From contig JALVAL010000103.1 in the NCBI GenBank assembly GCA_027011205.1, positions 1-36,591 of the forward strand: a stretch of 36,591 nt of DNA, read 5' to 3'. Shown piece by piece: positions 1 through 36,591 of the stretch (its first letter is position 1; the number at the start of each line of letters is the position of its first letter). Origin of the DNA: Gammaproteobacteria bacterium (GTDB lineage: Bacteria; Pseudomonadota; Gammaproteobacteria; GRL18). A program made the position numbers and the translations under genes. The notes under the pieces were generated by a model. It was not told the origin of the DNA and searched no databases. It worked only from the letters and a program-made list of their open reading frames with translations.

Positions 1-8
1 TCCAAAAT

Positions 9-26
9 AAAAAAAAAAAAAAAAAA
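9..26. repeat. Left-end poly(A) tract (18 A)
   Basis: 18 consecutive A, followed by TTCCCTCTGAATCGGG; resembles the right-end poly(A)+TCCCCCCGAA. Confidence 0.9.
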
Positions 27-169
27 TTCCCTCTGAATCGGGACAACTACCCATATCCATACCCCCTATACTGCTCCCGGCGACGATATCGGCGTCCACC
101 CGGACACCCGGACCGGGTAGGTACGCCCTCTTGTATCGAGGGCGGCTCTCAATAGGTGACCGACGCGCA

Positions 170-460
170 TTACCAGAGCAGGTTTGCATATGCCATTTGC
201 GCTACTCGGATTGCTTCCTCGCGGTTCTGGGAAATAGCCGCAATATAGAGTTCGTTTTCTGGCCCTCTGTATTCCATACTTATGACTCCCGGAAGCCGCT
301 CGATTTGCCACAAAAGGTGGTTGATTGGTGTGCTAGCTTGCTGTACGGAAAACATGGCGGCGTGCAAGTCTTTTTCGGACCACACTTGTGTTCCAATGGC
401 ATTTTCGCATATGGCCACAAAATGCTTCTCTAGCACATTTGACGTTGGTTTTTTGATCAC
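170..460 (-). CDS. Hypothetical protein (about 96 aa)
   Basis: Track ORF 170..541; GTG start at 460 preceded by GGGAGGAATAAA, immediately after the stop of the upstream gene. Confidence 0.65.
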   Translation of the reverse strand: MIKKPTSNVLEKHFVAICENAIGTQVWSEKDLHAAMFSVQQASTPINHLLWQIERLPGVISMEYRGPENELYIAAISQNREEAIRVAQMAYANLLW

Positions 461-461
461 T

Positions 462-716
462 TTATTCCTCCCAGTTTTTTGGTAAAGCGGCGAACCAAGA
501 CTCATCTTCATAAAAAACGGACACTTTCGCTTGTTTCCCATTGAGTTTTATCGTTCCGGTCCACTCATTTTCATCGGATGGGTATTCGAGAATTTCCATT
601 TTCTCACCTAAAATCGATGACATACTGTCTAAAGCCATGCATTCTTCGTCTTCACCAACCCCTGTCCAAATCCAAGGGTCGCTTTCGTCTTCGCTTTTAA
701 TCACAATGTTGCTCAT
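462..716 (-). CDS. Hypothetical acidic protein (84 aa)
   Basis: Intact ORF, ATG start; co-directional with flanking genes. Confidence 0.7.
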   Translation of the reverse strand: MSNIVIKSEDESDPWIWTGVGEDEECMALDSMSSILGEKMEILEYPSDENEWTGTIKLNGKQAKVSVFYEDESWFAALPKNWEE

Positions 717-817
717 TTTCGTTTCCTCGTCGTAGTTGCTGTTTCGGCCTTTTGGCCTCGTCAGTCCGGGTAAAGCACTCGGAGACAGCGAAAGCCTTCC
801 TTGGCTTTCTTTCTGCT

Positions 818-1264
818 TTATTCGGCTGCCGGAATTTTTGCAGATTCGATTTGCTCTTCGGTGATTTCGCCGCGTTTTAGTGCGCCTCGGATCCGGTTGC
901 CTGCGTTCATTTTGCGCTGGCCTTCGTTGAGGTGCTCGTATTTCGCCCTCAGGATTCCGGCATCGACCCCGATCAATTTTTCTGCAAGGTCGATTGCTTG
1001 GAATCCGGTCAGCCCGGTTAACTTAATGCTGGTCACGTCGCCGCATCTGAGGCTTTTGCGCCCTGTGGCTGTTGTGCTGATTTCGTACCCGGCTCGGTAT
1101 TTCCTCAAGATTTCAGCCATGTTCTTGCCACTCTTTATCAGGAGTGCTGCGATCTCAGCCAGCCAGAGCAGGTCTTCGTTGCTTAGCTTCCCGATTTTTG
1201 CGCCGGGCCAAGTCTTTTTCAGATTTTCGATCAGCTCTTTGCGTTCTGTTTTTGCGTTGCTCAT
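818..1264 (-). CDS. Phage protein of the 'LN.G.RKMN.GNRIRG' family; paralogue of 32553..33026
   Basis: Internal ATG (MSNAKTERKE) with AGGAG upstream; C-terminal AKYEHLNEGQRKMNAGNRIRGALKRGEI matches AKLNRGMQRMNIGNRIRGHMRKADVL in the right-arm protein. Confidence 0.75.
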   Translation of the reverse strand: MSNAKTERKELIENLKKTWPGAKIGKLSNEDLLWLAEIAALLIKSGKNMAEILRKYRAGYEISTTATGRKSLRCGDVTSIKLTGLTGFQAIDLAEKLIGVDAGILRAKYEHLNEGQRKMNAGNRIRGALKRGEITEEQIESAKIPAAE

Positions 1265-1337
1265 TTTCGTTCTCCTGCGGCTTTGCCGCGTCGTGTGTTT
1301 GTCGTGTCGGGAAGCTGGCTGCCTCTCGATGGTTCCC

Positions 1338-1400
1338 ATTGTACCATGGGGCGGAAGGTGTGTCAATCCCCGGCGAATTCCGAGCCGACGAACGGTATTG
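1338..1400 (-). promoter_or_regulatory. Leftward sigma70-like promoter P1 with upstream box
   Basis: Minus strand: CAATACCGTTCGTCGGCTCG-N14-TTGACA-N17-TACAAT. Confidence 0.85.
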
Positions 1401-1684
1401 CAAAGCCCGATGAGAGCCAAGTGAGGAAAAGCGCGCAGGGTCAGGCGGGCGCAGATGCGCGAAAGCCCGGCATGCGTGATTGCCTTTCGTGTGCGGGCGT
1501 GTGGTTTTTGCTGCGCGGGCGCGAATGTGCGCGCGGGAACATTTTGCGACCCCCTACCCTTTTGCTAACCCTATACCCCCGGAAGCGAAGCTTGGGCAGA
1601 CGATTTTGAGCGTTTCCTGTTTTCGACACCCGCTTCGACATTTGCCTATCAATATCACTCGCGCGCGTACACGTAAAAAAGGTC

Positions 1685-1746
1685 ACATACCGTTCGTCGC
1701 CTCCTGTGCATTCCGACTTGACACGGGCCGTCTGGTGTGTTATAAT
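1685..1746 (+). promoter_or_regulatory. Rightward sigma70-like promoter P5 with upstream box (structural operon)
   Basis: ACATACCGTTCGTCGCCTCC-N13-TTGACA-N17-TATAAT. Confidence 0.85.
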
Positions 1747-1766
1747 CATGTGAAGAGGTGGCGAGA

Positions 1767-2054
1767 ATGGAACCAATAACAAATCATATCGCCTTTTCTG
1801 ATGGGTTGCTCTTACATAGAGAGCATGAACTTGATAGAAGATTACTAGAGAGTCCAGAGTGTCAAGCACAGGCAATACACAGGCAATTAGTGAAAATGTC
1901 GATAGTCCGACGTTTGCCCCTGTCTGTGTTACCGACGATGACATCGAAATCCAGAAAGGAAAGGATTGGCCGGGCGTTGAGCCGTCCCATAAAGCATTCG
2001 CCTATGAATACGTCTCAAACGGATACAATCATTCCGATGCAGCAGAGAAAGTAG
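1767..2054 (+). CDS. Short leader ORF overlapping TerS, or frameshifted N-terminus of TerS
   Basis: ATG with AGGTGG ribosome-binding site just after promoter P5; first ~43 codons look protein-like, the remainder overlaps TerS in another frame. Confidence 0.4.
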   Translation: MEPITNHIAFSDGLLLHREHELDRRLLESPECQAQAIHRQLVKMSIVRRLPLSVLPTMTSKSRKERIGRALSRPIKHSPMNTSQTDTIIPMQQRK

Positions 2055-2422
2055 GATTGCCAAGATCAAGTGGTCTTCGAATAAGGCGTCTTCCTCTTGT
2101 TACAGCATTTATCGCTTGGATTCAAGAAGCGAAATTCCAAACTACTATTATCACTAAGGAATTCATTGAGTGTAAACTTGACGATCTTTACGATATGGCA
2201 ATCGGTGAGGTAGACGTTCCCTGTGTAACAGGATCAGGGGAAACTTTCTCTGCCCCCAAATTTCAGGGCGGATTGGCTCTTCAGATACTTCAAGAACGCT
2301 CAAAAATGAACGGGATCACTAAACAAGAAGAAAAGGATAATTCCGGCGTTACTGTGGTCATAAGTATGGAAAACGCAATCGGTGCTCCGGTGACTATTGA
2401 GGGCAAATGTTCCGATGCCTGA
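1859..2422 (+). CDS. Terminase small subunit (putative)
   Basis: GTG-initiated ORF directly upstream of TerL; helix-turn-helix-like N-terminus (FAYEYVSNGYNHSDAAEKVGLPRSSGLRI). Confidence 0.75.
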   Translation: MSSTGNTQAISENVDSPTFAPVCVTDDDIEIQKGKDWPGVEPSHKAFAYEYVSNGYNHSDAAEKVGLPRSSGLRIRRLPLVTAFIAWIQEAKFQTTIITKEFIECKLDDLYDMAIGEVDVPCVTGSGETFSAPKFQGGLALQILQERSKMNGITKQEEKDNSGVTVVISMENAIGAPVTIEGKCSDA

Positions 2423-3800
2423 GATAGCCATACCGCACAATTGGACAGCGAGACCGCATCAATCAAATTTTATGCGCGCAATGCTCGTAGACGAAATGAA
2501 GCGTGCTCTCTGTGTTTGGCACAGGCGCGCAGGAAAAGATTCAGCCTCCCTTAATTTCACGGCAATTGAAACACAGCGAAACCCAGCTACATATTGGCAC
2601 ATGTTGCCCACAGCAATTCAAGCCCGTCATGTTGTTTGGGATGCAATAGACCCGCGCACTGGGGTAAGGATTATCGATCAAGCCTTCCCAAAGGAAATTC
2701 GCGCCGGAATCAACAACACAGAAATGAAAATCGAATTCAAAAACGGTGCTATTTGGCACTGTGTCGGAAGTGATAACTACGATCGATTGGTAGGGGCAAA
2801 CCCGCGAGGGGTAGTGTTCTCTGAGTATTCCTTGTCTGACCCACGGGCATGGGATTACATTCGCCCCATCCTTCTTGAAAATGATGGATGGGCGCTTTTT
2901 ATTTACACATTTCGCGGCAAAAATCATGGATATGACTTGAGCGAAATGGCCAAGAAGAATCCAAAGTGGTTCTGTGAAATACTTGATATCGAGCATACAT
3001 TCCGCGATCAGGAATGTACTCAGCCAATAATCACAAAGGAAATGTATCAGGAAGAAATCGATTCTGGCATGGACCCGCAATTGGCGTTGCAGGAGTATTA
3101 TTGTAGCGCAGATGCTGGTCTTTTTGGGGCATACTACACCGAGCAGTTAAAGCTCGCAAAAATAGGAGATTATCCATGGAATCCTTCGAAACCCGTCCAT
3201 ACATTCTGGGATATTGGACTCCACGACGATACAGCAATTTGGTTCGGCCAGGAGTCAGAGAGCAATTCGGATCTTATCAATATCATCGATTATGAAGCAG
3301 GCCCAAATATCGATTTCATAAAGTGGATTGGTCGGTTGAAAAATAAGCCCTATACCTATGGTGTGCATTCTATGCCACACGATTTCAAGAAGCGTGACTG
3401 GAAGGATGGAAAATCTGCCCAGTCTGTGGCCGATAAATTCAATTTCGAAATCGAACTTACTCCGAATATACCCGTCAAACAAGGAATAGATGCGGTTAAA
3501 GCATTCCTGCCTCGATGCCGGTTCGACAACAATCCTGACGTAATGCGCGGGTGGGACTCTTTGTCTAATTACCGAAGGGAATACAATGATAAGCTGAAGA
3601 TATTTCTTGATCGCCCGGCCCACGATTGGACTTCACACGGGGCTGATGGGTTCAGGTACATGTCAATAGCATGGCCAGAGAATTATGTGGCCTCCACCTT
3701 CGATTATACAGTGGAAACTGCTATAGGCGGACACGTGAACAGCCTAAACAGCCAATCAGCTATGCAAAGAATGATGGCGCAAATGGGACCGGTACAATGA
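2415..3800 (+). CDS. Terminase large subunit
   Basis: Walker-A-like HRRAGKD, C-terminal nuclease-like region; ATG at 2415 overlaps TerS stop. Confidence 0.9.
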   Translation: MPEIAIPHNWTARPHQSNFMRAMLVDEMKRALCVWHRRAGKDSASLNFTAIETQRNPATYWHMLPTAIQARHVVWDAIDPRTGVRIIDQAFPKEIRAGINNTEMKIEFKNGAIWHCVGSDNYDRLVGANPRGVVFSEYSLSDPRAWDYIRPILLENDGWALFIYTFRGKNHGYDLSEMAKKNPKWFCEILDIEHTFRDQECTQPIITKEMYQEEIDSGMDPQLALQEYYCSADAGLFGAYYTEQLKLAKIGDYPWNPSKPVHTFWDIGLHDDTAIWFGQESESNSDLINIIDYEAGPNIDFIKWIGRLKNKPYTYGVHSMPHDFKKRDWKDGKSAQSVADKFNFEIELTPNIPVKQGIDAVKAFLPRCRFDNNPDVMRGWDSLSNYRREYNDKLKIFLDRPAHDWTSHGADGFRYMSIAWPENYVASTFDYTVETAIGGHVNSLNSQSAMQRMMAQMGPVQ

Positions 3801-5434
3801 CGCCATTTCAAATAAAAAATAAGTACGTCACATTAAAAGCGGACAGATCTGCGCTCGAATCCTTATGGGATCTGATCGAGCAGTTTGTTATGCCATTTCG
3901 TGGCGAATTCTTTTCGTCATCAAACGGCGAACAATCCGTTGATTGGAGAAAACGCAAGCTTTATGATTCTACTGCAGTGATGGCTGCCCAGAATCTCGCA
4001 GCTGCTATTCAGTCTAATTTAATCAACCCATCTACCCGATGGTTCGATTTAAAATTCAGATCAAACGATCTTATGTCGAATGATGAAGCAAGGGAATGGC
4101 TTGAAGAGTGCGCCTCGATTATCTATTACACCCTTAACGAGTCAAACTTTAACAGGGAAGCTTCTGAATCCATACTTGATATGGTGGGATTCGGTACTAC
4201 TGTAATCAACGAAGAAACAAAAGAGCTGGATAATGGCGGATTGCGATTGGATTTTTCGTCTATGCCAATATCAGAAGTGGTTTTTGAAGAAGATTCCGAT
4301 GGTGGCCTTGTTGCAGTGTATCGCGAGCTTAACTGGACTGCCCTGCAGATAATTGACAAATGGGGCGATGATAACCCTCTGATCCCGCAAAAAGTTAGAG
4401 ACAAACTGGGAACGGATGACGAAGGGAAGGACAAATTTAAGATAATTTTCTGTATTCATAAGCGCGATACTGATGCAGATTTGACTAAGAAGGTTTTGGC
4501 TGCAAAACTCCGTCCGTATGCTTCTCGGTACATATTCTTCGATGACCCGGCAGACTTGGCGGAAGAGGGTGGGTATTATGAAATGCCATCATTCATTCCC
4601 CGCTGGAGGAAGACATCTGGGTCAAAATGGGGGCATAGCCCGTCTGCTGTTGCTCTTGCCGACATCCTCACTGTTAATGAGTTGGTGGAAGTTGTTCTTG
4701 AGAATGCTGCTAAGGCAGTAGACCCTGCCACATTCGTGACTAAAAAGGGACTTTTATCGACGTTGAAGCTTGGCCGAGGCGGTCTTACTGTAGTACGTAG
4801 CAAGGATGATATTTGGGAATACAATACATCAGCCAGATTTGATGTCGGTGCTTTGGAAATCAAGCGGCTACAAGATCAAATCAACAAAGCATTTTATGTA
4901 GACCAGTTGGATTTAAAAGATTCTCCCGCAATGACCGCTACGGAAGCACAAATCAGGTATGAATTGATCCAACGTCTTGTTGGCCCAACGTTGAGTAGAT
5001 TCCAAACTGATTGGTTGAACCCCTGTATATCCCGAACTTTTGGAATTTTGTACCGATCTGATATGCTGCCTGAACCGCCGCAAGTCGTAAAGGACGCTCA
5101 GGCCCAATTTGATATCGAGTATACCGGCCCAATGGCCCGAAGCCATAAACGTGAAATAGCGATATCAATCCAGAATTGGCTGCAAACGTTATCGGAAGTA
5201 TCCGGTGTGCTGCCTGAAGTAATTGATGTTCCTGACCCGGATAAGGTGGCTACTAAACTTGGTATTCTTGGGGGTGTTCCGGCTGATATCATGAGAAGTG
5301 ATACGGAAATATCGGAAATTAGAGACGAAAGAAGAAAAGCACAGGACGCTCAAGCACAAGCTGAAATGGATAAGATGAAGTCAGAAGCGGCTATGAACAA
5401 TGCAAACGCAGATAAGGTGTCAAATGGACAATAG
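3797..5434 (+). CDS. Portal / head-tail connector protein (T7-like)
   Basis: MTPFQIKNKYVTLKADRSALESLWDLIEQFVMPFR..., ATGA overlap with TerL; family recognised from sequence. Confidence 0.9.
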   Translation: MTPFQIKNKYVTLKADRSALESLWDLIEQFVMPFRGEFFSSSNGEQSVDWRKRKLYDSTAVMAAQNLAAAIQSNLINPSTRWFDLKFRSNDLMSNDEAREWLEECASIIYYTLNESNFNREASESILDMVGFGTTVINEETKELDNGGLRLDFSSMPISEVVFEEDSDGGLVAVYRELNWTALQIIDKWGDDNPLIPQKVRDKLGTDDEGKDKFKIIFCIHKRDTDADLTKKVLAAKLRPYASRYIFFDDPADLAEEGGYYEMPSFIPRWRKTSGSKWGHSPSAVALADILTVNELVEVVLENAAKAVDPATFVTKKGLLSTLKLGRGGLTVVRSKDDIWEYNTSARFDVGALEIKRLQDQINKAFYVDQLDLKDSPAMTATEAQIRYELIQRLVGPTLSRFQTDWLNPCISRTFGILYRSDMLPEPPQVVKDAQAQFDIEYTGPMARSHKREIAISIQNWLQTLSEVSGVLPEVIDVPDPDKVATKLGILGGVPADIMRSDTEISEIRDERRKAQDAQAQAEMDKMKSEAAMNNANADKVSNGQ

Positions 5435-5660
5435 CAACAAATTTGATGCCGAGGATATCGTTGAAAACGAAGAAAGGATCAACGAAGCTTATTCTCGACT
5501 GTTTGCTACTATGCATGGCCAGATCGTAATGAAAGATTTGATGGAAAATTTTTATCGCAGATCGTCTATTTGCCCAGGCGATCCTTATCAAACCCACGCA
5601 AACGAAGGCGCGCGTGAAGTAATACTTTACATAGAGGAAAAATTAAATGCCAATAAATGA
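5424..5660 (+). CDS. Bbp19-like small phage protein
   Basis: YSRLFATMHGQIVMKDLMENFYRRSS...THANEGAREVILYIEEKL pattern; between portal and scaffold. Confidence 0.65.
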   Translation: MDNSNKFDAEDIVENEERINEAYSRLFATMHGQIVMKDLMENFYRRSSICPGDPYQTHANEGAREVILYIEEKLNANK

Positions 5661-6474
5661 GATTAGTTGGAACGAGGAAGCAGAGGGTTCATCTTCTCTG
5701 TTGGAATCGCCAGCCCTCGCGGATTTTAAAGACGTGAATGGTTTGGCTAAAGCCTTTTTGGACACAAAGTCCTTGGTAGGCCAAAGTTTGCGCGTACCCT
5801 CTAAGGAAGCTGGCGAGGAAGACATCAAAAAATTTCACGAACAGCTGATGGAAAAAGTTCCAGGGCTTATTCCTGCCCCGGACATTACGGATGATGAACA
5901 GGTAGCCATGCTTATGAAAAAGCTTGGTATGCCTGAAGACATCGACGGTTATGAAGTTCCTGAAATTGATGGAATTGATTTGCCCGATGATCGAATAAAG
6001 TTCATGAAAGAAGTAGCCATGAACTCGAACTTGACTAAAAATCAGTTCAAGAAGTTGTCCGAGCTTATGTTGTCGGCGGATAAAGAATCCATTACCGAAG
6101 CACAAACTCGAATTCAGCAGGAAATTGAAGGATTGCGTAGCGAATGGGGCGCAGCTTTTGAGAGTAAATACAGTAAGGCTATCAAGATGGCAGAAGTAAC
6201 CGGCGCTCCTAAAGAGCTGGTTCAACTTCTGGTAGAAAAGAAAGCTCCTGTTGAAACTGTCAAATGGCTGGATAGCCTTGTTGGCTCTCTTGGTTCGGAA
6301 GATTTCCAAATGGCGGTGCAAGATGCCGGTGATGGCGGAATCACTCCATCGGAGGCGCGGGAACGTGCAAATGAACTCCGTAACAAAATCCATAACATGT
6401 CCCCATCTGACCCGTCTTACAAGACGACGTTGGATAAAATTATGGCTATGGACAAGCTAGCAAGAGCCAGTTAA
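5647..6474 (+). CDS. Capsid scaffold/assembly protein (putative)
   Basis: Acidic, helical, directly upstream of the capsid gene. Confidence 0.7.
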   Translation: MPINEISWNEEAEGSSSLLESPALADFKDVNGLAKAFLDTKSLVGQSLRVPSKEAGEEDIKKFHEQLMEKVPGLIPAPDITDDEQVAMLMKKLGMPEDIDGYEVPEIDGIDLPDDRIKFMKEVAMNSNLTKNQFKKLSELMLSADKESITEAQTRIQQEIEGLRSEWGAAFESKYSKAIKMAEVTGAPKELVQLLVEKKAPVETVKWLDSLVGSLGSEDFQMAVQDAGDGGITPSEARERANELRNKIHNMSPSDPSYKTTLDKIMAMDKLARAS

Positions 6475-6521
6475 CTGATTACTCTAAAAACTTTTACTTA
6501 ACCTTAATATAGGAAAAAGAA

Positions 6522-7430
6522 ATGCCAATTTCAATTTCAAATGAGTACATCGAAACGTTCCAAAATAACGTTATCCATCTGGCTCAGCAAAAGCAATCCA
6601 AGCTGCGTCAGTACATCATGGAAGTCAACAAGCAATCCGAAGCCCATAACTGGAATCGTCTGGATGCTTCTGTTGCCCGTGACAAGACCAGTCCCCGTAT
6701 GGTTTCCCCTGCTGGCGGCAATGGGTCCGGTGCAGTAGGCTCGACCGACGGTCTTGATTGGACTGTGCGAAAGTCTCTTATTAAAACCATCGATACTGGT
6801 GAAGTGGTTGAGCGATCTGATATCGCGCAGACTCTCATTGATCCGAAGTCGAATGTGACTATGAATCTAGTCGCTAATATGAACCGGAAAATCGACGATA
6901 TCATCATTTCTGCGGCAAATGATCCTTCCCGCGATGGCTCTGGCTCTTCTGTTGCACTCCCGGCAGCCCAGCAAATGGGGTCGGCCACCGATATCATCAG
7001 CATCGACACTCTGCTAGAAGCTCAGGAAATCTTCGCCGCTGCGGATGTCGATCCAGATGAAAACAAAGTGCTGGTCATCGGACCGAAGCAACAGCGTGTT
7101 CTCATGAGCCTGCTGCAGGTCCAATCGAGTGATTTTCAGAGTTCAAAGGCTCTGGCCACTGGTTTCTTGCCGAATTTCATGGGCTATGACATCATCGTGT
7201 CGAATCGTTTGGGCAACACAACTACTCCGCCTACTGCCGGTGAGATTTATTGCCTGGCTTTCACGAAACAGGCAATTGGTTTGCACGTGGCCCGCAACAT
7301 GAGTCCGGTTGCTGCCGAACGTCCTGATATGTCCTTTGCGTGGCAATGTTACGTGGATATGGACTTGGGTGCGGTGCGCGTTGAAGATGAACATTTCGTT
7401 CAGATCCATCTGAAAGACGCTCTGGCGTAA
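6522..7430 (+). CDS. Major capsid protein
   Basis: MPISISNEYIETFQNNVIHLAQQKQSKLRQYIMEVNKQSE...; family and position typical of podoviral capsids. Confidence 0.88.
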   Translation: MPISISNEYIETFQNNVIHLAQQKQSKLRQYIMEVNKQSEAHNWNRLDASVARDKTSPRMVSPAGGNGSGAVGSTDGLDWTVRKSLIKTIDTGEVVERSDIAQTLIDPKSNVTMNLVANMNRKIDDIIISAANDPSRDGSGSSVALPAAQQMGSATDIISIDTLLEAQEIFAAADVDPDENKVLVIGPKQQRVLMSLLQVQSSDFQSSKALATGFLPNFMGYDIIVSNRLGNTTTPPTAGEIYCLAFTKQAIGLHVARNMSPVAAERPDMSFAWQCYVDMDLGAVRVEDEHFVQIHLKDALA

Positions 7431-7445
7431 TTCGCGGTTAAACTA

Positions 7446-7477
7446 TTGGTTTGTGACCGATATCGGTCACAAACCAA
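7446..7477. promoter_or_regulatory. Perfect 32-nt palindrome TTGGTTTGTGACCGATATCGGTCACAAACCAA
   Basis: Read directly; between capsid and next gene; no T-run follows. Confidence 0.9.
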
Positions 7478-7493
7478 GAATTGAGGATATAGA

Positions 7494-7883
7494 ATGGGTA
7501 TCAGGTTTAGAGATTCAGCTGCAAATGCCATGTTGGCAGCTAGACGTGATGAAATCGACGTGGGGGCTGGTGCTTCTACTATTGTGATAAGAACGGGTGG
7601 AGTTCCTACCAATCTTACTGACGCAGAAAGTGGAACTTTACTGGTTTCGTTTGACTTAGCTGCTCCATCATTCGGTGCACCAGCTTCAAGGTCTATGGCT
7701 GCAACCCTGCCACTTTCCGCTACGGCTTCAGGTACTGGAACTGCTGGTCATTACCGAGTATTCGACGGTAACGGCGCTATTGTCGAAGACGGGGTTATCG
7801 GGGCCGATATGACCATTGACAACACATCCATTGCTAATGGTCAGACTGTTAATATTATATCGTGGACTAAATCATTCGCGTAG
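7494..7883 (+). CDS. Putative virion decoration/structural protein
   Basis: Small beta-rich protein immediately after the capsid gene. Confidence 0.55.
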   Translation: MGIRFRDSAANAMLAARRDEIDVGAGASTIVIRTGGVPTNLTDAESGTLLVSFDLAAPSFGAPASRSMAATLPLSATASGTGTAGHYRVFDGNGAIVEDGVIGADMTIDNTSIANGQTVNIISWTKSFA

Positions 7884-7900
7884 GCTAGGGGGCAGGCGTC

Positions 7901-8356
7901 ATGTTTAAGGGTTTTTTTGGTAGATTGTTTGGTTCTTCTGAGGCTGGTAATACACTTATCGAGGGCGGAATAAACGCCATTGACAAGCTTGTTTATACGA
8001 GAGAAGAAGAAGCCGAAGATAAAGCCAAGGCAAAGACTGAACTTATGAGCGTGTATATGGCTTGGCTTACGTCTACCTCCGGGTCAAGATTGGCGCGTCG
8101 TCTTCTTGCTCTTATTGTTACGGGCATATGGGCAGCAGAACATGTGACTAGTGTAGTGTTAAGGGTTTTTTCTGTTTTTACGAATGATAGCGGGGCTTTA
8201 ACTAGTGATAAGTTTATAGCCGCTGCAGATATGCTATCCACAGAAGCTATTGACAACACCCCCTTAGTGGGGGTCGTTTTGCTATTCTATTTTGGTGGCC
8301 CTGCTGCTGTTGAGGGAGTTAAGGGTTTGGTTATGAAGTGGACTGAAAAAAAGTAA
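7901..8356 (+). CDS. Putative holin-like membrane protein
   Basis: Hydrophobic segments (LLALIVTGIWAAEHVTSVVL; PLVGVVLLFYFGGPAAV), charged C-terminus. Confidence 0.55.
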   Translation: MFKGFFGRLFGSSEAGNTLIEGGINAIDKLVYTREEEAEDKAKAKTELMSVYMAWLTSTSGSRLARRLLALIVTGIWAAEHVTSVVLRVFSVFTNDSGALTSDKFIAAADMLSTEAIDNTPLVGVVLLFYFGGPAAVEGVKGLVMKWTEKK

Positions 8357-8359
8357 AGT

Positions 8360-8758
8360 ATGCATACAGAACAAGAGAAAGAAATTCATGCGATCAAAAC
8401 ACAACTTGATAGCCTTACAAAGGGAAATTGGTTCCAAAAAAACATGGGGGTCGTTGTTTTGATGATGATCCAGGTTATATCTGCGGTTGTGTTTGTTGTT
8501 ACTATCGGAACTCAGGCCAATAGCAACTCGCTCAGCATTGCCGAGAATAAAGTAGCTATCGGTACTAAGGCCAGTTATAAGCTTTTGCAGCTTGAGTTGG
8601 GAAATCGAGATCAAAAAATTTTGAATCTCGAATCTAACGGTAAGAGTATCCAAGCGCAAAACGAAAAATTGTTCGAAAAGCTGGAAGAAAAAGTGGATAA
8701 GGGAAATTTACTACTGCAGCAGATCCTGCGGGAAATGCCCAGAGGTTCTAGAGACTAA
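8360..8758 (+). CDS. Single-TM coiled-coil protein (spanin-like candidate)
   Basis: TM segment MGVVVLMMIQVISAVVFVVTIG then coiled-coil; follows holin-like gene. Confidence 0.5.
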   Translation: MHTEQEKEIHAIKTQLDSLTKGNWFQKNMGVVVLMMIQVISAVVFVVTIGTQANSNSLSIAENKVAIGTKASYKLLQLELGNRDQKILNLESNGKSIQAQNEKLFEKLEEKVDKGNLLLQQILREMPRGSRD

Positions 8759-8777
8759 TTACGTAGAGGAAATTTGA

Positions 8778-9332
8778 ATGCCTTCCATTTTAAACAACAG
8801 CACAGGAAAACAGTTACTATTTGCGGATCACGCTACTGATTTTGGTGCGTCCCCAGCTACAGCGGCAAACTCGTTGATTATCGGTACACCCATTGATGTG
8901 CAGATTGATTTGACCGGCGTTGTTGTTGATGCCGGGCGGGCTTCTGCGAAGTTTGATTTCGGTATTGATCGCCCGCCTTTATATCGGCTTGACGCCTGTA
9001 TTGAGCATGCAGCAGCGCAATCAGACGGATTTTCTGTTGATTTTTGGTACGCAGGCTCGCCATCAAGTGTGGCTGGCACTGGCAATCCTGCGGGTTTGAC
9101 CGGTGCTGATGAAGCCTTTACTTATACGCGCGGGAAAGATGGACAGTTGATCAGTATAGGTTCCCTGCAGTTGGTGGCATCTGCTATTAATATTGGATTC
9201 GTCGGATTCGTAAGGCCGACCCACCGATATGGAATGATAGTATTGCGCAATAAAGGATCTGGTGCAATGGGCAGTATAATGGATGAAACACACTTTACAC
9301 TTACCCCTATTGAGTATGATCAGGGTGCGTAA
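8778..9332 (+). CDS. Putative virion structural protein
   Basis: Intact ORF in structural operon. Confidence 0.55.
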   Translation: MPSILNNSTGKQLLFADHATDFGASPATAANSLIIGTPIDVQIDLTGVVVDAGRASAKFDFGIDRPPLYRLDACIEHAAAQSDGFSVDFWYAGSPSSVAGTGNPAGLTGADEAFTYTRGKDGQLISIGSLQLVASAINIGFVGFVRPTHRYGMIVLRNKGSGAMGSIMDETHFTLTPIEYDQGA

Positions 9333-10072
9333 TGTATATTCCCGATTTAGCGCTTGAATATCCTGATTTGGAGGCGGGCATCTTGCCTCCAAATAATATT
9401 ACGCTGAATAAAGATTCGCCGCTTTCTAGAGGTGTTTTGCGCGCATGGAACTTAAGACCTAATGTACATCGGCAAATAGTGGGGTACAAGGAGGATAGCG
9501 GGTCTTACGCAGAATCTGGAGTAGATTTTTTTAATGATTTCCAGAACGGCCACCCCTATTTCAATGGGGCTGAGCGGATAGAGCTTTGCGGCGCGCATGG
9601 GATAAGGGAAGACGCAAACAGGTCTCTGTTTACACTAGCGGTTACAATGTCTCCTAATGTGCTTGGTATTAAACAATATATGTTTGCTGGTTATTCTGGC
9701 TATATTGCATTGCTACTGAATACCAGTAATTTGATATTGTTTAATAAGGCAGGGTCTGCTGCTCTGGCAACAAGTAGCACAGTTGCAGAAGTTGGCAAGC
9801 TGTATCGAATTGTAATAGTGTACGATAGAGATAATCTTGTTAACGCCGACCGACATAAACTTTATGTTAACGGGGTGCTGGAAGACTCAAACAACGCCGC
9901 CGCTGCTTCATTTTCGTGGTACACAAACCCTTTCTGCCTTGGCTGCCGATCTCCTGGATATTATCATTTTAAAGGGATGATCGATCATCCTGTGATATGG
10001 GGCAGACCTTTGAATGATGCAGAGGTGATGATGGATTACAAAAACCAACTTGAGTTGTACAGGACGATCTGA
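9332..10072 (+). CDS. LamG/concanavalin-like domain virion protein
   Basis: YRIVIVYDRDN...HKLYVNGVLEDS...YYHFKGMIDHPVIWGRPLNDAEVMMDYKN typical of LamG-type folds; TAATG overlap. Confidence 0.7.
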   Translation: MYIPDLALEYPDLEAGILPPNNITLNKDSPLSRGVLRAWNLRPNVHRQIVGYKEDSGSYAESGVDFFNDFQNGHPYFNGAERIELCGAHGIREDANRSLFTLAVTMSPNVLGIKQYMFAGYSGYIALLLNTSNLILFNKAGSAALATSSTVAEVGKLYRIVIVYDRDNLVNADRHKLYVNGVLEDSNNAAAASFSWYTNPFCLGCRSPGYYHFKGMIDHPVIWGRPLNDAEVMMDYKNQLELYRTI

Positions 10073-10743
10073 TGTTTTTAAGCTCGTTTATTTTGCCGGA
10101 TTCTGCTACTACTGGCATAAATATTAGTGCCTCTCAGGTTGAACTACCAGAATCGCAATACATAGCTGCGCGCGTTTACGTTTATTGCTCCATTTCAAAT
10201 TTAGAACAGTATGAAAATGGAGCGATTATATCTACTGTTGATGTTTCTTCTGTAATAGCGAACATTGAAGCAAGCGATAACTCAGCGCCTGTTGCTAAAG
10301 TGGTCATTGAGATAGTCGCCTTGAACTACGAGGATTATGATATAAGTACTATTTCCGCTGTGGTAGGTAGTGGTATTAGGAATATCTCGGCTGACCAGAT
10401 TGAAAGTGATGGCACAAACTTTATAAATACAACCCTGGACATAAACATATACGCAGCTCAAGTGGAGTTGCCAGAGTATTATAAGGCATTAAACAAAACA
10501 ATAAACGAACAAATGATTAGCTTTTTTAAACGAAACGGGTCAGTTTCAGATTCGTTCAAAAAAGCCGAAATTGAGTTCTTGTTGGCTAGCGGTGTTGTTA
10601 GTTCTGATTTGCATAGTATGTGGATGGAGTATTTAAGTTCTGAGTTAGCGTTAGACCCAACTTTCAACGACAGATGGATGGAGTATTTATCCGGGAAAGG
10701 AATCCAAGGAAATACCATAAATGATAAGATTATTAACTTATAA
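10072..10743 (+). CDS. Phage structural protein with C-terminal WMEYLS repeats
   Basis: TGATG overlap; MWMEYLSSELALDPTFNDRWMEYLSGKG. Confidence 0.55.
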   Translation: MFLSSFILPDSATTGINISASQVELPESQYIAARVYVYCSISNLEQYENGAIISTVDVSSVIANIEASDNSAPVAKVVIEIVALNYEDYDISTISAVVGSGIRNISADQIESDGTNFINTTLDINIYAAQVELPEYYKALNKTINEQMISFFKRNGSVSDSFKKAEIEFLLASGVVSSDLHSMWMEYLSSELALDPTFNDRWMEYLSGKGIQGNTINDKIINL

Positions 10744-10761
10744 CTCGTAGGAGAGTGAAAA

Positions 10762-11109
10762 ATGAGAAAAGGTTTGAGAAAAGATGAAGTAAAGCAGATA
10801 AACGAGCTGTTAGCCAAGGGGAAGTCCTATGACTACATTAAGGATATTTTCTGCCAGTTTGTGATTGAATCCGCTATCGATGAAATAATCGATGGCCATA
10901 AGGCTGCGGTAGAATCTGAAAAGCGTGAAGCTGAAGAGCGGCAGGCAAAAATGCAAGAAGAAATCCGAAAAGCTATTGCCGCCGATCCTTCGGCCATTAC
11001 TATCGATCCGAATCATCCTGAAACGGAAACTCCTGAAACGGAAACTCCTGAAACGGAAACTCCTGCGCCAAAGAAGAAAACTTCGCGGAAAAAGTCTGCC
11101 AGTAAATAA
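10762..11109 (+). CDS. Hypothetical protein with PETET repeat and lysine-rich tail
   Basis: ETPETETPETETPAPKKKTSRKKSASK. Confidence 0.6.
   Translation: MRKGLRKDEVKQINELLAKGKSYDYIKDIFCQFVIESAIDEIIDGHKAAVESEKREAEERQAKMQEEIRKAIAADPSAITIDPNHPETETPETETPETETPAPKKKTSRKKSASK
11017..11061 (+). repeat. Three tandem copies of 15-bp CCTGAAACGGAAACT
   Basis: Exact tandem repeat in frame, encodes PETET. Confidence 0.95.
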
Positions 11110-11134
11110 GTTTGTGCTACTCTAGGGGATTGCC

Positions 11135-11731
11135 ATGATAACCAACGAAGATATAGTAAACCAGGCTCTAGGGCTTCTTAGTGCATCTCCTATTGTGTCG
11201 CTATCTGACGATTCTGTTGAAGGTAAGATCGTCAGATTGTCTTTCTATAATCTTCGTGACGCTGTTCTTGAAGAGCTTGATTGGTCTTTCGCTAAAGCGA
11301 TTTTTTCTTTAGCGAAAGACGTAGTGCCCCCGGACCATAAATGGTCTAACAGATTTCTTATCCCTGATGAAACTTTAAGGGTTGTTTCTGTTAACGGTAA
11401 CAAAAGAAGCCAGCCGTGGGAAATCAACGGAAATTATATCATGGCTGATTTCGATTCTGCCGATGTTGTGGCTATTAATAGAGTGGACAACCCTAACTAC
11501 TTTTCAAACATGTTTGTTCAGGCTCTTGTGTTCAGATTGGCGTGGACGTGGGCTGTTCCTCTTGTTAAAAGTAAAACTTTAGCTCGCCAATATAAAGAGG
11601 ATTATGTTGATCTGATTAATGAGGCCATTTCTTCTGACAGTATGCAGGGTACTCCAGAGAATATAGGTCAAGGAAGATTGATAGAATCAAGGATTGGAAT
11701 AGGATCGGGATTTATTGGCCCAGAAGTATGA
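11135..11731 (+). CDS. Tail tubular protein A-like (T7 gp11-like)
   Basis: MITNEDIVNQALGLLS...LDWSFAKAIFSLAKDV...SNRFLIPDETLRVVSVNG pattern. Confidence 0.8.
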   Translation: MITNEDIVNQALGLLSASPIVSLSDDSVEGKIVRLSFYNLRDAVLEELDWSFAKAIFSLAKDVVPPDHKWSNRFLIPDETLRVVSVNGNKRSQPWEINGNYIMADFDSADVVAINRVDNPNYFSNMFVQALVFRLAWTWAVPLVKSKTLARQYKEDYVDLINEAISSDSMQGTPENIGQGRLIESRIGIGSGFIGPEV

Positions 11732-13953
11732 GTAAAATATATAAATTTCAAGGCGATTTTTCCTCTGGGGAGTTATCGGAGGAAATGTTCTCTAGGGTCG
11801 ATGACCCTAAGTTTTTGACTGGTTTATCTTTATGTGAAAATTTCGTGCCTACTCCTCAAGGAATGCTTAGAAGGAGAAAGGGCAATAAGAATATGTACAC
11901 GGTGTCGGCAACTGACGGCCTATTGATACCTTTCTACTCGTCTGATGATAAATCGTTTGTTATTTCTATAACGGATGATGGTTTTCTGAGAGCATTTAAT
12001 AGAACTGGCATATTAGCCAATTCCACTTCTCCAGACGATATTTTACTGGATGTATCATCGTCTGAGGTATTTGACGTCTCTGCTATAAATTTAAGAGAAA
12101 AGTGGTACAGTGATGGACTTTTTCACCCCCTGACTACGGATTCTTCAGTCCTCCACCTATATTTATCCGGTAGTTTTTCTGATGGGTGCGACCCCTTAAC
12201 AGGGAACGAGTATAATGTGTTTGAGATATCCCCTTCTACGGGAAGAGAAAACGATGATATTGTGCTATCCATCAACGTATCCAGTCTAAATGTCGGGGAC
12301 TCTTCGGCCAGGGTTAATGTCGGAACTACTGAAGGCGGGAATGAATTAGGAACTTCGGTTATAAATTCTACTGGTCTTGTCTCTATGACAGTTAATCCGG
12401 GCGGGGCATCAGTTGTATTTGTATCTTTGTACGGTAATTATTTCTCTAGTTCTTTTGGTGATTGTCAGCAGGCCACTATTTCTATAGACTCGATATCAGC
12501 TAAACAGAATGGGGTGTCTGGGGGTTCTGAGGTAGCACACTTTTTTAGGACCGAAGACTTGCACAATATTCAGTATGAAATGCACCCTATAAAAGATGAA
12601 TTATGGCTGACAAATGGGAATCATCAGCCATACATAATAGCATATGACAGCGCGTCTAAATCAATGTCTATAAGAGGTGCAATTTCCTCCGGCGACATAA
12701 CTAACCCTCCTGCGGATTGGTCTGTCCCTGTGTCACTAGGAAATCCCGTAGATCCTAATGCTAATTTCCCTGTTTCTATGACCTTTCACCAAGGGAGGTT
12801 GTGGTTTGGTGGCACTCCTAGCCAGCCAAATTCCCTATACGCTTCATCCGCAAATGGTCAGTACAGCGACTTTGGGACTCCCGACCAAACTACTGCTGCC
12901 ACCCCTATTGAGCTATATATAGCATCTAGATGTGAAGTCAGATGGCTTGCTTCATCTGACTCTCTTCTTGTGGGAACAAATATAGGGATATACAGCCCAG
13001 AATCATCAACTGGCTTACTTCAGACAACCGATATATCTGCCAATTTTAAATGCGGGTACGGAGTTAACAAATCTAAACCGATATTTGCTTCTTCTATGCC
13101 GGTCTTTGTATCAAAGGAAGGTAATTTGTTAAGGGATTTATCATTTACAAGGGAAGGGCAAGAATTTTTTAGTAAAGAAATAAACTTCGAAAACCTTAGT
13201 CTTAATAGATACGGCAATTTTAGTGATTTAGTATTTTCTAAGGTGGGCAATTACATATTAGCAATATCAGGGGACAACGTAGCAGGGTGCGCGTATAATA
13301 AACATATTGGAAGAGTTGGATTCTTTATTGTGTCTTCCTCTTTTGCCTGCAAATCCCATACTATGTTTACTGATTCTGCTGGCTCTGCATATTGTGTTTT
13401 ATACTACGATGCCGTGTCAGACAGTCTACATTTGTGTTGGGAAAGCGATGTTTACATGGATAATTCCGGAGATTTTTATTCTGGAATCTCCACTAATTCT
13501 TTTACAATCCCTCACTTGGCTGGCAAGACTGTGGGGGTAATTGCTGATGGGGAATTTTTCAGTGAAGTATCTATAAATTCTTCGGGGGAAGGAAAGTTGC
13601 CCAACTCGAGTAAGGCCAATAGTTTTACTGCTGGGGTACTATTTTCAAGCAAAATATCAACTCTTCCATCTTCTACTGTATACAATTCGGTTGATAATTC
13701 ATTTTCATCATATAAATCGATTGATAGAATAACCGTGTCATTGGTAGATTCTACTAATCCAGTGATAAATGGTTATAGGACCCCTGACGAATTATCCAAC
13801 GGGTCTTCTGGATATCCAATCCAAAAAACTAAGAAGCTCAATCAAGCGGCTAACGGCATAGACGAAGATGCCATTATCACTATAGAACAAAATCAGCCAT
13901 ACCCCTGTAACATATCAGCAATATATGGATCGATATCGGAGAATAAATTATGA
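11728..13953 (+). CDS. Tail tubular protein B-like (tail nozzle)
   Basis: FQGDFSSGELSEEMFSRVDDPKFLTGLSLCENFVPTPQGMLRRRKG; follows gp11-like gene with ATGA overlap. Confidence 0.8.
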   Translation: MSKIYKFQGDFSSGELSEEMFSRVDDPKFLTGLSLCENFVPTPQGMLRRRKGNKNMYTVSATDGLLIPFYSSDDKSFVISITDDGFLRAFNRTGILANSTSPDDILLDVSSSEVFDVSAINLREKWYSDGLFHPLTTDSSVLHLYLSGSFSDGCDPLTGNEYNVFEISPSTGRENDDIVLSINVSSLNVGDSSARVNVGTTEGGNELGTSVINSTGLVSMTVNPGGASVVFVSLYGNYFSSSFGDCQQATISIDSISAKQNGVSGGSEVAHFFRTEDLHNIQYEMHPIKDELWLTNGNHQPYIIAYDSASKSMSIRGAISSGDITNPPADWSVPVSLGNPVDPNANFPVSMTFHQGRLWFGGTPSQPNSLYASSANGQYSDFGTPDQTTAATPIELYIASRCEVRWLASSDSLLVGTNIGIYSPESSTGLLQTTDISANFKCGYGVNKSKPIFASSMPVFVSKEGNLLRDLSFTREGQEFFSKEINFENLSLNRYGNFSDLVFSKVGNYILAISGDNVAGCAYNKHIGRVGFFIVSSSFACKSHTMFTDSAGSAYCVLYYDAVSDSLHLCWESDVYMDNSGDFYSGISTNSFTIPHLAGKTVGVIADGEFFSEVSINSSGEGKLPNSSKANSFTAGVLFSSKISTLPSSTVYNSVDNSFSSYKSIDRITVSLVDSTNPVINGYRTPDELSNGSSGYPIQKTKKLNQAANGIDEDAIITIEQNQPYPCNISAIYGSISENKL

Positions 13954-14393
13954 GAATGAGAAGTCTAAAGAATCAGGGTGGATGGTTTCAGTATGCTCTG
14001 GCCGGGGCATCCGCTGTTTTCTCTTATCAAGCAGCTGAGTCTGCTGGAAAGAAGAATAAGAGGCTTACGAGGGAAAATGTCTCTCTGGCCAGGCTTGATA
14101 CCAAGCAAAAGCTTGAGGACATGGCCAAAACATATAAGCAGGTTCAGGGTGAAGCTTTTGCTAGGGCTTCTGCTTCCGGATTTACCAGCAAGGGAAGCCG
14201 AGAGGCATATTTCAAGGAATTGGAGGCAAGTTACAAAACCAATGTTGACTGGGTTAACAAAACATCAAGGCAGCAAATCAGGCAGATACGAGCGGGCGGT
14301 GCTTACCAATCTGATACTATAAAAAATGCAGGTGTTCGCGGCGTATTAGGCGCTGCAACTCAAGCTGCTGGCTGGTATTACGGGAGTAAATAG
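13950..14393 (+). CDS. Internal virion protein (gp14-like)
   Basis: Ala-rich N-terminus and helical RTxGG...GVLGAATQAAGWYYGSK; position after tail nozzle. Confidence 0.65.
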   Translation: MRMRSLKNQGGWFQYALAGASAVFSYQAAESAGKKNKRLTRENVSLARLDTKQKLEDMAKTYKQVQGEAFARASASGFTSKGSREAYFKELEASYKTNVDWVNKTSRQQIRQIRAGGAYQSDTIKNAGVRGVLGAATQAAGWYYGSK

Positions 14394-14395
14394 CC

Positions 14396-16528
14396 GTGAA
14401 GCTTCCTCAAATAAACTATGATGTTCAAAGGTCTTCCACTCCGTTAAACAATACGGCATTACAGGCCAATTCTAGTATCTCTAAGATAGGACTAGTCTCT
14501 GAAGTTGGGAAGGTTGTAAACAGTATAGCCCACCAAGCTGTGGCCCACCAAGCAAACACCGCGAGATCTAATCTTAAGAGAAGAATGTCAGATTGGTCAA
14601 AATCCAACGACGGGAAGCCGTTTTACTCGGCGGACGAGTTGCGGTCCCAAGGAGTTCCGGACGATATTATAGGCGGAAGGGACACTATCCCGGCTTACGA
14701 AGTTCAACCTTCTTTGTTTGAAATGGAATACAAAAAGGCTGTGGAAGAAGAGTCAAAATCAGTATACGATTCTTCATACCGGGACAATTTTAAATCGGAT
14801 GCTATGGATTCCTTTACTGTTGAACACGCTAACAGAGTGGTTAAAGCAAGCCGAGAACAAGTAACCCAACAGAATGCCCAGATACTATCTGATATTGAAG
14901 ACTTGACGCTCAATCGCGATTACGATATCGCGTTGTCCAGAATTGATGAACTTAAATTGCCGAAATCAGATAAGGAAGAAATATTAAGAAACATCAATTC
15001 TGATAAGGAGTTTAATTCGTATATTGATATGGTTAATTTCCGGGACTCAGAGGGGGCAAGAGATGCTCTTAAAAAGTTGAGATCTAGTGACAGTACCAAT
15101 CTAGACGAGCCGAAGCAATACAAGGCAATAAACATGCTGGAGAATTACCTCAGGGAAGAAAGTGCCGGCGACAAATCAAGGGTTGATGACTTAACTTTCC
15201 TCCTCAGCAGAATAGAAAAGAATGCTATATCGGGTGGGAATATTGATATCGATAACTATAGGAAAGTTTATCAGCAAGCCCTAGAAGCGGGAGTAAAGCC
15301 AAAGCATTTGGTTACGGTAGAAACTGCAGTAAAGGCTAATTTAAAGGCTAACGCCGTTGCGAATATGCCTGCTTCAGACCAAATAGCTTTTTTACAATCG
15401 GATAAGCTAAAGTCGTTTACTACTGAAGCAGGCATATCTAATAGTTATATGGAATCCCTTGTTAAGGAGAATATTTCATACATGAACCGTGATGCCATGG
15501 GGTATTACCACAGTAAAAATGGTAATGTTCCTACTATAGATTTCCTAGAAATAGGAGACATTCCGGGGGCGACAGGAAAGGCCTTAGCTGAGAGAATGGC
15601 TCAATGGAAAGTGGTTAAGGATAGACTTGGGGTAACACAAGGAATGCTAAAGAGTGAAGAGGTTGATGTCCTGTCCGATTTATTATTGGAAGCCAAACCA
15701 GAACAAATAACTTCATTCACAGCAGAGGTCAATATGGCTTTGGGCAGGGACGCAACTATTTTGTATGACCAGCTTCGAGCAAAAAGGAAAGAACTCGGCA
15801 GCCTGACCGTTGTCGGTCAATTGTCCGCAATAGGCCAACCCGGACCGGCGTTGCAAGTCTTACGCGGGCACGATTATCGCAAAAATAATCCGGAAATAAT
15901 TCAAAGTTTACAGGAAGATTTCCTGCCCGCCATACACGAAAAATTGAATGGTGTGTTTTCTTTGTCTCCTCGTTATCAGTCTTCTATAAAGAATGCTATT
16001 TTGGATGTTTATGCTGTAAAGGCTTTATCCGAGGGTCTTCCTGTCGATGTTATGGACCAAGATTTACTTGATAGTGCAATTGCCACTGTAACTGGGGGGT
16101 TAATAGAGCATGGGGACAACACTATCGAGCCTCCGTATTACGGTGCGACTCAAGCGACCATGGATAATTGGATAAACAACCTTTCTCCCGATTACATAGA
16201 GCAGGAAGGAGGGGTTTACCATTACAGTCCTTTACAAGTAGTAAACAAACTAAGGAGCGAAGATTTCCAGTTGGAATCTTACGGAAATGGAGAGTATGTT
16301 ATTCAAACGGGAGAGGGCAGGTACTTGGCTAACAAGGAAGGCACTGGGAAATTTGTTCTTAAATTTGATGAATCTGCGCCGGTAACAAGCCAAAGTAGTG
16401 ATGTTTTCATGACCAACGAAGATAGGGTAGATAATTTATATCAGGCATATCAACTATCTGACCCCGAACTGAATAAGGCCAGGAGGTCATACCAATCTCC
16501 TCTTAAAACGTATTTGGAAAATAACTAA
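14396..16528 (+). CDS. Internal virion protein (gp15-like)
   Basis: GTG start; large helical protein in the internal virion protein position. Confidence 0.65.
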   Translation: MKLPQINYDVQRSSTPLNNTALQANSSISKIGLVSEVGKVVNSIAHQAVAHQANTARSNLKRRMSDWSKSNDGKPFYSADELRSQGVPDDIIGGRDTIPAYEVQPSLFEMEYKKAVEEESKSVYDSSYRDNFKSDAMDSFTVEHANRVVKASREQVTQQNAQILSDIEDLTLNRDYDIALSRIDELKLPKSDKEEILRNINSDKEFNSYIDMVNFRDSEGARDALKKLRSSDSTNLDEPKQYKAINMLENYLREESAGDKSRVDDLTFLLSRIEKNAISGGNIDIDNYRKVYQQALEAGVKPKHLVTVETAVKANLKANAVANMPASDQIAFLQSDKLKSFTTEAGISNSYMESLVKENISYMNRDAMGYYHSKNGNVPTIDFLEIGDIPGATGKALAERMAQWKVVKDRLGVTQGMLKSEEVDVLSDLLLEAKPEQITSFTAEVNMALGRDATILYDQLRAKRKELGSLTVVGQLSAIGQPGPALQVLRGHDYRKNNPEIIQSLQEDFLPAIHEKLNGVFSLSPRYQSSIKNAILDVYAVKALSEGLPVDVMDQDLLDSAIATVTGGLIEHGDNTIEPPYYGATQATMDNWINNLSPDYIEQEGGVYHYSPLQVVNKLRSEDFQLESYGNGEYVIQTGEGRYLANKEGTGKFVLKFDESAPVTSQSSDVFMTNEDRVDNLYQAYQLSDPELNKARRSYQSPLKTYLENN

Positions 16529-17661
16529 TGCCGTCAAGACCAGACAAGTCCATGTATGATAGCCTGACTGACACCCAACTTGACCTTAATCCTAGAGAAA
16601 AAACGGGATTTGTCGAGAATTGGGGTGCAGCACTTGGAGTGGCTGTTGATGAAGAGCTTTCTGTCTCCAGCATAATTAATTCTCCTAACTTTACTGACAG
16701 AAATAAGCAGCTATTTGGCATGGTCAAAGAGGGGAAGATTCCTAACGCCGATGCTTTTTTAATTGGAGATTCATATAGTTACAAGCAATACGATTGGAAT
16801 GCCTTGTCTAGGCACGCCAAGAAGCTAGGGATTGACGTAAAGACTGATTCCGAAATGCTATCCGATAAAACCGATGAGCTTGCTGCCAGAAGGAAATATG
16901 CAGAAGACATCATGTCCAGAGCTAACCTTTCCGGTGTCGTCGGTAAGTTTGCTGGGTATATGAACGCTGGTGCTCTTGATCCTGTGAACGTGGGCGCTTC
17001 ATTGTTTGCCCCCGCAGCTCTAGCCAAATATTTAGGTAATGTTGCCTCTGTCAGAAGAGTAATGATAGCTGAGGGCATAGGAGGCGCAGCATCAGAAGCC
17101 GCTATTGCACCATTTGTCCATGATTGGAAGGAAACGATAGGCGTCGACTACACCTTAGAAGACGCTCTTGTTAATATGGCTGCTGCTGGCTTGCTAAATG
17201 CTGGAATAGGCGGGCTAGCCGCAAAGCTTGGTGCAGTAATAAAAGAAGGAAAGTCGCAGGGAATAGACGTCACTCCCATAGAAATATCAAAACAAGAGTT
17301 AGATCGAGTAAAAGACGAAATGAAAGATATTTCTCCGGAAGATTATTATCGCAATGTGGAGGAGGCCAAAAAACAAATAGAATTACAAAACAAACTTCCA
17401 CCCCCAATAGACGATTCTGGAAATGTTGTGTATGTAGGGCCGGATGGTCAACCAAAGCCTCCCCCTACAAGGGGAGGTAAGCCAGGCAAGCAGTCTAGAT
17501 CTAAAGATAAAGATAAAGATTCTCCTATAGAGGATGTTGAGATATATGTAAGCACTGAAAATGGCTTAGTTAAATCTACTTCTGCAGAAGTTCAAAAGGC
17601 TCTTGATAATAGGATCAAGGACATAGACGAAGAAATGGGAGTTCCTATCTGTAATGGCTAA
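16528..17661 (+). CDS. Internal virion protein, N-terminal part of a split gp16-like module
   Basis: TAATG overlap; amphipathic/hydrophobic segments. Confidence 0.55.
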   Translation: MPSRPDKSMYDSLTDTQLDLNPREKTGFVENWGAALGVAVDEELSVSSIINSPNFTDRNKQLFGMVKEGKIPNADAFLIGDSYSYKQYDWNALSRHAKKLGIDVKTDSEMLSDKTDELAARRKYAEDIMSRANLSGVVGKFAGYMNAGALDPVNVGASLFAPAALAKYLGNVASVRRVMIAEGIGGAASEAAIAPFVHDWKETIGVDYTLEDALVNMAAAGLLNAGIGGLAAKLGAVIKEGKSQGIDVTPIEISKQELDRVKDEMKDISPEDYYRNVEEAKKQIELQNKLPPPIDDSGNVVYVGPDGQPKPPPTRGGKPGKQSRSKDKDKDSPIEDVEIYVSTENGLVKSTSAEVQKALDNRIKDIDEEMGVPICNG

Positions 17662-19918
17662 AGATTGCATAACCCTCGATGAATTTGAAAAAAAGTACGG
17701 AAGGATTCCTGACGGCGAAACTGCGGATGACGTAAGAAACCGGGCAAAAGAACAAATTAAAAAAGATAAAGAGAATTTGGCAAAAAATATAAAAATCCAA
17801 AAGGCTCTTACTTCCTTCCTTGACTCAGCTAAAAACCCTGAAGAGGCCCTTGTTAACCTGTTGCGGCCTGACAGAATAAACAAAAGCGGGGGTTTGGGAA
17901 CTACTGCTCTTGAATTCGAGCAAGATACCGTAATGTTCCAAGCTCATTCAGATTTGATGGAAATGATGCAAGAATACAAGCCATTTTTAGGAGTAAAACC
18001 TATAACGGATTCCGACCCTAAGAATCTTGTTCGCGTCTTGTATGGGGAATCGGTAGACGATGTTTATGCTTCTAAATTTGCAGAAATGTGGACAAAAGCT
18101 GTAAATAAGCTAGTTGACCGATACAATGCTGCAGGCGGAAGAATTGAAAAAACTGGTGATTGGAATCTCCCGCAGGTTCATTCCACCATAAAAGTCGCTT
18201 CTGTTGATAGGGAAGAATGGGTTTCTTATATATGGGATAAACTTGACTTCAAGAAGATGCGTATAGATAGGATGGCGAAGGTTAAGCAGCATAAAATTTT
18301 ATCTGACGTTTACGATACTATTGCCACTAATGGTCTTAATAAAGGAGTAAAAGATAAAAAAGTTTCACTTGCCAATAGGAGAAATAATGAGCGGTTTTTG
18401 CAATTTAAAGACGCCGACTCGTGGCTTGATTATCAGGGAAAATTTGGCAATGATAACGTTTATGCCTCAATGATGGATTATATCAACGGCCTGTCAAAGG
18501 ATATCGGGGCAATGGAAAAATTCGGAAGCGACCCAGAAGCAATGTTTGAATTCTTGTCTGACTACGCAGTTAAAAAGTCACCTAATCCCGTTAAAGCCTC
18601 TAACAGAGTTCTCAGAGCTAAAAGGATATGGGATAACACTATGGGTCACACTTCGGCTCAAGATACTAAATTTGCTCATGTCGGATCTTCTATAAGAAAT
18701 GTTATGACAGCCACAAAGCTGGGATCGGCCATATTATCTGCTTTTTCTGACATATCCTTGTTAGCCGTTACCTCCGCTTTTAACGGGATGTCAGTAACAA
18801 AGCCAATATTCAGGATGCTAGCTAATATTGCGAACGGGAAGACAAGCGACACAGTTGCATCAAGGCTTCTGTTAGGAATGGAACACGCTATTGATGCTTC
18901 ACACACTGCCAGCAGATATTCTGATGTAGTTGGGCATGGCGCAACCGCTAAATTCGCAGACTTTGTGATAAGAAGTTCTGGCCTTAACCATTGGACCGTT
19001 AGCGGAAAGCAAGCATTCGGAGTAGAGTTTATTGCCCACATAACTCAGGCAATAAAAAAGGGGGAAGGAGTAAAAATTTTCAAGACTTATGGCATCAGCA
19101 AAGATGACATATCCAAGCTCAAGAAGGCTAAAACCTTTACGGATGGTAAGGTGGAATTGCTAGAGATCCAGTCCCTTCCCGTTGATTTGCAGAAGAAAAT
19201 GGTGGCTATGACTTTATCAGAAACGAGGATGGCAATACCGGAACCCGATATGGGAGTAAAGGCTATATTAAACCAAGGGTCTAAATCAGGAACTTGGATA
19301 GGTGAAGTATTTAGATCAGGCACGCAATTTAAATCGTTCCCGGCGACTATGATAACTGGTCATCTGGCTAGAATGTGGAATCAAACCGGCGGCACGAAAG
19401 GTAGATTAGCCTATGGCGCTTCGCTAATAGCTGGTACTACTATAATGGGTGTGTTTGCTACTGTTGCAAAAGACGTGGCTGTTAGAGGAGAAAGACCTAC
19501 AAGAGATAGTATGAATGCTGCGCTCTTGTTTAAAGGCTTTGTTCAGGGCGGGTCCGGTGCATTTGTGGTTGACTTACTGGCATCAAATGCGAGTCCAGGA
19601 TTTTTCAAAACAGGGCTTGCTGATACTTTAGCTGGGCCTACTGCAGGGTATATTGACAGAGTGCTATTTGATATAGTATTCGGAGAGGGTAAAAAGTTAG
19701 CTGCAGGAAAGAAAGATCCTGACAAAGCTGCCATTGCTGTGTTAGCTAAGCAATTGGAAATGACTGTACCGAATCTTCCTTTTGTTAAACTTGCCATACA
19801 GAGAGAAGTTTTATCGCACATGCATAAAGCCGGTGACAATAAATGGCAGAGAAAACAGCGGCAGTATCAGCGAAAAAGAATGAAAGAAACGAACAACAAA
19901 TATTGGTATAAACCTTAG
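17654..19918 (+). CDS. Large internal virion protein (gp16-like C-terminal part)
   Basis: C-terminus NLPFVKLAIQREVLSHM...RKQRQYQRKRMKETNNKYWYKP typical of ejection-protein C-termini. Confidence 0.7.
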   Translation: MAKDCITLDEFEKKYGRIPDGETADDVRNRAKEQIKKDKENLAKNIKIQKALTSFLDSAKNPEEALVNLLRPDRINKSGGLGTTALEFEQDTVMFQAHSDLMEMMQEYKPFLGVKPITDSDPKNLVRVLYGESVDDVYASKFAEMWTKAVNKLVDRYNAAGGRIEKTGDWNLPQVHSTIKVASVDREEWVSYIWDKLDFKKMRIDRMAKVKQHKILSDVYDTIATNGLNKGVKDKKVSLANRRNNERFLQFKDADSWLDYQGKFGNDNVYASMMDYINGLSKDIGAMEKFGSDPEAMFEFLSDYAVKKSPNPVKASNRVLRAKRIWDNTMGHTSAQDTKFAHVGSSIRNVMTATKLGSAILSAFSDISLLAVTSAFNGMSVTKPIFRMLANIANGKTSDTVASRLLLGMEHAIDASHTASRYSDVVGHGATAKFADFVIRSSGLNHWTVSGKQAFGVEFIAHITQAIKKGEGVKIFKTYGISKDDISKLKKAKTFTDGKVELLEIQSLPVDLQKKMVAMTLSETRMAIPEPDMGVKAILNQGSKSGTWIGEVFRSGTQFKSFPATMITGHLARMWNQTGGTKGRLAYGASLIAGTTIMGVFATVAKDVAVRGERPTRDSMNAALLFKGFVQGGSGAFVVDLLASNASPGFFKTGLADTLAGPTAGYIDRVLFDIVFGEGKKLAAGKKDPDKAAIAVLAKQLEMTVPNLPFVKLAIQREVLSHMHKAGDNKWQRKQRQYQRKRMKETNNKYWYKP

Positions 19919-19927
19919 GAGATTACC

Positions 19928-22000
19928 ATGCAGGCAGTAGAAATTCCAGTACATCAATATGTTGGGGATGGCGTCACCACCAACTTTTCCTATAACTTCA
20001 CTATTGAGAGCATAGGTGAAATACTGATAAAAATAGACGATGTTGTTGCTTCAAATGTCACTTATGTCGTAGACGAAGCAACAACATCGGTTGTATTCTA
20101 TGACGCCCCTTCTATGGGAAGTAAAGTAGAGGTTATGAGATCTACTCCCTTGTCTCAAGGGTATGATCTTCCGGGGGCTGATTTCGAAAAAGCTTTGGAT
20201 CAGATGCAGAGGCAAATACAAGAAATAAGTGCCGCCGTATCTGGTATTTATGTCCCTGATGTCCCGGCAATACCCCTTGATCCGGGAGTGTACGTCGTTA
20301 AGGGAGATTATGATACTCTTGCCGATATGATAGCTGATGTGGCCAATGTTTCTGTTGGTCAATCCATCATTTTAGACGGAAGGAATTCTAAAGGCGATGG
20401 AGGAGGTGCTACTTGGAGAGCGGTAGACCCAGCTACAGTCACCACTAATGGCTACAATATTGTGACAGGAAGTTCTGAAGTTGCCTTCCAATTGTACACA
20501 AGCCTTATCCCATTTAGCCAACCGACCGTTATTCCCGCCCAATGGGGCGCTGACGTAACAGGCGCTACTGACTGTACAAATGAAGTTCATGCAGTAAGGG
20601 ATTACGCTAAATCCTCTGGGGCGAACATCTATTTCACTCGCGGGACTTACCTTGGTAACTTCGATTTTCAAGGGCTGAATGCGTCGCAATGGCAGAATCT
20701 CGTCATTTATGGTGATGGAATCAACACCGTCCTTAAGCGGAATTCCGTATTGTCTTCGGTTATTCAGGTTCGGGGGGAGTCGGCTTCTGGGGATATGAGA
20801 TACCCAGTAGTAAAAGATATTACGATAGACGGCGGCGGGTCTTCAACTGTACCTGCAATGAGCGTCAGTTACTGTCAAACCCCTAAGTTCAAAGACATCT
20901 TGTGGCAGAATTGCCATAACAGCCTCATGATGCAAACTAAGGTTTATGACGGTTCGCTTAAAGGGTGTATCGTCCGTGATATGGATCGTACTACTGCAGG
21001 AGGGTATGGCTTTTTCTTTAGTGACGGGTGTAACTATATCACTGTCGATAACTGTTATTTAATAGGGCCGGGGGACGCGAATTCGTCCTATATGATCTTG
21101 ATGGACGGCACTTCAGATGTTCCGGGGTATCACAGGATTATCAACTCCCAGTTTGAAAACTCCTCACACCCGATAACTCTCGTAAATGGCAGGGGTGTAG
21201 TTATCGATAACAATCATATTGAGGGCCATGGTGCACTAACCACAGGGACTGCTGAGTTCCACGGTATAACAATTGCCCCGGATGCAGATGGGGGCGTCGC
21301 GCCGTACGGATCCGGCATAGTTATCACAAATAATAAATTCTGGGGTAAGTCCTCAACTACTGCGTTCGAAGCGTTCATAAATATCGATCTTGACGCCGCA
21401 GGGCAGACAGAAACAGAAGACTTGTTTGCGGGCTGGGTTGTTGAGGGTAATTATTTCGGAATACCTTCAACGCAAGGAGGTGATGCTTATGGGACTAAAG
21501 CAGCCATAAGTTTGAAAGCGTTCAGTTCAAAGGGCCAAATACTCAAGCTTGGGAAAAATAATTGGCATGGCAATGGTGCTGATGCTGGGACGCTCAGGAC
21601 GGATATAGTCCTTACCCCAGCAAATGCTGCGGGCAAAAAAGCTCGGTACGTGTTTGACGGCGAAACTCCGGTTTATGATAACTGGATAACCGGTTCACGG
21701 GAGATATCCGCGCTCAACCGAACAATGTCAGGGTCAATCATTACGACTTATGGTGCGACTGCCGCAGGATCTCTCGCCTTACCTCCTGCCACGTTAGGGA
21801 TGAAGTTCAGTTTTGTTGTTGCCGAGGCTTATTACCTTCAGCTTGACCCCGCATTGGGCGAGAGTTTCAGGCTTGCAAGCGCCGTGGATAAATATATAAG
21901 ATCGTCTGCTACTGCGGGCGACACTCTTACGATCGAGTGCACAGAATCTGGAGTGTGGGATGTTACCCAATCTCAAGGCACGTGGACGTATCAAATTTAA
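19928..22000 (+). CDS. Tailspike: T7 fibre-like N-terminus plus pectate-lyase-like beta-helix
   Basis: N-terminus QYVGDGVTTNFSYNF...PGADFEKALDQMQRQIQEI; central repeats typical of right-handed beta-helix. Confidence 0.85.
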   Translation: MQAVEIPVHQYVGDGVTTNFSYNFTIESIGEILIKIDDVVASNVTYVVDEATTSVVFYDAPSMGSKVEVMRSTPLSQGYDLPGADFEKALDQMQRQIQEISAAVSGIYVPDVPAIPLDPGVYVVKGDYDTLADMIADVANVSVGQSIILDGRNSKGDGGGATWRAVDPATVTTNGYNIVTGSSEVAFQLYTSLIPFSQPTVIPAQWGADVTGATDCTNEVHAVRDYAKSSGANIYFTRGTYLGNFDFQGLNASQWQNLVIYGDGINTVLKRNSVLSSVIQVRGESASGDMRYPVVKDITIDGGGSSTVPAMSVSYCQTPKFKDILWQNCHNSLMMQTKVYDGSLKGCIVRDMDRTTAGGYGFFFSDGCNYITVDNCYLIGPGDANSSYMILMDGTSDVPGYHRIINSQFENSSHPITLVNGRGVVIDNNHIEGHGALTTGTAEFHGITIAPDADGGVAPYGSGIVITNNKFWGKSSTTAFEAFINIDLDAAGQTETEDLFAGWVVEGNYFGIPSTQGGDAYGTKAAISLKAFSSKGQILKLGKNNWHGNGADAGTLRTDIVLTPANAAGKKARYVFDGETPVYDNWITGSREISALNRTMSGSIITTYGATAAGSLALPPATLGMKFSFVVAEAYYLQLDPALGESFRLASAVDKYIRSSATAGDTLTIECTESGVWDVTQSQGTWTYQI

Positions 22001-22194
22001 CGCAAGTCATTGTCCGATAATCCAAGCTCAAATTGCTGAGCTTGGATGCTTTCAGTTTCTCTCACTATATTGTTTATTGATGCGTGAAGTTTAGGGTTGT
22101 CACCAAGCCTTCTTGTTTTTTGAAGCTTGGTAGTCATTTCCTTTACCGCAAGTCTTATGATCTTCAATTCCAAGTTTAAATTTTTATTTGACAT
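21997..22194 (-). CDS. Hypothetical protein (65 aa)
   Basis: Intact ORF at end of leftward operon, convergent with tailspike. Confidence 0.55.
   Translation of the reverse strand: MSNKNLNLELKIIRLAVKEMTTKLQKTRRLGDNPKLHASINNIVRETESIQAQQFELGLSDNDLR
22021..22046. terminator. Hairpin at convergent operon junction
   Basis: TCCAAGCTCA-aattgc-TGAGCTTGGA, 10-bp perfect stem just past the tailspike stop; no strong T-run. Confidence 0.5.
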
Positions 22195-22624
22195 AATATT
22201 CCTTCCAATGTTTAATTGCTGCGATTATTTTGTCTGACATATAATTGTCACGGCATTTTGCTTCTTTTAGCCAGAACCAGTATTCTCGGCAATCGCTTAG
22301 TTGTTCAATTTTGCTGCCATCGTGCAAGAAGTAGATGTCTACGTCTCCTTCAACTAACTTCGTAATCAGAATTACCGTTCCACCAGCTCTTACTCTGTTG
22401 TTACACCACCTTACTTGAGTTCCTCTTATTTCAGGCATTTTGCTTTTCGAACTTAACTTTTTATACTTCCCATATTTCAGCTCAAGGTGGCCTTCTTCTC
22501 CCCCTAAAAAACAATAATCCACATCTGGTATTCCAGCACTTGTAGCGTGCGATTCCACTCTGCTGGCATGCCATTGACCTGATAAACGAGAACTAAGCTC
22601 AAGCCATAAGTTTCTCTCAGACAT
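22184..22624 (-). CDS. VRR-NUC-like PD-(D/E)XK nuclease
   Basis: ATSAGIPDVDYCF...GHLELKYGKYKK (PD...ExK); ATG at 22624 overlaps DatZ stop. Confidence 0.75.
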   Translation of the reverse strand: MSERNLWLELSSRLSGQWHASRVESHATSAGIPDVDYCFLGGEEGHLELKYGKYKKLSSKSKMPEIRGTQVRWCNNRVRAGGTVILITKLVEGDVDIYFLHDGSKIEQLSDCREYWFWLKEAKCRDNYMSDKIIAAIKHWKEYYVK

Positions 22625-23123
22625 CGTAAATCTCCGTTTCAAACTCACCAAAATCCATCATGGAAATAACATTCTCAGTGGCAAGGTAGGCTTCCGGATG
22701 CTGCTGCGACATAGCTTCCAGGAATTGATTTAGTTTTCTTCTTGTGTACTCGGCTACCTGCTGCCCATGCCGATCAACTTGATTATATTTGATGAAGTTG
22801 TTGGCGTCAATCAAATCAGCTGCTTTGACTATTACTTGTTCTACAATAGAGCACTTATTTTTCGATTTCCCACCATACACATTGGATTTAATTCCCAATC
22901 TCGATTTAGCGGGCGAGGGTATGTCGCCCGTCATAACTTCATCTAAATCATGGTCTAATGCATACTTAATCACAAAAGTATCATCGATTTGCATTTCTGC
23001 ACAAATCGCTCTCGCTATCATCGACACATTAAATAAATGCTCAGCGAGAGACTGGTCTTTCACCGTAGCCACAATTGTCCACCGCTTTATTGTTTGTGAA
23101 AGCAATATGTCGTTTATGTTCAT
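22617..23123 (-). CDS. datZ: HD-domain phosphohydrolase, DatZ-like (dATP triphosphohydrolase)
   Basis: AEHLFNV...ALDHDLDEVMTGDIPSPAK...KAADLIDA (H...HD...D); ATGA overlap with MazG-like gene beside purZ. Confidence 0.82.
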   Translation of the reverse strand: MNINDILLSQTIKRWTIVATVKDQSLAEHLFNVSMIARAICAEMQIDDTFVIKYALDHDLDEVMTGDIPSPAKSRLGIKSNVYGGKSKNKCSIVEQVIVKAADLIDANNFIKYNQVDRHGQQVAEYTRRKLNQFLEAMSQQHPEAYLATENVISMMDFGEFETEIYDV

Positions 23124-23377
23124 TTTCTGCTCCTGTACTTATTTAACTGTTGCTGAACCAAGGCCAGTAAGAAATTTTGCACATCGGCTGCTTCTTCGAT
23201 AATGTGGATCATGTCTTGGTCACTTAACGCTTCTGACAGCTCTTCCAACTCGTTGTCCAGAGCAGACATAATCGATTGATGCGCTGCGTCTTCAATTTTT
23301 CCTTTATGATTGTTCATAGCCATCTTTACTTCAGCCATTGAATTAAGAATTTCCGCCGCCTCTTTGTATTTGTTCAT
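23120..23377 (-). CDS. mazZ: MazG-like nucleotide pyrophosphohydrolase, MazZ-like
   Basis: DNELEELSEAL...IIEEAADVQNFL (ExxE...ExxD); start at 23377 forms TAATG with purZ stop. Confidence 0.75.
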   Translation of the reverse strand: MNKYKEAAEILNSMAEVKMAMNNHKGKIEDAAHQSIMSALDNELEELSEALSDQDMIHIIEEAADVQNFLLALVQQQLNKYRSRK

Positions 23378-24390
23378 TACACTTCTTCCACGTCTTTTTG
23401 AGCCGGACCCCATCCCATATATCTTATTCTGTCTGGGTAATTGAATCGTATTTCCAATGCTTTATTTTTATCGTAATTACAAAAATTTAGAAAAATTTCA
23501 TCCGGCTGCGTTTCCCAGATAGCATCATTCATCTGCCTGTACGAAAAACCAAACACTCGCCGTTCTCTTTGTGTTACGGTTGTAAGTTCCGGAATTTGGC
23601 CCACCTTCTGCCAAGTTAATTCTTCTTGGTCGTCATAGCACCCGCCAGAAGTACCGCCTACCCTTATTGGATGCACCCTCGCTACGCCAATCACTTTGGT
23701 CAGCATAGGTAATGGAATCATCATGTCAGACATAAATCGAGCGGGGGTACACTCCCGACTTGTGGCGTATGGCCAAAAAGGCTGATTGATTCCTAAGCTA
23801 TATCCTTGTGCACCTTCCAACAGAATTCTTCGAGCACAACTGATTATCATCCTGTAATCTTCGTGGGACACGACTTCAACTCTTCCTTCAGTCAGCACTT
23901 CGTCGGCTTTCTTTGGTATTATGTCCTTATAGTTTCTAGCCAAGCAATGCCCAGGATCTGTTCTTCTGTTTATTTTCTCAATCATGGCAGCTGCAGACCC
24001 CTGCTTCGTGCTACCAATTGTGTGCAAGTGATCCTCTCCGTTAATATGCCTTGGAAGAAGAACGCAAGCGTTAGGGTGTATGGCTACCCTAAATCCACTA
24101 TACCCCAAACTATCGAGGTGGTCTAACTCGGCTATGAGCCTTTCAACACTAAAAACAGCGCCCGGCCCGATAACAGCCCACTCGCAGCTTGGTGACACTA
24201 CTCCGTTGGGCAATACCTTATGCACCATTTTCTGGTCTTTGCTGTCGATGTAGGTATGCCCCGCATTGGGCATATTTGCCGTGACACATACATCATAGCC
24301 TTCTTTTTCGGCTAAGTATCCGGCGATTAGCCCTTTCCCTGTAGATCCGTATTGCAGATCGATTATCATATCAGCTTTCTTCGTGTTCAT
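23377..24390 (-). CDS. purZ: PurZ, adenylosuccinate synthetase-like enzyme for aminoadenine synthesis
   Basis: IIDLQYGSTGKGLIAGYLA: Ser where PurA has the catalytic Asp (GDEGKGK); also NAGHTY, IGPGAVF, GSTKQGSAAA, EGAQGYSLG. Confidence 0.92.
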   Translation of the reverse strand: MNTKKADMIIDLQYGSTGKGLIAGYLAEKEGYDVCVTANMPNAGHTYIDSKDQKMVHKVLPNGVVSPSCEWAVIGPGAVFSVERLIAELDHLDSLGYSGFRVAIHPNACVLLPRHINGEDHLHTIGSTKQGSAAAMIEKINRRTDPGHCLARNYKDIIPKKADEVLTEGRVEVVSHEDYRMIISCARRILLEGAQGYSLGINQPFWPYATSRECTPARFMSDMMIPLPMLTKVIGVARVHPIRVGGTSGGCYDDQEELTWQKVGQIPELTTVTQRERRVFGFSYRQMNDAIWETQPDEIFLNFCNYDKNKALEIRFNYPDRIRYMGWGPAQKDVEEV

Positions 24391-24391
24391 A

Positions 24392-26635
24392 TTATTTACC
24401 TTTTTTCATTGGATTGTCGTCAATAATTGCGCCAGGAATTATTTTATTTATCTTGGCGATTCCTACTTTTATGCTTGGTATCTCATAAACTCTTTGTCTT
24501 CGCTTATTTATAGTAGGTCTAGTTGCCTTTATTCCGTAATCAGTAACTTTCTTAGCAAAAACGTTTTCTATTACTGGCCTTTCTCTCCGTACAGAGGCGT
24601 ATTCCTCATACGCCTCATAAAGTCCTATTTTGCTGACAATAGATGGCCACCCTACATTTTCATCTTCTTTGAGGTCAATGACCGGAATCTTTTCGGAAAT
24701 TAGACACTTTCTCCACCACTGAAATACAGTATCCCCCTGAGTGTTCAACATTCTTTGATCCGACAGTCCTTTTGTCTCGGGGGCTACCCTCAAATCGTTT
24801 GTTATCTCCCGGTTTAGTAATTCATATAGTATAGCAGACTTTCCGCCATTCTTCAACTCATTAAGAATGGCGTTAAAATACTTCCTATCCCCGCACCGTT
24901 CACCGGACACGTCCAATACGAACCATCTTCTAGACCCGGCTCCGGCTGGGATGACCCAATCACTGTTGGAAGCTATGAACACGTGGATCATGTTCCTGTA
25001 TAATAAAGCATCAACGCCTTTCCTTTCTCCTACAAGATTCCTTTCAGTCACCATTCCTTTTAACTTTCCTGCTGTTTTCTTGTTTCCTCCCCATGTTATT
25101 TCATCCGCAAACACGGTGATGGCGTCAAGCAAATGAGCATTAAAGTTCGACGTCAGATGCGTATCGTCTATTAGGTGTCTATGGTGAGGACCGAATAGCT
25201 CACCTATTGTATTAGCTAGAAGTCCCTTACCAGACCCCTCTGGTCCTCTCATTACTACTGCACATCCTTTTGGGTTAGCTGGGTCTTGGACCAAATCGGC
25301 CAACCAGTCTAGTATCCACTCATACAGATCATCGTTGTTGTCGCATAGCACATTCTTAATGTGACTAAAGAATAAATTACACTTTCCTTTCTCAGGTTTT
25401 ACTGAGAACCCGTTCCATGTGTTAAAGTATCCTTCCGGGACTCTGCCATCAGGGAACAAAGAAATTCCATTAATATATGTTCGCCTTCCTTCGTGACCTA
25501 GCCAAACGTCGGCTATTCCCACTCTTTTTGTTTTTCCGCCCACCTTAACTAGGACTGTTTGATTCTGCAGCAAAGTTTTGAACGATTCTTTATCTAGTAG
25601 TTGATAGTGCATATCTGTGTCGCACACTATTTCTCGCTCGGCCAATATTCTTATTTTTCCCCCTATAGATACTACGGCATAAGTCTCGTTCATCTTAGCC
25701 ACTACTTCATCGAAAGAGTTTCCTTTTGCGTCGTGATTTTCTATTTTCCACCCACCTTCTCTAGCGTAAAAGAATAGAGTACCAGCTCTCACGTTACCTA
25801 AATCATCGAACCCTTCCCATCTTATGTAGCATTCCCCGGGTGAATATCTCTCTCCCTTTTTTGACCAGTTGTCCCACAACTCAAGCCCTTCATCGTTATT
25901 CTGCTGAGATTTTATGGCCATCCCTACTTTCAGCCATTTATCATAATCACATTCATTTGGATCTATGAATGTCAACATTTTCTCTATTTGGTCTACTGGG
26001 ACTGCTTCATTGACATCATCCGATGTTACTTGCTCGTTTCCTCTGTTCGATGCAGGAGGATTCCAATGTACCCCTAGTAGATCAGTCATCCATTTCGGTA
26101 TATCTGGTATTGCTTCAGGCCAACTCTTCCACTCGTACATTTTTCCTTCAACAATAGAGGGGAATGCCACTATATGCCCTTTTGAACTAGTTTCCGTTCC
26201 TCCTCTTGTGTCAACACATTTAGCAATCTTATTGGTGGAAGAAGAAGCGTTTTCTTGCCATTTAAATAGCAAGTGGAGTCCATCATTTGGAGTAACTTGG
26301 GTGGGGCATACAGGAAATTCTTCACCCGCTCTTTCGAGTTGCCTCTCGAAGTTTAACAACCCGTCTTCCCCGCCATGCCTGTCTATATCGACAGCAAACA
26401 CTCCTCCCTTTATACCGCATGCTATCCCTATATTCCAGCCAGGGAATCTGCCTTCTTCCGGATGAAACCATTTTGTTATAACCCTTTTGCTTTTTGATGC
26501 GTTTGAATATGACACATTAAATTCTTTAGCCGGGAGTCTTTTTCCGTTCTTTACCAGCGGCAAAACCCTTATGTCCTGATCTATGTACCACAGGGCAGCT
26601 TCGTAAACCTTCCACTCTTGTGATGGGTGCTTCAT
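24392..26635 (-). CDS. PrimPol (AEP)-helicase fusion protein
   Basis: FAVDIDRHGG (DxD), DGLHLLFKW, DTRGG; then GPEGSGKG Walker A, TVFADEITWGG, VFIASNSDWVIPAGAGSRRW of D5/DUF5906-type helicases. Confidence 0.85.
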   Translation of the reverse strand: MKHPSQEWKVYEAALWYIDQDIRVLPLVKNGKRLPAKEFNVSYSNASKSKRVITKWFHPEEGRFPGWNIGIACGIKGGVFAVDIDRHGGEDGLLNFERQLERAGEEFPVCPTQVTPNDGLHLLFKWQENASSSTNKIAKCVDTRGGTETSSKGHIVAFPSIVEGKMYEWKSWPEAIPDIPKWMTDLLGVHWNPPASNRGNEQVTSDDVNEAVPVDQIEKMLTFIDPNECDYDKWLKVGMAIKSQQNNDEGLELWDNWSKKGERYSPGECYIRWEGFDDLGNVRAGTLFFYAREGGWKIENHDAKGNSFDEVVAKMNETYAVVSIGGKIRILAEREIVCDTDMHYQLLDKESFKTLLQNQTVLVKVGGKTKRVGIADVWLGHEGRRTYINGISLFPDGRVPEGYFNTWNGFSVKPEKGKCNLFFSHIKNVLCDNNDDLYEWILDWLADLVQDPANPKGCAVVMRGPEGSGKGLLANTIGELFGPHHRHLIDDTHLTSNFNAHLLDAITVFADEITWGGNKKTAGKLKGMVTERNLVGERKGVDALLYRNMIHVFIASNSDWVIPAGAGSRRWFVLDVSGERCGDRKYFNAILNELKNGGKSAILYELLNREITNDLRVAPETKGLSDQRMLNTQGDTVFQWWRKCLISEKIPVIDLKEDENVGWPSIVSKIGLYEAYEEYASVRRERPVIENVFAKKVTDYGIKATRPTINKRRQRVYEIPSIKVGIAKINKIIPGAIIDDNPMKKGK

Positions 26636-26655
26636 TATGTCTGCTATTTCCACTT

Positions 26656-28500
26656 TTAACCCCTTGTATTGTCTACTTTCTGTAATGCTTCGTGCCAATT
26701 TCTTCCTGCACCGTTCCAATCTAGCTTTAACGGCACACGAACCCTTCCTTCTTCTTCTATTCTCCTTTTTACTCTATTATAATACGGCTTCCAATCTTCC
26801 GGTAAGCTCATTGAATATGAGTCATGGGTATTCAATATAAGCCTTCCCTCTTCTCCCAGTTCTTCTTCTATTATCTTCCAATTTTCTTTATTTAAATCTG
26901 CCGATGTTGCTTGTATCAATAAGCCGGATGCCTTGTAAGATTTATATCCCCTAGGGAATCTTAGCCTGCGACCTGCTGTTTTTGTGAATATGAATCCTCT
27001 GTCCTCTGCTACCTTTTTGCATCCGTTTGCTAATTCTTTTATTCCAGGTATCCTTTGATGATACCTGTTTATTACCTCTAACGCTTCTTTCCCAGCTTTC
27101 TTATACCTTATGAGTTTGCCGTCTTTTGCTGTAAACTCGTCCCATGCCCATTCCATGCCCATTTTATCGGCTATCGCCCCGTTCCCCGAATTAAATATCA
27201 TAGATAAATTCAGTTGCTTTGCATTCGGTTGGCCAGAATAGGTTGCATTTCTGACTAGTCCCGTAAGAGAAGCAACAAATTCGTGGAAATCTAGGTCTGA
27301 GTTTTCTTTAAAGGCTGCAATGATTTCTGGGTTATTAACAAGATGGGCGAAAACCCGTACTTCGAATGAAGCCATGTCCCCATCAACCCATACTTGACCG
27401 ACGTCGGGTAAGAAAGCTGGCTTGATTATCGCAGCTTTTTCTTTGTTTCTGCTTGGAATTTGCTGCATGGCAGGGTCGTTATAACTAAGCCTTCCAGTGC
27501 CAGTTCCTACTCCCTCGTCACCCTTTGATTGATTTATGCTGGGGTACACTCTATCCTTTATTGCATGTTCAAGAACATGCTTTCCTAGGAATGTATCCCG
27601 CATCTTCATAGTGGACCTTAATTCTAATATGCATTTAGCCGCTGGGTGGTTCATTTCTCTCAAAACATCTGCGTTTATAGATGGCCCTCCTTTTGGAGTA
27701 GTTCCTATTGCCACACCATCCTTTGTCTCCCACACTCCGTCTGATACCTCTACGGGGGAGAACATCTTTTTGATTTGAGGAGAGGAATTTACATTTATAT
27801 TACTTCCAGCCCATTCATCCAAGGTTTTTTGCTCTTTTTCTATTAAGGGAGTAAGCTTGTCCATAGCCTTCTCTGCGTAGTCTAGATCTACTCTTATGCC
27901 CTTCATTTCATTTCTTATGAACGTCGGCATAAGACTAAGCTCAAATTCTACTATTTGCTGTATTCCTTGCCTTTCTATTTCTTCCTGCTGCCATTCCCAC
28001 AGAGCCAATGTGCCTCTTGTGTCCATCTTGGCGTAAGGAGCTACCACTTCGGATGGTGCTTTGTGTATTCTTCCTATTTGAACATTCCTAGTCGGCAGGC
28101 CACCAAATAAATCAGCCATTTTTTGGTATATCGTCGTATCTTTCTCCATCCCCATGTACTTTTTAAGAAGGTCATCTAGTTGATAACTAAACAAATGCTC
28201 GTTTATTTGGCACGCTATTATTACGGTATCTTGGCAATTAACAAGAGGGATGTGGATTCCTGTGTAATCTGACATTTTCACATCAAAACTGGCATTGTGC
28301 ATAATTTTTATGCCATCGTAATGCCTTAACTCATCATTTATCCAGTCAACCGCTTTTGGAGTTTCTCTTATGTCATAGTAGTAGTCTTTGCCATCTGGCG
28401 TACTAAGGCTGAACCCAAAAACCTTATCCGCCCTATACTTTAACCCAGTTGTTTCGGTGTCGTAGGACAGATAAGGAAATTTGTGTAAATCAGGGAACAT
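26656..28500 (-). CDS. dpoZ: Family A DNA polymerase with 3'-5' exonuclease, DpoZ-like
   Basis: Exo I DTETTGL, Exo II HNASFD, Exo III YAKMDTRGTLAL; motif A DMASFEVRVFAHL; motif B NAKQLNLSMIFNSGNG; motif C NTHDSYSM. Confidence 0.85.
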   Translation of the reverse strand: MFPDLHKFPYLSYDTETTGLKYRADKVFGFSLSTPDGKDYYYDIRETPKAVDWINDELRHYDGIKIMHNASFDVKMSDYTGIHIPLVNCQDTVIIACQINEHLFSYQLDDLLKKYMGMEKDTTIYQKMADLFGGLPTRNVQIGRIHKAPSEVVAPYAKMDTRGTLALWEWQQEEIERQGIQQIVEFELSLMPTFIRNEMKGIRVDLDYAEKAMDKLTPLIEKEQKTLDEWAGSNINVNSSPQIKKMFSPVEVSDGVWETKDGVAIGTTPKGGPSINADVLREMNHPAAKCILELRSTMKMRDTFLGKHVLEHAIKDRVYPSINQSKGDEGVGTGTGRLSYNDPAMQQIPSRNKEKAAIIKPAFLPDVGQVWVDGDMASFEVRVFAHLVNNPEIIAAFKENSDLDFHEFVASLTGLVRNATYSGQPNAKQLNLSMIFNSGNGAIADKMGMEWAWDEFTAKDGKLIRYKKAGKEALEVINRYHQRIPGIKELANGCKKVAEDRGFIFTKTAGRRLRFPRGYKSYKASGLLIQATSADLNKENWKIIEEELGEEGRLILNTHDSYSMSLPEDWKPYYNRVKRRIEEEGRVRVPLKLDWNGAGRNWHEALQKVDNTRG

Positions 28501-28754
28501 TAGAACGGAATATCGTCGAAGTTATCATCAAGTTTGTCGGCGTTATCTGCATGTTTTGCTCTTGCATGAGGATCTTTTTCATTGATCTTGATCTTCATGT
28601 AAGTCTTCCCTGCAGCCGACTTATTTATCCACGCTGATAACCAGTATTCTGTTCCTTCAACATCAAGCTGCCCAGTGTAGTCCGGGTGCGAAGAAGTTTT
28701 TTTCTTGTCGTTCTTGAACAGTGCGCCGCTATTCGTGTTGTCGTAATCAGGCAT
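28500..28754 (-). CDS. DUF736-like small protein with SSB-type C-terminal tip
   Basis: ALFKNDKKKTSSHPDYTGQLDVEGTEYWLSAWINKSAAGKTYMKIKI...NFDDIPF; TAATG overlap with polymerase. Confidence 0.7.
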   Translation of the reverse strand: MPDYDNTNSGALFKNDKKKTSSHPDYTGQLDVEGTEYWLSAWINKSAAGKTYMKIKINEKDPHARAKHADNADKLDDNFDDIPF

Positions 28755-28802
28755 TCTAAGTTCTCCTAAAAGCAGCCATCCTTGGCCGGGGGGGGTTAAA
28801 AG

Positions 28803-29564
28803 TTAGTATTCAGCTTCGTCAGCAGGCTTCGCCGGCGAATCTGTGTCACGAACAACATCACGCTGACCAGAGGAGATAGCTTCATACATTGCTTCGCCTT
28901 TCCGGTAGATTTCTTCATTGACGTATCCCATGTGAGACACGCCAAAGTTGAAATAATCCTGACCAGCAGCATTCTGGTCCGCAACCGCAGAAATTTTGTA
29001 AATCCGGCTGAATCGGTCACCGCCGCCCATCTTGATAAGAGTGTTGAATTGGCGGTCAACCTTGCGCTTGGATTTGGCCAGGGAAATCACGATGTCTTCA
29101 GTTGTGCCGTCAGGGTGAACCAAAATCCCGAATTGCTGTCCTGTATCGACAATTTCATATTCCGGATCGCCCTTCTTGTCTACCTTATCATCGTAACCTT
29201 CGGATTGGAATTCGGCTTCAGCTTCAGCTTTTGAACCGAATGCCCCGCAAAACCCGCCACCGGAATTTTGCGATTTCCAGATCACCCATTCCTTGCGGTA
29301 GAAGCAGGGAACAAACATGACCGATTCACCATATAAGGCATTGGACACCGTGTTGAATAGCATACCGGAATCAGCACCTTCGATATAAGCCGGATCATTC
29401 TTCTTGCGCTGAGGCGACAAATCTTGGATGATGCTCAATCGAGGAATCGTAAGGTCATCAATCCCAACCCCTTCTTGCCCGCGACTATTGTCATCATTCA
29501 TCCATTCAGGACGTTCAATTGATACAATCGCGGTTTCTTCTTTCTTAGCTACATTTTTAGCCAT
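28803..29564 (-). CDS. Conserved phage replication-region protein, function unknown
   Basis: MAKNVAKKEE start with AAAGGAG upstream; lies in the replication operon. Confidence 0.65.
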   Translation of the reverse strand: MAKNVAKKEETAIVSIERPEWMNDDNSRGQEGVGIDDLTIPRLSIIQDLSPQRKKNDPAYIEGADSGMLFNTVSNALYGESVMFVPCFYRKEWVIWKSQNSGGGFCGAFGSKAEAEAEFQSEGYDDKVDKKGDPEYEIVDTGQQFGILVHPDGTTEDIVISLAKSKRKVDRQFNTLIKMGGGDRFSRIYKISAVADQNAAGQDYFNFGVSHMGYVNEEIYRKGEAMYEAISSGQRDVVRDTDSPAKPADEAEY

Positions 29565-29611
29565 TTGGATTTCTCCTTTCACAGTTCTACAGCCTTTTAA
29601 GGGAAGGCTGA

Positions 29612-30034
29612 TTACCCTTTAGTAATTGTTGCCACTTGAAATGGCTTGAATTTAATGATGTCATCAGGAGGAATTTCCTCGCCGTCAGCAATCCGGTGCA
29701 TAACAAAAGACTTCAAGGTAGACGAGTTAATAGTATCCGAAATTATGTCTTCAGAATCATGTTCCCGGAGCCAATCCATCAGTTTGTTTTTATCGAGGGT
29801 CGAGCATGACGCCTGAGTTTGTAAGCTGATTCGACCGATGTCGGTCAACTTCACGGTATCTATGCCCATTTCTTCCATCAATTCAGGGATAGCAGTCATC
29901 CGGAGGTAATCCACCTCCTTCCAGATGTCAGCGGCTTGCTCTTTTAAATCCGCGTGCTTTTCGCGTAAAGATTTAAAACTGGCGGCCACTTGGGCCAGGT
30001 TCTTTCCGTTATATTTTTCTTCAAAGTCGTTCAT
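29612..30034 (-). CDS. Gp157-like helical protein (tentative)
   Basis: N-terminal coiled-coil followed by LMEEMGIDTVKLTDIGRISLQ. Confidence 0.5.
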   Translation of the reverse strand: MNDFEEKYNGKNLAQVAASFKSLREKHADLKEQAADIWKEVDYLRMTAIPELMEEMGIDTVKLTDIGRISLQTQASCSTLDKNKLMDWLREHDSEDIISDTINSSTLKSFVMHRIADGEEIPPDDIIKFKPFQVATITKG

Positions 30035-30040
30035 GTCGTA

Positions 30041-30358
30041 TTATATCCATAGTTTATGCAATCGATAAGTTTTACTTCTATTGTCCCACTTGAGAATTTT
30101 GTGCATTCCGCAAGGAAGATTCGCCCCCACCGCGATATTTACTACTCCTGATGGAGACACAAGGATAAAGTCAATCCCTTGTATATATAGGCTTCGAAAC
30201 TTCTTTATGTCAAGCTCGACCGCCATGTTTATTTCTCTTGACGTAGGCTCAGGTCTGTGCTCATGCTTCGTTATGAAACACACATTTCCCCACTTCTCTG
30301 CTTCTGTGTAGTCGCCCTTGGGGGTGAACTGCGTCACGAAAACTTTTCCTGAACCCAC
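30041..30358 (-). CDS. Hypothetical protein
   Basis: GTG start, GAGGAAT upstream, just downstream of promoter P4. Confidence 0.6.
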   Translation of the reverse strand: MGSGKVFVTQFTPKGDYTEAEKWGNVCFITKHEHRPEPTSREINMAVELDIKKFRSLYIQGIDFILVSPSGVVNIAVGANLPCGMHKILKWDNRSKTYRLHKLWI

Positions 30359-30384
30359 TATTTATTCCTCATTGTCGTGCTACT

Positions 30385-30448
30385 ATTATAACATGGCGGG
30401 ATCGCCGTGTCAACCCTCCTTTATTCTATCTCCCGACGGGCGGTATGG
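30385..30448 (-). promoter_or_regulatory. Leftward sigma70-like promoter P4 with upstream box
   Basis: Minus strand: CCATACCGCCCGTCGGGAGA-N15-TTGACA-N17-TATAAT. Confidence 0.82.
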
Positions 30449-30781
30449 TGCAGAGTATGTATGACAGAATCTGCATACAAACCGATCTTCTGATGGGATG
30501 TAATTCATATTGTTGCCGCAGCACGATGGGGCTTTTTGCTCTGCTTCCTTTGCTGCTTCAATGCTTTTGTTGGTCCACACACTCCTTGAATTTTTGAATG
30601 GATGGTTGCTTTTGGGCTTCGTTTTTCTAGCGTAATTTACTTGTTCTGTTATGGCCCTTTTTACGCTATACCCTCTTCGCATTCTTGAAGTAAAACAAGA
30701 CAGGGACAAATCTGGTAGTGGTGATTTTGCCACCCAATATCTAGCAGGGTAGCCATCATACAATTTTCCTGTGAAACTCAT
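30410..30781 (-). CDS. Hypothetical zinc-ribbon-like protein
   Basis: CCGNN...FVCRFCH; ATGA overlap with SNF2-like gene. Confidence 0.6.
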   Translation of the reverse strand: MSFTGKLYDGYPARYWVAKSPLPDLSLSCFTSRMRRGYSVKRAITEQVNYARKTKPKSNHPFKNSRSVWTNKSIEAAKEAEQKAPSCCGNNMNYIPSEDRFVCRFCHTYSAPYRPSGDRIKEG

Positions 30782-32460
30782 GACATTTGCTCCATTACGA
30801 AATCCGCAATCGACTTTTTATCTCGCAGAGCTTTATTAATCTGCTTATCGATTTTATGGTTCATGGTTAGGTTAACATACAAACAAGGGTGCTTTTGGCC
30901 CTTGCGCCACGGGCGACGTTCGCTTTGTTCACGCTGAGTGTAACTAAACGAGTTAGAATAATAAAATGCCACAGTGGCTGCAGTAAGGGTTAGCCCTTTG
31001 CTTCCTATCTGCTGTGAAGTTATAAACGCCGTAACCTGAGGATCAGTTTGAAATTTTTCCATCATATCATACTTTTCTTGGCTGCTTAATCCAGCACCAA
31101 GGTGGACGTAAGTTCCGGGCCGATTTTTCTCGAACCATTTAACTATGTCTTCTCTTTCACGCGAGAACCTGGCCCAAATTATAAACTTACGCTTACTATC
31201 CAATTTTTCTACCTGTTCAATGAGGGCGTCCATCTTGGGATTTTTTCCTGCTATCTTAGTAATCCCATGCTTTGGATCCGACTTTCTCGCCATCGATAAT
31301 TCTTCAGGAGTAAGATCATATGGGAAGTACCCCCCAGTCACTTGCTGGTAACGGGTCATTCTTTCAAGGACTGTTTCAACTTCTATTACTCGATCATCCT
31401 GTGATGCTGTCATCATTTTGCTGGCCATATCATTGAGAATTTTCTTCTGTTCTGATGTAGGCTCAACAATAACCTCTTCATACAAACGTTTGGGCATATC
31501 CTCGACATCAGTAATTTTCACTGTGTACACATAAGGTTCAATTCTTTTAAATAAATCCTTAAGGTTATTGTATCCCACTATTTTGCGCCCTTCAAACCCG
31601 CCCATAACGCAATACCGGTTCTTGAACACAGTATAGTTTTTTACACCGATAATGGACCAGTCAAGGAATCTGAATTGGGAGAACAAATTTTCAACTCCTT
31701 CATCTACAGGAGTGCCATTGAGAATCGACCTGTATTTACACAGCCCGCCCAGTTCCCAGCAAATTTTTGTTCGCTTTGTTGACGGATTTTTTATCGACGA
31801 CGATTCGTCAATAGTCATATATGTTGCGTGTTTTAAAACGAACAGATTAGCTATTTGTTTTGCGTACGGCCCAGTAGACAAAGACTCTACTCCTACCACT
31901 AAAACCTTTAACCGATCACTTGTTTTATTAATCCACTTCTCTGCGTTTTTAGCTGCCCCTGACTCCATTATAAAGATATCATAATCAATAGGACAATGCT
32001 CTTCAAATTCTTTCATCCAAACAGGCTTAATGCCAGTGTCGCATACTATGAGCATGCCGTTTATTTCGCCCATCATAGCCTTTGCTGCGGCAAAATTAAT
32101 CGCTGTGAAAGACTTGCCAGTTCCCATATCCATTATATAGGCAAATGCTTCCTTAACAAAAGACTTATTAAGTGCTTCGCGCTGGCATTTCATGGGGGAA
32201 TTTTTAAACTTGTACCACGACGGGAATGGTAGCCTATTCTTGTCCCCGTCCAGAAGCTCATTTATTTTTTTCATAGCTTCCGGCTCGATGTCACTAGAAT
32301 CAACAACATCGTAAAAATATTTTGCGTTTGCCAGTGTTACAGGCGCTTCCCACTGCTTGTTCTTTACTACCCACTTTCTATCTGGGATAGCTTTTGCTAA
32401 GTGGTTTTCCCAAAATTCACATTTAAATATGAACGCGTTTCCTTCTTTTAATAATCTCAT
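30778..32460 (-). CDS. SNF2-family helicase
   Basis: DMGTGKSFTAI, MTIDESSSIKNP, LNGTPV, QREQSERRPWRKGQ. Confidence 0.88.
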   Translation of the reverse strand: MRLLKEGNAFIFKCEFWENHLAKAIPDRKWVVKNKQWEAPVTLANAKYFYDVVDSSDIEPEAMKKINELLDGDKNRLPFPSWYKFKNSPMKCQREALNKSFVKEAFAYIMDMGTGKSFTAINFAAAKAMMGEINGMLIVCDTGIKPVWMKEFEEHCPIDYDIFIMESGAAKNAEKWINKTSDRLKVLVVGVESLSTGPYAKQIANLFVLKHATYMTIDESSSIKNPSTKRTKICWELGGLCKYRSILNGTPVDEGVENLFSQFRFLDWSIIGVKNYTVFKNRYCVMGGFEGRKIVGYNNLKDLFKRIEPYVYTVKITDVEDMPKRLYEEVIVEPTSEQKKILNDMASKMMTASQDDRVIEVETVLERMTRYQQVTGGYFPYDLTPEELSMARKSDPKHGITKIAGKNPKMDALIEQVEKLDSKRKFIIWARFSREREDIVKWFEKNRPGTYVHLGAGLSSQEKYDMMEKFQTDPQVTAFITSQQIGSKGLTLTAATVAFYYSNSFSYTQREQSERRPWRKGQKHPCLYVNLTMNHKIDKQINKALRDKKSIADFVMEQMS

Positions 32461-32477
32461 TTTCTCACCCTGTCGTT

Positions 32478-32515
32478 AAAAAAGAAACCTCCCTGCCATA
32501 ATAGCAGGGAGGTTT
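32478..32515 (-). terminator. Rho-independent terminator (leftward)
   Basis: AAACCTCCCTGC-N7-GCAGGGAGGTTT (12-bp perfect stem) followed on the minus strand by CTTTTTT; a second smaller hairpin with TTTTT lies at 32518..32541. Confidence 0.85.
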
Positions 32516-32552
32516 AAAAATGCTACCCTAGGGAGGGGTAGACTTGGGGGTT

Positions 32553-33026
32553 CTATGCTGCTTTTGATTCGGAATTCTTTTCCGATGCAGCGGCCTTGGT
32601 TGCCTTAGCCTTTTCTTCGGCGGCAATACGGGCCTTGGTTGCCTTTACAAGAGGGGCCGACACCTTGGCAAACACTTCTTCACCGGTCTTGACGACGTTT
32701 TTATCCTTGTCCAGCACATCGGCTTTTCGCATATGGCCGCGAATTCGGTTGCCGATGTTCATGCGCTGCATGCCGCGATTCAGCTTCGCATAACGAGTGC
32801 GGAAATCGTTTTCACCGATAAACTTATCGGCCAAATCTTGCACTTCTTCCAGAGTCATACCTTCCAACGCCTGTGCCACCGGGTCACCATTGTTCAGGGA
32901 TTTCGTGCCAGCAGCAGTACGGGATGGTTGGTACTTTTCTTTGTTGACCGCAATAGTAACCTTGCTTTCATTGTCAGTGACCGGGGATTCTTGCTCAGAT
33001 GTTGCATCAGGGTTAACTTTTGACAT
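32553..33026 (-). CDS. Phage protein of the 'LNRGMQRMNIGNRIRG' family; paralogue of 818..1264
   Basis: LADKFIGENDFRTRYAKLNRGMQRMNIGNRIRGHMRKADVL; promoter P2 upstream, terminator downstream. Confidence 0.75.
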   Translation of the reverse strand: MSKVNPDATSEQESPVTDNESKVTIAVNKEKYQPSRTAAGTKSLNNGDPVAQALEGMTLEEVQDLADKFIGENDFRTRYAKLNRGMQRMNIGNRIRGHMRKADVLDKDKNVVKTGEEVFAKVSAPLVKATKARIAAEEKAKATKAAASEKNSESKAA

Positions 33027-33082
33027 TGTACTCTCCTATTCGAGTTTGATTGTTGGGGTAGCTGTGCCGCTACCAGATCGTT

Positions 33083-33145
33083 ATTATACCATATCAGCTA
33101 GGGGGTGTCAATCCCCTTTTATCTTCGAGCCGACGAACGGTATTG
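33083..33145 (-). promoter_or_regulatory. Leftward sigma70-like promoter P2 with upstream box
   Basis: Minus strand: CAATACCGTTCGTCGGCTCG-N14-TTGACA-N17-TATAAT. Confidence 0.9.
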
Positions 33146-33276
33146 GCTTCTGCTAAGTCATAAAGCTCGTTTACCCACTCCATTACTTTATTGTGAGCTT
33201 CTGTCTCCTTTATGTTTGACCTATCCAGTTCATATTCTATTGCATCAACCAAAATATCCGCTCGACTCATGCTCAT
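33094..33276 (-). CDS. Hypothetical protein (60 aa)
   Basis: MSMSRADILVDAIEYELDRSN...; 3' end overlaps promoter P2. Confidence 0.55.
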   Translation of the reverse strand: MSMSRADILVDAIEYELDRSNIKETEAHNKVMEWVNELYDLAEANTVRRLEDKRGLTPPS

Positions 33277-33279
33277 TTC

Positions 33280-33636
33280 TCAACCTCCGCAATTAGGGCA
33301 TTGTGCAAACCCCGGTTTTGGCACGTACAACTTGTCACATGACGGGCACAATATGCCTTTTAACCTACCTACGATCTCCGCATCTGATTTTTTCACAATA
33401 TTGACGTAGCCATCAGGTTCTCTGCTTATGAAGTGGTCTTTTTCTTCTCTTACGTAAGGCACAGTCTCGCCAACAAAGGAAGCATACCACATAAGTGGAT
33501 CTTCACATCCCAGAATAAGAATTTTAGGATATACCTCCTCCGGGTCTCTACGACGACCCCCCACACATATACCGGGTCGACTGACCGACGGGCACGACGA
33601 TATGTCCGACGCCGTCGGGGGCGTACGACGAGTCAT
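33280..33636 (-). CDS. Hypothetical zinc-ribbon protein (start uncertain)
   Basis: CPSCDKLY...CPNCGG; the low-complexity N-terminus of the track ORF is probably not coding. Confidence 0.55.
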   Translation of the reverse strand: MTRRTPPTASDISSCPSVSRPGICVGGRRRDPEEVYPKILILGCEDPLMWYASFVGETVPYVREEKDHFISREPDGYVNIVKKSDAEIVGRLKGILCPSCDKLYVPKPGFAQCPNCGG

Positions 33637-33821
33637 CGTGCACCGATCCAGCGCCAGAAGTCGGATGGCACATCAAATCTTTTTATCCAGCGCTCGGCAA
33701 CAGAAGCATTACGGAATCGTAGCTTGCATAGCCAAAAATTTCCGCCCATTTTCGTCACTATTATTTTCTTAAATCTCAGTCCAATAGGCACCGAAATCAT
33801 CTTCCCATATTTATTCTTCAT
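33633..33821 (-). CDS. Hypothetical protein
   Basis: Internal ATG MKNKYGKM overlapping the upstream gene stop. Confidence 0.55.
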   Translation of the reverse strand: MKNKYGKMISVPIGLRFKKIIVTKMGGNFWLCKLRFRNASVAERWIKRFDVPSDFWRWIGAR

Positions 33822-34074
33822 GCTTATCTCCCGGCAATACGCCTTCTTCCAGTAACGGATATCCGTTGATGCCCTTAAAACCATTTTCACGAAGCCATTC
33901 TTTTGATTCGCGGCGCATTTCACGGGGAATACCCTCGGTAGTCATATATCTTACTTTGTGCAGGCTTACTAGTACCACTTCTTGACTTGGCGGCACAAGC
34001 CCTTGCTTACGGATCTGCTTTGAAAAAAACACCGTATCAAGTCTTTTCAAAGTTTGGATTTCTTGATTAGTCAT
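33811..34074 (-). CDS. Hypothetical protein
   Basis: ATGA overlap with upstream ORF. Confidence 0.6.
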   Translation of the reverse strand: MTNQEIQTLKRLDTVFFSKQIRKQGLVPPSQEVVLVSLHKVRYMTTEGIPREMRRESKEWLRENGFKGINGYPLLEEGVLPGDKHEE

Positions 34075-34325
34075 TTAAACCCCTCCTTATGCAAGAAGTT
34101 GATTATTTTCTGGCATTGATCTGTGTCCATGCTTGGGAAATTTTCCGCCTTGAGGTCTGGGATTTCTTTATTCAACCAATCAAGCATGAGCTTTGAAGCC
34201 TCGTTAAAAGTAATTCCTGCTCTCCTTGATTTTGAGCCAATTAAATATCCACACATCTGCTCGACCCTGTTACGCCAGTGGTCCTTTAGCATTTCCTTTA
34301 CAGAAACTGTTTGGCTTGAACTCAT
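34071..34325 (-). CDS. Hypothetical protein
   Basis: Internal ATG MSSSQTVSVKEM near upstream stop. Confidence 0.55.
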   Translation of the reverse strand: MSSSQTVSVKEMLKDHWRNRVEQMCGYLIGSKSRRAGITFNEASKLMLDWLNKEIPDLKAENFPSMDTDQCQKIINFLHKEGFK

Positions 34326-34326
34326 A

Positions 34327-34641
34327 TCAATCCCACCCTGAATCTGGGTCATACTCGATGTGGAAATGCGTTTTCTCCCACACTACGTCATACTTCGATG
34401 ATGGAAGAGCTTTAATCAATGCCCTGTGCACTTCAGATTTCTCTGCTTCTGAGAAAAAATTGTGCCGGATATCAACCGCGTAACCGTAATAGTGCAAAGA
34501 CCCGGCACTGTGCTCGCCCTCCAAGCCGGAAGTAATAACAAGCTCTTTGCCCGCCTCTTTGTAAACCTTGTCAGCAGCAATCAGAACCTTTCTCATTTCG
34601 ATTTTCAATCCGGCGATCGAAGCGCCTTTTTTGATTCTCAT
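34327..34641 (-). CDS. M15-family peptidase-like endolysin
   Basis: SGLEGEHSAGSLHYYGYAVDI ... HFHIEYD: zinc-ligand pattern of M15/VanY-like peptidases. Confidence 0.75.
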   Translation of the reverse strand: MRIKKGASIAGLKIEMRKVLIAADKVYKEAGKELVITSGLEGEHSAGSLHYYGYAVDIRHNFFSEAEKSEVHRALIKALPSSKYDVVWEKTHFHIEYDPDSGWD

Positions 34642-34642
34642 A

Positions 34643-34789
34643 TTAATCCTCTCTGGCTAAGCCATAGTTAGGGCAAGTTAACTCAGGAACTCCTTCGTCT
34701 TCTTGCTTTGGATGCTCGTACGTCGTGGCAAATATCAAACCATAAACCACAAGAAGTACGAGCGAAAAAAATAGTAGTAAATGCTTCAT
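34643..34789 (-). CDS. Small membrane protein (48 aa), candidate lysis accessory protein
   Basis: MKHLLLFFSLVLLVVYGLIFATTYEHPKQEDEG...; not in ORF track (too short); ATGA overlap upstream, ends just before the endolysin ATG. Confidence 0.6.
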   Translation of the reverse strand: MKHLLLFFSLVLLVVYGLIFATTYEHPKQEDEGVPELTCPNYGLARED

Positions 34790-34914
34790 TTTTTGTTACT
34801 CCAATAACCCCGCCACCATTGTTGCTTGCCGCACTTTTCACAGTAGCGAATTCGGTCAAGAGTGACATTTTCATTCCCAAGTTTCCATTTATGCCAGCAA
34901 AAGTTCATGTCCAT
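34786..34914 (-). CDS. Small zinc-ribbon-like protein
   Basis: MDMNFCWHKWKLG...RYCEKCGKQQWWRGYW; internal start inferred. Confidence 0.5.
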   Translation of the reverse strand: MDMNFCWHKWKLGNENVTLDRIRYCEKCGKQQWWRGYWSNKK

Positions 34915-35714
34915 AAAGTCCGGTCTACCATGGCGGCACAATACGTAACCACCTTGGCTTCCTCCCGTGTACAAGTTTTCAAAATAGTAGCGATTATGCC
35001 ATGCCATGTTGCGATATTACAAGGGTAATTGCCGTCATAGTCAGGATTCAACCCGATTAACAAAAGGGCAGACGACGTGTCCAAATCTTCCTCGCCCAGC
35101 TCAGCTATTCGTTTCGCAAGCGACATAGCCAAGATTTCCTGATTGGTTTTCTTTGGCGGCAAATCAACTTGATCGACGTCGGTCACATCTTCACTGTCAC
35201 CTACTGTTGCAATCACCGATTCTTCGAAATCATCGACCGACGTAGGCTTCTCCTTTTTGACCTCCTCGCGCACTTCCTTTACTGTGGGAGTCTTTTCGGC
35301 AGGATCAGCAGTCTTTTCAATGACCTTTTTCACAAGATCATCCGAAGCGTTAACCATTTCCGCAAACACAGAAAGTGATGGAGTAGGTGAATCGAGATCA
35401 ACCCTAAACCGCTCGCGATTTCTTGCCATATTCATGGCCCTGTAAGCATCCTGCCGTGAAAGCTCAGGCACATACTTTTTGCGAAGAGTTCCGAACTTGG
35501 CGTCTGTTGTCTGCTCGCGTAATGGGATTAAAATATCCCCCATGTCCATAAACAAAGAAACTGCAGAAGCTGCAAGATTTCTCGATTCCACCCACATTCT
35601 TTTGACTTCTTCCCAAGGCTCAGTAGGGGAAGAAGGCTTTATATACTTCTCCTTACCGGTGGATGGGACAAACTTACTGACCGACTCCTGCCGGGATTGC
35701 TGCTCATTTTTCAT
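34905..35714 (-). CDS. Hypothetical protein, DUF3102-like N-terminus (tentative)
   Basis: Helical SLFMDMGDILIPLRE...FGTLRKKYVPELSRQDAYRAMNMARN. Confidence 0.5.
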   Translation of the reverse strand: MKNEQQSRQESVSKFVPSTGKEKYIKPSSPTEPWEEVKRMWVESRNLAASAVSLFMDMGDILIPLREQTTDAKFGTLRKKYVPELSRQDAYRAMNMARNRERFRVDLDSPTPSLSVFAEMVNASDDLVKKVIEKTADPAEKTPTVKEVREEVKKEKPTSVDDFEESVIATVGDSEDVTDVDQVDLPPKKTNQEILAMSLAKRIAELGEEDLDTSSALLLIGLNPDYDGNYPCNIATWHGIIATILKTCTREEAKVVTYCAAMVDRTLWT

Positions 35715-35944
35715 CTTCTTTCTCCAGTTACTACGTTATACCCCGCAACCCAATTAGTCTTCAAGACGCCTGACGCTTTGGAAACAGAGTGATTTGCTAA
35801 AATTCGATTCAGCCCTATGATCACAAGGAGTGATCTAAAATCTCTTGGACGAGTAGACACCTCGCGAATAAGAGCCACAAGAACCCGTCTGACTATATCG
35901 TGCTCGGAAGTTAGCTGATTAGCCCTTACATTTGATCCGCTCAT
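35711..35944 (-). CDS. Hypothetical protein
   Basis: ATGA overlap with neighbour. Confidence 0.6.
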   Translation of the reverse strand: MSGSNVRANQLTSEHDIVRRVLVALIREVSTRPRDFRSLLVIIGLNRILANHSVSKASGVLKTNWVAGYNVVTGERR

Positions 35945-36285
35945 TAGTCAACCCTCGTTACAAAAAGTGAACCAGTAAAATCGGTGATTGCGACTATACC
36001 CGAGTCATATAGGTAAACCAGCTCATCCTCCCAGCTCATTCGCATGCGCGGCTTTATTACAGGATCACCGGGATAATGAAGGCAGCCCTTGTCATCTACC
36101 CGACAACCCTTAATTTCTGTTATGCCAAATAGGTAATTGCGCTCTAGTACCTGACGCGCCGTTAAAGGAGTAGGCGTCTGCTCGCGCTCTTGCCTTTGAA
36201 ACCACTCCAATACCGCCGCCCAATGGTTAAGCAAGCTGAAATCGTCAATGGAGCGGTCCAAATCGTGAAAAATTTTTATGTTCAT
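35944..36285 (-). CDS. Hypothetical protein, first gene of right-end leftward operon
   Basis: Internal ATG MNIKIFHDLD with GAGGAAACGAC upstream, 28 nt after promoter P3. Confidence 0.65.
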   Translation of the reverse strand: MNIKIFHDLDRSIDDFSLLNHWAAVLEWFQRQEREQTPTPLTARQVLERNYLFGITEIKGCRVDDKGCLHYPGDPVIKPRMRMSWEDELVYLYDSGIVAITDFTGSLFVTRVD

Positions 36286-36312
36286 GTCGTTTCCTCTATG
36301 TCGTGAACCCCC

Positions 36313-36375
36313 AGTATACCACACAGAGGGCGGGGCGTCAACCCCTATTTCAGATGTGACCGACGAGCGGCCACG
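36313..36375 (-). promoter_or_regulatory. Leftward sigma70-like promoter P3 with upstream box
   Basis: Minus strand: CGTGGCCGCTCGTCGGTCAC-N14-TTGACG-N17-TATACT. Confidence 0.82.
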
Positions 36376-36400
36376 ATATTTCGGCCTGTCCGATGTACAA

Positions 36401-36429
36401 TGTGTATAAGTCATGGGATATGTGGATAT
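36401..36429. promoter_or_regulatory. Two DnaA-box-like sites 20 bp apart
   Basis: TGTGTATAA (36401..36409, matches TTATNCACA consensus on minus) and TGTGGATAT (36421..36429, one mismatch). Confidence 0.45.
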
Positions 36430-36562
36430 GCGAGTAGATATGACAACTCTCGGACTTATGCTTAACGTCCACCCGCGAACACCGGACCGAATAAAGCTGG
36501 CTGGACGGACCGACGGCGCGTCCGACAAGGGCGAGTCCTAGCTGTCCCCCCTGTCCAGAATT

Positions 36563-36581
36563 AAAAAAAAAAAAAAAAAAA
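36563..36581. repeat. Right-end poly(A) tract (19 A)
   Basis: 19 consecutive A followed by TCCCCCCGAA. Confidence 0.9.
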
Positions 36582-36591
36582 TCCCCCCGAA

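Follow-up and report, generated by a model that had tools for sequence, protein, structure and literature searches.

An uncultured phiVC8/ZP6-type virus with a divergent, complete candidate gene set for Z-DNA

Phages are known that carry a dedicated gene set for Z-DNA, in which 2-aminoadenine (Z) takes the place of adenine. The likely benefit of Z is that host nucleases which recognise A no longer cut the DNA (PMC8599892, PMC8515928). In DatZ of cyanophage S-2L the metal ligands and the phosphate-binding Arg and Lys residues have been assigned, together with a Trp that blocks ribose and an Ile that blocks the 2-amino group (PMC8065100). The residues of S-2L PurZ that contact dGMP, ATP and aspartate have been described as well and serve here as the reference for our pocket comparison (PMC8342488). 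S-2L also provides the characterised MazZ-1, from which MazZ-2 proteins differ in their base-binding residues (PMC8342488), and a 2026 study describes MazZ-2 as a distant homologue of MazZ, the latter being the enzyme that hydrolyses dGTP to dGMP (PMC12884076). In the Vibrio phage phiVC8, PurZ and DpoZ have been characterised, and three insertions and four unusual residues are described for this DpoZ (PMC8599892). Alteromonas phage ZP6 is a podovirus that was put in its own genus, as it shares less than 30% of its genes with Enhodamvirus (PMC8515928). The module itself has already been described. What is new here is a divergent, complete example of the phiVC8/ZP6 type, a distant relative of both phages.

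The stretch of DNA analysed, called the window here, is a contig of 36,591 bases (C103) in a genome bin of 639 contigs and 3.73 Mb. In a viral contig scan its PurZ was 100% identical to that of the IMG/VR record IMGVR_UViG_3300028030_000036. In the left part of the window the plus strand encodes head, connector and tail proteins, and in the right part the minus strand encodes the replication proteins. In transcription order the replication block consists of a helicase, phrog_2378 (DUF7307), phrog_2402 (Pam3_Gp34), a single-strand DNA-binding protein (SSB), the DNA polymerase, a PrimPol-helicase, PurZ, MazZ, DatZ and the nuclease-like phrog_2165 gene (Table 1). A reading of the sequence alone had proposed a complete Z module, and all genes that it named are indeed present as intact open reading frames on the minus strand. 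Chance matches are excluded by the E-values, which are 1.7e-96 for PurZ, 4.3e-265 for DpoZ, 2.3e-26 for phrog_7076 (DatZ) and 8.8e-24 for phrog_9860 (MazZ). The window is very probably the genome or near-genome of a short-tailed phage of the phiVC8/ZP6 type, with 2-aminoadenine instead of adenine in its DNA, and this uncultured bacterial virus carries what is, by sequence, the complete Z-DNA gene set known from phages. The sequence directly shows which genes are present, that their frames are intact, that active-site and selectivity residues are conserved, how the genes are ordered and where the proteins fall in trees; the enzymatic steps and the presence of Z in the virion are inferred. In the letters of the contig, Z would appear as A.

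Table 1. Genes of the predicted Z module and of the adjoining replication block in the window
Feature	Coordinates	Strand	Evidence
phrog_2165 gene, directly after datZ	22184..22624	-	phrog_2165 1.4e-16; syntenic in phiVC8, ZP6
datZ, HD-domain dATP triphosphohydrolase-like, 168 aa	22617..23123	-	phrog_7076, YfbR-like, 6zpa, residues
mazZ (MazZ-2 type), MazG-like nucleotide pyrophosphohydrolase, 85 aa	23120..23377	-	phrog_9860, Pfam MazG and PRA-PH
mazZ, alternative from upstream ATG at 23413, 97 aa	23120..23413	-	
purZ, succino-2-amino-deoxyadenylate synthase, 337 aa	23377..24390	-	NF038379, PDB, residues, tree
PrimPol-helicase (Prim-Pol, PriCT_2, DUF5906), 775 aa from TTG	24392..26719	-	Pfam; phrog_1156 DNA primase 1.9e-94
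dpoZ, family A polymerase with 3'-5' exonuclease domain, 614 aa	26656..28500	-	NF038380, 7pbk, residues, tree
Single-strand DNA-binding protein-like, 84 aa	28500..28754	-	phrog_18154 7.5e-18; position conserved in phiVC8, ZP6, K300
SNF2-type helicase, same replication block	30778..32460	-	phrog_62 5.1e-104; 41% to phiVC8, 34% to ZP6

The arrangement of these genes corrects the sequence-only reading in two details. Overlaps of 4-5 nt had been proposed, which holds for datZ and mazZ, where 4 nt (ATGA, 23120-23123) are shared, but not for mazZ and purZ, which overlap by 1 nt (TAATG) if mazZ begins at the ATG at 23377; with the upstream ATG as start, the overlap grows to 37 nt. A ribosome-binding-like sequence (GGAAG) belongs to the ATG at 23377, and the phrog_9860 alignment begins there. 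The PrimPol-helicase and the polymerase do adjoin the Z cluster as proposed, but they precede it in transcription rather than follow it. For the PrimPol-helicase, which is 45% and 42% identical to its phiVC8 and ZP6 counterparts, the ATG at 26635 is a likelier start than the TTG. The phrog_2165 family is listed as 'DNA helicase', and the ZP6 counterpart is annotated as a nuclease.

The window PurZ reaches 322.9 bits against the curated NCBI model NF038379 (cut-off 300). Its best matches in the PDB are the phiVC8-type PurZ entries 6fm1 and 6fko (2e-108), followed by S-2L PurZ 7odx (3e-54), whereas PurA structures reach about 1e-19 at best; 6fm1 is phiVC8 PurZ (PMC8342488). The motif given earlier for this protein, IIDLQYGSTGKG, is exact, and alignment to PurA places Ser where PurA has the catalytic Asp: Ser16 aligns with Asp14 of the PurA encoded in the bin, which corresponds to Asp13 of E. 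coli PurA. The cellular PurA of the bin is a separate protein of 431 amino acids on another contig. The dGMP/ATP pocket is kept in S16, N42, A43, G44, H45, T46, T128, R142, Q195, R243, V244, T270-T273, R277, N302, F303, N305, G328 and P329. Here N305 stands for Q308 of S-2L PurZ, like N297 in phiVC8, and the only pocket change is C204 of S-2L, which is Ala in the window (A209) and Val in SH-Ab 15497. A maximum-likelihood tree puts the protein in a PurZ clade of 12 rows (support 95/95) that includes phiVC8, ZP6, S-2L and SH-Ab 15497 and stands apart from PurA and from the PurZ0 of actinobacterial phages; its nearest neighbours are phiVC8, K300 and ZP6. The earlier reading had named a grouping of PurZ, the HD protein or the polymerase with non-Z homologues as its refutation, and PurZ does not group in this way. 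A scan of genome contigs with the window PurZ found no relatives. Besides the virus's own record, the scan of viral contigs returned two contigs (L006 and L007, one of them 341 kb) with PurZ/PurA-like proteins that are 28% identical.

The polymerase scores 880.8 bits against NF038380 (phage_DpoZ_1, cut-off 500) and only 25.9 against the DpoZ_2 model (cut-off 350). Among solved structures 7pbk comes closest (7e-219); we take it to be that of phiVC8 DpoZ. Insertions 1-3 in palm and fingers are present, and L432, F436, G526 and S561 correspond to L455, F459, G548 and S583 of phiVC8. The exonuclease insertion of phiVC8 (117-127) is missing, as it is in the DpoZ of Bm1, BUCT555 and SH-Ab 15497. Phylogeny of the polymerase had been named as a further check, and the tree makes the protein a member of the phiVC8-type DpoZ clade (100/99). 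Non-Z family A polymerases, taken from phages absent among the PurZ matches listed, stand outside this clade. The exact position inside the phiVC8/ZP6 group is weakly supported in the PurZ and DpoZ trees.

DatZ and MazZ complete the set. DatZ has phrog_7076, 'dATP triphosphohydrolase', as its best family, matches the YfbR-like Pfam family above cut-off, and finds S-2L DatZ (6zpa) as its best PDB match. All HD metal ligands and dATP-selecting residues are identical to those of S-2L DatZ: R14, W15, I17, Q24, A27 and H29 correspond to R19, W20, I22, Q29, A32 and H34, the residues H58, D59, E62, G66 and D67 to H66, D67, E70, G74 and D75, and P71, K73, K100 and D103 to P79, K81, K116 and D119. By these residues DatZ is expected to degrade dATP but to leave dZTP and dGTP intact. 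MazZ lies between datZ and purZ and matches the Pfam families MazG and PRA-PH just above cut-off; the match to phrog_9860 begins at residue 13 of the 97-aa form. It is 54-55% identical to the ZP6 protein and 48-49% to that of phiVC8, and is the MazZ-2 variant of phiVC8-like phages; the unannotated MazZ region of K300, found by tblastn, was left out of the MazZ comparisons. The acidic residues of the ExxE...ExxD pattern are kept (E55, E58, E74 and D77 in 97-aa numbering), while N80 and A84 stand where S-2L MazZ has I56 and D60. The preference for dGTP is less certain for MazZ-2 because the base-binding residues differ from S-2L MazZ. The dGTPase role of the phiVC8-type MazZ-2 is taken from the literature, and the MazZ-2 step is the weakest link of the proposed pathway. 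Among PurZ, DatZ, MazZ-2 and DpoZ, MazZ-2 is also the least understood.

Read one by one from characterised relatives, the steps would be as follows. MazZ-2 would convert dGTP to dGMP, from which PurZ would form succino-2-amino-dAMP with aspartate and ATP or dATP. Host PurB and nucleotide kinases would then complete dZTP. DatZ would degrade dATP to deoxyadenosine, and DpoZ would prefer dZTP opposite T.

It might be argued that these genes serve only the ordinary nucleotide pool and encode a PurA-like enzyme, a YfbR-like nucleotidase and a MazG protein in a phage without Z-DNA. The general Pfam families do match, and MazG proteins are common in phages. Nevertheless, the curated PurZ and DpoZ cut-offs are passed, Ser replaces the catalytic Asp, both proteins fall into the PurZ and DpoZ clades, and all four functions lie in one block, so that this explanation is highly improbable. 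Identity as an ordinary PurA or PolA was rejected on the curated cut-offs and the PurZ and polymerase trees. A system of the PurZ0/Wayne type, in which PurZ0 works with DutZ/DmtZ and another clade of DpoZ, also has to be considered, since most of the 209 matching phage records come from actinobacterial phages, whose enzymes are of the PurZ0 type. The window PurZ is only 27-28% identical to the proteins of Arthrobacter, Gordonia and Microbacterium phages and has GSTGKG, not GSEAKG; the polymerase stays far below the DpoZ_2 cut-off, and the DatZ/MazZ-2 set is present. Curated-model scores, low PurZ identity and the PurZ tree refute this type, and its probability is practically negligible.

A further reading is partial substitution. 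Here the module would work, a mixture of A and Z would be tolerated, and MazZ-2, DatZ or DpoZ would be only partly selective. With the S-2L triad datZ-mazZ-purZ alone, no more than about 4-12% of A was exchanged in E. coli (PMC8342488), and the selectivity of DpoZ is kinetic and amounts to 10- to 100-fold (PMC8599892). Against this stands the combination found in the window, with all DatZ selectivity residues kept and a DpoZ-type polymerase, which is that of phages reported with complete replacement. We therefore regard a mixed genome as improbable; replacement of A by Z in the window phage is most likely complete and follows the described pathway.

The two ends of the contig (5-37 and 36559-36591) were compared for signs of a closed genome. 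Each has a stretch of about 18-19 A in a similar context, and the only match spans 33 nt at 88% identity and consists mostly of poly-A. This homopolymer may be where the assembly broke off, and the genome in the window may be nearly complete. Near opposite contig ends, at 818-1420 and 32553-33026 on the minus strand, lie paralogous genes for a protein resembling phiVC8 p36 (phrog_8941; 43% identity over 75 aa). A 44-nt repeat (1357-1400 and 33102-33145, 82% identical, with GAGCCGACGAACGGTATTG in common) is located near the 5' ends of these paralogues and is possibly a shared regulatory element.

The bacterium of the bin may be the host of the phage, and binning is no proof of infection. Its PurA is gammaproteobacterial, with up to about 70% identity to Ectothiorhodospiraceae, Chromatiaceae and other gammaproteobacteria. 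The bin contains guanylate kinase. PurB was not found there; a first PurB-like match was read from its sequence as an argininosuccinate lyase. Because PurB was found in 19 of the 24 family genomes searched, the bin being among the five without it, its absence looks like an assembly gap. Nucleoside diphosphate kinase (Ndk, PF00334) is absent from the bin and, with the bin included, from 23 of the 24 family genomes; of 14 control genomes, 12 encode PF00334. If the family of the bin provides the host, another kinase would be needed for dZDP.

The same bin contains contig C631 (IMGVR_UViG_3300028030_000021, 45,444 bp; L016:1494-3149, L015:16080-17807), which belongs to a second, distantly related Z-type phage. 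Its block encodes a DpoZ_1-type polymerase (511.4 bits against a cut-off of 500), an SSB, a PurZ-like protein that stays below the cut-off (205.6 against 300 bits), a MazG-like protein and a DatZ-like HD protein. This PurZ has GSEGKR for GSTGKG and NSGG for NAGHT; the His and Thr with which S-2L PurZ contacts the triphosphate are missing. The HD protein has HE for HD at the metal-binding pair, and in the polymerase insertion 1 is missing and insertion 3 is present only in part. The C631 system may be degraded or divergent. It is conceivable, if rather unlikely, that two Z-type phages of different lineages share one host population without Ndk, that dZTP is made there by another kinase, and that the C631 PurZ works without the His-Thr pair.

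The nearest isolates of the window virus are phiVC8 and other Enhodamvirus members, the K300 group and Alteromonas phage ZP6, with identities of about 53% for PurZ and about 56% for DpoZ and nearly no nucleotide similarity. Per relative genome (phiVC8, ZP6, K300), 20-23 of the 46 open reading frames of the window are matched at 20-57% amino-acid identity, and 0.4-1.6 kb of DNA can be aligned. The block SSB-DpoZ-PrimPol-PurZ-MazZ-DatZ-nuclease is collinear in all three. This collinearity with phiVC8 and with the podovirus ZP6 supports the proposal of another podoviral instance. By inference rather than classification, the window virus may represent a further genus-level lineage.

Vibrio phage phiVC8 (Enhodamvirus, with VP2, VP5, QH and others) has the same gene order, with identities of 53-54% for PurZ, 54-55% for DpoZ and 35-38% for DatZ. 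However, only 21 of the 46 frames are matched and about 0.4 kb of DNA aligns, and the tail fibre region and the right-end genes are unlike those of the window. Alteromonas phage ZP6 (Mareflavirus) shares the order including nuclease-DatZ-MazZ-PurZ-PrimPol-DpoZ, with 46% identity in the large terminase, 55% in DpoZ and 50-53% in PurZ, but it has 20 of the 46 frames in common, about 1.6 kb of alignable DNA and other tail genes. The Vibrio phage K300 group from seawater and oyster also keeps the order and has the nearest DpoZ in the collection (56.5-57%) and 23 of the 46 frames in common, while PurZ is 50.7% identical and there is little DNA similarity. The window virus adds a distant, uncultured branch, binned with a gammaproteobacterium, to the Z-DNA phages of the phiVC8/ZP6 type, and its divergent yet complete set of PurZ, DatZ, MazZ-2 and DpoZ offers material for work on the residues that determine Z selectivity. 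Cyanophage S-2L has a datZ-mazZ-purZ triad that agrees with the window in its three functions and their order, and its PurZ and DatZ have their catalytic residues in common with the window. It differs in having MazZ-1 and a PrimPol without DpoZ, and its PurZ is 37-39% identical.
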